Source of the DNA: Acidisarcina sp. | Lineage (GTDB): Bacteria > Acidobacteriota > Terriglobia > Terriglobales > Acidobacteriaceae | Length of the DNA stretch: 64,000 nucleotides | Assembly (NCBI GenBank): GCA_035539175.1 | Contig: DATLIY010000007.1 | Coordinates: 1,178,001-1,242,000 of the forward strand | Direction: 5' to 3' | Shown here: one piece after another, positions 1 through 64,000 of the stretch | Position numbering within the stretch: position 1 is the first letter of the stretch | How the letters are laid out: every line of letters starts with the position of its first letter | Made by a program: the position numbers and the translations under genes | Notes under the pieces: model-generated | Databases searched by the model: none | Told to the model about the DNA's origin: nothing | What the model saw: the letters and a program-made list of their open reading frames with translations, nothing else

Positions 1-1886
1 GCTTCAAAATGATCCAGCCGCAGTTTGAGATCCTGCCCACCGACCTGGACGACGACCTCAGCCGGCTGCTCGAAGTGGGCCGCATCACGCCGGTTTACGA
101 ATCGCTGAGCGGCACCAGCAAATTGAGCTCGCGCTGGATACGCCGCGTGATCCACGGAGTCCTTGAAGACCTCAAGGGCCAGGTGCCGGAATCGCTGCCC
201 AGGGCGCTGTGCGAACGTCTGCAGCTTCCCAGCCGCGAGCAGTCCTTTCGCGGAGTGCACTTTCCCGAAGCGGGTACCCCCTTCGTCCAGTTGCAGTCCT
301 CGGCGACCGCCGCCCACCGCCGCCTGATCTTTGAGGAGCTGTTCTATCTCGAATTGGGGCTTGAACTGAAGCGGCGCAAGTTCAAGGAGAAGACTGGCAT
401 CGCGTTCCAGACAGGCAGCACCGTGCGGGAGGCGCTGCGCGAGATTCTTCCCTTCCACCCCACCACGGCGCAGAAGCGGGCCCTGGGCGAGATTGTGACC
501 GACATGCGGCGGCCCGGCCCCATGCGCCGCCTTCTGCAGGGAGACGTCGGCTCCGGCAAAACCATCGTCGCCATGCAGGCCATGCTGGTAGCCATGGAAA
601 ATGGCTGCCAGGCGGCCCTGATGGCCCCGACGGAGATTCTGGCTACACAGCACTACCTGGCCGCCCGCAAGCTGCTGGAGCGCTCCTCACGCCGCTACAA
701 AACGGTTCTGCTGACTGGCTCGCTTGACGATGAGCGCAAACGCAATGCGCGGCGCGCAATTTACCAGGGAGAGGCCAACCTCGTCATCGGAACCCATGCG
801 CTGATTGAAGAAAAGGTCGACTTCGCCAATCTCGGGCTGATCGTGGTCGATGAGCAGCACCGCTTCGGAGTCCTGCAGCGCTTTCGCCTGATGCAGAAGC
901 CGAACGCGGCAGAACCGGATGTACTGGTGATGACCGCGACCCCCATCCCCCGCACCCTCGCCCTGTCGCTCTATGGCGATCTCGACTTGAGCGTTCTGGA
1001 CGAATTGCCGCCGGGAAGAACTCCCATCGTCACCCGGCAGGTCAGCGACGAGCGCGCCAGCGATGTCTGGCAGTTTGTCCGAAAACAGGTCGCCGCGGGG
1101 CATCAGGCATATGTCGTATATCCGGTCATCGAAGGGGCGAAGGACGATCAGCCGGAACTTGATTTCGCTCCCCCGGAGACGGAGGAAGCAACCGCGCCGG
1201 CAAAGCGCGGGACGTCCGCCTCGCGAAAAAAACCAACAAAGGCCGCCTCGCTCTTTACCGCCGACAAACCCTCGCTGAAGTCTGCCATCAGCATGTACGA
1301 CAACCTGCGCGCCAACGACCTCGCCGGCCTTCGTCTGGGGCTGCTGCACGGCCGCCTCGATTCTGACGAGAAAGAGGTCATCATGCGGCGCTTCCAGCGT
1401 GGCGAGATCGACGTCCTCATCGCCACGACGGTGATTGAAGTCGGCGTGGACGTGCCCAATGCGACGGTAATGGTGGTCGAGCACGCGGAGCGGTTCGGAT
1501 TGGCGCAACTGCACCAGTTGCGCGGCCGCGTCGGTCGCGGCGCAGCCCGGTCGTGGTGCATCCTGATGACCTCCGGCCGCATCTCCCCCAACGCCGAGCA
1601 GCGATTGGCTGCCATGGTGCGCACCCAGGATGGGTTTGAACTGGCGGAGCTGGATCTGCAGCTACGCGGCCCCGGAGAGTTCTTCGGAACCCGCCAGGCG
1701 GGTCTGCCGGACTTTCGCGTAGCCAGCCTGGTGCGCGACCGCGCTCTGCTGGAGCAGGCCAAGCAGGAGGCCGCCCGCTTCGTACAGCAGCCCCTGGCGG
1801 AGGCCACCGAAGAAGAAAAAGCCCGCGTCTGGAAGCAACTGAAAGATGCCTGGCAACGCCGCTACGGTCTGGTTGAAGCAGGGTAG
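1..1886 (+). CDS. recG: ATP-dependent DNA helicase RecG (5' end outside window)
   Basis: Branched-DNA helicase that remodels replication forks and Holliday junctions. The reading frame is open to the window edge, so the N-terminal part of the wedge domain is missing; 625 residues follow the first in-window ATG at base 9. Visible motifs are Walker A GDVGSGKT (about base 540), the RecG-type DEQHRFG box (about 850), MTATPIPRTLAL, then IATTVIEVGVDVPNAT and QLHQLRGRVGRG in the second RecA-like domain. Between the two helicase lobes (bases 1135-1270) is a Lys/Ala/Pro-rich stretch that looks like a lineage-specific insertion. The gene ends next to an imperfect inverted repeat that separates it from a convergent small gene. 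The family assignment is secure. Confidence 0.96.
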   Translation, partial: FKMIQPQFEILPTDLDDDLSRLLEVGRITPVYESLSGTSKLSSRWIRRVIHGVLEDLKGQVPESLPRALCERLQLPSREQSFRGVHFPEAGTPFVQLQSSATAAHRRLIFEELFYLELGLELKRRKFKEKTGIAFQTGSTVREALREILPFHPTTAQKRALGEIVTDMRRPGPMRRLLQGDVGSGKTIVAMQAMLVAMENGCQAALMAPTEILATQHYLAARKLLERSSRRYKTVLLTGSLDDERKRNARRAIYQGEANLVIGTHALIEEKVDFANLGLIVVDEQHRFGVLQRFRLMQKPNAAEPDVLVMTATPIPRTLALSLYGDLDLSVLDELPPGRTPIVTRQVSDERASDVWQFVRKQVAAGHQAYVVYPVIEGAKDDQPELDFAPPETEEATAPAKRGTSASRKKPTKAASLFTADKPSLKSAISMYDNLRANDLAGLRLGLLHGRLDSDEKEVIMRRFQRGEIDVLIATTVIEVGVDVPNATVMVVEHAERFGLAQLHQLRGRVGRGAARSWCILMTSGRISPNAEQRLAAMVRTQDGFELAELDLQLRGPGEFFGTRQAGLPDFRVASLVRDRALLEQAKQEAARFVQQPLAEATEEEKARVWKQLKDAWQRRYGLVEAG

Positions 1887-1890
1887 GAAC

Positions 1891-2016
1891 AGCGGGTCAG
1901 CAAGTCGGCGGAAAAGCGGTTAGCAAGTCAGCAAAAAAGCAGCCTCAGTCGCCTCTATTCCCCTTCGCTAACTCGCGTTTCGCCAACCGCCTTTTTAGCT
2001 GACCTGGTGACCCGCT
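1891..2016. repeat. Imperfect inverted repeat between convergent genes
   Basis: The outer ends AGCGGGTCA and TGACCCGCT are complementary. Inner segments repeat the words GCGGTTAGC, GTCAGC and their complements. Each arm is itself a degenerate tandem repeat of about 24 bases (AGC-GGT-AGC-AAGTC-GC-AAAA). The right arm runs up to the last codons of the minus-strand gene. It could act as a two-way transcription stop between recG and that gene; this role is inferred from position. Confidence 0.6.
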
Positions 2017-2023
2017 GCTCTTC

Positions 2024-2263
2024 TTAGCTAACCTGCTGTTTCGCCAGTTCCTCCACCGCGACCTCGGCTGGTTTTGGCTTGCCGCGCGTCAGCACCTCCA
2101 GCTCTACCCCGACAATTTCGCCGGGCAGCGGCCGCTTCAGGTTCCGCGTGCACTGGCAGAGCTCGGTCAGACGCTGGTGAGAGTCCTGGCTCAATTCGAG
2201 CCCGGCGGAGATCAGCGCAGTGTATACCTCGACACATTCGTAGCGCTCGAACTCGAAGCTCAT
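2024..2263 (-). CDS. Small conserved-looking hypothetical protein
   Basis: Encodes 79 residues beginning MSFEFERYECVEVY. The frame stays open further upstream, but the ATG at 2263 is preceded by GAGAGGTGCGG, a good ribosome binding site, and the upstream extension looks non-coding. The protein is acidic and soluble, with three cysteines, two of them in a C-x-C pair (LCQCTR); no signal peptide or membrane segment. It converges on recG. I do not recognise a family. The plausible composition and ribosome binding site are the main reasons to call it real. Confidence 0.6.
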   Translation of the reverse strand: MSFEFERYECVEVYTALISAGLELSQDSHQRLTELCQCTRNLKRPLPGEIVGVELEVLTRGKPKPAEVAVEELAKQQVS

Positions 2264-2691
2264 CCGCACCTCTCGTTCGGAGCAGCTCCGGCTTAGAATC
2301 CAGCCCCGGCACCCCAGAACAGAGCCAGAGAGCAACCGCGAAAGACGGGATGGGTCTTCGGCGCACAACGCAGACAATTTCAGATTCCAGGGCATCCTTT
2401 CGCCTCTTTTGGCCGCGGCTTCTCCCGCCGCCAGGCCGACATTCACCACAGACAATCACCACATCGGACGAGATTGACATTTTCATTACACGGTTTCAGG
2501 TACTTTGGTGACCATGGACCCTGGATATGGCTCGATTCCCCAAAAATGCTTTTCCTGCAACGAGCAACCGGGTAAGGTCATCCAAGCAAATGACCAGCAC
2601 GCCGTCCTCCGTCCGGGGGCATGTATCGGTTTTGGTATTCTGAAGCGGCACAGGAGTTTCCCTGCGCCATCCAGGTGTTCGAAGAGGGTCC
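2264..2691. other. Intergenic region between divergent genes
   Basis: The 428-base gap lies between the small minus-strand gene and the mlaD-like gene. It contains a perfect TTGACA at 2474-2479, but the nearest TACTTT lies 21 bases downstream, longer than a standard spacer, so a promoter is only possible. The frames open here have no convincing start or protein-like composition. Confidence 0.4.
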
Positions 2692-3768
2692 GTGCCAAGT
2701 CAGCAGGAAGTCCGGTGGTCTCAACTGAAAGTGGGCGTACTGGTGATTGCGGCGTTGTCTGCCCTCACCGCGCTGATCTTCCTGATGACAGGCAACACCG
2801 GTGGCTTTTTCACCGGCCGATTGATCGTGCGCTCCTATTTTGAGAACGCTGCGGGAGTCAAAGTTGGCGCTCCGGTCAATCTCGAAGGCGTCACCATCGG
2901 GAATGTGAAGGCCGTGCGCGTTGTGCCGGGCCACGGGCTCACCCCGGTGGAAGTCACCATGTCGGTGAACAGGAGGTTTCTGAATGGCCTCCGCATAGAC
3001 TCAAAATCGACACTGGAGACGGTAGGCGTTCTGGGCGACACGGTTGTCGACATCAACAGCAAGCATGCCACTGGCCCCGTGATCGAAAACAACGCGGAGC
3101 TGCAGACAACCGAGTCTCCGAACCTGAGCGACGTCATCAAGTCCAGCCAGGGAACCATCGAACAACTCAATACGATTCTCGCCAAGGTCAATAACCTGAT
3201 CGATGCCATGAGCAGCGGGAAGGGCTCGATCGGCCAGCTCATCAACAATCCGGATCTCTACAATAAGGCCGTCAAAACCCTGAACGACCTGCAGGCGACT
3301 TCGGACCGCATCAACAGCGGCAAGGGCACCATCGGGAAGCTGGTAGCCGATGACACGCTCTATAACCGCATCAATGATACGGCGGCCCGGCTGCAAGACA
3401 TCGCCGACGGACTCGACAGCGGCAAGGGCACCGCCGGCAAGCTGCTCAAGGATGAGCAGCTCTATCACAACCTCAATTCAAGCGTCAGCAGTGCAAACCA
3501 GCTTCTTGCCGACATCAATGCGGGCAAGGGGGGCCTGGGGCTGCTCGCCAAAGATCCCGCCTTCGCCAAGAAGCTGGATGACACCGTTACAAAACTGGAT
3601 TCCATCCTGAACCGTGCTGACAGCGGCGAAGGCACACTGGGCCAGCTCGTCCGCAATCCTGCGCTCTATAACAACACCAACCAGATGCTGACGGAGACTC
3701 GCGGCCTGATCGTAGGAATCCGGGAGAACCCCAAGAAGTACCTGACCTTCCACGTCAAAGTCTTTTAA
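2692..3768 (+). CDS. MCE/MlaD-family lipid-transport protein
   Basis: A 358-residue protein of the MlaD/MCE family, the substrate-binding part of ABC lipid transporters that move phospholipids between the two membranes. One N-terminal membrane anchor (residues about 10-33, VGVLVIAALSALTALIFLM) is followed by the MCE domain (about 38-115, FENAAGVKVGAPVNLEGVTIG). The C-terminal half carries five repeats of about 34 residues built on SGKGTIGKLL-DD-LYN, a pattern known from MCE proteins of this group. The start is GTG, chosen because AGAGGG lies just upstream. The permease (MlaE) and ATPase (MlaF) genes are not adjacent, so it is a lone component here. Confidence 0.88.
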   Translation: MPSQQEVRWSQLKVGVLVIAALSALTALIFLMTGNTGGFFTGRLIVRSYFENAAGVKVGAPVNLEGVTIGNVKAVRVVPGHGLTPVEVTMSVNRRFLNGLRIDSKSTLETVGVLGDTVVDINSKHATGPVIENNAELQTTESPNLSDVIKSSQGTIEQLNTILAKVNNLIDAMSSGKGSIGQLINNPDLYNKAVKTLNDLQATSDRINSGKGTIGKLVADDTLYNRINDTAARLQDIADGLDSGKGTAGKLLKDEQLYHNLNSSVSSANQLLADINAGKGGLGLLAKDPAFAKKLDDTVTKLDSILNRADSGEGTLGQLVRNPALYNNTNQMLTETRGLIVGIRENPKKYLTFHVKVF

Positions 3769-3946
3769 CGTCCTGCGACCCGGCAAACACCGCGGAAAGC
3801 GGCTACTCTACGTCTTCTCCCCTGCTCATGGTACTTTTCTAACCAAGACATACAGGCAGCCAGAAGTCCGCGGCCTGCGGTCTACAGGGGCCACCCGCTA
3901 CTCAACCTGACAATTCCGGGCTCGCTCCTGCATTTTGAGGAGCGAA

Positions 3947-6079
3947 ATGCAATCTACCCGTATCGTTCGCCTGCCCGCTGTCACTCTATCCCTGATTTGC
4001 TACATGATTTGCTCCCTGGTCCTCTCTCAGGCCAGCGTCACCTGCGCGCAATCCGCTTCTTCCCGGCCAAAGACTGCCGCCAATACCTCGGCGTCCGACG
4101 CGCCGGCCGAACCGAAAAAGCCGGTCCTGTTCGATACCACGGCCATCGACAAAACCGCCGATCCGTGTACGGATTTCTATCAATACGCCTGCGGCAACTG
4201 GGTCAAGGCAAACCCGGTGCCTCCGGACCAGATCCGCTGGGGCCGCTTCAACGAGCTTGCCGAGCGCAACAACTGGCTGCTCTACCAGCAGCTCCAGGCG
4301 GCCGCCAATCCCCGCGCAAAGCGCAGCCCGCTGGAGGCAAAATATGGCGATTTCTACGCTGCCTGCATGAACACGGCTGAGGCGAATGAGAAGGGGATGC
4401 AACCGGTCCAGCCGGCACTCGATCAAATCGCCGCACTCAAGGATAAGAGGAGCCTTGCCAGCCTGCTGGCATCCCTCAACACGCAGTACGGAACCAATGC
4501 GCTCTTCCGCTTCCGCGTTGAACAGGACGACAAGGATTCGTCGCGGCAGATTGCCGCGGCAATGCAGGACGGCCTGGGTCTTCCCGACCGCGATTATTAC
4601 CTGGAGACGAGCGAACGGCAGCAGAAAATACGCCAGCAATACACCCAGCATGTGACAAATATCTTCAAGCTGGCCGGAGACACGCCAGAGCAGGCCGCAG
4701 ACGAGGCCGCAAGTGTGCTGGCCATCGAAACTGCGCTGGCTAAGGCTTCGTTGAGCCACACCGAACTGCGCGAACCCGAGAAGAACTACCATCTCATCAC
4801 CGTGGCGGAACTGGACAAGCTCGCGCCGGACTTCGACTGGAGCGAGTATTTCGACAACATTGGCGTGGGCAAGTTCGGCACGCTCAACGTCGCTCAACCC
4901 GAGTTCGTGAAGGGCATGAATGCGTTGATCGATACGCAGAGCCTCAATGCCTGGAAGAGCTATCTGCGCTGGCATACGCTGCACACCGCGGCACCGTGGT
5001 TGTCCACGGCCTTCGACGAGGAGAACTACAGCTTCTATCAAGCCACCCTCTCCGGCCAGCGGGCGCCGACTCCCCGCTGGAAGCGTTGCACCCGGCTGAC
5101 GGATGGATTGCTCGGTGAAGCCGTCGGACAGGATTGGGTCCGGAGGAACTTTCCTCCCGACGCCAAGGCCAACATGAGCAAGCTGGTGGCAGCGCTCGAC
5201 ACCGCGCTCGCCCAGGACATTCAGCAGCTCCCGTGGATGTCGGAGGCAACCAAAAGGCAGGCGGAGGAGAAGCTCGCGGCAATCCGCAACAAGATCGGCT
5301 ACCCGGAGGCCTGGCGTGACTACTCCAGCGTGCCCGTCCAGCGCGATGACCTGCTCGGCAACATCCACCGCGCCTCGCATTTCGAGCGCCAGCGCAACCT
5401 CAACAAGCTGGGCAAACCGGTAGACGAGAGCGAGTGGGGCATGACTCCTCCCACAGTCAACGCCTACTACAGCGCAAGCCTTAACGACATCAATTTCCCC
5501 GCCGGGATACTGCAGCCGCCGTTTTTTGACAACTCCATGGGACCGGCGGTTAACTTCGGCGGAATCGGCGTCGTGATCGGCCACGAGATGACGCACGGCT
5601 TCGACGACGCAGGCAGCAAATACGACGGGAAGGGCAACCTCCGGGAGTGGCAGACACCGGAAGACCGCAAGGCCTTTACCGAGCGAACCGACTGCGAGGT
5701 GGCGGAATATAACAACTTTGAGGCCGTCCCGGGGCAAAAGCTCAACGGCAAGCTCACCCTTGGCGAAAACACCGCCGACAACGGCGGGATTCGCATTGCC
5801 TACATGGCCCTGATGAACACTCTGGCCGCCGAAGGCTCCAAGGCGAACGAGCAGTTGGAGGGATACACGCCGCAGCAGCAGTTCTTTATCGCCTTCGGTC
5901 AGGTGTGGTGCTCCAATTCCACGGATCAGGCCGCCCGCCTGCTGGCGCGCACCGATCCCCACGCCCCCGGCAAGTGGCGCGTCAACGGCTCTGTGCAGAA
6001 TTTTGAGGGCTTCGCCAAGGCTTTTGGCTGCAAAAAAGGCCAGCCCATGTACCCGGAAAAGAGCTGCCGCGTCTGGTGA
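3947..6079 (+). CDS. M13-family zinc metallopeptidase (neprilysin/PepO-like), secreted
   Basis: A 710-residue secreted peptidase expected to cut peptides in the periplasm or outside. An N-terminal hydrophobic signal (about residues 8-34) is followed by the M13 N-terminal domain (DPCTDFYQYACGNW near residue 68) and the catalytic domain with zinc motif HEMTH at residues 546-550 and the third ligand in GENTADNGG (Glu607). The C-terminus ends CRVW, the usual M13 ending. The ATG at 3947 is preferred over an upstream TTG at 3935 because GAGGAG sits directly before it. A strong terminator follows. Confidence 0.94.
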   Translation: MQSTRIVRLPAVTLSLICYMICSLVLSQASVTCAQSASSRPKTAANTSASDAPAEPKKPVLFDTTAIDKTADPCTDFYQYACGNWVKANPVPPDQIRWGRFNELAERNNWLLYQQLQAAANPRAKRSPLEAKYGDFYAACMNTAEANEKGMQPVQPALDQIAALKDKRSLASLLASLNTQYGTNALFRFRVEQDDKDSSRQIAAAMQDGLGLPDRDYYLETSERQQKIRQQYTQHVTNIFKLAGDTPEQAADEAASVLAIETALAKASLSHTELREPEKNYHLITVAELDKLAPDFDWSEYFDNIGVGKFGTLNVAQPEFVKGMNALIDTQSLNAWKSYLRWHTLHTAAPWLSTAFDEENYSFYQATLSGQRAPTPRWKRCTRLTDGLLGEAVGQDWVRRNFPPDAKANMSKLVAALDTALAQDIQQLPWMSEATKRQAEEKLAAIRNKIGYPEAWRDYSSVPVQRDDLLGNIHRASHFERQRNLNKLGKPVDESEWGMTPPTVNAYYSASLNDINFPAGILQPPFFDNSMGPAVNFGGIGVVIGHEMTHGFDDAGSKYDGKGNLREWQTPEDRKAFTERTDCEVAEYNNFEAVPGQKLNGKLTLGENTADNGGIRIAYMALMNTLAAEGSKANEQLEGYTPQQQFFIAFGQVWCSNSTDQAARLLARTDPHAPGKWRVNGSVQNFEGFAKAFGCKKGQPMYPEKSCRVW

Positions 6080-6103
6080 TCCCGGGAAGATGCGTTCGAT
6101 TTT

Positions 6104-6140
6104 GCCCGGCTGCCATGGGTGGACAGCCGGGCTTTCTTTT
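6104..6140 (+). terminator. Rho-independent terminator after the M13 peptidase
   Basis: A perfect 9-base stem GCCCGGCTG / CAGCCGGGC with an 11-base loop, followed by TTTCTTTT. Confidence 0.88.
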
Positions 6141-6160
6141 CTGCTTCCCGCTCGGCAAGC

Positions 6161-6189
6161 TAGCCGAAAGCGGCCTAAGCTTTTACAAT
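6161..6189 (+). promoter_or_regulatory. Conserved promoter block of propeller lipoprotein 1
   Basis: TAGCCG (6161-6166), a 17-base gap, then TACAAT (6184-6189), a good -10 box. The same block with identical spacing recurs before the second lipoprotein gene (7838-7866), while the sequence around it has diverged. Conservation is what supports the call; the -35 matches the standard consensus poorly. Confidence 0.6.
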
Positions 6190-6218
6190 TCAGTTGGGAA
6201 TAATCCCGATCCAGCTCT

Positions 6219-6232
6219 GCTGCAAGTGCAGC
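6219..6232 (+). promoter_or_regulatory. Leader hairpin, copy 1
   Basis: GCTGC-AAGT-GCAGC, a 5-base stem in the 5' leader. The second copy (7897-7910) keeps the stem but has loop TATT, which suggests the structure matters. Confidence 0.4.
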
Positions 6233-6270
6233 CCTCCACCAGCTTCAGCTGGCGAGGATGAAGGAAGCTC

Positions 6271-7533
6271 ATGAAGTTCAGGAATATCGGCCAGGTACTC
6301 TTGGCCTCTGTCGTCTCCGTTGGGCTTTGCCTGGGAGTGACCTCGTGCAGCACCAGCTTTACCGTCGGCTTTCTTTATGTGGTCGGCGCGTCCACTTCCA
6401 ATGGAGCCTCCGGCCAGATCTCCGGCTTCAAAATCGATAATGATAATGGCCGGTTGACGCCCATCACGAAGTCGCCCTTCAGCACCGCGGGCGCGAATCC
6501 TATCCGCGCCGTCATGTTCCCCGGCGGCCGTTTTCTCTATGTGCTGAACTCGAAGCCCACGGGAACCGCTGGTGGCAACATCGCGCTGTTCACGGTCGGC
6601 GGCAATGGGCTTCTCACCTTCCAGGAGAGCTACAGTAGCCAGGGCGCCAATCCGGTTTCTATCGCTGCGGGTAGTAATGGCGCTGATTTCATCTACGTTC
6701 TGGATCAGGAAGTACACGACGCCAACGGGAACGTGATTAACTCCGGGAATGGAGCCATCACGGTATTCTCCGTCGACCCCAACACCGGTCGCCTGTCGCT
6801 GGTAACCAACCAGCAGGTCCTGACCTCCGGCGGCAGCCAGTTGACGTATTTCCCGGTGGGCAACAAGCCAACGGCCTTCGGCCCCATCGCGAACAGCACG
6901 ATCGTCGGCTCCTACATTTACACCGTCGATGCTGACCAGTCTGTCTTCCCCTATGCGATCAATGCTTCGAACGGCCAGTTGACGGTGACGCCCAACGGAC
7001 CTCAGCCGACAGGCGCAACCCACATCAGTGCGATTGGCGGCAACTCCTCAAACGTCTTCCTGCTGGATGCGGGCAACGGCGGCCACAGCACGATCCTGCC
7101 CTATACGCGCGGACCCAACGGATCCCTGCAGACCGTCGTCGGCGGCGCGATTCCGAATGACCCGACCGTGACCAACCCCAGCGATCTGGTCGTCGATTCC
7201 AAGGGCAAGTTCCTCTATATCGCCAACGCCGGCCCCAACAACAATCCGGCCAACCCGGCTAGCGCGATCAGTGCCTATTCCATTCTTCCTAATGCGACCA
7301 GCGGTCTCCTGACCGCCGTCGGTGGCGAGCCGTTCCCCTCTGGCTCTCAGCCCGTCTGCATTCTGGAAGATCCCTCGAACCAGTACATCTATACCGCGAA
7401 CCACAGCGACAGCACGGTGACTGGTCGAAAGATCGACACCAACACCGGCGTGCTGAATGATCTGGTGAAAGGATCGAGCATCGCAACCACGGGAAGCCCG
7501 ACCTGGTGCGTGGTCACCGGCAGAACGCAATAA
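6271..7533 (+). CDS. Seven-bladed beta-propeller lipoprotein (lactonase-like), copy 1
   Basis: A 420-residue exported protein with repeated YVxN/YxxN-type propeller blades (FLYVLNSKP, FIYVLDQE, FLYIANAG, YIYTANHSDSTVT), as in the 6-phosphogluconolactonase/YncE-like fold. The N-terminus is a lipoprotein signal ending VTSC, so it is probably lipid-anchored. The ATG follows GAAGGAAGCTC. It is paralogous to the next gene: the signal sequences begin MKFRNIGQVLLA and MKLRKLGQVLLA. Enzymatic activity is not shown by the sequence; many such proteins in this group are of unknown function and may bind partners at the cell surface. Confidence 0.85.
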   Translation: MKFRNIGQVLLASVVSVGLCLGVTSCSTSFTVGFLYVVGASTSNGASGQISGFKIDNDNGRLTPITKSPFSTAGANPIRAVMFPGGRFLYVLNSKPTGTAGGNIALFTVGGNGLLTFQESYSSQGANPVSIAAGSNGADFIYVLDQEVHDANGNVINSGNGAITVFSVDPNTGRLSLVTNQQVLTSGGSQLTYFPVGNKPTAFGPIANSTIVGSYIYTVDADQSVFPYAINASNGQLTVTPNGPQPTGATHISAIGGNSSNVFLLDAGNGGHSTILPYTRGPNGSLQTVVGGAIPNDPTVTNPSDLVVDSKGKFLYIANAGPNNNPANPASAISAYSILPNATSGLLTAVGGEPFPSGSQPVCILEDPSNQYIYTANHSDSTVTGRKIDTNTGVLNDLVKGSSIATTGSPTWCVVTGRTQ

Positions 7534-7560
7534 GCAGGCGGAAGAAGATCCCCTGCAATG

Positions 7561-7593
7561 GAAGGCCCGCGGCAAGCGGGCCTTCTGCTTTTT
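7561..7593 (+). terminator. Rho-independent terminator after lipoprotein 1
   Basis: A 10-base stem GAAGGCCCGC / GCGGGCCTTC with loop GGCAA, followed shortly by TTTTT. Confidence 0.85.
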
Positions 7594-7837
7594 ATCTGGC
7601 TTTCGTCAGGCTGGCGACGCTCTGCCGCCGCCCCCGGCCACCCCGCGATTCGGTAAGCCTTTGCGAACTGGCACGCAAGATAGCAAAAGAATTCCGGCTT
7701 TTGCAGCAAGCGATTCCCCTCACCCTTCACAATTCCCCTTACAATCAAAGAGAAGCTCGGCAAGAGTGTCAGGCGCAGTTGGCCCCTGCCGGTACAGGAA
7801 TCGCAGCTGCGTTACGTAGAAATGGAAGCGTCTGAGC

Positions 7838-7866
7838 TAGCCGAAAGCTGCTCAAGCTTTTACAAT
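7838..7866 (+). promoter_or_regulatory. Conserved promoter block of propeller lipoprotein 2
   Basis: TAGCCG (7838-7843), a 17-base spacer, then TACAAT (7861-7866). The block GCTAGCCGAAAGC through AAGCTTTTACAATTCA matches the one before copy 1. The remainder of the 416-base gap between the two genes holds the terminator of copy 1 and nothing else I can identify. Confidence 0.6.
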
Positions 7867-7896
7867 TCAAGCGGGAGTCAATCCCCATCCAGTTTT

Positions 7897-7910
7897 GCTG
7901 CTATTGCAGC
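7897..7910 (+). promoter_or_regulatory. Leader hairpin, copy 2
   Basis: GCTGC-TATT-GCAGC: same stem and place as the hairpin before copy 1, different loop. Confidence 0.4.
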
Positions 7911-7949
7911 CCCAGGTCGCTGTTTGTGCGTCCAGGACGAAGGAAGCGC

Positions 7950-9140
7950 ATGAAGTTGAGGAAATTAGGTCAGGTTCTGCTGGCCACTGCAGTATCCCTA
8001 GGTTCGAGTCTGGCAATCACGTCGTGTGGCAACGTATATACCATTGACTTCCTTTACGTGACCTCCTCGAAGAACAATCCCGGACAGGTCGCGGTCTATA
8101 AAGTCGATAACCAGTCAGGCGCGCTCACACCGCTTCCCCAGTCACCCTACCCGTCGGGCGGACGTAATCCCGTCGCGGAAGTGACCTCTCCGGACTCCAA
8201 GAATCTCTACGTCGTCAACCGCGACGACAACACCGTGGTACAGTTCGCAATCGGCAGCGATGGCAAGCTCTACCCCCTGCACACGGTAAATACACCGGGT
8301 GGCTTCCCCGTTGCGGTAGCTGTGAATCCAGCGGGTACCTTCCTCTATGTTGTGGATACCTACCAGCCCGGCTTTACCGATGCCACTCCGGGACCCGGCG
8401 CTCTCGTCGTCTTCCCGCTTGCCAAGGATGGATCGCTTGGCGCACCCGTGAATAACGGAAACCTCACCTACTTCCCGGTTGGCTTTTCGCCCATGGGCGT
8501 GACGGCTCTTGCTAACGGAAATTCGGTATATGTGGCTACCAAGCACGGCACTGTAGCCACCGACACAGGCCGCATCTACATGTTCAGCACGGGTAGCGGC
8601 GGTTCGGTCGCCCCCCTGGGAAGCGGCTTTGTTCCGGCAGGCGTAGCGCCGAATGCAATTGCCAGCGATCCCACGGGCCGCTTCGTATACGCGACCGACG
8701 GCGTCTCCAATCAGTTGATCGGATATACGGTGACCTCCGGCGGAATTCTCAACCCGATGATCAACGGCCCCTTCAAGACCGATCAGTTCCCGAACAGCAT
8801 AACGATCGATCCTCGCGGCTATTACATCTACGTGACGAATTTCAATTCCAACACGCTGAGCGCCTATGCCCTGGATCAGTCCAACGGCACGCCCGCCCAG
8901 GTTGCCGGCTCGGGCACCTTCGGAACCCGCACGGGACCGACCTGCGTTGTCGTCGAACCCGGTCTTGGACGCTATGTCTACACCTCCAACTTCCTCGACA
9001 ATACGGTCACTGCCTTCCAACTCAATCCGCACACCGGATCCCTGGTTGGCGTGCAGAATTCGCCCTTTGCCGCTCCCGGACAACCTACCTGCGTAGCCGC
9101 GATCGCACATGGCAATCACGCAGTTCAGGCCATCCCCTAA
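7950..9140 (+). CDS. Seven-bladed beta-propeller lipoprotein (lactonase-like), copy 2
   Basis: A 396-residue paralogue of the preceding gene with the same architecture: lipoprotein signal ending ITSC, then propeller blades (NLYVVNRDDNTVVQF, FLYVVDTY, FVYATDGVSNQLIGY, YIYVTNFNSNTLSAY, YVYTSNFLDNTVTAF). The frame opens at a GTG at 7926, but the ATG at 7950 follows GAAGGAAGCGC and matches the start of copy 1. Copies 1 and 2 have diverged strongly in the mature part, so this is an old tandem duplication. Function unknown beyond the fold. Confidence 0.85.
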   Translation: MKLRKLGQVLLATAVSLGSSLAITSCGNVYTIDFLYVTSSKNNPGQVAVYKVDNQSGALTPLPQSPYPSGGRNPVAEVTSPDSKNLYVVNRDDNTVVQFAIGSDGKLYPLHTVNTPGGFPVAVAVNPAGTFLYVVDTYQPGFTDATPGPGALVVFPLAKDGSLGAPVNNGNLTYFPVGFSPMGVTALANGNSVYVATKHGTVATDTGRIYMFSTGSGGSVAPLGSGFVPAGVAPNAIASDPTGRFVYATDGVSNQLIGYTVTSGGILNPMINGPFKTDQFPNSITIDPRGYYIYVTNFNSNTLSAYALDQSNGTPAQVAGSGTFGTRTGPTCVVVEPGLGRYVYTSNFLDNTVTAFQLNPHTGSLVGVQNSPFAAPGQPTCVAAIAHGNHAVQAIP

Positions 9141-9151
9141 CTGCTGCAAGA

Positions 9152-9206
9152 CTTCCTGTACAAGAAAAGGCCCGCTCAGTGAGCGGGCCTTTTCTTGTAC
9201 AGGAAG
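9152..9206. terminator. Bidirectional terminator with a perfect 27-base stem
   Basis: Bases 9152-9178 and 9180-9206 are exact reverse complements around a single G. The core AAAAGGCCCGCTCA / TGAGCGGGCCTTTT gives a GC stem flanked by A and T runs, so it can terminate both the lipoprotein gene and the convergent acyltransferase gene. Confidence 0.85.
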
Positions 9207-9382
9207 AAGTTTGTGAAGCAATCCAAGAGCCCAGGCTGCTCATTCCCAGATGTTGCACGCACGGCCTGTAGCTACCTCAGGCATACCTCACGCAGTGCCT
9301 GCTCGCCCGCCTATGCAGCTCGCCCTATCCACGATGGAGCATAGACCCAGAAACGTCGTGGGCCGCATCCCAGCAGCCTGTT

Positions 9383-10528
9383 TCAGGCATTCAGCAGACG
9401 CTTCATCACGCGTGCACCGGGACGCTCCACCAGATGTAGTGCGGCCAACGCACCCAGCACGAGGAGCGCGTATGAGATCCAGGGGTCAAAGCGAATCAGC
9501 CCCGTCCACTGTAATGCACCGGATTCGTGCAGTAGCGTCCACATGTTGAAGTGCAGTAGGTAAAGGCAGTAGCTGGCTTCGCCAATCATCACAAATCCCC
9601 GAAAGCCGAAGAAATGGGACAGGGGATTCGTACCCGCCAGGCCGAGGATCAGCACCCCGAACAGCGGCATCAGGAGGCCGTCGTGCATCATGGCATACGG
9701 CAGCCGCGCCCCGTAGAAGAGCACAGCATACAGGCTGGCAAAGCCTACGATGCCCAGCCAGAAGCGTATCCGCGACGCAGCAGGAATCCGCTGATGTACG
9801 GCTGCCAGGGTCACGCCAAATAGAAACGACGGCAGATGCGGCAGCGGCGTATATTTCAGCGCCCTCATCCACACACCGTTGGTGTAGCGGCCCGGGTGCG
9901 GGTCCCCATCCGGCAGCAGCCACGTGTAGAGCGCCGGAGCGACCATGCCCAGAACCCAGAAGATCAGTAGCAGGGCAATGAGCCGCGACCAGCGCCGCGG
10001 CATGCGCCAGCGGATCAGAAACGGGAAGAAAGCGTAGAAGAAGACCTCGGTGGACATTGTCCACGCCGGAGTATTCCAGAATGTTGAGAGCGCCGGGCTC
10101 CAGCCCTGCAGCAGCAAGGGCGTCAGCACCACTCCCGCGATAAACATGGGTCTGGAGTGGGCGTAGAACTCCTGGTGCAGCATCTGCACGGAGATCAGCA
10201 GGCTGAGGAGGTAGACCGGGTACAGCCGCGTCAGGCGCGCCTTCCAGAACCGCCTGGCGGACACTTCCCCGCGGGCGCCGCGCTCTGCGTAGTTATACGC
10301 AAGGATGAATCCGGACAGCAGTAGGAAGAAGCTCACCGAGATGAATCCGGCATCGACCACCGGCGCGAGCCACCCAAACCATCGAGGATTGGAAAAGTGG
10401 AAGAAAACCAGGTTCATTGCAGCGAACGAGCGCAGCCCCGTCAGAGCAGGCAGCCGGGAGGGCTTGACTAGCCTGGCAGGGACTTCCCCACTCAGGCTGT
10501 CACCAGTGAACCGACCTTCTCTCCGCAC
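9383..10528 (-). CDS. Membrane acyltransferase, family 3 (OafA/NodX type)
   Basis: An integral membrane protein with about ten hydrophobic segments that would transfer acyl groups to sugars of surface polysaccharide or other exported molecules. The family signature begins at [20 protein letters not shown], including the conserved His. The start is uncertain: GTG at 10528 (381 residues) and TTG at 10597 are the in-frame options, and both overlap the 3' end of pyrH. No strong ribosome binding site is seen, so translation may depend on pyrH. It sits where frr often follows pyrH in bacteria. Confidence 0.85.
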
Positions 10529-11196
10529 ACGACTCGGCGGATGTTGCCCGGCTGGTTCATATTGAAAATAATCATCGGCAGATTGTTGTCCTTGCAAAGG
10601 CTCACTGCGGTGGCGTCCATCACCTTTAACCCGAGCCGCAGGATTTCCATGTAGGTAATCTGCTCAAATTTCACGGCATCTTTACTCAACACCGGATCGG
10701 CGTTGTACACACCTTCAACCTTGGTCGCCTTCAGCAGGACATCGGCTTTGATCTCCATGGCGCGCAGGGAGGCAGCGGTATCGGTGGAGAAGAAGGGATT
10801 GCCCAGCCCGGCAGCGAAGATCACCACGCGGCCCTTCTCCAGGTGGCGCAGAGCACGCCGGCGAATGTACGGCTCCGCTACACGATTCATCTCGATAGCC
10901 GACATGACGCGGCAGACTACGTTTTGCTTCTCGATTGCGTCCTGCAGCGCCAGGGCATTGATCACCGTGGCCAGCATGCCCATGTTATCCGCGGAAACGC
11001 GGTCCATGTCCTTCGCCTGCTCTGCCACACCCCGGAAAAAGTTGCCGCCGCCAACCACGATAGCGATTTCGACGCCCATCGCGTGGACATCGGCAATTTC
11101 CTGTGCGATTTCGTGAACGCGGGTGACATCAACACCGAAGCCGCGGCCTGCGGCCAGAGCTTCTCCGGAGAGCTTCAGAACGATTCTCTTATACAT
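10492..11196 (-). CDS. pyrH: UMP kinase
   Basis: A 234-residue amino-acid-kinase-fold enzyme that converts UMP to UDP. Motifs: [11 protein letters not shown] at the N-terminus, [35 protein letters not shown], and [19 protein letters not shown] with KATKVEGVY. The ATG at 11196 is chosen because the protein starts [14 protein letters not shown] as in relatives, with AGAGGA just before it. It lies downstream of rpsB-tsf as in many bacteria, but a DUF4188 gene and a terminator intervene. Confidence 0.96.
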
Positions 11197-11268
11197 TCCT
11201 CTGAAAGTATCGCATACCCATCCGGCAATCACAGTACCCGGAAATTGCAGCGTTCGCCCATTCCCCCG

Positions 11269-11784
11269 TTACCGGCCCCGATCCTCGTAAAGTTCCTTCT
11301 CTGAAAGAATGGACTCGCTCGTGAACTGCTTGCCGGCCCGGCTTGCGGCTCCAAACATCGGACCGCGCGCCGGAATCACCGGGGCGAAGGCCATGAACCC
11401 TATCGGGGCTGGCACGTCATCGTAGATCGCTTCCATGCCGCCGCGGCGGAAATACGTCTCGTGCCAAAATCCGGTTCCACCCGAATTCTTCAGAAAATCC
11501 TGCCACCACTGACGATGCGGGTCAGACCGGGTCCATTCCAACAGTGCATCCGTATCGCGCCAGTACTGACGCATGCCGATGTGCATCGGGAACAGGGAGT
11601 AGAGGACTGTCTCGTGCCGTAGGAGCCCATCGGGCCGCCCTTCCGCCGAAGCGGAGATCTTCGGGCCAAAGCCAAGGATCGTTTTGACCCCGGCGATTCG
11701 ATTCACTCTCATACCCAGGTAGATCACCACCAGGTCCGGGTACCCAGAAAGATCAACCGTATTCCGCACAACACGCGTGGCCAT
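11269..11784 (-). CDS. DUF4188 / monooxygenase-like family protein
   Basis: A 171-residue protein that resembles the DUF4188 family (related to heme-dependent phenylacetaldoxime dehydratases and antibiotic-biosynthesis monooxygenase-like folds). Recognisable parts are DLSGYPDLVVIYLGMRVN near the start, LLRHETVLYSLFPMHIGMRQYWRD, and FWHETYFRRGGMEAIYDD. Start ATG 11784 gives the expected family N-terminus; the frame continues upstream inside tsf but without protein-like sequence. It separates tsf from pyrH. The biochemical role is unknown. Confidence 0.78.
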   Translation of the reverse strand: MATRVVRNTVDLSGYPDLVVIYLGMRVNRIAGVKTILGFGPKISASAEGRPDGLLRHETVLYSLFPMHIGMRQYWRDTDALLEWTRSDPHRQWWQDFLKNSGGTGFWHETYFRRGGMEAIYDDVPAPIGFMAFAPVIPARGPMFGAASRAGKQFTSESILSEKELYEDRGR

Positions 11785-11859
11785 AGACCGATAGGATACC
11801 TGTTGGCCGACGGCCGGCGGAGATCGTGCGGAATTTATATATATGGGGTGCGCCTGAGT

Positions 11860-11899
11860 CCGAAAAGCAAGAGGCCCGGAGCGTTTGCCCCGGGCCTCT
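11860..11899 (-). terminator. Rho-independent terminator after tsf
   Basis: Stem AGAGGCCCGG / CCGGGCCTCT (10 bases) with TTGCTTTTC following on the minus strand. It would isolate rpsB-tsf from the DUF4188-pyrH group. Confidence 0.8.
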
Positions 11900-11921
11900 G
11901 ATGCCTGCGTAGCCCTCGCGA

Positions 11922-12578
11922 TTATTCGGCGGCTTCGGCCGTCTGCTTGATCTGGGCGACCGTAAAACCAGCATCCCCTACCTTGAAGCGCGCAAAGCGG
12001 CGTACCGTCATGTTCTCGCCGAGCTTGCCGACCTTCTGGCCGATCAGTTCCTTGATCGTGACGGACTGTTCCTTGATGAAAGGCTGCTCCAACAGGCAGA
12101 CCTCCTCGTAGAACTTGCTCATCTTGCCTTCCACGATTTTCTCGATCACCGGGGCGGGCTTGCCGGTAGCGGCGGCCTGGGCACGATAGATATCCTTCTC
12201 GCGCTCGAGATCTTCCGGGGTCACATCCTCCGGGCGAATGTAGCGGGGATCGGTAGCCGCGATGTGCATCGCAATGTCCTTCAGCAGCTCCTGGAAGTCC
12301 TCCGTGCGAGCGACAAAATCGCTCTCGCAATTGATTTCCAGCAGCACGCCAATCTTGCCACCGGCGTGGATATACGTGCCTACCGCGCCCTCGCTGGTAT
12401 TGCGGGCCGCCTTCTTCGCAGCCGAAGCCATTCCCTTCTTCCGCAGAACGACAATCGCCTCTTCCAGATTGCCCTTGGCTTCCACCAGTGCAGAACGGCA
12501 ATCCATCATCGGAGCTCCGGTTTTCTCACGAAGATCCTTTACCTGTGCAGCAGAAATGTTCTCACTCACGGTCGACAT
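11922..12578 (-). CDS. tsf: Elongation factor Ts
   Basis: A 218-residue guanine-nucleotide exchange factor for EF-Tu. The N-terminal UBA-like domain and signature LREKTGAPMMDCRSALVEA and the EF-Ts dimerisation region KIGVLLEINCESDFVART are clear. It is shorter than the 283-residue E. coli protein, as in many bacteria. The ATG at 12578 (MSTVSENI) is preferred over a GTG at 12596. It is co-oriented with rpsB, 159 bases downstream. Confidence 0.96.
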   Translation of the reverse strand: MSTVSENISAAQVKDLREKTGAPMMDCRSALVEAKGNLEEAIVVLRKKGMASAAKKAARNTSEGAVGTYIHAGGKIGVLLEINCESDFVARTEDFQELLKDIAMHIAATDPRYIRPEDVTPEDLEREKDIYRAQAAATGKPAPVIEKIVEGKMSKFYEEVCLLEQPFIKEQSVTIKELIGQKVGKLGENMTVRRFARFKVGDAGFTVAQIKQTAEAAE

Positions 12579-12660
12579 CCTTTTTTCCCTGATCACTCTC
12601 AGTTAAAAATCCACCAGCAATCGGAGCCATAGATTGCGGCTCCACTCATAAGCCCAGACA

Positions 12661-12696
12661 TAAAGAAAGCGTGGCCCGAAAATTCCGCAGCCACGC
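12661..12696 (-). terminator. Terminator-like hairpin between rpsB and tsf
   Basis: On the minus strand, stem GCGTGGC / GCCACGC is followed by TTTCTTTA. It could attenuate transcription from rpsB into tsf. Confidence 0.55.
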
Positions 12697-12737
12697 TCCC
12701 TGAACAGCTCGACGCGAATCTTCGATTCGGAAACGCC

Positions 12738-13649
12738 TTACAGTCCGCTCTCCGCAGCCTCAGTATCATCCAAGGAAGTGATCGCGGCAGGAGCCTTGCG
12801 AATGCCTCCGCCCAGCGCTGCTTCCAGGTCCACCACGTCAGGTTCGGCCGCCGCGGTTTCGGATGCAGCGGAAACTGCATCGGCATTCGGCAGCGCCTCT
12901 GGCTTCACATCTTCTGCCTGGGTCGTGGTGCTGACACCGGCTACTTCGATGAACTGCTTATCGTTCGCCATCTGTACACCCTCGATCACCGAATCGGAGA
13001 TCTTCGAAGTGAAGAGGCGAATCGCGCGCAGCGCATCGTCGTTGCCCGGGATCACATAATCGACCACCGTAGGATCGCAATTCGTATCCACTACGGCAAC
13101 CACCGGGATGCCCAGCTTGCGGGCTTCGCTCACAGCGATGGCTTCGTTGTTGGAGTCGACGATGAACAGCGCGTCCGGAAGACGCTTCATGTTCTTGATG
13201 CCGGCGAGGTTCGCCTGCAGATGCTTGCGCTCGCGTTCCAGCTTGATGACTTCCTTCTTCGTCAACAGCTCGTAGCGGCCGTCGGTGGCCATCTCATCCA
13301 GTTCCTGAAGGCGCTTCACAGACTTCTGCACCGTGACCCAGTTTGTCAACAGACCGCCCAGCCAGCGCTGGTTGACATAGAACATGCCGCAGCGGTTTGC
13401 TTCTTCCGCAATGGCGTCCTGAGCCTGGCGCTTGGTGCCGACAAACAGAATGACCTTGCCACCCGCCGTCAGCTCAGTGACGAACTTGCTGGCTTCCTTG
13501 AACATCTTCAAGGTCTTCTGCAGATCGATGATGTAGATTCCGTTGCGCTCGCCGAAGATGTATTCCTTCATCCGCGGATTCCAGCGCTTCGTCTGATGCC
13601 CGAAGTGGACTCCCGCCTCGAGCAGCTCCTTCATGGTGATAGTGGCCAA
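12738..13649 (-). CDS. rpsB: 30S ribosomal protein uS2
   Basis: A 303-residue S2 protein. The core is clear ([59 protein letters not shown]). About 60 extra residues at the C-terminus are Ala/Glu/Asp-rich compared with the 241-residue E. coli protein. The start is TTG at 13649, strongly supported by AGGAGG four bases upstream; the next in-frame ATG lies inside the conserved N-terminus. Confidence 0.97.
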
Positions 13650-13822
13650 TCGACCTCCTCTTAAATTGCATTCCAGCTTGCCTCTCCGCGCTCGAAGCGA
13701 ATCTGCCCCGATGCGGCCACCTGCTGAAATTTATCCCCTTTGGGGAAATTGAACTCCTGAAAATCCGTGCAGGCCCCTGACCAAACAGGAGCCCGCAAGA
13801 TGAATGCGACAGGCCGAAGAGA

Positions 13823-14218
13823 CTAGCGCTTGGAGAACTGGAAGCGTGCGCGAGCGCCCTTCTGACCGTACTTCTTGCGTTCCTTGATGCGGGCATCGCG
13901 CGTGACCAGGCCATCGGCCTTGAGCGTCTTGCGAAGCTCTGCATTGAAGAGCATCAGGGCCCGGGCGATACCAAGCTTAACCGCGTCGGCCTGCGCACTG
14001 ACGCCGCCGCCGCGAACCGTCGTCACGACATCGAAGTTTGCAAGCGTCTCGGTCAATACCAGGGGACGCCGGGCGGAAACCCGCTGCTGCTCCGTCACGA
14101 AATAAGTTTCGAACGGCTTGTTGTTGACGACGAAACCGCCATTGCCGGGACGCAAAAATACGCGAGCAATGCTCGACTTGCGCCGTCCTGTGCCATAGTA
14201 CTGTACCAAATCTGCCAT
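13823..14218 (-). CDS. rpsI: 30S ribosomal protein uS9
   Basis: A 131-residue S9 protein ([19 protein letters not shown] near the start, [22 protein letters not shown], ending in [17 protein letters not shown] whose basic tail reaches the P-site tRNA). The frame opens at 14278 but the family start is the ATG at 14218. It follows rplM by 108 bases, the standard rplM-rpsI pair. A hairpin GGCTCCTG / CAGGGGCC and a weak CCCC-AAA-GGGG hairpin lie in the 173-base gap before rpsB. Confidence 0.97.
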
Positions 14219-14326
14219 GTCCGTCCTATGTAACTCGTTAACGTTCACCTGGTGAACGAATCTCTTCGAAATCCACAAAACCCGTGCTGAAGACTCATCT
14301 GCCCCAAAAAACTACGGGGCCTCCGA

Positions 14327-14773
14327 CTACTTCTTTCCGAGCGACGCGAACTCCAGCGCCTGTGGCTGCTGGGCTTCGTGGGGATGCTTCTCTCCCTTGT
14401 AGACCTTAAGCTTGGTGGCCATCTGCCGCCCCATCTTTGTCTTGGGAAGCATGCCCTTGACCGCGTCTTCTACGATCTTCTCCGGACGGCGATCGAGCAG
14501 ACGAACGAAGGACTCTTCGCGCAATCCACCGGGGAAACCCGTATAGCGGCGATAGACCTTCTGCTGGCTCTTCAAGCCGGTCAGGCGGATCTTCTCGGCG
14601 TTGATCACGATGACGTGGTCGCCTACATCAATGTAGGGCGTGTACCTGGGATTCTTCTTACCGCTCAGCACGCTGGCGGTTTCAGTCGCCAGACGTCCCA
14701 GCGTCTTGCCCGTGGCGTCCACGACGAACCACTTGCGGGTAATCTCGAGCGAGCTTGGAATATACGTTGACAT
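14327..14773 (-). CDS. rplM: 50S ribosomal protein uL13
   Basis: A 148-residue L13 protein ([28 protein letters not shown] split over residues 13-39, [33 protein letters not shown]). ATG at 14773 preceded by AGGATAGAG. First gene of the minus-strand ribosomal group. Confidence 0.97.
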
Positions 14774-15212
14774 CTCTATCCTGTTCTCCCCAGCAAAACC
14801 TTCCCACAGACACGCATTTGCTCACGCAAAGCGCCTCCGCGGTTAAAAAATAATTCCCACGGTGACAATCTCTGTTCGCGTGAGTGGCGCAGAATCAAAC
14901 CGATTGGGCTTCCGGGTTCGCTTGCCTACTGTAGCTGCGGTGTGACGCAGGAGGGCAGACGCGGAACTGCGCAAGGACTTTAGAATAGTCGAAGACCAGA
15001 ACAGAGTCAACGAACAAAGCCACGGAAACCGCTCTATTCCAAGATTCTAACCAGAAATCCTAACCAGGATTCTACCGGGAAACGCACCGGAGTGGAATCC
15101 TTGCGCGGCGTCATCCCCCATTGGGGTTACGCGGAAGTTGCACCAAAGGGATATTTCGAAGACGAGGGTAACTCGATACCATCCACCCGATGGCTATTCC
15201 GGAGAGTGCCCT
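14774..15212. other. Divergent upstream region of rplM and the TonB-like locus
   Basis: A 439-base gap without a convincing gene. On the minus strand TTGTCA near 14863 lies upstream of an A/T stretch (14844-14855) and may belong to the rplM promoter. On the plus strand TAGAAT at 14981-14986 could be a -10 box but has a poor -35. Bases 15046-15076 contain three near copies of the word ATTCTAACC/ATCCTAACCAG. Confidence 0.4.
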
Positions 15213-15443
15213 ATGTCTACTCGCGCAAGCCGGGCCCGCGCAGTTCGCAGTGGCCTCGCCGTTCTGCTCCGCATCGCCGTTCTGTTTGCCCTGACCGTTC
15301 TCTTCCTGTTGCCCTACTCGCAGGGCTCCGTGTGTTCCCCAACCCACAACTCCCGACCGGGAACAACACGATCACAGGTTGTTCTATCTGCTGCACTTAC
15401 AGCGCACGCTGCGACATCCCCCGGTACCAGCACCGCTTTTTGA
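15213..15443 (+). CDS. Small putative secreted or membrane protein before the TonB-like gene
   Basis: A possible 76-residue protein starting MSTRASRARAVRSG, with a basic N-terminus and hydrophobic segment LAVLLRIAVLFALTVLFLLP (residues 15-34), then a Ser/Thr-rich tail. GGAG lies eight bases before the ATG. It ends 15 bases before the next start, so the two may be co-translated. I do not recognise it, and the coding call rests on the signal-like N-terminus and its position. Confidence 0.4.
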   Translation: MSTRASRARAVRSGLAVLLRIAVLFALTVLFLLPYSQGSVCSPTHNSRPGTTRSQVVLSAALTAHAATSPGTSTAF

Positions 15444-15458
15444 TTTAGGAGCTTCCCT

Positions 15459-16691
15459 ATGACGTCTCGACTGCTTACCCTGCTTGCCGCCTCGCTCTTG
15501 TCCTTGCCGGTTGCCGGCTTTGCGCAAGTTACCAAGACCACTCTCCCACAGCCGGCTCCCTCTCAGGCAGCCCAGGCCCCGCTCGTCTTCAAGGGCATTA
15601 CTGAGGACCAGATCCGCGCCCAACTCAATGGTAAGTTACTGTTTCTGCGCGGCTTCTACCTGGACGACAACCTCAAGTTCAATGAGAATGGGCAGCTCAT
15701 AGGATCGTCTCGAAAGGGGTCCTTTACCCTCTGCGCTGTCGATATCAAGAAGATCCACCTGACCAAGCACGATCTGGAGCTCGAGGGAGACCGCTATGGA
15801 TTGCACTTCTACGGCGCCCTTCCGTATGAGGATGAGTCCAAGCCCTTTGACCGCGTTCGCCTGACAGGCAAGAAGTCCCGCTCCGTCAAGATATCGATTG
15901 AGCGCGAGCTGGTCGTGATCCCCAAAGTGAAGAAGCCGAAGAAGGGGGATGCCAAGTTGCAGGCGAAGGCCGCGACGCCCGGGAAACCCACCACCCCAGG
16001 CGAGGCCGCCGCTTCCGACAGCACCGCCTCCGAAGACGCCACTGCCAGCAAGCCAACTCCCACGCTGACTGCGGTAGATGTCGCGCCCGAGACTTCGACC
16101 CAGACCGATCCGGGAAATTCCAATGGCCGCACCACGACGTCCTCGCCCGCGCACAGCGCGAAGTTGCTGGAGGGAGCGCTGGCCAATATTTTTGCCGATC
16201 GCATCGACGAGAAGATGATGGCGACCCTGCCCGACTACTGGCAGTTCTACTACCAGGAAAAAGTGAACCGGAAGGAATTCAAGCCCGCTGATCCCAGCGT
16301 GCAGCGGGTTGGCGGCGAAGTCTCCGCTCCCCGGCTGCTGAATGGCCTCGAACCCGGCTCCAATGAGTTTGCCCAGGCAAATGGAATTGCCGGCCTCACC
16401 GTGTTTCGCACCGTCGTCGACAAACAGGGAAAGCCCACCGAAATCGCAATCGCCCGTCCCATTGGTTTCGGTTTGGACGAGAAGGCAGTGGAAGCGATTC
16501 GCAACTCCCGCTTCAAGCCTGCAACCAAGGACGGCGAGCCCGTTCCAGCCATGGTGGATGTAGTGGTTACGTTCCGCATCTACTCCAACCGCACACGGGG
16601 AGGACAAGTGGCTGAGCCGGGAATCAAGCCAGCCATGGCCGAGAATACTGCCCCGCCAACCAACGGAGCCAGGCCCGGAAATGGCAGGTAA
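15459..16691 (+). CDS. TonB-like protein with C-terminal TonB domain and cleavable signal
   Basis: A 410-residue exported protein. A cleavable-looking signal (residues 1-23, ending GFAQ) replaces the membrane anchor of classical TonB. The middle has an uncharacterised domain and a Lys/Pro/Ala/Thr-rich linker. The C-terminal TonB-like domain includes GIAGLTVFRTVVDKQGKPTE, then GFGLDEKAVEAIRNSRFKPA and VDVVVTFRIY. TonB passes energy from the inner membrane to outer-membrane receptors; without an anchor this one may act as a periplasmic accessory. ATG 15459 follows AGGAG. ExbB/ExbD genes are not adjacent. Confidence 0.82.
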   Translation: MTSRLLTLLAASLLSLPVAGFAQVTKTTLPQPAPSQAAQAPLVFKGITEDQIRAQLNGKLLFLRGFYLDDNLKFNENGQLIGSSRKGSFTLCAVDIKKIHLTKHDLELEGDRYGLHFYGALPYEDESKPFDRVRLTGKKSRSVKISIERELVVIPKVKKPKKGDAKLQAKAATPGKPTTPGEAAASDSTASEDATASKPTPTLTAVDVAPETSTQTDPGNSNGRTTTSSPAHSAKLLEGALANIFADRIDEKMMATLPDYWQFYYQEKVNRKEFKPADPSVQRVGGEVSAPRLLNGLEPGSNEFAQANGIAGLTVFRTVVDKQGKPTEIAIARPIGFGLDEKAVEAIRNSRFKPATKDGEPVPAMVDVVVTFRIYSNRTRGGQVAEPGIKPAMAENTAPPTNGARPGNGR

Positions 16692-16707
16692 TCGCAGCAA
16701 AGACGAC

Positions 16708-16745
16708 AATGGGGCGGCCTCTCCTTCCGGGAGACCGCCCCCATT
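16708..16745 (+). terminator. Hairpin after the TonB-like gene
   Basis: An imperfect stem of AATGGGG-CGG-CTCTCC with GGGAGA-CCGCC-CCATT; no clear T run, so termination is only likely. Confidence 0.45.
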
Positions 16746-16770
16746 GCTATTCTTGCCAGGCAGACTACGA

Positions 16771-16800
16771 AGCAAATGCTCCTGGAAGAGCAAATGCTCC
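16771..16800. repeat. Short direct repeat
   Basis: AGCAAATGCTCC occurs at 16771-16782 and again at 16789-16800, in the gap between convergent genes. Confidence 0.5.
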
Positions 16801-16809
16801 AGCAGAAGT

Positions 16810-16833
16810 AGATGGCCTCCGAAGAGGCCATCT
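16810..16833. terminator. Hairpin with 10-base perfect stem downstream of a minus-strand gene
   Basis: AGATGGCCTC-CGAA-GAGGCCATCT; on the minus strand this is a stable TTCG tetraloop. It lies 36 bases past the stop of the minus gene at 16869. Confidence 0.5.
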
Positions 16834-16868
16834 GAGTGGCTGCGATCCTCTGCAGCAGATGCCGGGCT

Positions 16869-17348
16869 TTACTGCACCCGGTCGTAAACCAATTTGGTGT
16901 GGATCACACCGCCCTGAGGATCCGTGATCGTGTAGATCCAGGTTCCAACCTTGCCATTGGGAGAAAGCGTAAAGGTACCCTTGGTGATCGTGCCGTCGGT
17001 ATCCTTCTGAGTTTCGGCAACTACGCCGCCCTCTTCCGTGTAGGCATAGGTGGTCGAGGTGCCATCGGCGGGATAGTCCTTCCCATCAGCGGCCCCCTTG
17101 TACTTATAGGTAAACGTCATGCCGCTTTCCGCGGTTTCTGTGACGGAGAAAACAATGGAATCCGGAGCGTCGCTGGTTACGTTGACCAGCATGCTCTGCA
17201 GCTTGGGCCCATCGCCGAAATCGGATTTCGCCACATTCAGCTTCCAGTTGCCGACCATGGTTCCTTGCTTGGTCCCCTGGGCGTGGGCAATGCACGGAAT
17301 CAGCGTGCAGAGGATAAGGGAGAGAATCTGACCCTTGATGCTTCTCAT
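16869..17348 (-). CDS. Secreted hypothetical protein
   Basis: A 159-residue protein with a clear signal peptide (MRSIKGQILSLILCTLIPCI, cleavage about AHAQ). The mature part is beta-rich: GTMVGNWKLNVAKSDFG near the start, repeated Thr/Gly strands, and GTWIYTITDP at the end. The pattern of a GxW motif and alternating strands resembles small lipocalin-like secreted proteins common in this group, but I cannot name a family. A GGAGGCAGGAAG stretch precedes the ATG. Confidence 0.75.
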   Translation of the reverse strand: MRSIKGQILSLILCTLIPCIAHAQGTKQGTMVGNWKLNVAKSDFGDGPKLQSMLVNVTSDAPDSIVFSVTETAESGMTFTYKYKGAADGKDYPADGTSTTYAYTEEGGVVAETQKDTDGTITKGTFTLSPNGKVGTWIYTITDPQGGVIHTKLVYDRVQ

Positions 17349-17628
17349 GGCTTCCTGCCTCCACTCCCTTGAGTTGAGGGGTCGGTCGAATCGGTCCCAA
17401 CAGATGTGGAACTCCGCCCGCGAACCTCAGAAGTGTAGGGGGTGTTGCTAGCAAAAGTAGACCGGCACAATAGGCGAGTCAATGAGAATCGGCACTTTAC
17501 AGCAACAACGGTGACAGCCGTCACACGGCCTCGGGGAGGAACGCAGTTTGAGGCGGTTTGGGTGATGCGGAGGGGTTGCCCACTGCTCTCCCTCCAGCCA
17601 GTAGCCGGAGAGAGCGCGGCAGACGGGT

Positions 17629-17871
17629 TCAGGCGGCGTGCGATCCGAAAGAATCCACCAACAACGGCTCAATGGACTCCTGGGGAGCAATGTGTGGCAT
17701 GCTGACGTCTGTGAAGCGGCCCTGGGCTACTTCTGCGAAGACGAGATTCGCCGTATCTGCTGTGCGGGTAGTGCTGATGTGGAGCTTTTGAACGGCCTTC
17801 ATCGTAACGGAGGCGAGCAAAAAACGATTCGGGATAACAATCCCGGCGGAATAGACAATTTGCGAACGCAT
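17629..17871 (-). CDS. RNA polymerase omega subunit-like protein
   Basis: An 80-residue protein (MRSQIVYSAGIVIPNRFLLA). The segment IPNRFLLASVTMKAVQKLH matches the omega core helix region (NRF-L-x-A-x3-R/K-x3-L) followed by a Thr-rich link as in RpoZ. Omega helps assemble the beta-prime subunit. ATG 17871 has AGAGG six bases upstream. The C-terminus (HIAPQESIEPLLVDSF) is not typical. It could be the main omega gene or a paralogue; there is no gmk or spoT neighbour to settle this. A rough hairpin (17587-17616) follows. Confidence 0.6.
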   Translation of the reverse strand: MRSQIVYSAGIVIPNRFLLASVTMKAVQKLHISTTRTADTANLVFAEVAQGRFTDVSMPHIAPQESIEPLLVDSFGSHAA

Positions 17872-18157
17872 GGAAGCCTCTTGGGCTGCGGTTGAGGTTC
17901 CTGAGGTGGTCTGGCTCAGGTACAGTTGGGGGGGAAGACGGGGAAATCACGCGAAACAAGCATCGGCGAAAATCCGCCACTTCATCTAGCATACGCTGTT
18001 CCCGTCAACTCTGGCATGGGAATCGCCAAACGGTCCATATTTGCCATGAAATCAGCCAATTAGCCTTTTGCTGTGAAATCAGCAGATTAGCCTTGGATTC
18101 TCGAACCAGGGAGCGCGAACAGGGCAATCGCGACCACCTCGGGTCTCTGGAGGACCG

Positions 18158-18337
18158 CTATTCCTCGCTTTGGGTCAACAGATCGCCGAGCGTCGTCTTA
18201 TGCCTTCCCTTGCGTTTCTTCTCCCTTGCCTGGTCGTCGAGGATCTTCACCGGCTTGGGCTGCCCCACCACATCGCGGGCGTTGGATTTGACCGCCTTCG
18301 TCACGGAAAACTTCTTGATTCTCTTTTTCGTGGCCAA
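18158..18337 (-). CDS. Small basic protein (59 residues) with TTG start
   Basis: Encodes MATKKRIKKFSVTKAVKSNA, then RDVVGQPKPVKILDDQAREK and KRKGRHKTTLGDLLTQSEE. The start is TTG, strongly supported by GAGGGAAGGAAAAC before it. The protein is lysine/arginine-rich at both ends of a short acidic centre, with an acidic C-terminal tail. It has no signal or membrane segment, so it is probably cytoplasmic and may bind nucleic acid. It is divergent from the zinc-ribbon gene and points toward the omega-like gene. I do not know its function. Confidence 0.65.
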   Translation of the reverse strand: MATKKRIKKFSVTKAVKSNARDVVGQPKPVKILDDQAREKKRKGRHKTTLGDLLTQSEE

Positions 18338-18431
18338 GTTTTCCTTCCCTCGCTATCTGCAGACCAGTTTGCCGCTCCTCCGCGAGTATGGAATACTTTT
18401 GCGCGGAAGTGTTGGAAAGTGGGTCCCCTCT

Positions 18432-18704
18432 ATGGAAGAACGCGATTTTTTTGATGAGAAGCCGGAAATGCGCACTCATACCCTTACCTGTCCCCACTGC
18501 GGCAAGACGGACGAGTACCAGCTTGGCTGGCTGGTACGCCGCAAAAAGAACAGCCTGCCGCGGAATGCGGACGAACGCGATCGTGCGCGGTTTGCCAAGG
18601 CGCAATCCTACATGGTCCGCACCGATGACATGCTGGCATGCAAGAACATTCGCTGCCGCAAGCGCTTTGAGGTTGCCGGGGTGCAGTCGGTAGCCTTTCT
18701 GTAA
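18432..18704 (+). CDS. Small zinc-ribbon protein
   Basis: A 90-residue protein with two cysteine pairs: LTCPHCGKTDEYQLGWL near residue 20 and ACKNIRCRKRFEV near the C-terminus, spaced as in a zinc ribbon. The frame is open 540 bases upstream, but that part has no protein character; the ATG at 18432 gives the sensible start. The ribosome binding site is weak. Possible nucleic-acid binding; unrecognised family. Confidence 0.6.
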   Translation: MEERDFFDEKPEMRTHTLTCPHCGKTDEYQLGWLVRRKKNSLPRNADERDRARFAKAQSYMVRTDDMLACKNIRCRKRFEVAGVQSVAFL

Positions 18705-18921
18705 TGCAGTTCCCAGCCCGGTGCGGTCGTGAGACATGCGGCTCTTCCTCATGAGACCGTGCCGGCCTGTTCCTCTGACGGGAAATCGTTCGCGCCAATG
18801 CGATTCCCTGATGCAAGCAGACATGTTCCTGTTGTAGTATGCCTCGAATGAATCGCCGTTCACTTCTGCGGCGATCGGGTCCAGATCGTTAGTCGCCAGT
18901 CCATCCGGCGAGAGAGATGAA

Positions 18922-19692
18922 ATGAAGATCCTGGTATGCATCAAGCAGGTTCCGCAGAAGGACGCGCCCCTCAAGCTCAACGACTCCGGCACATGGATAC
19001 GGGAGGATGTCTCCTACGAGGTCAACGAACCGGACGCCTACGCCCTTGAAGAGGCTCTCCGCCAGAAGGAGAAGCATGGCGGGGAGGTCGTGGTCGTCAC
19101 GGCAGGTCCGGCCCGCTCCCAGCAGGTGCTGCGCGAGGCGCTGGCCAAGGGCGCTGACCGGGCCATCCACCTGGAAGACGATCGTTTTGCCACGCTGGAC
19201 TCCACCAACACCGCGCGCGCGATTGCCGCGGCAATCTCCGGTGAAGAATTCGACCTGGTGGTTACGGGATTGCAGTCCGACGACTACGGCGCTGCGCAGA
19301 CCGGCGTGTTGCTGGCGGAGATCCTGGGATGGCCGCATGCGACCATCATCATCGGGATTGAAAAAACCGGCTCCGGCGTGCGCCTGAAGCGCGAACTTGA
19401 GGCGGGCCACTACCAGTTCATCGATATGCCGCTGCCCGCCGTGCTTACCATCCAGAGCGGCATCAACAAACTACGCTACGCCACCCTGATCGGCATTAAG
19501 CAGGCGAAGATGAAGCCCATGCGCAAGGTGACCTATAGCGAAGTGGAAGCAAAGCTTAGCGGCAACCGGCAGCAGATCGAGCGCCTGTACGTCCCGGTAA
19601 AACAGAAAAAGACAGAGATGCTGGAGGGCGCCCCCCCCGAGGTGGCCAGGAAACTGGTTGAGCAGCTGCGCAACACGGTTCACGTGATTTAA
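18922..19692 (+). CDS. etfB: Electron transfer flavoprotein beta subunit
   Basis: A 256-residue EtfB (MKILVCIKQVPQKDAPLKLN, EVNEPDAYALEEAL, GADRAIHLEDD, VVTGLQSDDYGAAQTGVLLAE, LPAVLTIQSGINKLRY). It forms a heterodimer with EtfA that collects electrons from acyl-CoA dehydrogenases and related enzymes. First gene of a four-gene group with a 2-TM protein, etfA and the quinone oxidoreductase. The ATG follows AGAGAGATGAA. Confidence 0.95.
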   Translation: MKILVCIKQVPQKDAPLKLNDSGTWIREDVSYEVNEPDAYALEEALRQKEKHGGEVVVVTAGPARSQQVLREALAKGADRAIHLEDDRFATLDSTNTARAIAAAISGEEFDLVVTGLQSDDYGAAQTGVLLAEILGWPHATIIIGIEKTGSGVRLKRELEAGHYQFIDMPLPAVLTIQSGINKLRYATLIGIKQAKMKPMRKVTYSEVEAKLSGNRQQIERLYVPVKQKKTEMLEGAPPEVARKLVEQLRNTVHVI

Positions 19693-19825
19693 TCTGGGGT
19701 GCCGCAGGAGGAGGGCAATCGATCGTCCCCGGCGGTACGAAGCAGTGGTACAAAGCAGGTGGATTTGCTCTAGAATCGAAAATCGAACAGGCGCGGTCGG
19801 CAGGATCGCGCGGGAGAAATGCAGG

Positions 19826-20101
19826 ATGGCGAACATGAATCTTCCCCTTGAAGAACGTAACCTGACTCCCGATCAGGTGACCGCCGTTGACCGTCGCAGG
19901 CAGTGGGGCCTGGTCTTGCAGGTGATCGCTGGCCAGTGCGCCTTCTTTGCGGTGCTGCTGACGGTGTGGGCAGGACAGGACCTGACCTACTCACCAACGT
20001 GGAAGTATCCTATGGCGTACTACATGGTCTTGGTCGGCATTATCGCCGTCATCACCGGCGCCTACGGCACCTGGCTGCGTCGCGGATCTCCCGAGTTCTA
20101 A
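19826..20101 (+). CDS. Small two-helix membrane protein inside the etf operon
   Basis: A 91-residue protein with an acidic N-terminus (MANMNLPLEERNLTPDQVTA) and two membrane helices (about residues 27-49 and 63-83, VLQVIAGQCAFFAVLLTVWA and MVLVGIIAVITGAYGTWL). It lies between etfB and etfA in the same direction, 73 bases before etfA. The frame opens at 19745, but the ATG at 19826 is the natural start. A membrane anchor or partner for the electron-transfer proteins is possible but inferred only from position. Confidence 0.7.
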   Translation: MANMNLPLEERNLTPDQVTAVDRRRQWGLVLQVIAGQCAFFAVLLTVWAGQDLTYSPTWKYPMAYYMVLVGIIAVITGAYGTWLRRGSPEF

Positions 20102-20174
20102 GAACGAGCGGGCAGCTCTAAAAGAAAACAAACCGGGAGAGAACACGTTGGCTGCTCCCCAAAAAGAAGGGCCC

Positions 20175-21164
20175 ATGGCAGATAGCATTTTCGTTGTTGC
20201 GGAGCAGCGGGAAGGCAAGCTGAACCGCACTTCTTTTGAGACCATTGCCGCAGCGCAGGCCATAAGCAAAGAAACAGGTTGGCCGGTCGAAGTAGTCGTC
20301 GTGGGAGAAAACCTCGACGCGGCCGCAGCCGAGCTCGCCACCAGGAACGTTGCTCGCGTGTATGCACTCGAAGCTCCCGCCCTGGCCGCCTACACCTCGG
20401 ACGCCTACGTCTATGCGTTGAAGAATTTTTTCGCGGAGAAACAGCCGAAACTGGTACTGCTGCCGCACACCTACCAGGTGCGCGATTTTGCCCCGCGCCT
20501 CGCGCTGGCTCTCGATCGCACGCTTATTTCGGACTCTGTCGGTTACAAATACGAAGGTGGGAAACTGCTCTTCACGCGGCAGATGTTTCAAGGTAAATTC
20601 GCGGCAGACGTCTCCTTCGTGGGCGAGGCTCCCTGGCTGGCGACGCTGCAAATCGGCGCGTTTCGCGGAGATCTCGCCGAGCCCGGCTCCGCCGCCGTGG
20701 AAAAAGTAACAGCTTCGGTTGCAGAAGCCGCTCCCCGCGTCGTACCCCACGAAATCTTCCAGGAAGAGAAGCAGGCCGTCGATCTCTCGCAGGCGGAGGT
20801 CATCGTCGCCGTGGGCCGCGGCATCAAGGAGCAGAAGAACATCGCTCTCGCTGAGGAGTTGGCCGAAGTGCTGGGTGGTGAACTGGCGGCCTCGCGCCCT
20901 ATCTGCGACAACGGATGGCTTCCACTCGATCGTCAGGTGGGAAGCTCCGGCCAGACGGTCGCGCCCAAGCTGTACGTCGCCCTCGGCATCAGCGGCGCCA
21001 TCCAGCACATCGTCGGCATGAAGGGTTCCCGCACCATTGTCGCGATCAACAAGGACGCGGAGGCTCCCATCTTTGAGATTGCGGATATCGGCATTGTCGG
21101 CAACCTCTTCGACATCGTGCCCGCCGTGACTGCGGAGATAAAGAAGGCCAGGGCGGGAGCATAG
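20175..21164 (+). CDS. etfA: Electron transfer flavoprotein alpha subunit
   Basis: A 329-residue EtfA. The C-terminal FAD-binding region is typical: [41 protein letters not shown] and [19 protein letters not shown], then [20 protein letters not shown]. The ATG at 20175 ([17 protein letters not shown]) follows GAAGGG; a TTG at 20148 is an alternative nine residues longer. Partner of the etfB gene upstream. Confidence 0.95.
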
Positions 21165-21257
21165 GCAGGCTCGCGCCGGTGCAGAGTCTCCAACCATCTC
21201 TACGCATCTCACGAAACATGCATACCGCAGCCTTTACACCTGGACGGGCGAGGCTCC

Positions 21258-23036
21258 ATGATCCACTTTCGCAAACCGCTTGAAGGCATCGAACGCCCGC
21301 AGATGGAGGCTGACGTCGTCATCGTTGGCGGCGGTCCGGCGGGCATGGCCTGCGCGTTGCGCCTCTCGCAATTGATTGACGCACACAATGCAGCGCACCC
21401 CGACGCGCCTCTCGCCAAAGACAATATCTATCTGCTGGAGAAGGCCAGAGAAGTGGGCCAGCACTGTCTCTCCGGAGCGCTGCTCGATCCGCGTTCCATG
21501 CGCGAACTGCTGCCTGGCTTTGAGAGCGAAGCGCCGATCGATGGCGAGGTGACGAAGGAATCCGTCTGGTTTTTGACAGAGAAGGGCCAGCACAAACTGC
21601 CCATCGTCCCGCCGCCGCTACGCGATCACGGCAACTACGTGATCTCCATCAACCGCTTCGTCAAGTGGCTGGGGCAGAAGGTGGAAGAAGCCGGCATCAC
21701 GGTGTTCACGGGCTTTGCCGCATCGGAATTGCTCTTCGACGATCTCTCCGTCTCCGGGCGCGTCATCGGCGTGCGCACCGACGACAAGGGCGTGGACAAG
21801 GAGGGCCGCCCCAAGGCGAACTTTGAGCCGGGTTACGATCTGCGCGCGAAGATTACCGTGCTGGCCGAGGGCTCGCGTGGCTCCTGTGCACGACAGTTGA
21901 TTGAGCGGCAGAAGCTCGAAGATCCCGAACACGCGCAGACTTACGGCGTCGGCATCAAGGAGTTGTGGGAGATTCCCGCAGGCCGCGTCGCCCCGGGCGA
22001 AGTGATCTACACCATGGGCTATCCGCTCACCACGCATGAGTATGGCGGCGCGTGGATCTATGGAGTCAGCGGCGGAAACGGGAACACGCTCGTATCCGTC
22101 GGATACGCCGTCAGCCTGGATTACGAAGACCCGCGCACGGATCCGCACCACGTCTTTCAGGACTTCAAGCTGCATCCTTTCGCACGCCATATTCTCGAAG
22201 GCGGCAAGATGACGCGCTATGGCGCGAAGAGCTTTCCCTACGGAGGATGGCTCACCATGCCGCGGCTCGCCGGCGATGGCTGGATGCTGCTGGGAGACTC
22301 CGCCAGCTTTCTGAATTCGCAGCGCCTGAAGGGCATCCATCTCGCGATCAAATCCGGAATGCTGGCGGCGGAGACAGCCTTTGACGCTTTGCTGAGCGGC
22401 AATACATCAGCGTCGCAACTCGGCGACTATAAACATCGCGTCGATCGAAGCTGGATTCGCGAAGAGCTGTATCCTGTGCGGAATTTTCATCAGGCCTTCG
22501 AATACGGATTGGTGGATGGCCTTGCCAGGGTGGCCGTTCAACAGGTGCTGGGAGGAAAGAACCTCGGACCCGACTTCTGCAACACGGCCGGATACCTGCA
22601 CATGAAGCATGCCGACGAGTTGAGCATCTGGGGCGACAAACGCGCGCACTTTCTGGGCAACGCCAAGGGAGATGGCAAGCTCACCTTTGACCGGCTGACG
22701 GACGTCTACCACTCCGGCACACGCCACGAAGACGACCAGCCCACCCACCTGGTCATCTCGGATCTGAACATTTGTAACAATACCTGTGTCAAAGAGTTCG
22801 GAAACCCCTGCCAGTACTTCTGCCCGGCAGCGGTATACGAAATGGTGGAAGAGGCTGCTCCTGCGACGAATGGCGAATCGCCGGGCAGTGCTGCTTCGTC
22901 AAAGCCGTCGAAGCAGCTCCATATCAATTTCGCCAACTGCGTGCATTGCAAGACCTGCGACATCATGGACCCCTACCAGATCATCACCTGGGTTCCACCC
23001 GAAGGCGGCGGAGGGCCAAATTACGACGGCATGTAA
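21258..23036 (+). CDS. Electron transfer flavoprotein-ubiquinone oxidoreductase
   Basis: A 592-residue flavoprotein that passes electrons from EtfAB to the membrane quinone pool. N-terminal FAD-binding motif VVIVGGGPAGMACALRL (residues about 20-36), the ETF-QO core (AREVGQHCLSGALLDPRS, YGVGIKELWEIP, PYGGWLTMPRLAGDGWMLLGD), and a C-terminal 4Fe-4S region with CPAAVYE and NCVHCKTCDIMDPYQIITW. A short Ala/Ser-rich insertion lies between these cysteine groups. ATG with GAGG upstream; 93 bases after etfA. Confidence 0.95.
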   Translation: MIHFRKPLEGIERPQMEADVVIVGGGPAGMACALRLSQLIDAHNAAHPDAPLAKDNIYLLEKAREVGQHCLSGALLDPRSMRELLPGFESEAPIDGEVTKESVWFLTEKGQHKLPIVPPPLRDHGNYVISINRFVKWLGQKVEEAGITVFTGFAASELLFDDLSVSGRVIGVRTDDKGVDKEGRPKANFEPGYDLRAKITVLAEGSRGSCARQLIERQKLEDPEHAQTYGVGIKELWEIPAGRVAPGEVIYTMGYPLTTHEYGGAWIYGVSGGNGNTLVSVGYAVSLDYEDPRTDPHHVFQDFKLHPFARHILEGGKMTRYGAKSFPYGGWLTMPRLAGDGWMLLGDSASFLNSQRLKGIHLAIKSGMLAAETAFDALLSGNTSASQLGDYKHRVDRSWIREELYPVRNFHQAFEYGLVDGLARVAVQQVLGGKNLGPDFCNTAGYLHMKHADELSIWGDKRAHFLGNAKGDGKLTFDRLTDVYHSGTRHEDDQPTHLVISDLNICNNTCVKEFGNPCQYFCPAAVYEMVEEAAPATNGESPGSAASSKPSKQLHINFANCVHCKTCDIMDPYQIITWVPPEGGGGPNYDGM

Positions 23037-23164
23037 GTGGCTCGATCTACACAAGGTTGCTCTTTGAGACTCCGCACATGGGCTGACGGCTCGCGCCCTG
23101 TAAAAGGAAGCTCCATCTGAAAGCTGGCATCTGGCGTCCGCATCGAATAAAGTTAAAGGCCACG

Positions 23165-24241
23165 ATGTCTACACCAGCCTATAGCGCGGCGACGACGTCT
23201 TCTTCCCTGCCGAAGCAGCGGCTCACGGATAGCCACGGCCGCGCGATCACGGATCTCCGCGTTTCGATCACCGACCGCTGCAACTACAAGTGCGTCTATT
23301 GCCGAACCGGCAACGAAGGGGCGCAGTACGCCGAGCTGCCCATCGCCGATTATCTCCGGCTCATCCGCGTCTTTGTGTCGCTGGGGATTGAGAAGGTCCG
23401 GCTCACCGGCGGCGAGCCTCTGTTGCGCAAGGGGCTGCTGGATCTGGTCCGCGAGCTGGCCGGTTTACGCACGAGCTTCTCCCCTGAGGGTGACCGGCTC
23501 GGGCAGGCAGAGGGCCGTCCTCTGGATATCGCCGTCACCACCAACGGCCATCTGCTGGCCGAGCTGGCCCAGCCGCTGAAGGATGCTGGCCTGTCGCGGG
23601 TTACCGTCAGCATGGACGCGGTCGATCCTGCCACCTTCGCCCGCATCACCCGCGTTCCCAAAAGCTTTGAGCAGGTATTGGCCGGACTGCGTGCGGCAAA
23701 GCGCGCTGGCCTCGCTCCCGTCAAAGTAAATTGCGTGCTGCTGCGAGGCTTTAACGAAGACCAGATTCCGGGGTTTGCCCGATTCGCCCGGGAAGAGGGC
23801 GTCGTGGTCCGCTTTATTGAGTTCATGCCGCTTGAAGAGGATCGGCTCTGGACGCCCGCCACAGTGGTTCCCATCGCGGAAGTGATTGAGCGATTGAGCC
23901 ATTTCCGCCCCGTCGTAGCGCTGGAGCCCACCCACGCCAGCGAGACCGCCTGCCGCTATACCTTCGACGATGGCATCGGAGAGGTGGGCATCATCGCTCC
24001 GGTATCGCAGGCCTTCTGTGGGCAGTGCAGCCGCGTTCGCCTGACGTCCGATGGAAAGATCCGCACCTGCCTCTTTTCCCAGTCGGACCACGACCTGTAT
24101 GGCGTCGTACGCCGCGGGGGAACGGACGCCGAAGTTGCTGATTTCATTGTGTCAACCATTGTGAAGAAGGAAGCGCGCCACCATATCGGCGAGCCTGGAT
24201 TCCTGAAGCCCTCGCGGAGCATGGTGCACATAGGCGGTTAA
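23165..24241 (+). CDS. moaA: GTP 3',8-cyclase (molybdenum cofactor biosynthesis)
   Basis: A 358-residue radical SAM enzyme that makes the first intermediate of molybdopterin synthesis from GTP. N-terminal cluster CNYKCVYC (Cys39, 43, 46), RLTGGEPLLRKGL for SAM, and the C-terminal second cluster FCGQCSRVRLTSDGKIRTCLF. It ends in the Gly-Gly needed for activity. Other moa genes are not in the window. About 20 extra residues follow the LVRELAGL segment compared with short homologues. Confidence 0.96.
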   Translation: MSTPAYSAATTSSSLPKQRLTDSHGRAITDLRVSITDRCNYKCVYCRTGNEGAQYAELPIADYLRLIRVFVSLGIEKVRLTGGEPLLRKGLLDLVRELAGLRTSFSPEGDRLGQAEGRPLDIAVTTNGHLLAELAQPLKDAGLSRVTVSMDAVDPATFARITRVPKSFEQVLAGLRAAKRAGLAPVKVNCVLLRGFNEDQIPGFARFAREEGVVVRFIEFMPLEEDRLWTPATVVPIAEVIERLSHFRPVVALEPTHASETACRYTFDDGIGEVGIIAPVSQAFCGQCSRVRLTSDGKIRTCLFSQSDHDLYGVVRRGGTDAEVADFIVSTIVKKEARHHIGEPGFLKPSRSMVHIGG

Positions 24242-24332
24242 GTCGATACCTGTTACGACGATACTTGGGGGCTCAATCTCGAACCTTCTGTGGCAGAATC
24301 ATTCTGACAACGAGTACCGAGGGATGAACGAG

Positions 24333-25403
24333 ATGGGTGCCAACCCCAAGCCGCTGCCGGGAGACGGTCCGCTTCACGACCTGATGGTCTTCCACAACGT
24401 GGCACGCGCGCTCACGTCATCGCTCGATCGCGACTCCATTCTTCGGGCCATCATGCAGCAGATGGAGCGCTTTTTTCAGCCGGATACATGGTCCGTCCTG
24501 CTGGTGGACGAGGACAGGAAAGATCTTTTCTATGCCGTGACCGTGGGCAATCCCGATCCAAAGCTGGACGAGAAGCGCATCAGGATCGGAGAGGGCATCG
24601 CCGGCTGGGTCGCCCAGCATGGAGAGACGCTGATTGTCCCGGAACTTGGTCAGGACCCACGCTTTATCTCCGAAACAGAGGCCATCTCGACGGGAGTACG
24701 AACGGTTGTGTGCATCCCATTGCGCTCCCGTTCGCGTACGCTTGGCGTGATTCAGCTCTTCAACTGCCGCCTGGACAGGCTGACGGATTACACGATTTCG
24801 TTCCTGCACGTGCTCTGCGACTATGCAGCCATCGCGGTCGAAAATTCCCGTTCCATGGAGCGCATCCAGGAGCTGACCATTACCGACGACTGCACAGGGC
24901 TGTATAACGTGCGCCATCTCTACACCACCTTGGGCAAGGAGATTGAGCGCGCCCGGCGATTCAAGGATCAGTTCAGTTTGATCTTCATCGATCTGGACCA
25001 CTTTAAGGAAGTCAACGACAGGTATGGACATCTTTCAGGGAGCCGCCTGCTCGCCGAGATAGGCCAGCGCGTACGCTCGCAGGTCCGTTCCGTCGATTCC
25101 GCCTTCCGCTATGGAGGGGATGAGTTCGTGGTGCTGCTGCCGGGTACACGGAAGTTCGAAGCCACGCAGACTGCCCAGCGGTTGTGGCAGTCGCTGCGAT
25201 CGGCGGATTATCTCGCCAGCGAAGGTCTGCACCTCAGGATCTCGGCAAGCTTCGGGGTGGCAACCTTCCCCGAGGACGGCTACTCCATTCACGAAGTCAT
25301 CGGGGCTGCGGACGAGACGATGTACATGGTAAAAAATGCTCGTCGGGATGCTGTCGGCATTGCCGGCAATCCAACTCTGTTCAATCTCTTACCTGAGATC
25401 TAA
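24333..25403 (+). CDS. Diguanylate cyclase with GAF sensor domain
   Basis: A 356-residue signalling enzyme expected to make cyclic di-GMP. A GAF domain (about residues 15-165, LTSSLDRDSILRAIMQQME to the helix before IQELTITDDCTGLYN) precedes a GGDEF domain with intact active site YGGDEF and, five residues before it, RSVD, a product-inhibition I-site. No membrane segment, so cytoplasmic. The ATG at 24333 has GAGGG nine bases upstream; an ATG at 24324 is too close to it. Convergent with the next gene, six bases apart. Confidence 0.93.
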   Translation: MGANPKPLPGDGPLHDLMVFHNVARALTSSLDRDSILRAIMQQMERFFQPDTWSVLLVDEDRKDLFYAVTVGNPDPKLDEKRIRIGEGIAGWVAQHGETLIVPELGQDPRFISETEAISTGVRTVVCIPLRSRSRTLGVIQLFNCRLDRLTDYTISFLHVLCDYAAIAVENSRSMERIQELTITDDCTGLYNVRHLYTTLGKEIERARRFKDQFSLIFIDLDHFKEVNDRYGHLSGSRLLAEIGQRVRSQVRSVDSAFRYGGDEFVVLLPGTRKFEATQTAQRLWQSLRSADYLASEGLHLRISASFGVATFPEDGYSIHEVIGAADETMYMVKNARRDAVGIAGNPTLFNLLPEI

Positions 25404-25409
25404 CGTCTG

Positions 25410-26414
25410 CTAGGGCCTGCTATTGCCCGACAGAGGTTGCACCGGCATTCGGGCATTCAGATTTTCCGGGGCCGTCGGATCAATCCGGAAATCCCACACC
25501 GACAGATTCACCTCTTTCGGGGAAACGATCTCCATCAGGGCGTATTCGCCAATGTCCAGCGGCTGTCTGGGGGTGAGCTTCATCCAGTGCTTTCCCGGAA
25601 GGATCTCCGCCGTGGTCTCGATCACGTCCTCGGAGTGGGAAACCTTGCCCAGCGCGCTGACGTTGACCGAGCCGATGACACGGACGTCCTTCCGCGTCTG
25701 CGCTCGAACAATGGCATAGCGGCTGCTGGGGGAGCTCTGCCCCTTCTCGTGTTTGCTGGATCCTGCCCCATTGGTTTCGACGGTAAGAGCATCCGTTGGC
25801 GCGGTATCCGGCTGATCGGTATCCAGACTCACGTAGAGCACGGGATCGTTGACGTGAAGCTGCACCTTGGAACGCGCTCCGTCGATCCGGATCTGCGACT
25901 TCAGACCGCCCAGAGGATTGAGGGTGCTGCGCAGCATGTTGTGCGCTCGGTCGCGGTTCACGTCGCCGTTGTTCTGGTCCACGCGCACCAGCTCCGGCTG
26001 CGCATGGAAGGTATCCAACGCCCACACGCCATCCTCATCCGGCAGACGCAGTCCGGGGGCAACCGTTGGCATCCGCAGATTCTCTTCCATGCGTTCCTGC
26101 TGTTCTTCCTTGTCAATCTCCGCCGCGGCCTGGGAGCCCGGCGAAGCATCGGCATTTGCCTTGTCAGCGGTTCCCGGGGCATGGTCCCGCGCCCACTTCT
26201 CGGTCGCCACCCAGTCCACCAGGCTTGAGGGCAACTCCTCCCACTGCCCGGCGCGCTCGGCGCTTATGTAGCGGACTCGATCCCCCACAACTTCATAGCG
26301 GCGGGTGATCTGATAGGAGCCGTCCTTCAGGATCAGCCGCTTATTGGGTGCCTGCGACAGCAAGGGAACGATTGCCAGGACCAGAAAGATTGCGAGATAA
26401 CGAAAACGGATCAT
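25410..26414 (-). CDS. Secreted hypothetical protein
   Basis: A 334-residue protein with an N-terminal signal (MIRFRYLAIFLVLAIVPLLS). After it comes LILKDGSYQITRRYEVVGDRVRYISAERAGQWEELPSSLVD in two short pieces, a pattern seen in acidobacterial proteins with a short SH3-like strand pair. The middle is acidic and charged; the C-terminus is beta-rich and ends in a Pro/Asn tail. No enzyme motif recognised. The frame continues 15 codons upstream, but the ATG at 26414 gives a clean signal peptide. Confidence 0.7.
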   Translation of the reverse strand: MIRFRYLAIFLVLAIVPLLSQAPNKRLILKDGSYQITRRYEVVGDRVRYISAERAGQWEELPSSLVDWVATEKWARDHAPGTADKANADASPGSQAAAEIDKEEQQERMEENLRMPTVAPGLRLPDEDGVWALDTFHAQPELVRVDQNNGDVNRDRAHNMLRSTLNPLGGLKSQIRIDGARSKVQLHVNDPVLYVSLDTDQPDTAPTDALTVETNGAGSSKHEKGQSSPSSRYAIVRAQTRKDVRVIGSVNVSALGKVSHSEDVIETTAEILPGKHWMKLTPRQPLDIGEYALMEIVSPKEVNLSVWDFRIDPTAPENLNARMPVQPLSGNSRP

Positions 26415-26488
26415 AGGACGTCTCTTAGACGAGGTTCGCCTGGGGAAGTTTGCAGGCATCTCTGTTATATGCTTTTAGTGGGGACGAT

Positions 26489-26797
26489 TTGCGGAAACTG
26501 ATACGCCAATTCGAGGAGGCCCGTTGGGGCTGGGCGCACTGGGCGGCTATCGCCTGCATCCTGCTGCTGGTTTCCGCCGCGACCGTACAGGTTGCCCATG
26601 CGCACCCCCTGACCAAGGCACCTGAGCATTGCCAGATCTGCCTGTCTTTTCACTCCGCACTACCTGCCCAGGTAGCCACCGCGCAGGTATATACCGCTGT
26701 TTGCGTCTTCGATTCCAGGTGGTACTCCGAAGATGTTCCAGCGCGTTTTGTGGCCTTCTCTCTGTCCAACCGTCCTCCCCCCCTGCCGCTTGCGTAG
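26489..26797 (+). CDS. Small exported His/Cys protein (DUF2946-like) before a TonB receptor
   Basis: A roughly 102-residue protein. A hydrophobic segment (IACILLLVSAATVQVAHAH) ends in a likely signal cleavage, followed by HCQICLSFHSALP, where two Cys and flanking His resemble the metal-binding motif of DUF2946-type proteins found beside metal-related TonB receptors. TTG at 26489 with GGGGA upstream is a reasonable start; TTG at 26450 is an alternative. It ends 65 bases before the receptor gene. A metal role is inferred from the motif and neighbour. Confidence 0.6.
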   Translation: MRKLIRQFEEARWGWAHWAAIACILLLVSAATVQVAHAHPLTKAPEHCQICLSFHSALPAQVATAQVYTAVCVFDSRWYSEDVPARFVAFSLSNRPPPLPLA

Positions 26798-26862
26798 ATG
26801 CCCCCTTGGGGGGTCAAGCCCGGGCCTATAAGGACCAGATATCCGCAGCAGACAGGAGCCAC

Positions 26863-29481
26863 ATGCCGTTCCATCGGTATCATTTTCTATTCTTGATTTT
26901 GATTTTTGGCGCGCTATTTTCTACCGCAGCCCTGGCGCAGTCCACGGGCACCTCGGGCAGTGTCGCCGGAGTGGTCACAGACTCCACCGGAGCCGTAATC
27001 CCAGGAGCCAGCGTACAGATTCAAAACCCGGTGACCGGCTTTTCCCGAAGCGTCTCCACCGATGCCGCCGGAGCGTTCACCATCCCCAACGTAGCTTATG
27101 GAAACTACCGTCTCCAGGTAAGCCAGCCGGGTTTTTCCACCGCGTCGGACAACATAAGCATCCACAGCCCCGTGGCCACGAGCCACAACTTCTCCCTTCA
27201 GGTCAGCACGACATCCACGACTGTTACGGTGGACGCGGACAACTCGGACATCGTCGAGAATGACCCCAGCGCGCATACCGACCTCGATCGCTCCCTCATG
27301 GATAAGCTGCCGATGTTGAGCACCAGTTCGGCACTGAGTTCGGCGATTACTCTTGCCAGCCCCGGCGTCACCGCCGACTCCAATGGAATGTTCCATCCAC
27401 TCGGCGAACACTCCGATACCAGCTATAGCGTGGATGGGCAGCCGATCAGCGATCAGCAGAGCAAGACCTTCTCCAATCAGGTTTCGATGAACTCGATCCA
27501 GTCTCTGGAGGTGATCTCGGGCGTGGTTCCGGCGGAGTATGGCGATAAAGCCAGCCTGGTTGCGCGGACAACCACCCGTTCCGGCCTGGGCGCGACGAAA
27601 CCAACCGGCAATCTCTCCTTCAATTACGGATCGTATGGCTCGAGCACCCTGAGCGCGGGCCTGGGAATTGGCGGAACGAAGTATGGCAATTTTCTGGCAT
27701 TGGACGGAATGAACAGCGGCCGTTTTCTCGACCCGCCGGAGTTCCAGATCAAGCACGCCAGGGGAAACAGCGAGTCCATCTTCGACCGGGTTGACTTTGC
27801 TCCATCCAGTAGCGATTCCCTGCACCTGAACGTGAGCGGCGCGCGATCCTGGTTTCAGGTTCCCAACCAGTACGATCAGGAAGCCATGGGCCAGGACCAG
27901 CGCTCGCAAATCTTCAGCTTCAATCTCGCGCCGTTCTGGACCCACATCTTCAGCCAGAATGCCCTGTTGAGCGTCAATCCCTACCTGCGCCAGGACAATG
28001 CGCACTACTACCCCAGCAGAGACGTCTTTCACGACACGCCGGCCACCCTGGCTCAGGACCGCGCGCTGAGAAACCTCGGCATCAAGGTGGACTACTCCTA
28101 CTCCCACGGCATTCACAACATCAAGACCGGCTTCGATGTGAATCACACATTTCTGCATGAGGGCTTTGCCGTAGGAATCACGAGCCCCAGCTATAACGCG
28201 GTGTGCTTCGATGCCTCCGGCAGCGCCGTTACGGACCCCAGCATCACCGAACCATCCCAGTGCGCCGCCCATGGCGATGTCGCCAACCCAGGATTTCAGG
28301 CTGGCCTGCTGCCCTACGACCTGACCCGAGGCGGAAAGCTCTTCGATTTTCGCGGATACACCGACGTGAAGCAGGAGGCTTTCTACTTCCAGGACAACGT
28401 GACGTGGCACAACTGGCAGTTCCTGCTCGGACTCCGCGACGATAACTACAATGGCCTGACGCACCGCACGATGCTGCAGCCGCGCCTGGGAGCCACCTAC
28501 CAGTTAAAGCCCACCGGCACCGTTCTCCGCCTCGGATATGGCAGGCTGATGCCGACGCCCTACAACGAGAACCTCGTCCTCTCCAGCAGCACGGGAGGCG
28601 GCGGCCTGGGCCAGAACGCCGGCGCGTTTGGCGAGAAGGCATTGACCCCAGCCAGCCGCAACCAGTTCAATGCAGGGTTGGAGCAGGGCTTCGGCAGGCA
28701 TCTCGTCCTCGACGGCGACTACTTCTGGAAGTTCACCCGGGGAGACTATGACTTCGATGTGCTCCTGAATACTCCGCTGACCTTCCCGATTCAGTGGCGT
28801 AAATCGAAGATCGATGGCTGGGACCTGCGCCTGAGCCTGACCCCGTATCACGGATTCACAGCCTACTCCGTCATGGGACACTCGCGGGCGCGGTTCTTCG
28901 GGCCGGAGTCGGGCGGCATCCTCTTCAACAATCCAACAGGTCTGGCATCCTACGCTCCCTTCCGCATCGATCACGATCAGAAGTTCGAGCAGACCACCCA
29001 CTTCCAGTTCCAGCCCCGGCCGACTGGCGGCTGGTACGCCTTTACCTGGCGTTATGAGAGCGGTCTGGTAGCCGGCAACGCGCCTTACGCCGCCAACACC
29101 AGCGACCCGGTAGACCTGACCTACCTGACGGCGGATCAGCAGAGCCAGATCAAGCTCTCCTGCGGTGGCCAGCGAGCCACCCTGAGCGCACCGCTCACCA
29201 GTTGCTCGCCCAACCAGCTCTCGTCCCCGCTGATTAGCCTTCCGTCACCCGGAACCGAGAATGCGGACCGCAATCCACCGCGCATCGCTCCACGCAACCT
29301 CGTCGACATGGCGGCGGGCTGGGATAACCTCTTCCATCGCGATAAGTACAAGACCAACCTGAGCTTTACGGTGACCAATCTGACCAACAAGGTGGCGCTG
29401 TACAACTTCCTCTCCACCTTCAGCGGAACCCATTTCGTGCCGTCACGCGCCTACAGCATGTCTCTCGCGCTGAGTTTCTAG
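26863..29481 (+). CDS. TonB-dependent outer-membrane receptor with carboxypeptidase-regulatory-like domain
   Basis: An 872-residue outer-membrane transporter. Signal peptide (residues 1-25, ending ALAQ), then a carboxypeptidase-regulatory-like domain (GSVAGVVTDSTGAVIPGASV, about 30-115), a plug domain (about 130-240, YSVDGQPISDQQ, SLEVISGVVPAEYG) and a beta-barrel ending in ALSF with the terminal Phe used for outer-membrane insertion. ATG 26863 has AGGAG five bases upstream. This architecture is abundant in Acidobacteriota; the ligand cannot be read from sequence, but the His/Cys protein upstream hints at a metal. Confidence 0.92.
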   Translation: MPFHRYHFLFLILIFGALFSTAALAQSTGTSGSVAGVVTDSTGAVIPGASVQIQNPVTGFSRSVSTDAAGAFTIPNVAYGNYRLQVSQPGFSTASDNISIHSPVATSHNFSLQVSTTSTTVTVDADNSDIVENDPSAHTDLDRSLMDKLPMLSTSSALSSAITLASPGVTADSNGMFHPLGEHSDTSYSVDGQPISDQQSKTFSNQVSMNSIQSLEVISGVVPAEYGDKASLVARTTTRSGLGATKPTGNLSFNYGSYGSSTLSAGLGIGGTKYGNFLALDGMNSGRFLDPPEFQIKHARGNSESIFDRVDFAPSSSDSLHLNVSGARSWFQVPNQYDQEAMGQDQRSQIFSFNLAPFWTHIFSQNALLSVNPYLRQDNAHYYPSRDVFHDTPATLAQDRALRNLGIKVDYSYSHGIHNIKTGFDVNHTFLHEGFAVGITSPSYNAVCFDASGSAVTDPSITEPSQCAAHGDVANPGFQAGLLPYDLTRGGKLFDFRGYTDVKQEAFYFQDNVTWHNWQFLLGLRDDNYNGLTHRTMLQPRLGATYQLKPTGTVLRLGYGRLMPTPYNENLVLSSSTGGGGLGQNAGAFGEKALTPASRNQFNAGLEQGFGRHLVLDGDYFWKFTRGDYDFDVLLNTPLTFPIQWRKSKIDGWDLRLSLTPYHGFTAYSVMGHSRARFFGPESGGILFNNPTGLASYAPFRIDHDQKFEQTTHFQFQPRPTGGWYAFTWRYESGLVAGNAPYAANTSDPVDLTYLTADQQSQIKLSCGGQRATLSAPLTSCSPNQLSSPLISLPSPGTENADRNPPRIAPRNLVDMAAGWDNLFHRDKYKTNLSFTVTNLTNKVALYNFLSTFSGTHFVPSRAYSMSLALSF

Positions 29482-29504
29482 GCCTCTGGAGAAGAGATCT
29501 GGGG

Positions 29505-29553
29505 GAAATTGGGGCAGCCGCAGAGATCAGCGCTGCCCCAATTTCTCTGTCCC
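29505..29553 (+). terminator. Terminator after the TonB-dependent receptor
   Basis: GAAATTGGGGCAGC and GCTGCCCCAATTTC form a 14-base stem, followed by a pyrimidine-rich stretch. Confidence 0.75.
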
Positions 29554-29701
29554 TGCTCTATCTTTTAGGAAATAAGACGTTTATCGGTCCCTATTCGGCA
29601 ATCTTTGCTGCACCGGGCACATTCTTTGCTTCCAATCGTTTTCACTTCCTGCGATACTTGAACGTGCCCATCTGGTACGCCAATCAAACCAATCAGAATA
29701 A

Positions 29702-31381
<1,680 letters not shown>

Positions 31382-31463
31382 GGAGCAGCGAATTTGCTGT
31401 TCAGCCGAATGGGCCTAAATTGCGGTCCATCCGGCTAACCCAATTTATGGTTGAATCGTGGAG

Positions 31464-32273
31464 ATGAACACTTTTGATGTAGGACCAGTCCGGGTCGGTG
31501 GCCAGCAGCTATTTCTGATTGCCGGCCCCTGCGTGATCGAGAGCGAGAAGCACGTGCGCACCATGGCGGACGCCATCCAGCGCATCACCTCGGACCTCGG
31601 CATCCCGTATATCTTCAAAGCCTCCTACGACAAGGCCAACCGCACCTCGCTGCGCAGCTTTCGCGGCCCGGGGCTCAGGGAGGGCTGCCGGATCCTGCGC
31701 TCGCTGGCCGATGCTACGGGGCTGCCGGTGCTCACCGATGTACACCAGGCCGCCGATTGCGCGGCTGTAGCGGAGGCGGTGGACGTGCTGCAGATTCCCG
31801 CGTTCCTCTGCCGCCAGACGGACCTGCTGGCAGCCGCCGCGGCCACGGGACGGGCAGTGAACGTGAAAAAGGGCCAGTTTGTTGCGCCCTGGGATATGAA
31901 GCACGCGGTAGAAAAGATTACCGAATCAGGAAACCAGCGGGTCTTCCTGACCGAGCGCGGCGCCAGCTTCGGCTACAACAATCTTGTGGTGGATATGCGT
32001 TCGCTGCCGATCCTGCGCAAGCTGGCACCTGTGGTTTTTGACGGGACGCACTCCGTGCAGACCCCTTCTGCCGCTAACGGCGTCTCCGGCGGCCAGCCAG
32101 AGTTTATCCCGGTGCTGACGCGCGCCGCAGTCGCTGCGGGGGTGGATGGCCTCTTCCTCGAGGTACACGACGATCCGGCCAACGCGAAGTCCGATGGCGC
32201 GAACGCCCTTGATCTCAAATACCTGCGCGGCCTGCTGGAAACGCTGCTCGCGATCCACGCCGCGGCGAAATAA
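31464..32273 (+). CDS. kdsA: 3-deoxy-8-phosphooctulonate synthase (KDO-8-P synthase)
   Basis: A 269-residue enzyme that joins phosphoenolpyruvate and arabinose 5-phosphate for LPS inner-core KDO. Motifs: FLIAGPCVIESEKH, FKASYDKANRTS, SFRGPGLREG, TDVHQ, IPAFLCRQTDLL, FLTERGASFGYNNLVVDMRS and DGTHSVQTPS. GTG at 31458 would add two residues; ATG 31464 is chosen to match the family start. Links to waaA/lpxK/waaC at 59.9-63.4 kb. Confidence 0.96.
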   Translation: MNTFDVGPVRVGGQQLFLIAGPCVIESEKHVRTMADAIQRITSDLGIPYIFKASYDKANRTSLRSFRGPGLREGCRILRSLADATGLPVLTDVHQAADCAAVAEAVDVLQIPAFLCRQTDLLAAAAATGRAVNVKKGQFVAPWDMKHAVEKITESGNQRVFLTERGASFGYNNLVVDMRSLPILRKLAPVVFDGTHSVQTPSAANGVSGGQPEFIPVLTRAAVAAGVDGLFLEVHDDPANAKSDGANALDLKYLRGLLETLLAIHAAAK

Positions 32274-32294
32274 CTTTAATCTCGCGCAGCCGAA

Positions 32295-32313
32295 GACGAG
32301 CCTTTAGCTCGTC
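32295..32313 (+). terminator. Hairpin after kdsA
   Basis: GACGAGC-CTTTA-GCTCGTC, 22 bases past the kdsA stop; no T run, so only a possible stop signal. Confidence 0.35.
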
Positions 32314-32346
32314 GCCTATCCCGCACAATGGGCAAAATACAACAGG

Positions 32347-32375
32347 CAAAAAAAGGGCCCCTCGGGTGAGGGGCC
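32347..32375 (-). terminator. Rho-independent terminator after the OmpA-like gene
   Basis: On the minus strand, GGCCCCTC-ACCC-GAGGGGCC is followed by CTTTTTTTG. Confidence 0.88.
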
Positions 32376-32488
32376 AATCTGCCTTGGTTCTCTCGTTGTG
32401 TGAGAGCTTGGTTGCGGCCGGCATCTTCTTGTTTTTTGTTTGCCGGCCGGGTGCAGCGCAGTCTTCCTATTCCCGGGGGAGGGACTAC

Positions 32489-33391
32489 TTACTGCTGCGT
32501 TGCACCCGACGGTGAACTAGCATCTTTCGGTGCTGAGTCCAGGGCCGCTAAACTGTTCTGCATCAGGCTGACGTGGACGACGGTTCCGTGCACGCTTCCT
32601 GTGCTGGATTCATACTTCGCGTTCCCCATCGCAAGCTGATGGATGCGATACACGGGAACCTGATGTTCCGTCACCAGATACCGCACCACGGCGTTCGACA
32701 TCCGCTGGGAGTTCTGGATACCAGTCTGGCCGGCAGCGCGCGAATACCCTTGCACTTCAAGGATGTAGCCCTGCTTGCCATTCAACTGGTTGGCAATTCC
32801 GTCCAGCGCTTCCTTGGCCTTGGCGTTGAGCGTGCTCTGGCCGGGGCGGAAGTGAATCTCCGTATCGGTCACCGACTGGTACTGATCCAGGTTGGAGACC
32901 GTGGTGTGAAGCTGATCGGTGCGAGTGCTGGCCTGCTGTGCCACCTGCTGCGCCTGTCCAGCGCGGGTGCCAGCTTCCGTCGCCTGTTGCGCGGCGGCAT
33001 CGGCAGTGCTCTGAGCCTTGTGGATACCCTGCTGAGCCCGGCTATCGACATCCTTGATGTCATTGGCATTCTTGGCATTCAGCTGATCCAGCTCATTCAA
33101 GCGGTCCTTGACAGGGTTGAGCTGCCGATTCACCCACTTTTTGCGAGCGAAGGGGTTCATGTGGCCCCAGAATCCCTCGTTGGACTTCATCTCCAGAGGC
33201 TGGCCGGTTGCGTAGGTGCTTTTATCATCGGGATTCATCGTGCCAGTGGCCTGGCCATTGTTGGTCCCGGTTTGAACTTGCGCAGGTGGCGGTGTCGACG
33301 TTTGTGCAAGCGCTGGAACACCCAGCGCGCCAACCAGCAGCAGCACGGCAACAGTTTCGTGGTTCAGAATTGCACTCATTTTTGTGTTCAT
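32489..33391 (-). CDS. OmpA-family protein with coiled-coil linker
   Basis: A 300-residue exported protein. Signal peptide (to about ALAQ, residue 30), a Gln/Thr/Asn-rich stretch, a helical region rich in Ala/Gln (residues about 105-165, QQGIHKAQSTADAAAQQATE) that looks like coiled coil, and a C-terminal OmpA-like peptidoglycan-binding domain (IHFRPGQSTLNAKAKEALDG, VQGYSRAAGQ, NSQRMSNAVVRYLV). ATG 33391 (MNTKMSAIL) is preferred over the upstream ATG at 33418, which lacks a ribosome binding site. Confidence 0.85.
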   Translation of the reverse strand: MNTKMSAILNHETVAVLLLVGALGVPALAQTSTPPPAQVQTGTNNGQATGTMNPDDKSTYATGQPLEMKSNEGFWGHMNPFARKKWVNRQLNPVKDRLNELDQLNAKNANDIKDVDSRAQQGIHKAQSTADAAAQQATEAGTRAGQAQQVAQQASTRTDQLHTTVSNLDQYQSVTDTEIHFRPGQSTLNAKAKEALDGIANQLNGKQGYILEVQGYSRAAGQTGIQNSQRMSNAVVRYLVTEHQVPVYRIHQLAMGNAKYESSTGSVHGTVVHVSLMQNSLAALDSAPKDASSPSGATQQ

Positions 33392-33556
33392 GCTTGTCCC
33401 GTCCCCATTCGCCCTCATCGAAATTGCACAGATGTGCTCCTCGATGATTCGCTTCGTACGCGCTCTATAAGTGCAAGTGGGGGACCAAACTGGCGGGGGA
33501 TCGAACGAGGGATTGTTGTACTTTATTTTTGTGATACTTAGCCAGAGAGCTCCCCG

Positions 33557-33588
33557 TTTTCCACAGAAAGGTGAAAGCGCTTTCCACA
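33557..33588 (+). other. Pair of DnaA-box-like sites
   Basis: TTTTCCACA (33557-33565) fits the TTWTNCACA consensus and CTTTCCACA (33580-33588) differs at one base. An A/T-rich stretch (33508-33542) adjoins. Two sites alone do not make an origin. Confidence 0.3.
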
Positions 33589-33608
33589 GGGGTACAGAAT
33601 ACTTTTGG

Positions 33609-33639
33609 CCAGGATCGAGAAGTTTTTGCTCGATCCTGG
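33609..33639. other. Perfect 11-base hairpin in the intergenic region
   Basis: CCAGGATCGAG and CTCGATCCTGG with a 9-base loop, between two minus-strand genes; no T run on the minus strand. It could be a terminator or an RNA structure. Confidence 0.4.
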
Positions 33640-33688
33640 GACACGCAACTGCGATTCAAATGCCACGAAGACTCCTGTTTTCCTCCGT

Positions 33689-34240
33689 TTACTTCCCCTG
33701 AACTTCAGTAATCCGAACCTCCGGATATTGCTGATTCCAATCCATCGTCACGTGGTCAAAGATAAGGCGGAATTCGCGCTGGTCGCCGGGCTTGATGGGC
33801 GCAGCACTCACCGACTGGGTATCGATGTATGGTTCCCGTGTGCGGATCAGGTTCATCGCCATCGTTTCCTTCTGCGACAGCTCTCCCATGTCATTGTGGA
33901 AGGCGATCTGGACGATGATTCCCGTTACGGTTCGGGAGCCGGTATTCGCGATCTGGCCATCGATGTACGTCACTTTGCCACCGGCAAAGTTGGAGGCCTC
34001 GCTCATCTGCAGATTAGTGATCGGCAGCGAGGCGGCATAGGGATCTGCGGGAGAGAGCGTGGCGCCGCTTACCTGCGGTCCCTTTTGGCGCCTGCCGGAA
34101 AAGACAACGAGTGCAGCCAGGCCGAGCAGGATGACTGTTCCGGCAATCACCCAGGGGACCCAGGAGGTCTGCGAGGTGCTCTTTGGGGAGCCGTCTGAAC
34201 TGGAGAGGAAACCGGGGTCGTTCTTCTGGTTCGATTCCAT
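33689..34240 (-). CDS. DUF2393-like membrane-anchored protein
   Basis: A 183-residue protein with a cytoplasmic Ser-rich N-terminus, one membrane helix (about residues 28-48, VPWVIAGTVILLGLAALVVF) and a periplasmic beta-rich domain (VTYIDGQIANTGSRTVTGIIVQIAF, split by residues 93-117, ending REFRLIFDHVTMDWNQQYPEV). The pattern of a helix followed by an Fn3-like domain fits DUF2393 proteins found in this group. Function unknown. Confidence 0.72.
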   Translation of the reverse strand: MESNQKNDPGFLSSSDGSPKSTSQTSWVPWVIAGTVILLGLAALVVFSGRRQKGPQVSGATLSPADPYAASLPITNLQMSEASNFAGGKVTYIDGQIANTGSRTVTGIIVQIAFHNDMGELSQKETMAMNLIRTREPYIDTQSVSAAPIKPGDQREFRLIFDHVTMDWNQQYPEVRITEVQGK

Positions 34241-34459
34241 AATGCTCGCGATTCTACAACGCCTGCCTGCGTGGTGCCGTCCCCAGCGGTAACCGGGAAG
34301 TTACATTGATGGAACCTTCAGCAACTATTCATGAAATGTTCAGAAATTTCGCCGCACCATCCATCAGGTCGGCAGCGTCTAAGCCGATAAGAGAGTCGGG
34401 ATCTAAATGCAGTGCGTTTGCGTATTTCAACTTGAGAGAGGCAGAAGGTGAGGCCGAGT

Positions 34460-34627
34460 ATGAAGCAGGCAAAGACTCCGACAAGGTGTTCCGGCGTGAC
34501 ACGCATGACCTCACCGCTGCCGGGTGATGGCGTACCGTCCCACAATCGTGCGTCCTTACAGAATGCCGACTGCGTCTACCAGATCGCAATCGTGGCCGCG
34601 GCTCTGCTCGTACTCATGTCGGTCTAA
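34460..34627 (+). CDS. Possible 55-residue tail-anchored small protein
   Basis: Begins MKQAKTPTRCSGVTRMTSPL and ends with hydrophobic DCVYQIAIVAAALLVLMSV, a single C-terminal membrane helix. GTGAGG lies six bases before the ATG. A competing frame on the other strand (34318-34506) overlaps it. The call rests on the ribosome binding site and the tail; unrecognised. Confidence 0.4.
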   Translation: MKQAKTPTRCSGVTRMTSPLPGDGVPSHNRASLQNADCVYQIAIVAAALLVLMSV

Positions 34628-34706
34628 AGATTTCTCGTCTTTCGCTGAAGGCGCTTTTCTAAAGTGCGTCTGAGCCGGAACGAAACGCTCTCCGCAAAAA
34701 AAATTG

Positions 34707-35468
34707 TCAGCCGAAACGTGCCCGGCTGACCGACCGGCGGAAATCACCGCCTTGCATCTCGACGGTGACGCACATCTCCGCCAATCGCGAGCGCATGCGC
34801 TCCCCGATGCGATCTCCCAACGACTCCTCCCGCATGGCCCTGGCAGCCGCAGTGGTAGCGACCGCTCCCGGGGGCTGATCGGGATAGTTGGTGGTAATGA
34901 TGGTGGTGCGCTTGTCGTTGTAGCGGGTGTTCAGGATCAGGGCAACCGTGTCCCAAACCCAGTCCGTGGGCTTCTGCGCACCAAGCTCATCCAGCAACAG
35001 GACCTCGGCCTTGAAGATCGGGTCCAGCACCTCTAACTCGGTCATCGCGACCTGCGGGTTGTAGGAGTGCTGAATCTCCTTGAGCAACTCTCGATAATCG
35101 CAAAACAGGCCCTGAACTCCCTTGATCGTTATCAGCGAATGCAGAATGCCGACCGCCAGATGCGTCTTGCCGACTCCGATTGAGCCAGTGATCAGGAGCC
35201 CTTTCCCCTCGGTTCCGGTGGGGTAATCCTCTACGAACTTCCGCGCCATCATGTGAGCCGCAGCAAGCGAGCGATTCGCCCCGGGAAAGGCCGAATCATA
35301 GCTGTCAATGGAACAGTGTTCGTAGCGCTTGGGAATCTTCGCCCTGGCCAGCAGACGGTTGCCGCGGCTGGTCACCTGGCACGAGCAAGTTTCCGCATAG
35401 CGTTCTCCGTCGTCGCGCGTAACCACGCGCATGCCGATACCGCCACAGATGGAGCAGGTTTTCGTCAT
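34707..35468 (-). CDS. DnaC/DnaI-like helicase-loader ATPase
   Basis: A 253-residue AAA+ ATPase. An N-terminal zinc-binding region (CSICGGIG and CSCQ) precedes the ATPase core with Walker A GSIGVGKTHLA, Walker B VLLLDELGAQ and sensor ITTNYPD. It resembles replicative helicase loaders (DnaC/DnaI) and the IstB transposition helper. No IstA transposase or inverted ends are nearby, so a chromosomal loader is more likely. The start codon lacks a strong ribosome binding site. Confidence 0.85.
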   Translation of the reverse strand: MTKTCSICGGIGMRVVTRDDGERYAETCSCQVTSRGNRLLARAKIPKRYEHCSIDSYDSAFPGANRSLAAAHMMARKFVEDYPTGTEGKGLLITGSIGVGKTHLAVGILHSLITIKGVQGLFCDYRELLKEIQHSYNPQVAMTELEVLDPIFKAEVLLLDELGAQKPTDWVWDTVALILNTRYNDKRTTIITTNYPDQPPGAVATTAAARAMREESLGDRIGERMRSRLAEMCVTVEMQGGDFRRSVSRARFG

Positions 35469-35559
35469 AGATCTTCTACACAGTATCTCAGTTCTGCGGA
35501 TTGTAAGACGGTGGGCCAGGCGAAAGGACGTGGCGATTTCACTTGCGTATTCTTTTCGA

Positions 35560-35657
35560 GGCTGTTTCTACTGCTTTTTCTTAGGCTGTTCCGCTGTTCT
35601 TTTTTCTTAAGCTGTTCCGCTGTTCTTTCTTCTTAGGCTTCCACTGCTCTTTCTTTA
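35560..35657. repeat. Degenerate tandem repeat of about 26 bases at the 3' end of higA
   Basis: Four units: 35560-35583 (24), 35584-35609 (26), 35610-35635 (26) and 35636-35657 (22). The two central units differ at two positions and read GCTGTTCCGCTGTTCTTT followed by TTCTTA. The last unit includes the higA stop codon. The plus strand is pyrimidine-rich throughout. Confidence 0.75.
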
Positions 35658-35948
35658 GGCCGCTTCCGATGCTCTCTGCTTCACCCGGCTGATCGTCTTG
35701 TCTTTGGCAGCCTCAGCCAAGTCAAAGCGATTCTGCAGATTGAGCCAAAACTGCGCCGAAATGCCGAAATACTTCGCCAGACGCAGGGCTGTATTGGCGG
35801 AAATGGATCGTTTCGCTCTCACGATGTCATTGATGCGTGGCACGGGTACATTGATCTCCTTCGCCAGGCGATAGGCTGTAAGGCCCATGGGCTGCATGAA
35901 CTCATGTCGGAGAATCTCTCCTGGATGAACTGCAAATGTCTTATCCAT
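35655..35948 (-). CDS. higA: HigA-type antitoxin
   Basis: A 97-residue XRE-family DNA-binding antitoxin (VHPGEILRHEFMQPMGLTAY, RLAKEINVPVPRINDIVRAKRSISANTALRLA, FWLNLQNRFDLA). It would neutralise the HigB toxin encoded upstream and repress the operon. ATG 35948 has AGGAG six bases upstream; a GTG directly before it is an alternative. Its last codons lie in the tandem repeat. Confidence 0.93.
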   Translation of the reverse strand: MDKTFAVHPGEILRHEFMQPMGLTAYRLAKEINVPVPRINDIVRAKRSISANTALRLAKYFGISAQFWLNLQNRFDLAEAAKDKTISRVKQRASEAA

Positions 35949-35977
35949 CACTCTCTCCTGTCCCCTTGCCGCTTTGA

Positions 35978-36256
35978 CTAGTGATAGTCCGCTATCTCAA
36001 CTTCGTGCGCGTTCTTATCCCGCCATATAAAGCAAATGCGATATTGATCGTTGATGCGAATCGAGTGTTGACCTTCGCGATCGCCCTTTAACTTTTCCAG
36101 TCCATTCCCGGGCGGCACAAGCAATTCCGAAAGCTCGGACGCGGCATCCAGAATAGCCAATTTTCTGCTGGCTACTTCGCGAATGGAAGAAAATTTCCGG
36201 CTTTTTCCGGTCTTCCAGAGCAATTCTGTTTCGCGATCCCTGCAACCAACGATCAT
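35978..36256 (-). CDS. higB: HigB-type mRNA-cleaving toxin
   Basis: A 92-residue RelE/HigB-fold toxin that cuts mRNA on the ribosome (RKFSSIREVASRKLAILDAA, LLVPPGNGLEKLKGDREGQH, SIRINDQYRICFIWRD). It precedes higA by 29 bases, the usual order for HigBA. The start codon sits so close to the predicted -10 box that the transcript may be leaderless. Confidence 0.93.
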   Translation of the reverse strand: MIVGCRDRETELLWKTGKSRKFSSIREVASRKLAILDAASELSELLVPPGNGLEKLKGDREGQHSIRINDQYRICFIWRDKNAHEVEIADYH

Positions 36257-36262
36257 AGGCCG

Positions 36263-36290
36263 ATCATAACGCTATACGTTAATAACGCAA
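36263..36290 (-). promoter_or_regulatory. higBA promoter with probable operator
   Basis: On the minus strand TTGCGT (36290-36285), a 16-base spacer, then TATGAT (36268-36263). The spacer holds the inverted repeat AACG-TATAG-CGTT, and the word GCGTTAT occurs twice, as expected for a HigA operator. Transcription should begin at about base 36256, which is the A of the higB ATG. Confidence 0.65.
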
Positions 36291-36410
36291 AGCATTATCA
36301 TACTGCGACATTAGCACCAGAGAGCGTAAGCCTGAAGACGGGGCAAAACATTGCCAAGCAGTGGAATGTCGCATAAAATGGGAAGATTGCAGGAAAGGTT
36401 TCATTCGAAC

Positions 36411-36653
36411 ATGCCTAAGCCAGGAATTCACCCGAGTTATAACCCGATTAAGGTCGTGTGTGCCTGTGGTTACACATTTGAGACCCGGTCGACCCACAAG
36501 GGCGACATCCACGTGGAAATCTGCTCGCACTGCCACCCCTACTTTACGGGAAAGCAGAAGCTGGTCGACACCGCCGGCCGAGTCGAGCGCTTCCGCCGGA
36601 AGTACGCCAAGTCCGATGCGGCCAAGTCCGATGCGGCCAAGGCCGCCAAGTAG
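36411..36653 (+). CDS. rpmE: 50S ribosomal protein bL31
   Basis: An 80-residue L31 ([54 protein letters not shown]). It keeps cysteines for zinc (CAC and CSHC). The C-terminus is a short Ala/Lys repeat with a near-duplicated KSDAA. The frame starts upstream at 36351, but family length points to ATG 36411. Confidence 0.94.
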
Positions 36654-36684
36654 TTTCGCGTCTTCCCGGATTTCGCGAGGAGGA

Positions 36685-36710
36685 GCCTCCGCAAGAGCGG
36701 AGGCTTTTCT
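36685..36710 (+). terminator. Rho-independent terminator after rpmE
   Basis: GCCTCCGC-AAGA-GCGGAGGC followed by TTTTCT. Confidence 0.88.
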
Positions 36711-36830
36711 GTCTGGCTTCTAGTCCGGGCAAGTAGCTCCTGACCGGAACGCAATCGCCGCGGAAAGCATCACCGCACTCTAGAGAAGCACCGCATGCAG
36801 AAACATTGGGACAATCCGTTGGAGCACACC

Positions 36831-38018
36831 ATGCCCTCAGGAACGCGAGTACCCGCGGCCGTCGAGATTGGCGGCGTCCGGGTTGCTCCGGCTACGGTGC
36901 TCGCCCCTATGGCTGGGGTCACGGATACGGTCTTCCGGCGCTTTATCCGCAACGCCAGCGTCTTCACGGCGGAGGGCGCGGCCAAGACCCAGGACACGGC
37001 CCAGACGGAGGACGCTGCGGCGGTCGATGCACCGGTAACCAACCAGCAATCCGGCTGCGGGCTCATCATGACGGAGTTCACCTCCGCCGACGGGCTTTCG
37101 CGGATGCGGGAGACGAAGCGCAAGCGTTACCTCACTTTCTACGAAGATGAGCATCCCATCGCCGCACAGATCTTCGGGTCGAATCCGGAAACGCTCGCCG
37201 AAGCCGCGCGTATTGTGGAGGCGACGGGCTTTGACATGGTGGACCTGAACCTGGGCTGCCCGGCCAAGCGTGTCGTCAACTGCAATGGGGGCAGCGGCCT
37301 GCTGCGTGATCTTCCGCTAATCGGGAAGATTTTTGAGGCGGTGCGGGCTGCGGTCACGATTCCCTTCACCGTCAAATTCCGCATGGGCTGGAATGACAAC
37401 CAAATTGTCTGCGTAGATCTTGCGCGGCTGGCGGAGCGGAGCGGGCTGAACGCCGTCTCTCTGCATGCCCGCACGCGCGAACAGGGCTATGCCGGGCAGG
37501 CGCGCTGGGAGTACATCGCGGCGGTAAAGGATGCGGTGCGCATTCCCGTGGTGGGCAATGGCGATATCCGCACGCCGGAGGACGCCTGCGCGATGGTGGC
37601 CAGGACTGGCTGCGATGCCGTGATGATTGGCCGTGCCGCACCGTCGAACCCATGGATCTTTCGCCAGATTGCGCAATACACCGCGCTCGGACGCTACGAT
37701 CAGCCGACCAATCAGGATCGCTACCGCATGATCCGTAGCTACTTCCAGATGTTGCTGGACGAAGGCCATGTGGAGGAGACCGCGGGCAAGATGAAGCAGT
37801 TTGCCACATGGTTTACCCATGGCGTGGTGGGCGGCGCTGCGCTGCGCAAGGCAATCTACGAATCGAAGACGGGCGAGACGGTGCTCGAAGTGGTGGACCG
37901 CTTTTTCGCCGGGCATGAAGACGCGGGGAATGGAGACGAGAGCCGTGTTCCGCAGGAGTTCCTCGCGGGAGACCCCTACCCCTTCCGCGATACCACCGCG
38001 CTGACCTGCGGCGACTGA
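36831..38018 (+). CDS. dusB: tRNA-dihydrouridine synthase
   Basis: A 395-residue flavoenzyme that reduces uridines in tRNA. Motifs: LAPMAGVTDTVFRRF, MVDLNLGCPAKRVVNCNGGS with the catalytic Cys region, SLHARTREQGYAGQARWEYI and VVGNGDIRTPEDACAM, then CDAVMIGRAAPSNPWIFRQI. About 30 extra residues rich in Ala/Thr/Asp lie after the first strand compared with short homologues. ATG 36831 has GGAG six bases upstream; ATG 36795 would add 12 residues. The precise tRNA position is inferred from DusB-like motifs. Confidence 0.92.
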   Translation: MPSGTRVPAAVEIGGVRVAPATVLAPMAGVTDTVFRRFIRNASVFTAEGAAKTQDTAQTEDAAAVDAPVTNQQSGCGLIMTEFTSADGLSRMRETKRKRYLTFYEDEHPIAAQIFGSNPETLAEAARIVEATGFDMVDLNLGCPAKRVVNCNGGSGLLRDLPLIGKIFEAVRAAVTIPFTVKFRMGWNDNQIVCVDLARLAERSGLNAVSLHARTREQGYAGQARWEYIAAVKDAVRIPVVGNGDIRTPEDACAMVARTGCDAVMIGRAAPSNPWIFRQIAQYTALGRYDQPTNQDRYRMIRSYFQMLLDEGHVEETAGKMKQFATWFTHGVVGGAALRKAIYESKTGETVLEVVDRFFAGHEDAGNGDESRVPQEFLAGDPYPFRDTTALTCGD

Positions 38019-38079
38019 TCGAGCTCGAGCTGAGGGGAGCGGTCCCCCGTCGGCAGCCATCCCTATCTGTCGATACGCC

Positions 38080-39699
38080 CTACCGTGTTGCAGAGCCGCC
38101 ATGCTTGCGGAAGACTACGGTACGCCGCTCGCGCCAATGCTCGGCGAGCGCGACGATGGTCCACTCCACCTCCGGCGCAAGATACTGGAGCACCACCTCG
38201 TTGGCCGGATGAATCCGCAAGGCAGGCACGACAAAACAGAGCAGCGGCGGGGCGGCGGAGATTGCCGGCTGCGATTGCGGCATCGCGTCTGCAGCGATGA
38301 AGTAGCCATTGCGTTCCAAGTCGCCGATGCCTCCCTGTTCCCGCCCCTGCTGGTTCAGCCAACGCACGCGCAGCCAGTAGTCCAACCCTTGCAGGGGCAG
38401 ATGCAGATCTTCTTCCGCCTTGAGCTCGATCACCAACAGGCGCCCGTTTCTATCCGCCGAAAGCAGATCGAGCATGCCGCGGTCGCCTCGCGCAAAAGCA
38501 GGCACCTGCGTGTACAGAAACTGCCCCTGAATGCCGGGGAGAATCTCGCCGAGCGAATCCTTCAATACGGACTCCATCCACCGCTCTGGCTGCAGGCGAT
38601 AGAGAGGATCGCGGGTGCTGCCTCCCGGCCGTCGGCTGGCGGAGAGGCGTTGGAGCAGATCGACGAACAGGGATTCGTTCTCCTCATTTAACGGCGTCTC
38701 ATTCGCGCCCGCGCCGAAGGTCAACTGCTCCTCGCGCGCAAAGGAGTTGCCGCTGAAGTCTTGCCGCGCCCGGGCAAACTCCAGCCCATGCAATAGAAAT
38801 GCCACCTCCGTCGGACTCCTTGGCTGCACCTGCACGCGGCCCCTCATATCGCCGGGGAGCAGCGCAAGCAGCCGCGCCACGGATTCGCGGCAGCGCTCGA
38901 GCGCCGCATCGGGGCGGAAGGCGTGCGTCATGCGCATCTGCAGGTTGCCGTCGTGGAGCTCGACCGGAGTGAGTGCTTCCCGCTGCTCGTCCAGCTCAAA
39001 TAGCTCCCATTGAGCCATTGCAAAATTGAGGGCCGCCATGCGCGAGCGCGTCAGTTCCGCGCTTCCAGCGGGAACGATGACCTTTACGCCTTGGATGAGA
39101 CGGCGGCTGCCGCCATGCTCCCGGCAATAGGCAAGCCACAGGATGCCGAGTGTGAGCACGCCATCGATAGTGGCCTGCGACTCTCCCGCGTTGACGCCGA
39201 TGACCGCGAATGCGGTGGTTCCGCGCAGCAGGTAGCCACGCGCGTACGCCGGACCGAAGCTGTGCTCCAGATCCGCTGCCGTGCGCATGCCATCCACTTT
39301 GAAATCAGGAAAACTGCGTCCCAGCACGCGCTCCAGCAGGCGCAGATACCGGGTTCTGGCGGCGTTACGGGTAGAAGGGGTGCGCTGGTCGCGATCCGCT
39401 GCCAGTTGCAGGGTTTGCGGGCGTGTCTGGCCAAATCGCGTGGTCGAGAGGCGCAGCATTCCTTTGCGCGGCTCCAGCCCGACGATGGTGCGCACCAGGT
39501 TGCGCTCGTCCGACCACAGGTGCAGCGTACAGCGCCCATGCTCCGCCGAGAGCGAGTAGCGAGCCGTCCGCATGTCAAAGAGCAGGCGGCCATCTTCATA
39601 CAAGGCCGCGCCGGGATGCTCGGCCAAAAATTGCTCGAGTGACCGCGCAAGCTCCGCGGGAGAGGCGTCTGTCTTTACCGGAGGCATGGCTTTGATCAT
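38080..39699 (-). CDS. Large protein with PD-(D/E)XK nuclease-like C-terminal domain
   Basis: A 539-residue protein. The C-terminal part has GMLDLLSADRNGRLLVIELK, then AEEDLHLPLQGLDYWLRVRW, i.e. Asp, then Glu-x-Lys on the next strand, then Gln-x3-Tyr, the layout of PD-(D/E)XK nucleases of the NucS/DUF91 type. The N-terminal 350 residues are rich in Arg/Leu and unrecognised; one stretch (PGAALYEDGRLLFDMRTARY) resembles a beta domain. No signal or membrane segment. ATG 39699 is chosen; TTG 39723 and ATG 39687 are possible. A DNA role is inferred from the motif only. Confidence 0.7.
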   Translation of the reverse strand: MIKAMPPVKTDASPAELARSLEQFLAEHPGAALYEDGRLLFDMRTARYSLSAEHGRCTLHLWSDERNLVRTIVGLEPRKGMLRLSTTRFGQTRPQTLQLAADRDQRTPSTRNAARTRYLRLLERVLGRSFPDFKVDGMRTAADLEHSFGPAYARGYLLRGTTAFAVIGVNAGESQATIDGVLTLGILWLAYCREHGGSRRLIQGVKVIVPAGSAELTRSRMAALNFAMAQWELFELDEQREALTPVELHDGNLQMRMTHAFRPDAALERCRESVARLLALLPGDMRGRVQVQPRSPTEVAFLLHGLEFARARQDFSGNSFAREEQLTFGAGANETPLNEENESLFVDLLQRLSASRRPGGSTRDPLYRLQPERWMESVLKDSLGEILPGIQGQFLYTQVPAFARGDRGMLDLLSADRNGRLLVIELKAEEDLHLPLQGLDYWLRVRWLNQQGREQGGIGDLERNGYFIAADAMPQSQPAISAAPPLLCFVVPALRIHPANEVVLQYLAPEVEWTIVALAEHWRERRTVVFRKHGGSATR

Positions 39700-39794
39700 C
39701 GAAGCAAGCCGCTGCCAATGCAAGTGTTTTGCAGGCGGGCGCGGCGAGCCGGGCGAACCAGCTGGCCGCGCTGTACCAGATTGCGTCTAGAGGT

Positions 39795-40331
39795 CTACCA
39801 GTGATTGCGCTTGCGCAGTTCGGTGATGTGAGCCGTGTGATGGCGGCTGTGCCACGCGTAGATGGCTACGCCTTGCTCCAGCGTCTGCCGGCCATTCTCC
39901 GGATGGACAAACCCGCGTTCGAAATCCGCATCTTTCAGCGAATCCAGCAGGAGGGTCCAGCGGGCATGGAGGCCATCGAGGAGCTCCAGCGACAACGCAA
40001 CCGGCGCGGTATGCGCATCCGCGAGCTGCGCCCATTTGGCCTCGTCATAGGCGTAGATCGTCGGCCAATCCTGCGTAAGCGCCTGGCGGAAACGCGAGTA
40101 GGCGTTCAAGTGGCTGTCGGCGAGGTGGTGCACCGTCTGCAGAACTGTCCATCCACCGTCGCGGTAGGGAGTGGCGAGCTGCGCATCGCTGAGGCCGGAT
40201 ACGGCTTCGCGCAGGGCGGAGGGCAGGGCGCGCAGAGTTGCGATCGATGCCGGGCGCTGGGCCGGATCAATTGTGGACTTCTGAAATTTTCCAATGGGAT
40301 AACGAAGGGAGTCGAGGACGTCGGTGCTCAT
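39795..40331 (-). CDS. DinB/YfiT-family metal-dependent protein
   Basis: A 178-residue four-helix-bundle protein of the DinB/YfiT superfamily (bacillithiol/mycothiol transferase-like). Metal-ligand histidines appear in TVLQTVHHLADSH and in AIYAWHSRHHTAHITEL near the C-terminus. The start MSTDVLDSLRYPIGKF fits YfiT relatives; the frame is open further upstream. Substrate unknown; YfiT-type proteins modify or detoxify small thiol-reactive compounds. Confidence 0.85.
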   Translation of the reverse strand: MSTDVLDSLRYPIGKFQKSTIDPAQRPASIATLRALPSALREAVSGLSDAQLATPYRDGGWTVLQTVHHLADSHLNAYSRFRQALTQDWPTIYAYDEAKWAQLADAHTAPVALSLELLDGLHARWTLLLDSLKDADFERGFVHPENGRQTLEQGVAIYAWHSRHHTAHITELRKRNHW

Positions 40332-40478
40332 GCGAAAAAGGTAGCACGATGCGGAGCAAAAAGTCGCCGCGTCCGGTCCTCTCAGCATTCTCAGCTAAAA
40401 ACGGAGCCCGCCGCTGCGATCGAGGCACCAGAAAAACAGCGAACTCCGCTTCTAGAAAGATTTATGGACGCGCGAAGG

Positions 40479-40604
40479 CTACTGCGCCGGCTGCTGGGCA
40501 GCTACCTGGGCGTGTTGACGGTGATGGTGACGATGGTGATGCGTTTTAGCGAATGCGGACGACGAAACGAGCAACACGAGTGCGAACAGCAACATCTTTT
40601 TCAT
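40479..40604 (-). CDS. Histidine-rich secreted peptide (41 residues)
   Basis: Encodes a signal peptide MKKMLLFALVLLVSSSAFA followed by KTHHHRHHHRQH and a short Ala/Gln tail (AQVAAQQPAQ). Seven of the first eleven mature residues after Lys are His, so the mature peptide probably binds metal. The upstream sequence has only a weak GAAG as ribosome binding site. It is divergent from tldD, 161 bases away. I do not recognise a named family; the signal peptide and the ordered mature part argue for a real gene. Confidence 0.6.
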   Translation of the reverse strand: MKKMLLFALVLLVSSSAFAKTHHHRHHHRQHAQVAAQQPAQ

Positions 40605-40687
40605 ACTTCAAGCGTAACAAGAAAACCCGCACCTGTAGCGTTGAATTCCACGCGGTGAATCTGAACGTGCAATGTCTCCGGCGCCGG

Positions 40688-40717
40688 TTTACCGCTTGGC
40701 CCGGCAACGTCTAGAAT
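40688..40717 (+). promoter_or_regulatory. Promoter of the tldD operon
   Basis: TTTACC (40688-40693), an 18-base spacer and TAGAAT (40712-40717); 48 bases before the tldD start. Confidence 0.55.
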
Positions 40718-40765
40718 CAAAGCTCGCGCGGCGCCAAAGACATGCCCGGATCGCGAAGGGTGCCC

Positions 40766-42208
40766 ATGACAGCTCCGATAATCGACCAAAAGCAATTCTT
40801 CTATAGCAAGTTTGGACTCACGGAAGCGCTGCTGGAGCGCTGTCTGGGGGAGGCGCTCTCTGCCGGTGGAGACTACGCGGATCTTTATTTTGAGTCGGTT
40901 GCGGCAACTTCGATCGGCGTGGATGAGTCCCTGGTCAAGTCTGCCAGCCAGGGCGTAAGCGCAGGGTGCGGCGTGCGGGTCGTCTCTGGCGAGCGCACCG
41001 GATATGCTTACACCGACGATCTCTCCGCCGATCGCCTGCTGCGCGCCGCGCGAACAGCGGCGCTTATCGCCAGTGGCCCGGCAAAGCAGATTGTCAGCGG
41101 CTTCAACGAAACAAAGAAACCGGATCTGTACCCCATTCCCGCGATCGAGATGGACGTGGATCTGGCCGCGCGGCTGGACCTGGTGATGCGCGCCGACCAC
41201 GCAGCACGCGCTTACGATCCCCGCATTGTTCAGGTCCGCGCGAGCTATGCGGAGGAGCTGCGGCGCATCCTCGTCGCGGCCTCCGACGGCACCTTTGCCA
41301 GCGACGTGCAGCCCATGGCGCGCTTGAATGTATTCGTGATCGCCAAGGATGGCGACCGCACCACTCGCGGCAGCGCAGGCGGCGGCGGACGCGTCGAGAT
41401 CGACTTCTTCCAGACCGAAAAGACGCCAGAGCATTTTGCGAAGGAGGCCGCGCGGCAGGCTATTCTGCAACTCAACGCAGTGGCGGCTCCCGCCGGAGAG
41501 ATGCAGGTGGTGCTTGGTCCGGGCTGGCCGGGGGTGCTGCTGCATGAGGCGGTAGGCCACGGCCTCGAAGCCGACTTCAACCGCAAGAAAACCTCCGCGT
41601 TTGCCGGGCTGATCGGGCAGAAGGTGGCCAGCGACAAGGTGACGGTCGTGGACAACGGAACGCTGCCCTCACGCCGCGGATCGCTGAACGTGGACGATGA
41701 AGGCTCGCCCACGCAGGAGACGGTGCTGATTGAAAACGGCACCCTGCGCGGGTACATCAGCGACAAGCTTTCGTCGCGGTTGATGGGCCTTCCGGATACC
41801 GGCAACGGGCGCCGCGAGAGCTATCAGCACATCCCCATGCCACGCATGACGAATACCTACATGCTTGCGGGCGACGACAGCCCGGAGGACATTATTCGCA
41901 GCGTCAAGCGTGGCCTCTACGCGAGGAATTTCGGCGGCGGCCAGGTGGATATCACCAACGGAAAGTTTGTCTTCTCCGCATCGGAAGCTTATTTGATTGA
42001 AGATGGCAGAATCACGGCTCCAGTGCGCGACGCGACGCTGATTGGCAGCGGCCCTGAGGCGCTGAAGTACGTTTCGATGGTAGGCAACGATCTCGAGCTC
42101 GACGAAGGTATCGGCACCTGCGGCAAGGATGGACAGAGCGTTCCGGTCGGCGTGGGCATGCCTACGATCAAGCTGGACAAGATGACGGTGGGTGGAACAG
42201 GCAACTGA
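40766..42208 (+). CDS. tldD: Metalloprotease TldD
   Basis: A 480-residue TldD, the catalytic half of the TldD/TldE peptidase that degrades unfolded peptides and matures some ribosomally made peptides. The zinc motif HEAVGHG holds His260, Glu261 and His265. Other family segments: SIGVDESLVKSASQG, GERTGYAYTDDLS, LFQTEKTPEHF-like DFFQTEKTPE, and MGLPDTGNGRRESYQ. ATG 40766 is preceded by GAAGGGTGCCC; ATG 40742 is the longer alternative. Operon with the next two genes. Confidence 0.94.
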   Translation: MTAPIIDQKQFFYSKFGLTEALLERCLGEALSAGGDYADLYFESVAATSIGVDESLVKSASQGVSAGCGVRVVSGERTGYAYTDDLSADRLLRAARTAALIASGPAKQIVSGFNETKKPDLYPIPAIEMDVDLAARLDLVMRADHAARAYDPRIVQVRASYAEELRRILVAASDGTFASDVQPMARLNVFVIAKDGDRTTRGSAGGGGRVEIDFFQTEKTPEHFAKEAARQAILQLNAVAAPAGEMQVVLGPGWPGVLLHEAVGHGLEADFNRKKTSAFAGLIGQKVASDKVTVVDNGTLPSRRGSLNVDDEGSPTQETVLIENGTLRGYISDKLSSRLMGLPDTGNGRRESYQHIPMPRMTNTYMLAGDDSPEDIIRSVKRGLYARNFGGGQVDITNGKFVFSASEAYLIEDGRITAPVRDATLIGSGPEALKYVSMVGNDLELDEGIGTCGKDGQSVPVGVGMPTIKLDKMTVGGTGN

Positions 42209-42235
42209 ATATCTCGCTCCTAGAGAGATGAACCA

Positions 42236-42775
42236 ATGCCGACGGTCATTTCCATCACGGAAAAACGCGATCTCGAATGGCGCATCAAGCTGATGCTGTG
42301 CGAGGGGCTCCACTGCGATGCAGATGAGATCGACCCTGGCTATCGCCTGAAGGCCGATCTCGACATGGAGGGCGATCGCGCCGCGCGGTTCTTCAAGGAC
42401 TATGGCAATGAGTTTCACGTTGACCTGACGGAACTATGGGCGAACTGGTTCTTTTACTTCCGCCGGGAACGGATCGAGCTCAGCAAGGGAACCAGGCTGG
42501 CGATGGCCGTGGCGGCCAGTGCTGGCCTGCTGGAGTGGGCCATGTTTCCCCACTTTTCCGCGCTGATGGGATTTGTAACCGTCTTTGGTATTTTTATCGT
42601 AATCTTCGCAGCGGTAAAGATTGCCCTGCGCATGAGCCCGCCGCCGGAGAAGCCCGGCATGCAGGAAATTACCGTAGCCCAGCTGGTACAGGCTGCGAAA
42701 GATGGCAAATGGAGCGTTCCAGAGGAGATTCGAGAGTGGGTATCGAAGCACGAGCCAAGTCGTCCGTTGATCTGA
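42236..42775 (+). CDS. DUF1493-like membrane protein between tldD and tldE
   Basis: A 179-residue protein. The N-terminal part (CDADEIDPGYRLKADLDMEG, DRAARFFKDYGNEFHVDL) matches the DUF1493 pattern of acidic residues and Phe. Two hydrophobic segments follow (about residues 84-100 and 104-122, MGFVTVFGIFIVIFAAVKIA). Its last 40 bases overlap the tldE start, so the three genes are tightly coupled. DUF1493 has no known biochemical role; partnership with TldDE is inferred from overlap. Confidence 0.72.
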   Translation: MPTVISITEKRDLEWRIKLMLCEGLHCDADEIDPGYRLKADLDMEGDRAARFFKDYGNEFHVDLTELWANWFFYFRRERIELSKGTRLAMAVAASAGLLEWAMFPHFSALMGFVTVFGIFIVIFAAVKIALRMSPPPEKPGMQEITVAQLVQAAKDGKWSVPEEIREWVSKHEPSRPLI

Positions 42776-44112
42776 AGCAACTCGCCGCCGACGTCGTCGC
42801 GCAGGCCATGAAGGCCGGTGCGACAGATGCCGAGGTCGTAGTGGCTGAGGGTGATGAGTTCTCGACCGCCGTGCGCATGGGACAGGTCGAATCCCTGAAG
42901 GAGTCCGGCTCTCGCGGCATGGGGCTGCGCGTTTTCGCGGGACAGCGCACGGCGAGCACCAGCACCAGCGACTTTTCTCCCGCAGGCATCGCACATCTTG
43001 TCTCTGGAGCGATCTCGCTGTCGCGTGTGACCTCGGAAGACCCGTTTGCCGGCATGCCCGAAGATGGTGCTTACGGGATGCTCTCTGGCGATCTTGGCCT
43101 GTTCTACGAGGACGTTTACTCCCTCCCCACCGAGGAGCGCATCGCCTATGCCCGGCGCGCCGAAGACGCGGCCATGGCGGCAGATGTCCGCATCCAGAAC
43201 AGCGACGGCGGCAGCTTCGATGCGGCGATGGGATACAAGGTTCTGGCGAACTCGCGCGGCTTTCTCGGCGAGAATCGCAGCTCCTACTGTTCGGTTTCCG
43301 CCTCTCCTATCGCGCAGGATCAAGAAGGCGGCATGCAGCGCGATTCCTGGTACTCGGTCGCGCGCACACTGGCTAAGCTGGAGTCGCCGGAATCGGTTGG
43401 AATCGAAGCGGCGCGGCGCACGATCCGCCGCCTCAATGGACGTCGCGTGCCTACGCAGCGGGTTCCCGTTGTGTTTTCCCCGGAGATGGCGCGGTCGCTG
43501 ATCGGCAACATCTTCGAGGCCGCGAATGGCGACAGCATCTATCGCGGCGCTTCATTTTTTACCGGGAAGCTGGGGGAAAAGGTGGCCGCCGAGTCGATCA
43601 ACGTCATCGACGATGGCACCATACCGGGAGGCTTCGGCACCTCTCCCTTTGACGGCGAGGGCCTGCCGACTCGGCGCACCGTAGTCGTCGAGAATGGCGT
43701 TCTACGCAACTACCTGCTGAACACCTACACCGCTCGCAAACTGAACATGCAGAGCACGGGGAACGCCTCGCGAGGCCTTGCGGGCAATCCCGGCATTGGC
43801 CCCGGAAACCTGTTTCTCAAGCCTGGCAACCTGACCCCCGAAGCGCTTCTCCAGGACGTAAAATCCGGCCTGTATATCACGGAGCTCATGGGTTTTGGGG
43901 TGAACATGGTGACCGGCGACTACTCCCGCGGCGCAACCGGATTGTGGATCGAAAACGGCGAGCTGACCTACGCGGTAGAAGAGATCACGATTGCCGGGAA
44001 CCTCAAGGATATGTTCCAGAATATCTCTGCGATTGCGAACGACCTGGTCTTTCGCGGCTCCGTCGCCTCGCCCACCCTACGGATCGAGGGCATGACCATC
44101 GCCGGAGCGTAA
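42736..44112 (+). CDS. tldE: TldE/PmbA family protein
   Basis: A 458-residue partner of TldD; this half lacks the HExxxH motif, as is normal. Family segments: VESLKESGSRGMGLRVFAGQ, TASTSTSDFS, NSDGGSFDAAMGYKVLANSR, VPVVFSPEMARSLIGNIFEA, FGTSPFDGEGLPTRRTVVVE and NYLLNTYTARKL. The start is GTG 42736, inside the preceding gene, chosen because AGAGGAG lies eight bases upstream; the frame is open further, but that is the antisense-like shadow of DUF1493. Confidence 0.93.
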   Translation: MGIEARAKSSVDLKQLAADVVAQAMKAGATDAEVVVAEGDEFSTAVRMGQVESLKESGSRGMGLRVFAGQRTASTSTSDFSPAGIAHLVSGAISLSRVTSEDPFAGMPEDGAYGMLSGDLGLFYEDVYSLPTEERIAYARRAEDAAMAADVRIQNSDGGSFDAAMGYKVLANSRGFLGENRSSYCSVSASPIAQDQEGGMQRDSWYSVARTLAKLESPESVGIEAARRTIRRLNGRRVPTQRVPVVFSPEMARSLIGNIFEAANGDSIYRGASFFTGKLGEKVAAESINVIDDGTIPGGFGTSPFDGEGLPTRRTVVVENGVLRNYLLNTYTARKLNMQSTGNASRGLAGNPGIGPGNLFLKPGNLTPEALLQDVKSGLYITELMGFGVNMVTGDYSRGATGLWIENGELTYAVEEITIAGNLKDMFQNISAIANDLVFRGSVASPTLRIEGMTIAGA

Positions 44113-44178
44113 ACGATAGCGCCGCGGGCTAGCGTCTTGCAGATGCCAGCCTTCCACGGGAACCAGTAGAATTGGCTG

Positions 44179-45585
44179 GTGCTGGAGCACTCCATTCCGT
44201 TTTCTGCCGCTGATGCCAGAGGCAGCCTCGCTGCGCTGCCCGAGGATGCGGGCGTCTTCGCTCTCTTCGCCGCCGATCCTGCCGCGGAGCCTTACCTTAG
44301 CAAGGCTACAAACCTTCGTCGCAGGCTGATGCGCTTCCTGTCGCCGCAGCCGGGCCAATCCCGGCGGCTGCAGCTTGCAGGGATGGTTGCCCGCATCGAG
44401 TACACTCCTACCGGATCCGATCTGGAGTCGCAGCTTGTGCTCTACCGCGCATCGGTCGCCGCGTTCGGAGATCGGGCGAGCAAGAAGCTACACCTCCGGG
44501 CTCCAGCCTTTCTGCGCATGGCGATGCAGAATGCTTACCCTCGGGTCTACGTAACTACGAAAGTTACGAAATCAGCGGAAGACTCGCTGTTCGGGCCGTT
44601 CCCTTCCAGATTTGCCGCGGAACGCTTTGGCGAGGAGGCGTTGAATCTCTTTCTGCTGCGGCGATGCCACGAGGACCTAAACCCTGACCCTGCGTTTCCA
44701 GGCTGCGCCTACTCCGAGATGAAGATGTGCCTTGCACCCTGCTTCAAAGGCTGCACCGACGAGCGTTATGCCGAGGAGGTAGCGGCAGTTCGGCAATTCC
44801 TCGCCACACGCGGCAGCAGTCTCCTAAAGCAGTTGGAGGCGGAGCGGAACCGTGCATCCGAGGCTCTGGAGTTTGAGCGGGCCGCGCAGATCCACGCGCG
44901 TATGCAGAAGGTGGAGGCTGTCGCAGGGCTGGCCTCGGAGATCGTACGACCGCTCTCCGAGTTGCATGCAGTCATCCTGCAGCCCTCGGCAGAACCTCTG
45001 CAGGTAGCAGTCTTCCGGGTCAGGAAGGGATTGCTGTCCGGTCCGGCGCTTTATTCCACAATTGGCATGCGGCACCCCAATGAACAATCCGGCTCCTCGT
45101 CTCTCTTCGCTCATCCGGCGGCGATCCAGCCTGTGCCGCTGGATGAGGGACTGCAGAACGCAGGAGAGCCGTCGGCCTCCGTCGTTACGGCGTCGCGCGA
45201 TGTTCTGGAGCAGAGGCTGGACGACGTCCTCCGCGAACTGGAGGCCTCTGGCGAGCGGGAGGCGAAGCGTGCCCGGCAGGAGACGCTGGCCGCCCACCTC
45301 AGCCTGCTTACCCGCTGGTACTACCGCCCCGCGGCGCGCCGGGTGGGGGAGATCTACTTCGCAGGCGAGGACGGCGTCTTTCCGCGCAAAGCGATTCTCC
45401 GCGGAATTTCCCGGGTCTTCCGCACTGGAAGGCACACTCCGGAGAGCGGCAAAACGCAGGCCGCGGACTCAAGTCCGTCCCCTCTAACTGGTACACTGGA
45501 CTCGTCTGAAAAAGGCGCACATTCGGCGTTCCATAACGAGATCAAGCTTGGCACTCCTATAGATAGCGGATTAAAACATGGTTGA
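44179..45585 (+). CDS. UvrC-like protein with GIY-YIG-related N-terminus, lacking the second nuclease half
   Basis: A 468-residue protein that aligns by eye with UvrC from its GIY-YIG-like start (AGVFALFAADPAAEPYLSKATNLRRRL) through the cysteine cluster (RRCHEDLNPD, GCAYSEMKMCLAPCFKGC) to a UVR-type helical segment (RNRASEALEFERAAQIHARM). In place of the RNase H-like endonuclease and HhH domains it has a different region and a low-complexity tail. The first catalytic Tyr/Gly positions look degenerate (GVF, YLSKA). A GTG start at 44179; weak ribosome binding site. Probably a UvrC paralogue whose role in repair is uncertain. Confidence 0.7.
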   Translation: MLEHSIPFSAADARGSLAALPEDAGVFALFAADPAAEPYLSKATNLRRRLMRFLSPQPGQSRRLQLAGMVARIEYTPTGSDLESQLVLYRASVAAFGDRASKKLHLRAPAFLRMAMQNAYPRVYVTTKVTKSAEDSLFGPFPSRFAAERFGEEALNLFLLRRCHEDLNPDPAFPGCAYSEMKMCLAPCFKGCTDERYAEEVAAVRQFLATRGSSLLKQLEAERNRASEALEFERAAQIHARMQKVEAVAGLASEIVRPLSELHAVILQPSAEPLQVAVFRVRKGLLSGPALYSTIGMRHPNEQSGSSSLFAHPAAIQPVPLDEGLQNAGEPSASVVTASRDVLEQRLDDVLRELEASGEREAKRARQETLAAHLSLLTRWYYRPAARRVGEIYFAGEDGVFPRKAILRGISRVFRTGRHTPESGKTQAADSSPSPLTGTLDSSEKGAHSAFHNEIKLGTPIDSGLKHG

Positions 45586-46252
45586 ACTTGCTCCATCCAT
45601 CCTTTCTGCAGATTTCTCCCGCCTGGCCGAGGAGATTGAAGCCGCCGAGCGCGGCGGCGGAACTGTCGTTCACGTGGACATCATGGATGGACACTTCGTG
45701 CCCAACATCACCCTGGGTCCCCCGGTGGTCAAATCGCTGCGCAAGGTGACAAAACTCCCGCTGGACTGCCATCTGATGATTGAAAACGCCGATGAATTCA
45801 TTCCGGCGTTCGCCGATGCGGGAGCGAACTGGGTCAGCGTTCACTATGAGGCCTGCCGCCATCTCCATCGAACGCTGGAACTTATCGCGCAGCACGGCAT
45901 GCGGCCAGCGGTGGTCGTCAATCCTGCTACCCGCGTCGATCTGCTGATCGACATCCTGCCTATCGTGCATCACGTTCTGGTGATGAGCGTGAATCCGGGC
46001 TTTGGCGGGCAGAGTTTTATTCCGTTTTCGCTGGATAAGATCCGGCGGCTGCACGAACTTCGACGCGAACTGGGTCTGGGTTATAGGATTGAAGTGGACG
46101 GAGGCGTTGCTCACGACACCATCGCCCAGGTGGTCCAGGCAGGAGCAGATCTGCTGGTTGCCGGAAACGCGGTCTTCGGCCATGGCCACCCGGAAAAGCA
46201 TGCACGCGAATTGCTCCAGGCTGCACGCATCGCAGCCGGGGAAGTGGCATAG
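45578..46252 (+). CDS. rpe: Ribulose-phosphate 3-epimerase
   Basis: A 224-residue TIM-barrel enzyme interconverting ribulose 5-phosphate and xylulose 5-phosphate in the pentose phosphate pathway. Motifs: LAPSILSADFSRLAEEIEAA, VHVDIMDGHFVPNITLGPPV, DCHLMIENADEF, VLVMSVNPGFGGQSFIP and IEVDGGVAHDTIAQVVQAGA. Overlaps the preceding stop by 8 bases, suggesting translational coupling. Confidence 0.96.
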   Translation: MVELAPSILSADFSRLAEEIEAAERGGGTVVHVDIMDGHFVPNITLGPPVVKSLRKVTKLPLDCHLMIENADEFIPAFADAGANWVSVHYEACRHLHRTLELIAQHGMRPAVVVNPATRVDLLIDILPIVHHVLVMSVNPGFGGQSFIPFSLDKIRRLHELRRELGLGYRIEVDGGVAHDTIAQVVQAGADLLVAGNAVFGHGHPEKHARELLQAARIAAGEVA

Positions 46253-46345
46253 GAAACACCCCGCCGCGAAGCCGGAAAGAAGCAGCGGGCCGGAAGCACG
46301 ATCACCGGCATGGGAATTGAGCAGCGTTTCAAATTTTGAGGTGTT

Positions 46346-47887
46346 ATGAATCGGTTTCTTTCACGTATATCGGTCGCTTGCCTGCTGGCAGCTTTTGCCG
46401 TCTCGGCTCAAGCCGGCAACCCTCTCAAGCACGAATCCAAGAACACAAAGAGAAAGATCAACCGCTCCAACCCTCTGGCCGATGTGAAGTCGAAGCAGCC
46501 TGACAAGGAGCTGTTCGACAAGGCAATGGTTGCGATGAAGAAGGGCCGCTACGATGTTTGCCGGCTGGACCTGCAGACCCTTCTGAACACCTATCCCGAG
46601 TCGGAGTACCAGATGCGGGCGAAACTGGCCGTCGGCGATAGCTGGCTGAAGGAGGGAGGCACCGCCGCCCTGACCCAGGCCGAATCCGAATACAAGGACT
46701 TCATTACCTTCTTCCCCAACCAGCCGGAAGCGGCCGAAGCGCAGATGAAGGTCGCCGACATCTACTACATGCAGATGGAGAAGCCGGACCGTGATTTCAA
46801 CAACACGTTGAAGGCCGAGCAGGAATACCGGCAGATGATCCAGCAGTTCCCGGACTCCACGCTGGTGCCGCGAGCCAAGCAACGGCTGCGCGAGGTGCAG
46901 GAGGTTCTGGCCGAGCGTGAGTTCCAGATCGGCAGCTACTACGCAACGCGCGAGAACTATGCTGGCGCGATTGCCCGTCTGCAAACCGTGGTGGATACCT
47001 ATCCCCTGTACAGCCACAGCGACATGGCTCTGCTGACCTTGGGAGACGCGTATGCCGCTGAAGCCACCTTCGCAAAGAAGATCAACATTCCTCCCGCGGC
47101 CAAGGAACGGCTGACATCGATCTACAATGATCGCGCTGCGGATGCCTACAGCAAGGTCGTGACCCGCTACCCCATGGCGCCGCACGTTGAGGATGCCAAG
47201 GAACGGCTGATCGCGCTCAACAAGGCTGTACCGGAGCCGACGCCGGAAGCTCTCGCTGAAAACGAAGCCGAGATGCAGAGCCTGATCAACATCAAGCTCA
47301 AGGATCGCGCCATGCTGCTGATCAAGCATGGCCCCTCCACCATCCAGGCCTCCCGTGTTGGCGAACCTTCCATGGCGGATGCCAAGCGCACGATCGCTCC
47401 GGATGTGAGCAAAGAAACCATCGCGGTCTTCAACTCGGCTATGGGCAAACAGACCACCGCCGACGCACAGGCCGCAACACCGGAGGCAGTAACGAATGGA
47501 ACTGCCCCGCCGCGCACTGGCGACACTGGCGCGGTGAAGCTTGAAGACGTACCGGAAGGCAACAGCGTGGGAGCCACCATCGTCTCTGCTCCAGCCAGCG
47601 GAAGCATTCCGGCAGAGGCGCAACCGGCTTCCGGTGAGCCCGCTGCTGCCGCGCCCGCCAACAATGGCCTGAAGGCCGTCGGCCCTACGGACACAACCGC
47701 TCTGCCCCCGGTAGAGAAGCCCGCAGAAACCGCTGACCAGGTAAACGACGTCAAGAACGCGGGTGGTGCCCAGGTAGCGACGGGAACAACCAGCAAGAAG
47801 GCGCAGAAGCCGAGCTTCGACTCCAGCCAGGATTCTTCGAGCAAGCACAAGAAAAAGAAGGGTCTGGACAAGCTGAACCCGTTCTAA
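46346..47887 (+). CDS. BamD-like TPR outer-membrane assembly protein
   Basis: A 513-residue exported protein. Signal (to AFAVSAQA, residue 23), then a TPR/Sel-like domain resembling BamD: KELFDKAMVAMKKGRYDVCR, FITFFPNQPEAAEAQMKVAD and AEQEYRQMIQQFPDSTLVPR, then YSKVVTRYPMAPHVEDAKER. BamD helps fold outer-membrane barrels. Unlike typical BamD there is no lipobox Cys at the signal end, and a 150-residue Ala/Pro/Thr tail follows. GAGG lies four bases before the ATG. Confidence 0.82.
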   Translation: MNRFLSRISVACLLAAFAVSAQAGNPLKHESKNTKRKINRSNPLADVKSKQPDKELFDKAMVAMKKGRYDVCRLDLQTLLNTYPESEYQMRAKLAVGDSWLKEGGTAALTQAESEYKDFITFFPNQPEAAEAQMKVADIYYMQMEKPDRDFNNTLKAEQEYRQMIQQFPDSTLVPRAKQRLREVQEVLAEREFQIGSYYATRENYAGAIARLQTVVDTYPLYSHSDMALLTLGDAYAAEATFAKKINIPPAAKERLTSIYNDRAADAYSKVVTRYPMAPHVEDAKERLIALNKAVPEPTPEALAENEAEMQSLINIKLKDRAMLLIKHGPSTIQASRVGEPSMADAKRTIAPDVSKETIAVFNSAMGKQTTADAQAATPEAVTNGTAPPRTGDTGAVKLEDVPEGNSVGATIVSAPASGSIPAEAQPASGEPAAAAPANNGLKAVGPTDTTALPPVEKPAETADQVNDVKNAGGAQVATGTTSKKAQKPSFDSSQDSSSKHKKKKGLDKLNPF

Positions 47888-47903
47888 CCCGCACGCATAG
47901 ATC

Positions 47904-47939
47904 CAATGGAAAAGCCGTCTTCGGACGGCTTTTCCATTG
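47904..47939 (+). terminator. Terminator after the BamD-like gene
   Basis: A 16-base perfect stem with loop TTCG (left arm CAATGGAAAAGCCGTC), with the T run inside the right arm. Confidence 0.85.
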
Positions 47940-48004
47940 CACGCCGATTCCCAGCCCGGTGGTTTGGCTGTGCTATCGTGAAGAGTACTTCGTCGAAAAA
48001 AAGT

Positions 48005-50767
48005 ATGTCCCACGACCTGCCGAAAGCATACGATCCCACCGCAATTGAAGACCGCTGGGCCGAGTACTGGGTGAAGGAGCGGCTGTTTGACCAGCCTACC
48101 CCCAAGCCCGGTGCTCACGCCGCGTCTGCGAAGCGTAATTTCACCATTCTGCTGCCTCCTCCGAACGTTACAGGCCGCCTGCACATGGGCCACATGCTCA
48201 ACCAGACGGAGATGGACATCCTGACCCGCTGGCACCGCATGCTGGGCGACAGAACCCTCTGGGTCCCCGGAACCGATCACGCCGGCATCGCCACGCAGAT
48301 GATGGTGGAGCGGCAACTGGCCAGCGAAGGCACCAGCCGCGAAGGACTTGGCCGGGAAGCCTTTGTCGAGCGCGTCTGGGAGTGGAAGCGCCACTACGGC
48401 GGCGCGATTCTCGACCAGATGAAGCGTCTTGGAGCCAGTGTCGATTGGTCGCGCGAATACTTCACGATGGACGACCATCTCTCGGTCGCTGTGAAGGAGG
48501 CCTTCGTTCGCCTCTACGAACAGGGATTGATCTACCGCGGCGCCTACATTGTGAACTGGTGCCCGCGATGCCAGACTGCTCTCTCCGACCTTGAAGTGGT
48601 GCACGAAGAGCAGCAGGGCAAGCTTTGGAAGATACGCTATACCGTCGTGGGGGACCCCACCACCTCGCTCACCATTGCCACCACGCGTCCGGAGACCATG
48701 CTGGGCGATGTAGCCGTCGCCGTGCATCCCGAGGATGAGCGCTATCTTCACCTGCATGGCAAGCAACTGGTGCTGCCGCTGACGGGCAGGGAGATTCCCG
48801 TCATCACCGATGACTGGGTAAGCCGCGACTTCGGCACCGGAGCGGTGAAGGTAACCCCGGCGCACGACCCCAACGACTTCGCGATTGGCGAGCGCCATGG
48901 TCTGCCCTCCATCAACGTGATGGATGAGACCGGCCACATGAACAGCGCAGCCGGAGACTACGCAGGACTGGATCGTTATGAGGCCCGCAAGCGCATCCTG
49001 CAGCAGTTGGAGGCTCAGGGGCTTCTCGTTTCGGTGAAGGACCACGTCAACGCGGTTGGCAAGTGTGACCGCTGCAAGACGGTAGTGGAACCACGGCTGT
49101 CGCTGCAGTGGTTCATCAAGATTCAGCCGCTCGCCGATAAGGCCATCGAGGCCGTCGAGAAGGGGTACATCAAGTTCACCCCGGAGCAGTACTCCAAGAC
49201 CTACTTCGAGTGGATGCGCAATATTCATGACTGGTGCATCTCGCGCCAGCTATGGTGGGGACATCGCATCCCGGCGTGGCACTGCCTTATCTGTCACAAG
49301 ATCACCGTGGCGCGCGACGTGCCCACGGCGTGCGTTCACTGCGGCAGCGACACGCTGGAGCAGGAAACAGACGTTCTGGATACCTGGTTCTCCTCCGGGC
49401 TGCTGCCCTTCTCCGTCTTTGGCTGGCCGGAGCACACGACGGACCTGGATACCTTCTATCCCACGCAGCTCCTGGTAACCGGATTCGACATTCTCTTCTT
49501 CTGGGTGGCACGCATGATCATGCTGGGTTGCCACTTCATGCTGGAGATGCCAATGCCGGATGGCTCGCCGCGCAAACTGCAGGACTCGGTGCCCTTCCGC
49601 GAGGTCTATATTCACGCGTTGGTTCGCGATGCCGACCGGCAGAAGATGTCCAAGACCAAGGGCAACGTAATTGACCCAATCGAGATTGTGAGCCGCTTCG
49701 GCACGGATGCGGTGCGCTTCACCCTGGCCGCAATGGCGTCGCCGGGAACCGACATCGCCTTCAGCGAAGCGCGCACCGAGGGCTACCGCGCCTTTGCCAA
49801 CAAGATCTGGAACGCGGCGCGCTTCCTGTTCATGAACGTCGACCGCGCGGCCGAGGCCGGCATCGTTGTCGATCCTCGTACGCTGCCTTCCGAGCCCGTC
49901 GCCGCGCCCGATGCTCCGCTGGAGGTACGCTGGATCGTCTCCCGGCTGAACCACACCGCCGGCGAAATCGACGAAGCACTGCGCGAGTATCGCTTCCACG
50001 AAGCCGCCAATCTGGTCTACAGCTTTTTCTGGGGAGACCTCTGCGACTGGTATCTCGAAGTAGCCAAGCTTCGGCTGGACTTCAGCGAATCGGCGGATCC
50101 AACGGCAACGCATGCCGCAATGGTGACTCTGCTGGGCGTCTTTGAATCCGCGCTGCGTATGCTCTCGCCCTTCATGCCCTTCCTGACAGAGGAGTTGTGG
50201 CATGCCATCTATGACGGCGCTCCACCGCTGAAGTCGATCGCGCTCGCGCACTTTCCAGTAGCCAATGCGGCATCGATCGACGACCGCGCAGAGCAGGAGA
50301 TGCGCTGCTTGCAGGATCTGATCGTCGCGGTGCGCGATTTGCGCAAGAAGGCAGAGGTGGAAGAGAAGGCCGCCATCCCGCTGCGCATACGCACCTCAGC
50401 GGCGAATCAGGCGTCCTTCATCAAGAATCAGGCCATTCTCGAACGGCTTGCACGCGTCTCTACTGTCGAGTTCACTGCTGGATTGCCCGAAGGCGCAGGC
50501 GTGCGCAGCACTCCGGACTTTGACGTCGCCATCGTCTACGAAAAGCAGATCGATGTTGCCGCGGAGGCTGCCCGCCTCACCAAAGATCTCGCGCAATACG
50601 AAAAGGAAATAGCAAACGCGGAGCGTCAGTTGGGGAACGAAGGCTTTCTGGGCAAGGCGCCTGCGCACGTCATCGAGGGGATCCGGAAACGCCACGGCGA
50701 GTTGGAAATACTTATCCGCAAGGCTCGAACTGCCCTGGATGCGCTGCCAGACGCATCGAGAATTTAG
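48005..50767 (+). CDS. valS: Valyl-tRNA synthetase
   Basis: A 920-residue class I synthetase. The HIGH motif is LPPPNVTGRLHMGHM and the KMSKS motif is KMSKTKGNVIDP (Lys at 547). Other segments: VPGTDHAGIATQMMVERQL, VTPAHDPNDFAIG of the editing domain, DVLDTWFSSGLLPFS, and a C-terminal coiled coil (AAEAARLTKDLAQYEKEIAN). ATG 48005 gives the family start MSHDLPKAYDPTAIEDRW; the frame opens earlier. First gene of a long plus-strand run. Confidence 0.97.
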   Translation: MSHDLPKAYDPTAIEDRWAEYWVKERLFDQPTPKPGAHAASAKRNFTILLPPPNVTGRLHMGHMLNQTEMDILTRWHRMLGDRTLWVPGTDHAGIATQMMVERQLASEGTSREGLGREAFVERVWEWKRHYGGAILDQMKRLGASVDWSREYFTMDDHLSVAVKEAFVRLYEQGLIYRGAYIVNWCPRCQTALSDLEVVHEEQQGKLWKIRYTVVGDPTTSLTIATTRPETMLGDVAVAVHPEDERYLHLHGKQLVLPLTGREIPVITDDWVSRDFGTGAVKVTPAHDPNDFAIGERHGLPSINVMDETGHMNSAAGDYAGLDRYEARKRILQQLEAQGLLVSVKDHVNAVGKCDRCKTVVEPRLSLQWFIKIQPLADKAIEAVEKGYIKFTPEQYSKTYFEWMRNIHDWCISRQLWWGHRIPAWHCLICHKITVARDVPTACVHCGSDTLEQETDVLDTWFSSGLLPFSVFGWPEHTTDLDTFYPTQLLVTGFDILFFWVARMIMLGCHFMLEMPMPDGSPRKLQDSVPFREVYIHALVRDADRQKMSKTKGNVIDPIEIVSRFGTDAVRFTLAAMASPGTDIAFSEARTEGYRAFANKIWNAARFLFMNVDRAAEAGIVVDPRTLPSEPVAAPDAPLEVRWIVSRLNHTAGEIDEALREYRFHEAANLVYSFFWGDLCDWYLEVAKLRLDFSESADPTATHAAMVTLLGVFESALRMLSPFMPFLTEELWHAIYDGAPPLKSIALAHFPVANAASIDDRAEQEMRCLQDLIVAVRDLRKKAEVEEKAAIPLRIRTSAANQASFIKNQAILERLARVSTVEFTAGLPEGAGVRSTPDFDVAIVYEKQIDVAAEAARLTKDLAQYEKEIANAERQLGNEGFLGKAPAHVIEGIRKRHGELEILIRKARTALDALPDASRI

Positions 50768-50788
50768 GCGCACACGCCGGGAGACGAT

Positions 50789-51673
50789 ATGGATTGGAAT
50801 AGCAAGCGAGTGGAAGCACTGCTGCAACAGGCACTGGTGGAAGACAAGGCAACCAGCGATGCGACCACCGAGCTCACCATCGACCCTCACATGCGCGCCT
50901 CCGCCACGGTGCTGGCAAAGCAGGAGTGCGTCCTTTCCGGCCTGGGATGTATCCCGCGCTTCCTGACAATTTTTGCCAAGCTCGACAAGCAGCCTGCGTC
51001 ACGGTTTGAAGTCATCAGCCACCCGGAGATCTTTGACGGCGTGCGACTGCGCAAGGGCCAGGCCATCGCCGTCATCCGCCACAATGCGCGCGTCCTGCTG
51101 GCCTGCGAGCGGGTCATCCTGAACCTGATGCAGCGCATGAGCGGCATTGCGACGCTTACCCGCAGATATGTAGACGAACTCTCCGGCACCAACACCAAGC
51201 TGCTCGACACCCGCAAAACCGTTCCCGGCATGCGCGTGCTGGATAAGTACGCCGTCCTCTGCGGCGGCGGCGTCAATCATCGGCTCGATCTTTCCGATGG
51301 AGTCCTGATCAAGAACAACCACATCTCCCTCGGCGGCGGATTGGAACAGGTGCTCGTCCGGGCGCTTGCCAAACGCAAACCGGGGCAGCAGATCGAGGTT
51401 GAGGTGAGGACCTTCGAGGAGCTCGAACTGGCCATCAAGTGCGGCGCCGACTCCCTGCTGGTCGATAACATGACGCCAGCGCAGGTGAAGAAGGCCGTCA
51501 AGATGGTGCGCAGCCAAGGGCTGACGATTCCCATCGAGGCCTCCGGCGGAATTCAACTGGAAAATATCCGCAAGTATGCCCTGGCAGGCGTGGATTATAT
51601 TTCGGTTGGCGCGCTCACCCACTCCGCACCGGCAGTAGACCTGAGCATGAAGATCACGGCGGAGATTTACTAG
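50789..51673 (+). CDS. nadC: Nicotinate-nucleotide pyrophosphorylase (quinolinate phosphoribosyltransferase)
   Basis: A 294-residue NAD-synthesis enzyme that converts quinolinate to nicotinate mononucleotide. Motifs: ALVEDKATSDATTELTI, NLMQRMSGIATLTRRYVDEL, LLDTRKTVPGMRVLDKYAVL, CGGGVNHRLDLSDGVLIKNN, EVEVRTFEELELAIKCGADS and IPIEASGGIQLENIRKYALA, then VGALTHSAPAVDLSMKI. GGAG six bases before the ATG; 21 bases after valS. Confidence 0.96.
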   Translation: MDWNSKRVEALLQQALVEDKATSDATTELTIDPHMRASATVLAKQECVLSGLGCIPRFLTIFAKLDKQPASRFEVISHPEIFDGVRLRKGQAIAVIRHNARVLLACERVILNLMQRMSGIATLTRRYVDELSGTNTKLLDTRKTVPGMRVLDKYAVLCGGGVNHRLDLSDGVLIKNNHISLGGGLEQVLVRALAKRKPGQQIEVEVRTFEELELAIKCGADSLLVDNMTPAQVKKAVKMVRSQGLTIPIEASGGIQLENIRKYALAGVDYISVGALTHSAPAVDLSMKITAEIY

Positions 51674-51678
51674 GGTCT

Positions 51679-52518
51679 GTGAACCGGATCCAGCCGCAAA
51701 CCATGGCCGATACCCTCAACATCTCCGCCCTGAACCAGGCATTGGTTGGCACCCCCTTCGCCGGCCATCTGCGGCACTTCGCCAGTCTCCCTTCGACCAA
51801 CTCCCTTGCGATGCAGGAGGCGGGGTCCGGTGCGCCGCATGGCTCCGTGTACCTGGCCGACGAACAGACCGCCGGACGCGGGCGCGGAGACCATGACTGG
51901 CACTCCGAGCCTGGTTCGGGGATTTACCTCAGCGTGCTTCTCCGGCCTGCCATCGCTCCGGCCGACGTGTTGTGGCTTTCGCTCGCCGCCGGCCTCGCGG
52001 TTTCCTCTGCAATTCGCCAGGTTACGACGCTCGAGCCCGATCTGCGCTGGCCAAACGATCTGCTTTTTGGTTCGCGCAAATTCTGCGGGATCCTCACCGA
52101 GCTCCATGCCGAGGTCACGCGCGTACACCACGCGGTCATCGGCATCGGTATCAATGTGCATCAGGAGGCATTCCGCGGCGAGCTCCGGCACACCGCGACA
52201 TCGCTCAGGATCGAGAGCGGCCGCGAATGGCCGAGGCAGGAGATTGTCGCTGCTTTGCTACAATCGCTCCATCGCGAGACCGTCGCGCTCACCTCGTCTG
52301 CAACAGCCGCAGACGCCGCCGCCCGAATTCCAGAGCGAGTAGAAAAAATCTCTTCCTGGATTCGCGGAAAGAGGGTGACGGTGGACGAGGCGGAGGGTTT
52401 CTCCGGCGTGACCGAGGGACTCGACCCACGCGGCTTTCTTCTCGTTCGAACCAGCGATGGCCTTCGCACTGTGCTTTCTGGTAGCGTGCGAGAAGCCAAA
52501 TCCAATTCTTTCCGGTGA
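51679..52518 (+). CDS. birA: Biotin-[acetyl-CoA-carboxylase] ligase
   Basis: A 279-residue biotin protein ligase without the N-terminal HTH repressor domain, so it attaches biotin but probably does not regulate. Motifs: LPSTNSLAMQEA, ADEQTAGRGRGDHDWHSEPG, SGIYLSVLLRP, DLRWPNDLLFGSRKFCGILTE with the catalytic Lys, and IGIGINVHQEAF. Start GTG 51679 with AGGG upstream; ATG 51703 is an alternative. Five bases after nadC. Confidence 0.92.
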   Translation: MNRIQPQTMADTLNISALNQALVGTPFAGHLRHFASLPSTNSLAMQEAGSGAPHGSVYLADEQTAGRGRGDHDWHSEPGSGIYLSVLLRPAIAPADVLWLSLAAGLAVSSAIRQVTTLEPDLRWPNDLLFGSRKFCGILTELHAEVTRVHHAVIGIGINVHQEAFRGELRHTATSLRIESGREWPRQEIVAALLQSLHRETVALTSSATAADAAARIPERVEKISSWIRGKRVTVDEAEGFSGVTEGLDPRGFLLVRTSDGLRTVLSGSVREAKSNSFR

Positions 52519-53351
52519 GAGCAGTGCTGCTGACTATTGACGTTGGAAATTCGAATACCGTGCTGGCGCTGTTCACCCTGTCGCCCGATGCACCGGCAGC
52601 GGTGGCCGCCCACTGGCGCATCACCACGCATAAGACCCAGACGGCGGATGAGTATGGAGTGCTGTTTCTGAATCTCTTTGCAATGCAGGGGATCAAGGCC
52701 GCCGAGGTCACGAACATCATCATCGCCTCAGTGGTCCCGCCGGTTGAGTCCACGCTGCGCCGCGTCTGCGAGCGTTACTTCAAGCTCAAACCAATGTTCG
52801 TAGAGCCTGGCATCAAGACCGGCATGCCCATCCTGGTCGATAATCCCGCCGAACTGGGAGCCGACCGGCTGGTGAATGGCGTCGCTGCGTTTGCCCGCTT
52901 CGGCGGTCCCTGTGTGGTCGTGGACTTCGGTACTGCGACCACCTTCGATGTGATCTCCGCCAAGGGAGAATACTGCGGCGGAGTGATTGCGCCGGGGCTG
53001 GGAATCTCCGCCGATGCCCTCTTCTCGCGTGCCGCGCGGCTGGCTCGCGTCGACGTGCGGAAGCCTCCAAAGGTCATCGGCACCAACACCATGGTCAATA
53101 TTCAAAGCGGCCTGTACTACGGATACATCGGGCTGGTCGATGGCATCCTCGAGCATATCGCTGCGGAACTCGGCGAGCAGCCCAAGGTTGTGGCAACCGG
53201 CGGGCTGGCAAAGCTGATTGTGAACGATTCCAAGTACATCTGCGAAATCGACGATATGCTGACGATGGATGGCCTGCGGATCATCTATGAGCGCAATCGC
53301 CCCACGCGCCACCGCCCGCACCCCGCGGAAATGGAAAAGCACCAGAGTTGA
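52515..53351 (+). CDS. coaX: Type III pantothenate kinase
   Basis: A 278-residue CoaX that phosphorylates pantothenate in coenzyme A synthesis. Motifs: LTIDVGNSNTVLALF, NPAELGADRLVNGVAAFARF, CVVVDFGTATTFDVISAKGE, YCGGVIAPGLGISADALF and KVVATGGLAKLI. The GTG start overlaps the birA stop (GTGA); GTG 52524 is also possible. Pairing with birA is common. Confidence 0.94.
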   Translation: MRAVLLTIDVGNSNTVLALFTLSPDAPAAVAAHWRITTHKTQTADEYGVLFLNLFAMQGIKAAEVTNIIIASVVPPVESTLRRVCERYFKLKPMFVEPGIKTGMPILVDNPAELGADRLVNGVAAFARFGGPCVVVDFGTATTFDVISAKGEYCGGVIAPGLGISADALFSRAARLARVDVRKPPKVIGTNTMVNIQSGLYYGYIGLVDGILEHIAAELGEQPKVVATGGLAKLIVNDSKYICEIDDMLTMDGLRIIYERNRPTRHRPHPAEMEKHQS

Positions 53352-54052
53352 AAAATTATTTCAACTACTTCACCGAGATCGAGGAGCACTTCCAGCGCCG
53401 CCGGGGGACTCTGCTGATGCTCTCCACTCTGGACTGGGCGCTGATTGAGACATGGCGCGAGGCTGGCATCCCGCTCGAAGCAGTGCTGCGCGGCATTGAC
53501 GCGGCCTTCGACAAATACGATGCGCGCAAGACTCACGCCAGAGTAAGGCGCGTCAATGGGCTGGGCTATTGCACGCAGGAGGTGATGACCGCGGTGGAAG
53601 ACATGAAGGAGGCTTCCACCGGCACTGCGTCAGCACGCACAGAAACAGCCGCTCCCGGCTTTGAACAGGAGAGGATCGCGGCGCATCTCGATTTGTGCTC
53701 GCAGCAGTTACAAAAAGCGCCGGTAATCGAATCCTGCGCCACGGCCATCGCCGAGCTCGCACTTCGGCTGTCTGCGCTTGCGGTGGAAGTGCGGGCCAAA
53801 GAGCCGCAGATCGAAGAATTGGAGCGCACCCTGACCGTGATGGAAGAAAAAATGTTTGCCGTTCTGGTAGCTACCGCAGCCGAGGCGGAGATGACCAGCC
53901 TGCGCGAACAGGCTGCACGCGAGCTTGCGCCCTATCGAAGCCGCATGCAGGCGCTACAGATCCGCCAGGTAGAACAACAGTTCCTTCACAAAAAGCTGCT
54001 GGAGAAATATCGACTCCCGCGGCTCAGCCTTTTCTACATGAGCCAGGCATGA
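53348..54052 (+). CDS. Hypothetical protein between coaX and an RNA methyltransferase gene
   Basis: A 234-residue protein, helical and highly charged, with no membrane segment. An N-terminal part (MKNYFNYFTEIEEHFQRRRG, DWALIETWREAGIPLEAVLR) is followed by an Ala/Thr-rich linker and a long Glu-rich coiled-coil-like region (AKEPQIEELERTLTVMEEKM, ending HKKLLEKYRLPRLSLFYMSQ). TTG start at 53348 overlaps the coaX stop (TTGA) by four bases; its own stop overlaps the next ATG (ATGA). I do not recognise a family. Confidence 0.75.
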   Translation: MKNYFNYFTEIEEHFQRRRGTLLMLSTLDWALIETWREAGIPLEAVLRGIDAAFDKYDARKTHARVRRVNGLGYCTQEVMTAVEDMKEASTGTASARTETAAPGFEQERIAAHLDLCSQQLQKAPVIESCATAIAELALRLSALAVEVRAKEPQIEELERTLTVMEEKMFAVLVATAAEAEMTSLREQAARELAPYRSRMQALQIRQVEQQFLHKKLLEKYRLPRLSLFYMSQA

Positions 54053-55356
54053 AGCTCCACATCGACAAGGCGGTATACGGCGGAGCGGGACTTGGCCGCG
54101 TGAGCGACGAGAGCGATCCGCTCTTTGGCAAGACCGTTTTCGTTCCCTATACGCTGCCGGGAGAGACGGTGGATCTGCACATCCGCGAAGACAAGCGCAG
54201 CTTTGCCAACGGCGAGCTGGATGCAGTGCTGGAAGCGTCCGCGATGCGCACCTCTCCCGTTTGCCCCTACTTTGCAAACTGCGGCGGATGCCACTATCAG
54301 CATGCCGCTTACCCTGGCCAGTTGGAGATGAAGCAGGCGATCCTGCGCGAAACGCTGGAGCGCGCACGCCTCAAGAACCTGCCGGAGATCTCCCCGGTCG
54401 CAGCCGAGCCGTGGGCGTATCGCAACCGCATCCGGCTGCTGGTGGAACAGTCTCCCGTCTTCGCGCTCTGTTATCGCAGGCGCAACTCGCATGCCGCATT
54501 GCCGGTTACGCAATGCCCCATCGCTGCGCCGCTGCTGCAGCAGGCCATCGCCATCGTGACCAGGCTTGGCTCCGCCTGCGGCCTTGCCGAATTGTGCCAG
54601 GAGATCGAGTTCTTCACCAACGCCGAGCAAGACACTCTCCTGATTTCGCTGCTGTCGACGCGCACCCCGCGGAATGCAGCCTCGCGGATGGAGCACGCGT
54701 GCTCCCTGCTGGCCGGGGAACTTCCTGAACTGAAAGGCGCAGCGCTGTTTGCCCACGGAGATGAGGACAATCAAGGACAGATCCTGGCGCGCTGGGGTGA
54801 TCCAGCGCTGCTGTACCGTGCTGCCGGTTCGGACTATCGCGTCAGCCTGGGGTCGTTCTTTCAGGTCAATCGCTTCCTCATCGATCCTCTCGCGGCGCTG
54901 GTGACTGATAAACGCACAGGTGCCCTCGCATGGGATCTCTACGCGGGCGTCGGGCTCTTTGCCCGCGCGCTCAGCGGAGCCTTTGAGCGAGTGGTTGCTG
55001 TCGAATCCGCGCCGTTCTCTTCCGGCGATCTCTCGCACAACCTGCAGGGCACTCCGCATCGTGCTCTGCGGCTCACGACGCGCGATTTCCTGCGCCAGCA
55101 GACCCGCGGCAGAGCGGCTTCGCCGGATCTGGTGGTTGTGGATCCGCCAAGGAGCGGCCTCGGCAACGAGGTGGCATCGCTGCTGGCAAAGGCCGCCCCG
55201 CGCGAGATCGTGTACGTCTCCTGCGACCCCGCGACACTCTCGCGCGACCTGAACACGCTGGTACAATCGGGCTACCACCTCCGCCAAATTCACATGGTCG
55301 ATCTGTTTCCGCAGACCTTCCACATGGAATCGATTGTTGTGCTCTCCCGCAGCTAG
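54049..55356 (+). CDS. 23S rRNA (uracil-C5) methyltransferase, RlmD/TrmA family
   Basis: A 435-residue SAM-dependent enzyme. N-terminal TRAM-like domain (DKAVYGGAGLGRV, VPYTLPGETVDLHI), Fe-S cysteines (CPYFANCGGCHYQH), then FFQVNRFLIDPL, DLYAGVGLFARAL (SAM site), VVDPPRSGLGNEV and VYVSCDPATLSRDL with the catalytic Cys. RlmD and RlmC cannot be told apart by eye. ATG overlaps the preceding stop by four bases. Confidence 0.93.
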   Translation: MKLHIDKAVYGGAGLGRVSDESDPLFGKTVFVPYTLPGETVDLHIREDKRSFANGELDAVLEASAMRTSPVCPYFANCGGCHYQHAAYPGQLEMKQAILRETLERARLKNLPEISPVAAEPWAYRNRIRLLVEQSPVFALCYRRRNSHAALPVTQCPIAAPLLQQAIAIVTRLGSACGLAELCQEIEFFTNAEQDTLLISLLSTRTPRNAASRMEHACSLLAGELPELKGAALFAHGDEDNQGQILARWGDPALLYRAAGSDYRVSLGSFFQVNRFLIDPLAALVTDKRTGALAWDLYAGVGLFARALSGAFERVVAVESAPFSSGDLSHNLQGTPHRALRLTTRDFLRQQTRGRAASPDLVVVDPPRSGLGNEVASLLAKAAPREIVYVSCDPATLSRDLNTLVQSGYHLRQIHMVDLFPQTFHMESIVVLSRS

Positions 55357-55382
55357 GAGCGCCGGCGTGAGGTAAGGGGCCT

Positions 55383-58106
55383 ATGTCGACGTTCCACGCC
55401 TCTCCGCCGAATGTCGAAGCGCCGGTGGCGCACACGCCTCTCCGCGCCGCGGAAGAGACGCTCTCGTTCCACTCTGCTCCTGTCTTTTTCGCTGCATGCC
55501 TCTTTGCATCCGGCATCCTGCTCGGGCACATGCGCTGGCAACAGATGGCTCTGCTGGTTGCCGCGCTGGGGCTGGCTCTGGGAGCGACCTGGCTTGCCGT
55601 GTGGCGAGCTCCGAGGCCTGCCATTGCGCCCATAGCCGTCGTATGGCTGGCGCTGGGAATCCTCTGTTTGCAGATTCAGCCATGGCCCGACGCGCAAACG
55701 CCGCTGGTATCGATGGCGGATGGCCTGCGGCTCAAGGTGGAAGGCGAAGTTGTCCGCTCCGGGCCAATCCTCAGTGAGCAGGTCCAGGGGACCTACAACA
55801 GTGAAGCTGCGCCGGAGCGTTCCCAGCAGGTGGATCTACATCTCCGCCGCATCGAACACGTTACGGCGGAAGCGGATGAGATGATTCCGATCGACGGCGG
55901 CTTGCGGCTCAAGGTCTACTCCCCGGGGGATGCACCCTTCGACGCCATCCAATGTGGAGACAGCGTTACGGTGACTTTGATTCCGCATGAACCGCAGCGC
56001 TACATCGACCCCGGCGTCTGGAACGGCCAGCAATACCTGCGCGAGCAAGGCATCGGCGTGCTCGGCTCGGCACAGCGCGAGATGCTCACGGCTACTCCGG
56101 CGCGCCTCAATCGGCGCGAAGCACTCGCCTGCTGGCTCAAAAAGATCCAGACCAACGCCAGCGCGCGTCTGATGCACTTTGTCGAAGAACCGCGAATCCC
56201 GGCTTTTGTGCCCGCCGCGCTGCGCCTCAGCCGGGAGGATGCTGCGATGCTCGCCGCGATGGTCACCGGAGATCGCACTTACCTCGCGCACGAGGTTCGC
56301 GTCGGCTTTGAACGAACCGGCTCTTTCCATCTGCTCGTAGTCTCCGGGCTGCATCTCGCAGTTGTCGCCGGACTGGTCTTCTGGCTCGCCCGCAGATTGC
56401 GACTGACGCGCCTGTGGGCCACGCTGGCTACCATCGGAGTGTCCTTTCTCTACGCGCAGCTTACGGGCTTCGGCCAGCCGGTGCAGCGTTCCTTTTGGAT
56501 GGTCACGCTCTTTCTCATCGGGCGCCTCCTCTTCCGCCAGCGCAGCCCGCTGAATGCAATCGGCTTTGCGACGCTGTGCCTGCTCGCCTGGAATCCGCGT
56601 TCGCTCTTCGACGCCGGCTTCCAGATGACGCTGCTCTCGGTGCTCTCCATAGCAGGATTGGCCGCACCGCTGGCAGAGAAGAGTTTTGCGCCCTACCTCC
56701 GGGCTACCCGCGACCTCAACGTCCTCGCTCTCGACTCCGCATTGCCACCCCGCATCGCACAGTTTCGCGTCAGCCTGCGGCTGCTGCTTTCCAAGCTGCG
56801 CCCGCTGATCGGCAGGCGGCTCTCCGAGATCCTGCTGGTCGGCGGACTGCAGTTCTGGCTCCGTGTCCTGGAGCTGCTGCTGGTCTCCCTTATCGTCGAG
56901 CTGGTCATGTCCTTGCCCATGGCCGTCTACTTCCACCGCATCACGCTCCTGGCGCTCCCGGTCAACTTCCTCATCGTGCCGTTTGTGGGAGTCCTGCTGC
57001 CGGCCGCGCTCCTGACCTTCGCCGTCATCCTGCTCGCTCCGGCGGCTGCGTTTCTGCCGGCTGCGGCTACCGCCGCGCTGCTGCACGCTGTGGTCTGGCT
57101 GGTCCATACCTTTGCATCACTGCGCGGCGGTGACTTTCGCATCCCCGGTCCAGGGCCTGCCGCGATTTTCTGCTTCGTCCTGCTGCTGGGCTTTGCCCTG
57201 TGGAGCGTGCGCCAGTCCCGTGGGTGGGCAATCGCCGGATGTGTTGCCCTGGCGCTGGCCGGTTACGCCTCGGTTCGTCCACGGCCAATCGAGCGCCAGC
57301 CGGGCGCAATGGAGGTGGAGGCCATCGACGTCGGCCAGGGAGACGCGCTGCTGCTGATTTCTCCCGCTGGAAAGACCCTTTTGGTAGATGCCGGCGGCTT
57401 TGGCGGAAGGCCCAATGCCGTCCACAACTTCGATATTGGAGAAGAGGTCGTGTCCCAGGCGCTGTGGGCACGCGGCATACGCCGCCTGGACGCAGTAGCC
57501 CTGACGCATGCTCACGGCGACCACATGGGAGGCATGCCTGCCATCCTGAGAAATTTTCGTCCCGGCGAATTGTGGATCGGGAAGAATCCCGCCTCAACCG
57601 CCTACGATGCGCTATTGAAGGAGGCTCGCGAAATGGGCATCGCAATCCGCCAGCACACGGCGGGAGAGCGCTTCGACTTCGGCGGTGCGCAGGTCGCGGT
57701 GCTGGCTCCCGAACCGGATTATCATCCCGGCCCCACCGCCGCCAACAATGATTCCCTGGTTCTTCATTTTGTCTATGGACGCACGTCGGTGCTGCTGGAG
57801 GGCGACGCCGAGAACGCCAGCGAAGCTCGCATGTCGGGCAGCCCTGAGCTGTCCAGCACGCTGCTCAAGGTGGGACATCATGGCAGCCTCACCTCCACCG
57901 GAGCAGCTTTTCTACAGGCGGTAGCACCCCGCTTCGCCATCGTTTCCGCAGGACGTCACAACACCTACGGACACCCCCGCGAAGAGACGCTCGAAAAGCT
58001 TCAGGACGCTCATGTATTGACCTATCGCACAGATACCATGGGCGCTACCGATTTTCAGCTTGATGGCACGCAGGTTACGGCGAGGGTGTTGGCCTCGCCC
58101 CGGTGA
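55383..58106 (+). CDS. comEC: DNA internalisation protein ComEC/Rec2
   Basis: A 907-residue membrane protein that forms the DNA channel in natural transformation. N-terminal helices, an OB-like region (VEGEVVRSGPIL), the Competence domain (HLLVVSGLHLAVVAGLVFWL, GFGQPVQRSFWMV, NPRSLFDAGFQMTLLSVLSI) and a C-terminal metallo-beta-lactamase domain (AIDVGQGDALLLISPAGKTL, VALTHAHGDHMGGMPAILRN, LLKVGHHGS). ATG with AAGGGG upstream. It completes a plus-strand run from valS. Confidence 0.94.
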   Translation: MSTFHASPPNVEAPVAHTPLRAAEETLSFHSAPVFFAACLFASGILLGHMRWQQMALLVAALGLALGATWLAVWRAPRPAIAPIAVVWLALGILCLQIQPWPDAQTPLVSMADGLRLKVEGEVVRSGPILSEQVQGTYNSEAAPERSQQVDLHLRRIEHVTAEADEMIPIDGGLRLKVYSPGDAPFDAIQCGDSVTVTLIPHEPQRYIDPGVWNGQQYLREQGIGVLGSAQREMLTATPARLNRREALACWLKKIQTNASARLMHFVEEPRIPAFVPAALRLSREDAAMLAAMVTGDRTYLAHEVRVGFERTGSFHLLVVSGLHLAVVAGLVFWLARRLRLTRLWATLATIGVSFLYAQLTGFGQPVQRSFWMVTLFLIGRLLFRQRSPLNAIGFATLCLLAWNPRSLFDAGFQMTLLSVLSIAGLAAPLAEKSFAPYLRATRDLNVLALDSALPPRIAQFRVSLRLLLSKLRPLIGRRLSEILLVGGLQFWLRVLELLLVSLIVELVMSLPMAVYFHRITLLALPVNFLIVPFVGVLLPAALLTFAVILLAPAAAFLPAAATAALLHAVVWLVHTFASLRGGDFRIPGPGPAAIFCFVLLLGFALWSVRQSRGWAIAGCVALALAGYASVRPRPIERQPGAMEVEAIDVGQGDALLLISPAGKTLLVDAGGFGGRPNAVHNFDIGEEVVSQALWARGIRRLDAVALTHAHGDHMGGMPAILRNFRPGELWIGKNPASTAYDALLKEAREMGIAIRQHTAGERFDFGGAQVAVLAPEPDYHPGPTAANNDSLVLHFVYGRTSVLLEGDAENASEARMSGSPELSSTLLKVGHHGSLTSTGAAFLQAVAPRFAIVSAGRHNTYGHPREETLEKLQDAHVLTYRTDTMGATDFQLDGTQVTARVLASPR

Positions 58107-58268
58107 TCTGCTCGCATCGAACCTTTCATGGGAGTTTTGCATGGAAGCTTTCGATGGAACCTGGATAGGAAACCCAACCTCTTTTCTTCTCGCGGCATCC
58201 TTTCGCTGGTGCCGTGCAGCCGTTGTAAGATGCGCATACGCGGAAGCGCCGCCGGGAGGTACTCGTTG

Positions 58269-58571
58269 ATGGGATCAAGCGAAATGGACAATACAGGCCA
58301 CGCCGCCAACGAAAACTCACGCGCGGAGGCGCAGACTCCGGAAGAGCTGGTCGAAGAGCGCCGCAAGCTTCGCCGCCTGCAACTGATGATGGATATGGTC
58401 CTCTCCGTTCTGAGCCAGGACGCCAGCCTGACGATTGACGAGGCAGCGGAGATGGTCGCGGACAGCCGCCGTGCGGCGCTCGCCATGTTTCCAGACAAGG
58501 AGCTGGCGTATGACCTGATCTATAAGCCCCGGCTGCAACGGCTGATGCGGGAGCGATTCCGCATCCAGTAG
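58269..58571 (+). CDS. Small conserved-looking hypothetical protein after comEC
   Basis: A 100-residue charged, helical protein (AQTPEELVEERRKLRRLQLM, LSVLSQDASLTIDEAAEMVA, DSRRAALAMFPDKELAYDLI). No signal or membrane segment. ATG 58269 is nine bases after GGGAGG; a TTG at 58266 gives a better spacing and may be the true start. Convergent with the DUF3108 gene. Unrecognised. Confidence 0.65.
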   Translation: MGSSEMDNTGHAANENSRAEAQTPEELVEERRKLRRLQLMMDMVLSVLSQDASLTIDEAAEMVADSRRAALAMFPDKELAYDLIYKPRLQRLMRERFRIQ

Positions 58572-58584
58572 TGCCGCTGCCCTA

Positions 58585-59370
58585 CTACTTCTGCTCGATG
58601 CTGGTCAGGCGGAAGGTAATCGTGCCCCAGAAGAGACGTGCGCGCATCTGCACCGGTGTATGGCGCTCGTCGTCCGTGTACCAGATCCATATATTGCCGC
58701 GGTTCTTCACCACGCCGGCATCGGCGGTGGGCTGAACGCGGAGCGTCTGGTATTTCCCGGTAGGCGTCGTCACCTCTTCCCTTCCCTCGACCTTCATGGT
58801 TACGGGATAGGTATGAATCGCATCTCCCACCGGCATCTGGAAGCTCTTTCCCACCTGCATCGGCTGGGACGCCGAATAGAAGATTGCGGACAGCAGATCG
58901 GTCACGCAGCCAGGAATCTGTGCCTCCTGATTCTTCACCGACCCGGTGACATTGTTCTTCTCGTAGAGGAAGGATTTGTTCTGCGTGTAGTCAAAGCGCA
59001 GATCGGTATTCACCTGCCTGCGGCCTTCAATCATCTGCTTGCTGAATCCATAGGAGCAGCCAGTCCTGCGGTCGAACACGGACTGAAATTTATCATTCAC
59101 GCGATAGAGCACCGTGATGGCGCCGATCGTATCGGCGGTGGCGCTGATCTTCTGGCGGTCCCCGTCTTCTTCCAGGTGGATGACGGCGGTTCCTGCCGGG
59201 AAGACGCGCCAGTCGACGGCGTAGGTCAGCGTCTGCCTCGCGGGAAAGCCGTAGCCCGCCTGCGGCGCATGCAATTCCGGCATTTGGCCTGCTCCGTGGA
59301 CGAGAGCACAGTCCAGCGCCAGAAGGCTGAGTATCAACAGCAACGGTCGAACACGCAGGATCAAAGGCAT
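58585..59370 (-). CDS. DUF3108 secreted protein
   Basis: A 261-residue exported protein with a signal peptide (to about VHGAGQ, residue 29) and the DUF3108 beta-fold pattern: YAVDWRVFPAGTAVIHLEED, YRVNDKFQSVFDRRTGCSYG, GCVTDLLSAIFYSASQ, GKYQTLRVQPTA and IWIWYTDDERHTPVQMRARL. Probably an envelope protein related to LPS or lipid handling, as it lies downstream of the waaA-lpxK-waaC genes. Specific function unknown. Confidence 0.82.
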   Translation of the reverse strand: MPLILRVRPLLLILSLLALDCALVHGAGQMPELHAPQAGYGFPARQTLTYAVDWRVFPAGTAVIHLEEDGDRQKISATADTIGAITVLYRVNDKFQSVFDRRTGCSYGFSKQMIEGRRQVNTDLRFDYTQNKSFLYEKNNVTGSVKNQEAQIPGCVTDLLSAIFYSASQPMQVGKSFQMPVGDAIHTYPVTMKVEGREEVTTPTGKYQTLRVQPTADAGVVKNRGNIWIWYTDDERHTPVQMRARLFWGTITFRLTSIEQK

Positions 59371-59403
59371 ACGCTCGGGGAAAAGTTTAGACTTCGCTTA
59401 CAT

Positions 59404-59955
59404 TCAAGAGTGCATCCGCATCCTCAGCAGCAGAGCCGCATAGATGCTGATTGCGCCTAAAAGGGCATTGTACTCGCGGTGTTTAGAATACAGTGCCATC
59501 GAGAAGCTGCCTGCGCTGGTCGCGTGACCCGCGGGAGTCAGCCGGGGAAAAAGCCGGGGCACATGCTGGCAGTAGGCCACAAACTCCGGAAACGTCGAAC
59601 GCAGGAACTCTTCCTCCGAGCGAATGACGGGAACATAGATCACAAAGAAAAATACGGCGAGCGTGGCCGCGATGGTAGGGCTCTTCGAGGCCAGCGCAAA
59701 CCCGAAGCCAATCAGAATCGAGCCCAGGTATAGAGGATTCCGCGTATAGGCATAGGGTCCGGTCACGGTAAGCTCCGCGTTCTTCTTCACGTAGCCGGAG
59801 GCATACCCGCGCAATGCCACCCCGGGGATGACGAGCAGCAGGCTCCACTCGATCGAGCGCACGCTCGGCCGGGCAAGGATGAGAAACAATGCCGCAATCA
59901 CAAAGCCCATCGGGACGCGGATGCGCCGCGCAATGGACTGCCACTGCCCGCTCAT
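59404..59955 (-). CDS. Isoprenylcysteine/phospholipid methyltransferase-like membrane protein
   Basis: A 183-residue membrane protein of the ICMT/PEMT superfamily. GPYAYTRNPLYLGSILIGFG and RSEEEFLRSTFPEFVAYCQH are the SAM-binding signature; four or five hydrophobic segments surround them. ATG 59955 overlaps the waaC stop by four bases (ATGA). It may methylate a lipid or an isoprenoid-linked intermediate; substrate unknown. Confidence 0.8.
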   Translation of the reverse strand: MSGQWQSIARRIRVPMGFVIAALFLILARPSVRSIEWSLLLVIPGVALRGYASGYVKKNAELTVTGPYAYTRNPLYLGSILIGFGFALASKSPTIAATLAVFFFVIYVPVIRSEEEFLRSTFPEFVAYCQHVPRLFPRLTPAGHATSAGSFSMALYSKHREYNALLGAISIYAALLLRMRMHS

Positions 59956-61031
59956 GCGGTAGAACCGGGGTTGAGGAGTTCCCGTGCAGCGCTCAGCACA
60001 GCCTCCGGCGTAATGGTCAGCAACCCCTTTTCCGGTTCCGCCTTTCGGCTGTGATCCCGCTTGCTGGACGGATGGCGTAACACGCGGAAGTCGCAGCCAA
60101 ATGGTCCATTGCGGGCTGGGTCCGTAGGTCCAAAGATACCGACAACCGGTTTGCCCATGGCGCAGGCGAGGTGCAGTGGCCCGGTGTCCCCTGCGATGGC
60201 CAGCGACGCACGCCGGGTTAAGGAGATCAATTGGCTGACGTTGCACTCGACCGCTATTGCGGAGCGGCCGCTCGCCGCCACAACCTCGGCAGCAAGGCTC
60301 TCCTCCATGGGACCGGCATTCACCACCACCCGATATCCCGCGTTGGAGAGCGAACGCGCCACCTCGCCGAAGCGTTCGGCGGGCCAGCGCTTGGCTCCCC
60401 AGCCTGCTCCCGGATTCATCAGCACCATCGGACCGGAGACGTTCTCTGCGAGAAACTCCTCACACCATGTCTCGGCGTATTCGTCGCGAGGCAGGCAGGC
60501 GCGCGTGTAGTCCAGTTGCTCGCCCACAACGGCTCCCGCCAACTCCAGTGCATGCTCGATCACGTGAGGCGCGTGCATCGGAATCCGTTCCGAGTACAGC
60601 CAGCGAGCCACCGATTCCCGGGGAAGATCCTGCCCGATAATGCGGGAGGCGTGCGACCAGCGCCCGACGATGGCCGAGCGGATGGCCCCCTGAAAATCGA
60701 TGCAGATGTCGTAGCGATAGTGCTTCAGCTCGCGCCGCAAACGCAGCAGGTCCTCCAGCGTAGCGCCGCTGAATGGCTCGTGCGACCAGCGCCGTGTATG
60801 GGCCCGGTGGATCTGATCGACAAGGGGCATACGCGTGGCGCTGCGGCCGTAATCATCCGACTTTGACTCTGAGCAGAGCAGGGCGCGCCAGCGCGGCTCC
60901 ACCACCCACCCGAAATACCAGTTCGGATGCGCCGCACGCAAGGCCGTAACAGCCGGGAGCGCATGAATGATATCGCCCATCGCACCGAAGCGGACAATGA
61001 GCACTCGTAGATGGTCGCTGAGGGCTTGCAA
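59952..61031 (-). CDS. waaC: LPS heptosyltransferase (WaaC-like)
   Basis: A 359-residue GT9-family glycosyltransferase that adds heptose to the KDO inner core. Motifs: VLIVRFGAMGDIIHALPAVT, DICIDFQGAIRSAIVGRWSH, LMNPGAGWGAKRWPAERFGE and LAIAGDTGPLHLACAMGKPV, then VGIFGPTDPARNGPFG. The only usable start is TTG at 61031. Operon downstream of lpxK. Confidence 0.92.
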   Translation of the reverse strand: MQALSDHLRVLIVRFGAMGDIIHALPAVTALRAAHPNWYFGWVVEPRWRALLCSESKSDDYGRSATRMPLVDQIHRAHTRRWSHEPFSGATLEDLLRLRRELKHYRYDICIDFQGAIRSAIVGRWSHASRIIGQDLPRESVARWLYSERIPMHAPHVIEHALELAGAVVGEQLDYTRACLPRDEYAETWCEEFLAENVSGPMVLMNPGAGWGAKRWPAERFGEVARSLSNAGYRVVVNAGPMEESLAAEVVAASGRSAIAVECNVSQLISLTRRASLAIAGDTGPLHLACAMGKPVVGIFGPTDPARNGPFGCDFRVLRHPSSKRDHSRKAEPEKGLLTITPEAVLSAARELLNPGSTA

Positions 61032-61065
61032 GCGTTCATTCTCTCATACGCTGGCCTGATTCGGG

Positions 61066-62064
61066 CTACTCTCTCGCCTGCCGTATCAGGCTTTGGATGG
61101 CCGCCTTTTCGTCCTCCAGAGTAACCTCCAGCCGAACGATTCCAAGGGGTGCTGCGCGTTCCAGAATATCCCGCATTCCTGCATCCAGCTTTACCGCATC
61201 CTTCTCCGTCGTCAGAAAGCTGTCGGCGCGGTTTGAGCTCGCCAGCCGCGCCAGCTTCTCCATATCAGCGGGCGTATAGCGGTGATGATCGGGAAAGCTC
61301 TGCCACGACACCACCTCTCTCCCCACAGATTCAACCTGGCGGCTGACTTCAGAGAAAAAATCTCCAGGACGCGCAATCCCGCAGAAAGCAACCGACCGCT
61401 TTCCCACTGTGGGAACCGTCAGACTACGGTGCACCAGCCAGACAGGCTGCACCAGCCCTCTGGCCCGCAACTGCTGCACCAGCTCCCGCTCTTCCGTGCG
61501 AACCACAAGGAAGTTGGCCCTCCGCAAAGCTCGCAATGGCTCGCGCAGGTTTCCCGCCGGGAGCAGGGTGTCTTCCAGATCCGCTGCACCAACCAGCACG
61601 ATGTCCACCGCCCGGCTCAACTGGCGATGCTGGAAGCCATCGTCCAACAAGTGAATGCCCGGGCCGGACGGGAACTGCCCAGACAGCGACTGCTCGGCCA
61701 GCAGGCCCGCCGCAAAACGGCTGGAGCCCACAAATACAGGGACTCCCGCATTCCGGGCGATAAGCAGAGGCTCGTCTCCAAAGCGTTCTGCCGCGCCATC
61801 GGGCGCGACGCGTTCCGTGGCCTTGCTGCTTCGGCCATAGCCTCGGGAGAGAACGTCAATCCGCACCCCCTCCGACTGCAACAATTCGGCGAGGCGGATG
61901 ACCAGCGGCGTCTTTCCCGCACCGCCCGCGGTGATGCTGCCTATGCTCACCACGGGCCATGCGAGAGTTCGCGGCCTTCTCCAGCCCTGGGAATAGGCAG
62001 CATTCCTGGCTGCCACCACCGCATGAAATAACGGCGTTAAAGGGAGCAGGAGGGGGCGCCTCAA
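61066..62064 (-). CDS. lpxK: Tetraacyldisaccharide 4'-kinase
   Basis: A 332-residue lipid A kinase. Motifs: VVSIGSITAGGAGKTPLVIR with the P-loop, VLSRGYGR, DEPLLIARNAGVPVFVG, HLLDDGFQHRQLSRAVDIVL, and FPDHHRYTPADMEKL with TTEKDAVKL. TTG start at 62064 overlaps the waaA stop by four bases (TTGA) and has GGAGG seven bases upstream, a well-supported TTG start. Confidence 0.95.
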   Translation of the reverse strand: MRRPLLLPLTPLFHAVVAARNAAYSQGWRRPRTLAWPVVSIGSITAGGAGKTPLVIRLAELLQSEGVRIDVLSRGYGRSSKATERVAPDGAAERFGDEPLLIARNAGVPVFVGSSRFAAGLLAEQSLSGQFPSGPGIHLLDDGFQHRQLSRAVDIVLVGAADLEDTLLPAGNLREPLRALRRANFLVVRTEERELVQQLRARGLVQPVWLVHRSLTVPTVGKRSVAFCGIARPGDFFSEVSRQVESVGREVVSWQSFPDHHRYTPADMEKLARLASSNRADSFLTTEKDAVKLDAGMRDILERAAPLGIVRLEVTLEDEKAAIQSLIRQARE

Positions 62065-63353
62065 CGATTCGCCTCCAGCAGCAGGTTTCGCAGAGCCTCG
62101 ATGGCGCGTTCCGTCGCCCCGGACTCACGTTCGAAGATGTGCTGCGCTCGCGCCCCCATCAACGCAGTCTCCTCCCGGCGGCTCAGGCGCTCGATGAGGG
62201 AGTCGGCGAGATCCTCCCGCGAGACGATCTGCAGAGCCTCTTCGACCCGTAGCGTCTCCACGATGGCACGGAAATTCGTGTAATGCAGGCCCATGACAAC
62301 CGGCACGGCGTATTGCGCCGGCTCCAGTGGATTGTGGCCCCCGGCAGGCACCAGGCTGCCGCCGACAAACGCCAGCGTGGCCAGAGAATAGACCGAGGCC
62401 AACTCGCCGATCGAGTCCAGCAGGAAAACCGCGCCCGGCGGCAGATCGCATGGGGCACCCAGCCACTCCGAGCGCCTCGCCCACCAGATCCCCGAGCGCT
62501 GCAAGAGCGCGGCAACGGTGGCAAAGCGTGCGGGATGACGCGGGGCAAGCACCATCCTTGAGTTCGGAACCGCGGCCACCACCTGCGGCCACGCCTCCAG
62601 CATCATCTTCTCTTCCCCATCCAGCGTGCTGCCCGCCACCAGCACTTCTCCGCCCGCCGGAATGTGTGATCGCAGCGCTGTTGTCACCTCTGCCGGCTGA
62701 GCGGTGCGCACGTCGAACTTGAGATTTCCGCCAAGCCGTACTCGCTGCTCCGGCACGCCAATGGCGATCAGGCGGCTCACATCCTCTTCCGTCTGCGCCA
62801 GGGCTAGGACGATCCCGCTCAAAATCTGCCGCCATAGCACACGAAGGCGCACATACCGAGGGTAGGAGCGGTCGGAGATTCTCGCATTGATCACGGCCAC
62901 TGGAATATGCGCTTCCCTGCACGCGGCCAGAAAATTAGGCCAGAACTCCGTCTCCAGCAGAACCACCAGCGCAGGCCGCACGGCGCGGAGGTAGCGCTGT
63001 ACCACCCATCTAAAATCCAGGGGAAAATAGAAGACCCGGTCCTCGCCGAATCTCGCCCGCGCAAGCTCCTGTCCAGTCCGCGTCGTGGTAGACACCAACA
63101 CGCGGTAGCCTTTGGCCCGCACGCTCAACTCTTCGATCAACCGGCTGGCAGCCAGCAGTTCGCCCACCGAAACGGCATGCACCCAGATGACAGGTTGCGC
63201 CCCTCGCGCGTCTAACACTCTGCGGGGCAGCCGACCCAGCCGTTCCGCCAGGCCGTACCGGTACTTCTCCGTGGTCGCGATCTTGAAGAGCCAGAACGGG
63301 GCAGTCACCAGCAGGGTGAGGTATAAGGCGGCACTGTACAGAAACAGCAGCAT
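62061..63353 (-). CDS. waaA: KDO transferase
   Basis: A 430-residue membrane-anchored glycosyltransferase that adds KDO to lipid IVA. One N-terminal membrane helix (LFLYSAALYLTLLVTAPFWL), then VIWVHAVSVGELLAASRLIE, VLLETEFWPNFLAACREAHI, GGNLKFDV, VLVAGSTLDGEEKMMLEAWP and FVGGSLVPAGGHNPLEPAQY. First gene of the minus-strand LPS operon; the region to the next divergent gene is 74 bases. Confidence 0.96.
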   Translation of the reverse strand: MLLFLYSAALYLTLLVTAPFWLFKIATTEKYRYGLAERLGRLPRRVLDARGAQPVIWVHAVSVGELLAASRLIEELSVRAKGYRVLVSTTTRTGQELARARFGEDRVFYFPLDFRWVVQRYLRAVRPALVVLLETEFWPNFLAACREAHIPVAVINARISDRSYPRYVRLRVLWRQILSGIVLALAQTEEDVSRLIAIGVPEQRVRLGGNLKFDVRTAQPAEVTTALRSHIPAGGEVLVAGSTLDGEEKMMLEAWPQVVAAVPNSRMVLAPRHPARFATVAALLQRSGIWWARRSEWLGAPCDLPPGAVFLLDSIGELASVYSLATLAFVGGSLVPAGGHNPLEPAQYAVPVVMGLHYTNFRAIVETLRVEEALQIVSREDLADSLIERLSRREETALMGARAQHIFERESGATERAIEALRNLLLEANR

Positions 63354-63427
63354 TCTGAGTTCGTATCCTCTTTACCGCTCTACGAGTTAGTGGCAGGCTC
63401 TAAGGGAGAATGATAATCGTCAGGTAC

Positions 63428-64000
63428 ATGATGCGCCTTCGGCCCAGCGTTCTTTTCTCGCTCCTTCTCTTGCCGCTGCTCCCATTGATGGCTGCCGCGG
63501 CCGACCACACCCCGCCCGCGGTGGAACCGGCAACAAGCTTTCCCGCCGTCGATATCCACGAGGAAGAGCACGTAGCCATTGCGGCCGATCCCTATGACAC
63601 GCATGAGAAAGCCGCTATCTTCCGTGCCGATTACCTCAAATACGGCTTTATGCCCATCCGCCTGATTGTGACCAACAACGGCGATAAACCGATCTCGCTC
63701 GTCGACGCGCGGATCCACTTCATCACCGCCAATGGCGACAAGATTCCCGCGGCGTTGCCCAGTGACATCGAGCGCCGCAGCACGACGGTCGCCAACGCAG
63801 GCCGCAGGATCCCGATGCCGGCACCCCTGCCCCCCATCCATGAGAAGGCAAAGACCAAGACGAAAGAGATCGAGGCGGACTTCAAGGCATTCGAATACAG
63901 CGCTCTTGCCGTCGAGCCGCATACTACCCGCGCCGGATTCCTGTTTTATGACATGCGGGGCATCGCCAATCCACTGCAGGGAGCGAAGCTCTACCTGCGA
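63428..64000 (+). CDS. Secreted hypothetical protein (3' end outside window)
   Basis: The first 191 codons of a protein open at the right edge. Signal peptide (MMRLRPSVLFSLLLLPLLPL, cleavage near MAAAAD), then an acidic region and a beta-rich part (GFMPIRLIVTNNGDKPISLV, DARIHFITANGDKIPAAL) that resembles an Ig-like or DUF4352-like fold, followed by a Lys/Thr-rich helix (KAKTKTKEIEADFKAFEYSA). ATG 63428 or 63431. Family unrecognised. Confidence 0.7.
   Translation, partial: MMRLRPSVLFSLLLLPLLPLMAAAADHTPPAVEPATSFPAVDIHEEEHVAIAADPYDTHEKAAIFRADYLKYGFMPIRLIVTNNGDKPISLVDARIHFITANGDKIPAALPSDIERRSTTVANAGRRIPMPAPLPPIHEKAKTKTKEIEADFKAFEYSALAVEPHTTRAGFLFYDMRGIANPLQGAKLYLR

Follow-up and report, generated by a model that had tools for sequence, protein, structure and literature searches.

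In the window (the whole stretch of 64,000 nt, positions 1,178,001-1,242,000 of an Acidisarcina sp. contig, that we analysed), two tandem genes for predicted propeller lipoproteins, A and B, are each preceded by a copy of the same putative promoter and leader, which together look like a private control region of the array rather than part of a genome-wide regulon. The unusual part is the near-restriction of this element to one locus across the family Acidobacteriaceae. We consider it fairly probable that the array is old and family-wide, and that its expression cassette has been kept by lineage-specific selection as the mature proteins diverged. Both conserved promoter footprints and paralogues that change in concert are familiar phenomena, and this locus is a new instance. 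A footprint that spans many genera and is almost confined to a single locus provides a defined putative promoter to map in this group; moreover, it is the expression signals of these old tandem paralogues, and not the proteins, that change in step.

The two genes and their putative control regions

The features of the locus are given below in coordinates of the window.

6161-6189, forward strand: putative promoter A, with TAGCCG (6161-6166), a 17-nt spacer with a TTT end and TACAAT (6184-6189)
6196-6207, forward strand: GGGA-ATAA-TCCC element where transcription of A is expected to start (from the sequence and relatives)
6219-6232, forward strand: leader hairpin 2 of A, with GCTGC (6219-6223), loop AAGT and GCAGC (6228-6232)
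6260-6273, forward strand: ribosome-binding and start region of A, GAAGGAAGCTC-ATG (from the sequence and relatives)
6271-7533, forward strand: gene A, first gene of the array, 420-aa propeller lipoprotein (PF10282, 71.1 bits, cut-off 21.7)
7559-7590, forward strand: intrinsic-terminator-like stem with a T run in the gap between A and B (terminator scan, statistically weak)
7838-7866, forward strand: putative promoter B, with TAGCCG (7838-7843), a 17-nt spacer with a TTT end and TACAAT (7861-7866)
7873-7885, forward strand: GGGA-GTCAA-TCCC element where transcription of B is expected to start (from the sequence and relatives)
7897-7910, forward strand: leader hairpin 2 of B, with GCTGC (7897-7901), loop TATT and GCAGC (7906-7910)
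7939-7952, forward strand: ribosome-binding and start region of B, GAAGGAAGCGC-ATG (from the sequence and relatives)
7950-9140, forward strand: gene B, 396-aa propeller lipoprotein (PF10282, 95.6 bits, cut-off 21.7)
9152-9206, strand not applicable: perfect 27-nt inverted repeat with a 1-nt gap, 3' of B (repeat search)

The initial annotation of this DNA had described TAGCCG and TACAAT at identical spacing before both genes, a GCTGC/GCAGC stem that is kept while its loop changes, and mature proteins that are far apart. The promoter letters agree one by one, the stem is unchanged between loops AAGT and TATT, and the mature proteins share approximately 31% identity. A and B also have in common a GAAGGAAGC[TG]C-ATG-AAG start region and GGGA...TCCC near the expected start; neither the GGGA/TCCC element just past the -10 nor the conserved ribosome-binding and start region appeared in that annotation. 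A repeat finder returned a 42-nt promoter block that is 86% identical between A and B (spacing 1677) and a 127-nt block, comprising the leader end and the gene start, that is 70% identical (spacing 1679). For gene B, the ribosome-binding site, the signal peptide and the relatives favour ATG 7950 over GTG 7926; the automatic call at GTG 7926 would put eight more residues ahead of the signal peptide.

Both proteins have a lipoprotein signal peptide, with lipoboxes GVTSC and AITSC, and the lipobox cysteine is invariant across an alignment of 15 proteins; on these two features A and B are predicted lipoproteins. An AlphaFold2 model of protein A (pLDDT 81.4, pTM 0.84) found its best structure matches among 6-phosphogluconolactonase-like (Pgl-type) propellers, the fold having been checked for A alone, and identity to the eight best matches was only 14-19%. 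A and B resemble the seven-bladed propellers of PF10282 (E. coli YbhE, 1ri6; Klebsiella, 6nau; Bacteroides, 3fgb) in their Pfam match and, as far as the model of A goes, in their propeller fold, but differ from them by the lipobox signal peptide. The name 6-phosphogluconolactonase was rejected and should be avoided for A and B, because their scores against the NCBIfam equivalog (25.6 and 61.5 bits) are far below its cut-off of 370. Of the named records retrieved with protein A, the nearest comes from an Acidobacteriaceae assembly (82% identity), and the searches made assigned no function to these propeller lipoproteins.

From the sequence we infer a promoter, its start position and separate transcripts for A and B. 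The two promoters are like sigma-70-type promoters in the -10 TACAAT (five of six positions of TATAAT), in the 17-nt spacing, which falls within 16-18 nt, and in a purine-rich start that is expected from sequence about 7 nt past the -10. They differ in the -35, which resembles T[AG]GC[AC][CG]AAA and not TTGACA (TAGCCG matches the latter at three of six positions), and in being almost confined to a single locus. A sigma-70 consensus scan (9-of-12 rule) called neither promoter A nor promoter B. TACAAT and the 17-nt spacing make RNA polymerase carrying the main sigma factor the most likely reader of the putative promoter. No mapped promoters for the Acidobacteriaceae were found in the titles and abstract beginnings of the literature searched.

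A and B are probably each their own transcription unit, given that the stem at 7559-7590 follows A and the inverted repeat follows B; with a terminator-like stem 3' of A, B would need its own copy of the cassette. The terminator scan found two terminator-like sites versus 3.3 expected in shuffles. The inverted repeat at 9152-9206 is probably a two-way terminator. A Rfam scan of 5900-9400 gave eight weak matches, none above the gathering score and none inside either leader; seven of the eight overlap the inverted repeat.

Distribution of the element in the genome and the family

Homologues of A (protein search, E 1e-25 or better) occur in 151 of 300 family genomes and in 25 of 79 genera. The 151 matching genomes supplied 48 array loci, which we picked by hand at one to six per genus and which cover 24 genera. 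Wherever the contig was long enough, A came first, with one or two B-like genes behind it; in eight loci whose flanks were inspected, the upstream flank often held an MCE/MlaD-like gene and an M13-type peptidase and the downstream flank an acyltransferase, all named by resemblance. A tree of 112 mature proteins sets all 45 A proteins apart on one side of a branch with an SH-aLRT support of 100, and the A/B split therefore predates the divergence of the sampled genera. Two arrays, L065 (G013) and L149 (G095), contain two close B-type paralogues each, with the promoter ahead of the third gene and not the second.

Of 112 genes whose start was usable, 71 matched our search pattern for a TACAAT-type -10; these comprise 44 of the 45 A genes plus 27 later ones. 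G155_A has a CTACAAT that is visible by eye but missed by the pattern; G049_A and G182_A have TTTACAAT at the -10 site. The rule for assigning starts did not work for G049_A, G182_A and G311_C; the first gene of G020, which is cut off (249 aa), was omitted. Aligned on the -10, the consensus reads T[AG]GC[AC][CG]AAA and, 12 nt later, TTTACAAT; the -10 letters, the -8 position and partly the three letters before the -10 are set by the search pattern and carry no evidence. Among the 71 genes, position -27 is G in 54, -26 is C in 60, -23 is A in 65 and -22 is A in 59. The motif [AG]GC..AA is in exact register in 47 of 71 promoters, representing 21 of 24 genera, and missing in register in the other 24, a few by a one-base shift (e.g. 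G171_B). The commonest -35 8-mers are AGCCGAAA (13/71) and GGCACAAA (11/71). In a table of 16 genera both copies share an identical -35 9-mer in four (g1, g60, g75, g80). A -35 is difficult to discern in g18 and g55 (both copies) and in g9, g43, g47, g52, g74 and g78 (one copy each).

Later genes with a promoter have a median gap of 204 nt before them (n=26), as opposed to 113 nt for those without (n=38); being closer to the preceding gene, the latter are probably read through from it. Terminator-like stems in these gaps do not sort the two groups (5/26 with a second promoter, 4/38 without).

The initial annotation had gone further and proposed a shared regulator or sigma factor acting on a propeller-lipoprotein regulon. 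Shared control of A and B finds support in the like element, in register in the promoters counted above, before homologous arrays of other genera, and in the co-variation of the copies within genomes described below. The regulon fared otherwise. The bare TAGCCG-17-TACAAT has two matches in the 3.92 Mb genome, both at this locus, but the reversed control likewise gives two, and the hexamer pair alone is therefore uninformative. A longer pattern, allowing up to two mismatches, matched A and B and nothing else in the genome, its reversed control giving none. No third copy was thus found at this tolerance, despite seven further PF10282 loci; upstream regions were read for four of these (L018, L025, L030, L031), and the rest (L017, L027, L028) were covered by the genome-wide search. 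Five other TTTTACAAT sites in the genome did not match the longer pattern.

Scans of the family gave a similar picture. With an RGG tail, the pattern has 28 matches, spread over 26 of 150 genomes, and a propeller lipoprotein starts downstream of every one of them; the reversed control has none among the matches listed. Without the tail there are 31 matches in 24 of 150 genomes (reversed control, one): a lipoprotein start follows in 29 of the 30 loci fetched, the 30th (L201) lies 82 nt before the A match of G126, and the 31st is the G132_A promoter, the same as L175. A looser pattern has 87 matches in 84 of 300 family genomes, with none for the control among the matches listed, and 80 of them lie within 2.5 kb of an A homologue match. 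As for the other seven, a lipoprotein start follows in four (L242, L243, L244, L247); L245 meets a contig edge just past its ATG-AAG start; L246 meets one inside the leader and repeats the other match of G280, from which we infer that it belongs to an array; and the match in G150, a genome without an A match, is unrelated and the sole one off the array. Therefore, 86 of 87 matches in 300 genomes are located at the array, counting the one placed there at a contig edge, a figure that speaks for the covered forms of the element only, because, of the 151 array genomes, the looser pattern picks up 83 (in addition to G150). None of the regulon scans, whether of the own genome or of 150 or 300 family genomes, revealed a second target class.

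Likeness of the copies within a genome and its explanation

We compared A with the promoter-bearing later gene of the same genome, against shuffled partners and using pattern-positive genes only. Across 25 pairs, both the promoter (0.644 versus 0.581 shuffled) and the leader (0.613 versus 0.577) were more alike within genomes, with none of 2000 shuffles as high in either case, whereas the mature protein had no excess (0.320 versus 0.319; 649/2000). The excess was marginal for the signal-peptide DNA (89/2000) and weak for the first 20 nt past the -10 (135/2000). With one pair per genus (16 pairs), the promoter remained more alike (0.667 versus 0.597; 1/5000), with smaller effects in the -35 core (54/5000) and the first 20 nt (64/5000). 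The last 18 nt before the ATG were also closer (0.781 versus 0.742; 13/3000), and windows from -90 to -61 looked slightly more alike within genomes (0.29-0.35 versus 0.25-0.26, no shuffle test). The within-genome effect is modest and several regions were tested. Concerted evolution of paralogues is a general concept, which A and B resemble in that copies of the same genome are closer than expected; here, however, this is the case in the expression signals and not in the signal-peptide synonymous sites or the mature proteins.

Our favoured reading is that the first array gene, and in many genera also a later gene, would be driven by its own copy of a cassette made up of a T[AG]GC[AC][CG]-like -35, usually 17 nt, TACAAT, a short leader and a strong GAAGGA ribosome-binding site, the leader starting at or beside a GGGA/TCCC-like element. 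The cassette would be older than the sampled genera, and selection would keep the expression signals while the mature proteins drift apart. Since a single lineage-specific reader would have to accept both copies of a genome, these would drift in step; that reader may be RNA polymerase bearing the main sigma factor, or else a factor that acts at this locus. Points against this reading are the modest size of the within-genome effect, the slight likeness at -90 to -61, the promoters that lack [AG]GC..AA in register or a recognisable -35, the sigma-70 scan that called neither site, and terminator-like stems that neither sort with a second promoter nor exceed the number in shuffles. Preferences of RNA polymerase and ribosome that are lineage-wide could give the same pattern of likeness.

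Short gene conversion between the tandem copies might keep the leaders alike instead, and we regard this as rather unlikely. It would suit the excess likeness of the spacer, where little consensus is kept (16 pairs, 0.489 versus 0.404; 24/5000), and some very close pairs, such as the leaders of G018 (0.80) and the promoters of G000, the genome of the window (0.90). However, the likeness jumps at -30, with no excess in the adjoining upstream 30 nt (16 pairs, 0.242 versus 0.267; 4501/5000), and such edges count against conversion because its tracts should not respect them. Neither do synonymous codons of the signal peptide show a clear excess (0.500 versus 0.474; 430/2000). The effect sits in the expression signals and, on balance, lineage-specific selection is therefore favoured over gene conversion; selection, not recombination, appears to keep the copies alike. 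Still less likely, in our estimate, is a dedicated regulator (a transcription factor, an alternative sigma factor or a protein that binds the leader) with the array as its only target in each Acidobacteriaceae genome, the two dominant -35 forms reflecting its co-evolution with both copies. The near-confinement to one locus, these two forms and the genera with identical -35 9-mers would fit such a factor, but no regulator gene was recognised by inspection among ORFs of at least 250 aa at eight array loci, and the -10 nearly matches the consensus of sigma-70. CsrA-type control of the leader was rejected, as the csrA gene is absent: PF02599 had no matches in the genome, while the E. coli, B. subtilis and T. 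maritima controls were detected. The genome-wide regulon, finally, has in its favour two copies with identical spacing, but with no third copy beside the other PF10282 loci and a single off-array match in the family it counts as refuted within the sensitivity of the scans. Nothing short of an element that has diverged strongly could save it, and we give it very little credence.

Leader forms among relatives

Folding of the two leaders alone was weak (z -1.52 and -1.10). A GCTGC/GCAGC stem that closes a loop of 3-5 nt is present in 13 of 71 leaders and seven genera (g1, g13, g60, g66, g75, g80, g87), at another position within the leader in g60. A stem of at least five Watson-Crick pairs of any kind is found in the later leader in 32 of 71, versus 11.1 expected from letter shuffles. 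Given these counts, hairpin 2 is best read as a local form of a folding tendency, not a family-wide signature.

The GGGA/TCCC element is more widespread: its exact form is present in 27 of 71 leaders, from 10 of 24 genera, and a relaxed form, GG[GA]...[CT]CC, in 55 of 71 (21 genera). It can fold at the expected 5' end. Compensatory pairing, sought by comparing own with swapped 3' arms, was found neither in the full set (897/2000 shuffles as good) nor with one leader per genus and slot (273/2000), and we therefore claim no RNA hairpin here. The ompA transcript is an example of an mRNA stabilised by a 5'-terminal stem-loop. A and B are like such mRNAs in their foldable element at the expected 5' end, but differ in that no compensatory pairing was found and in that the 5' end here is predicted. 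The distance from the -10 to the ATG is 61-69 nt in 26 of 71 genes and 80-87 nt in 34 of 71; with the distances mostly in these two ranges, the leaders fall into a short class and a long one.
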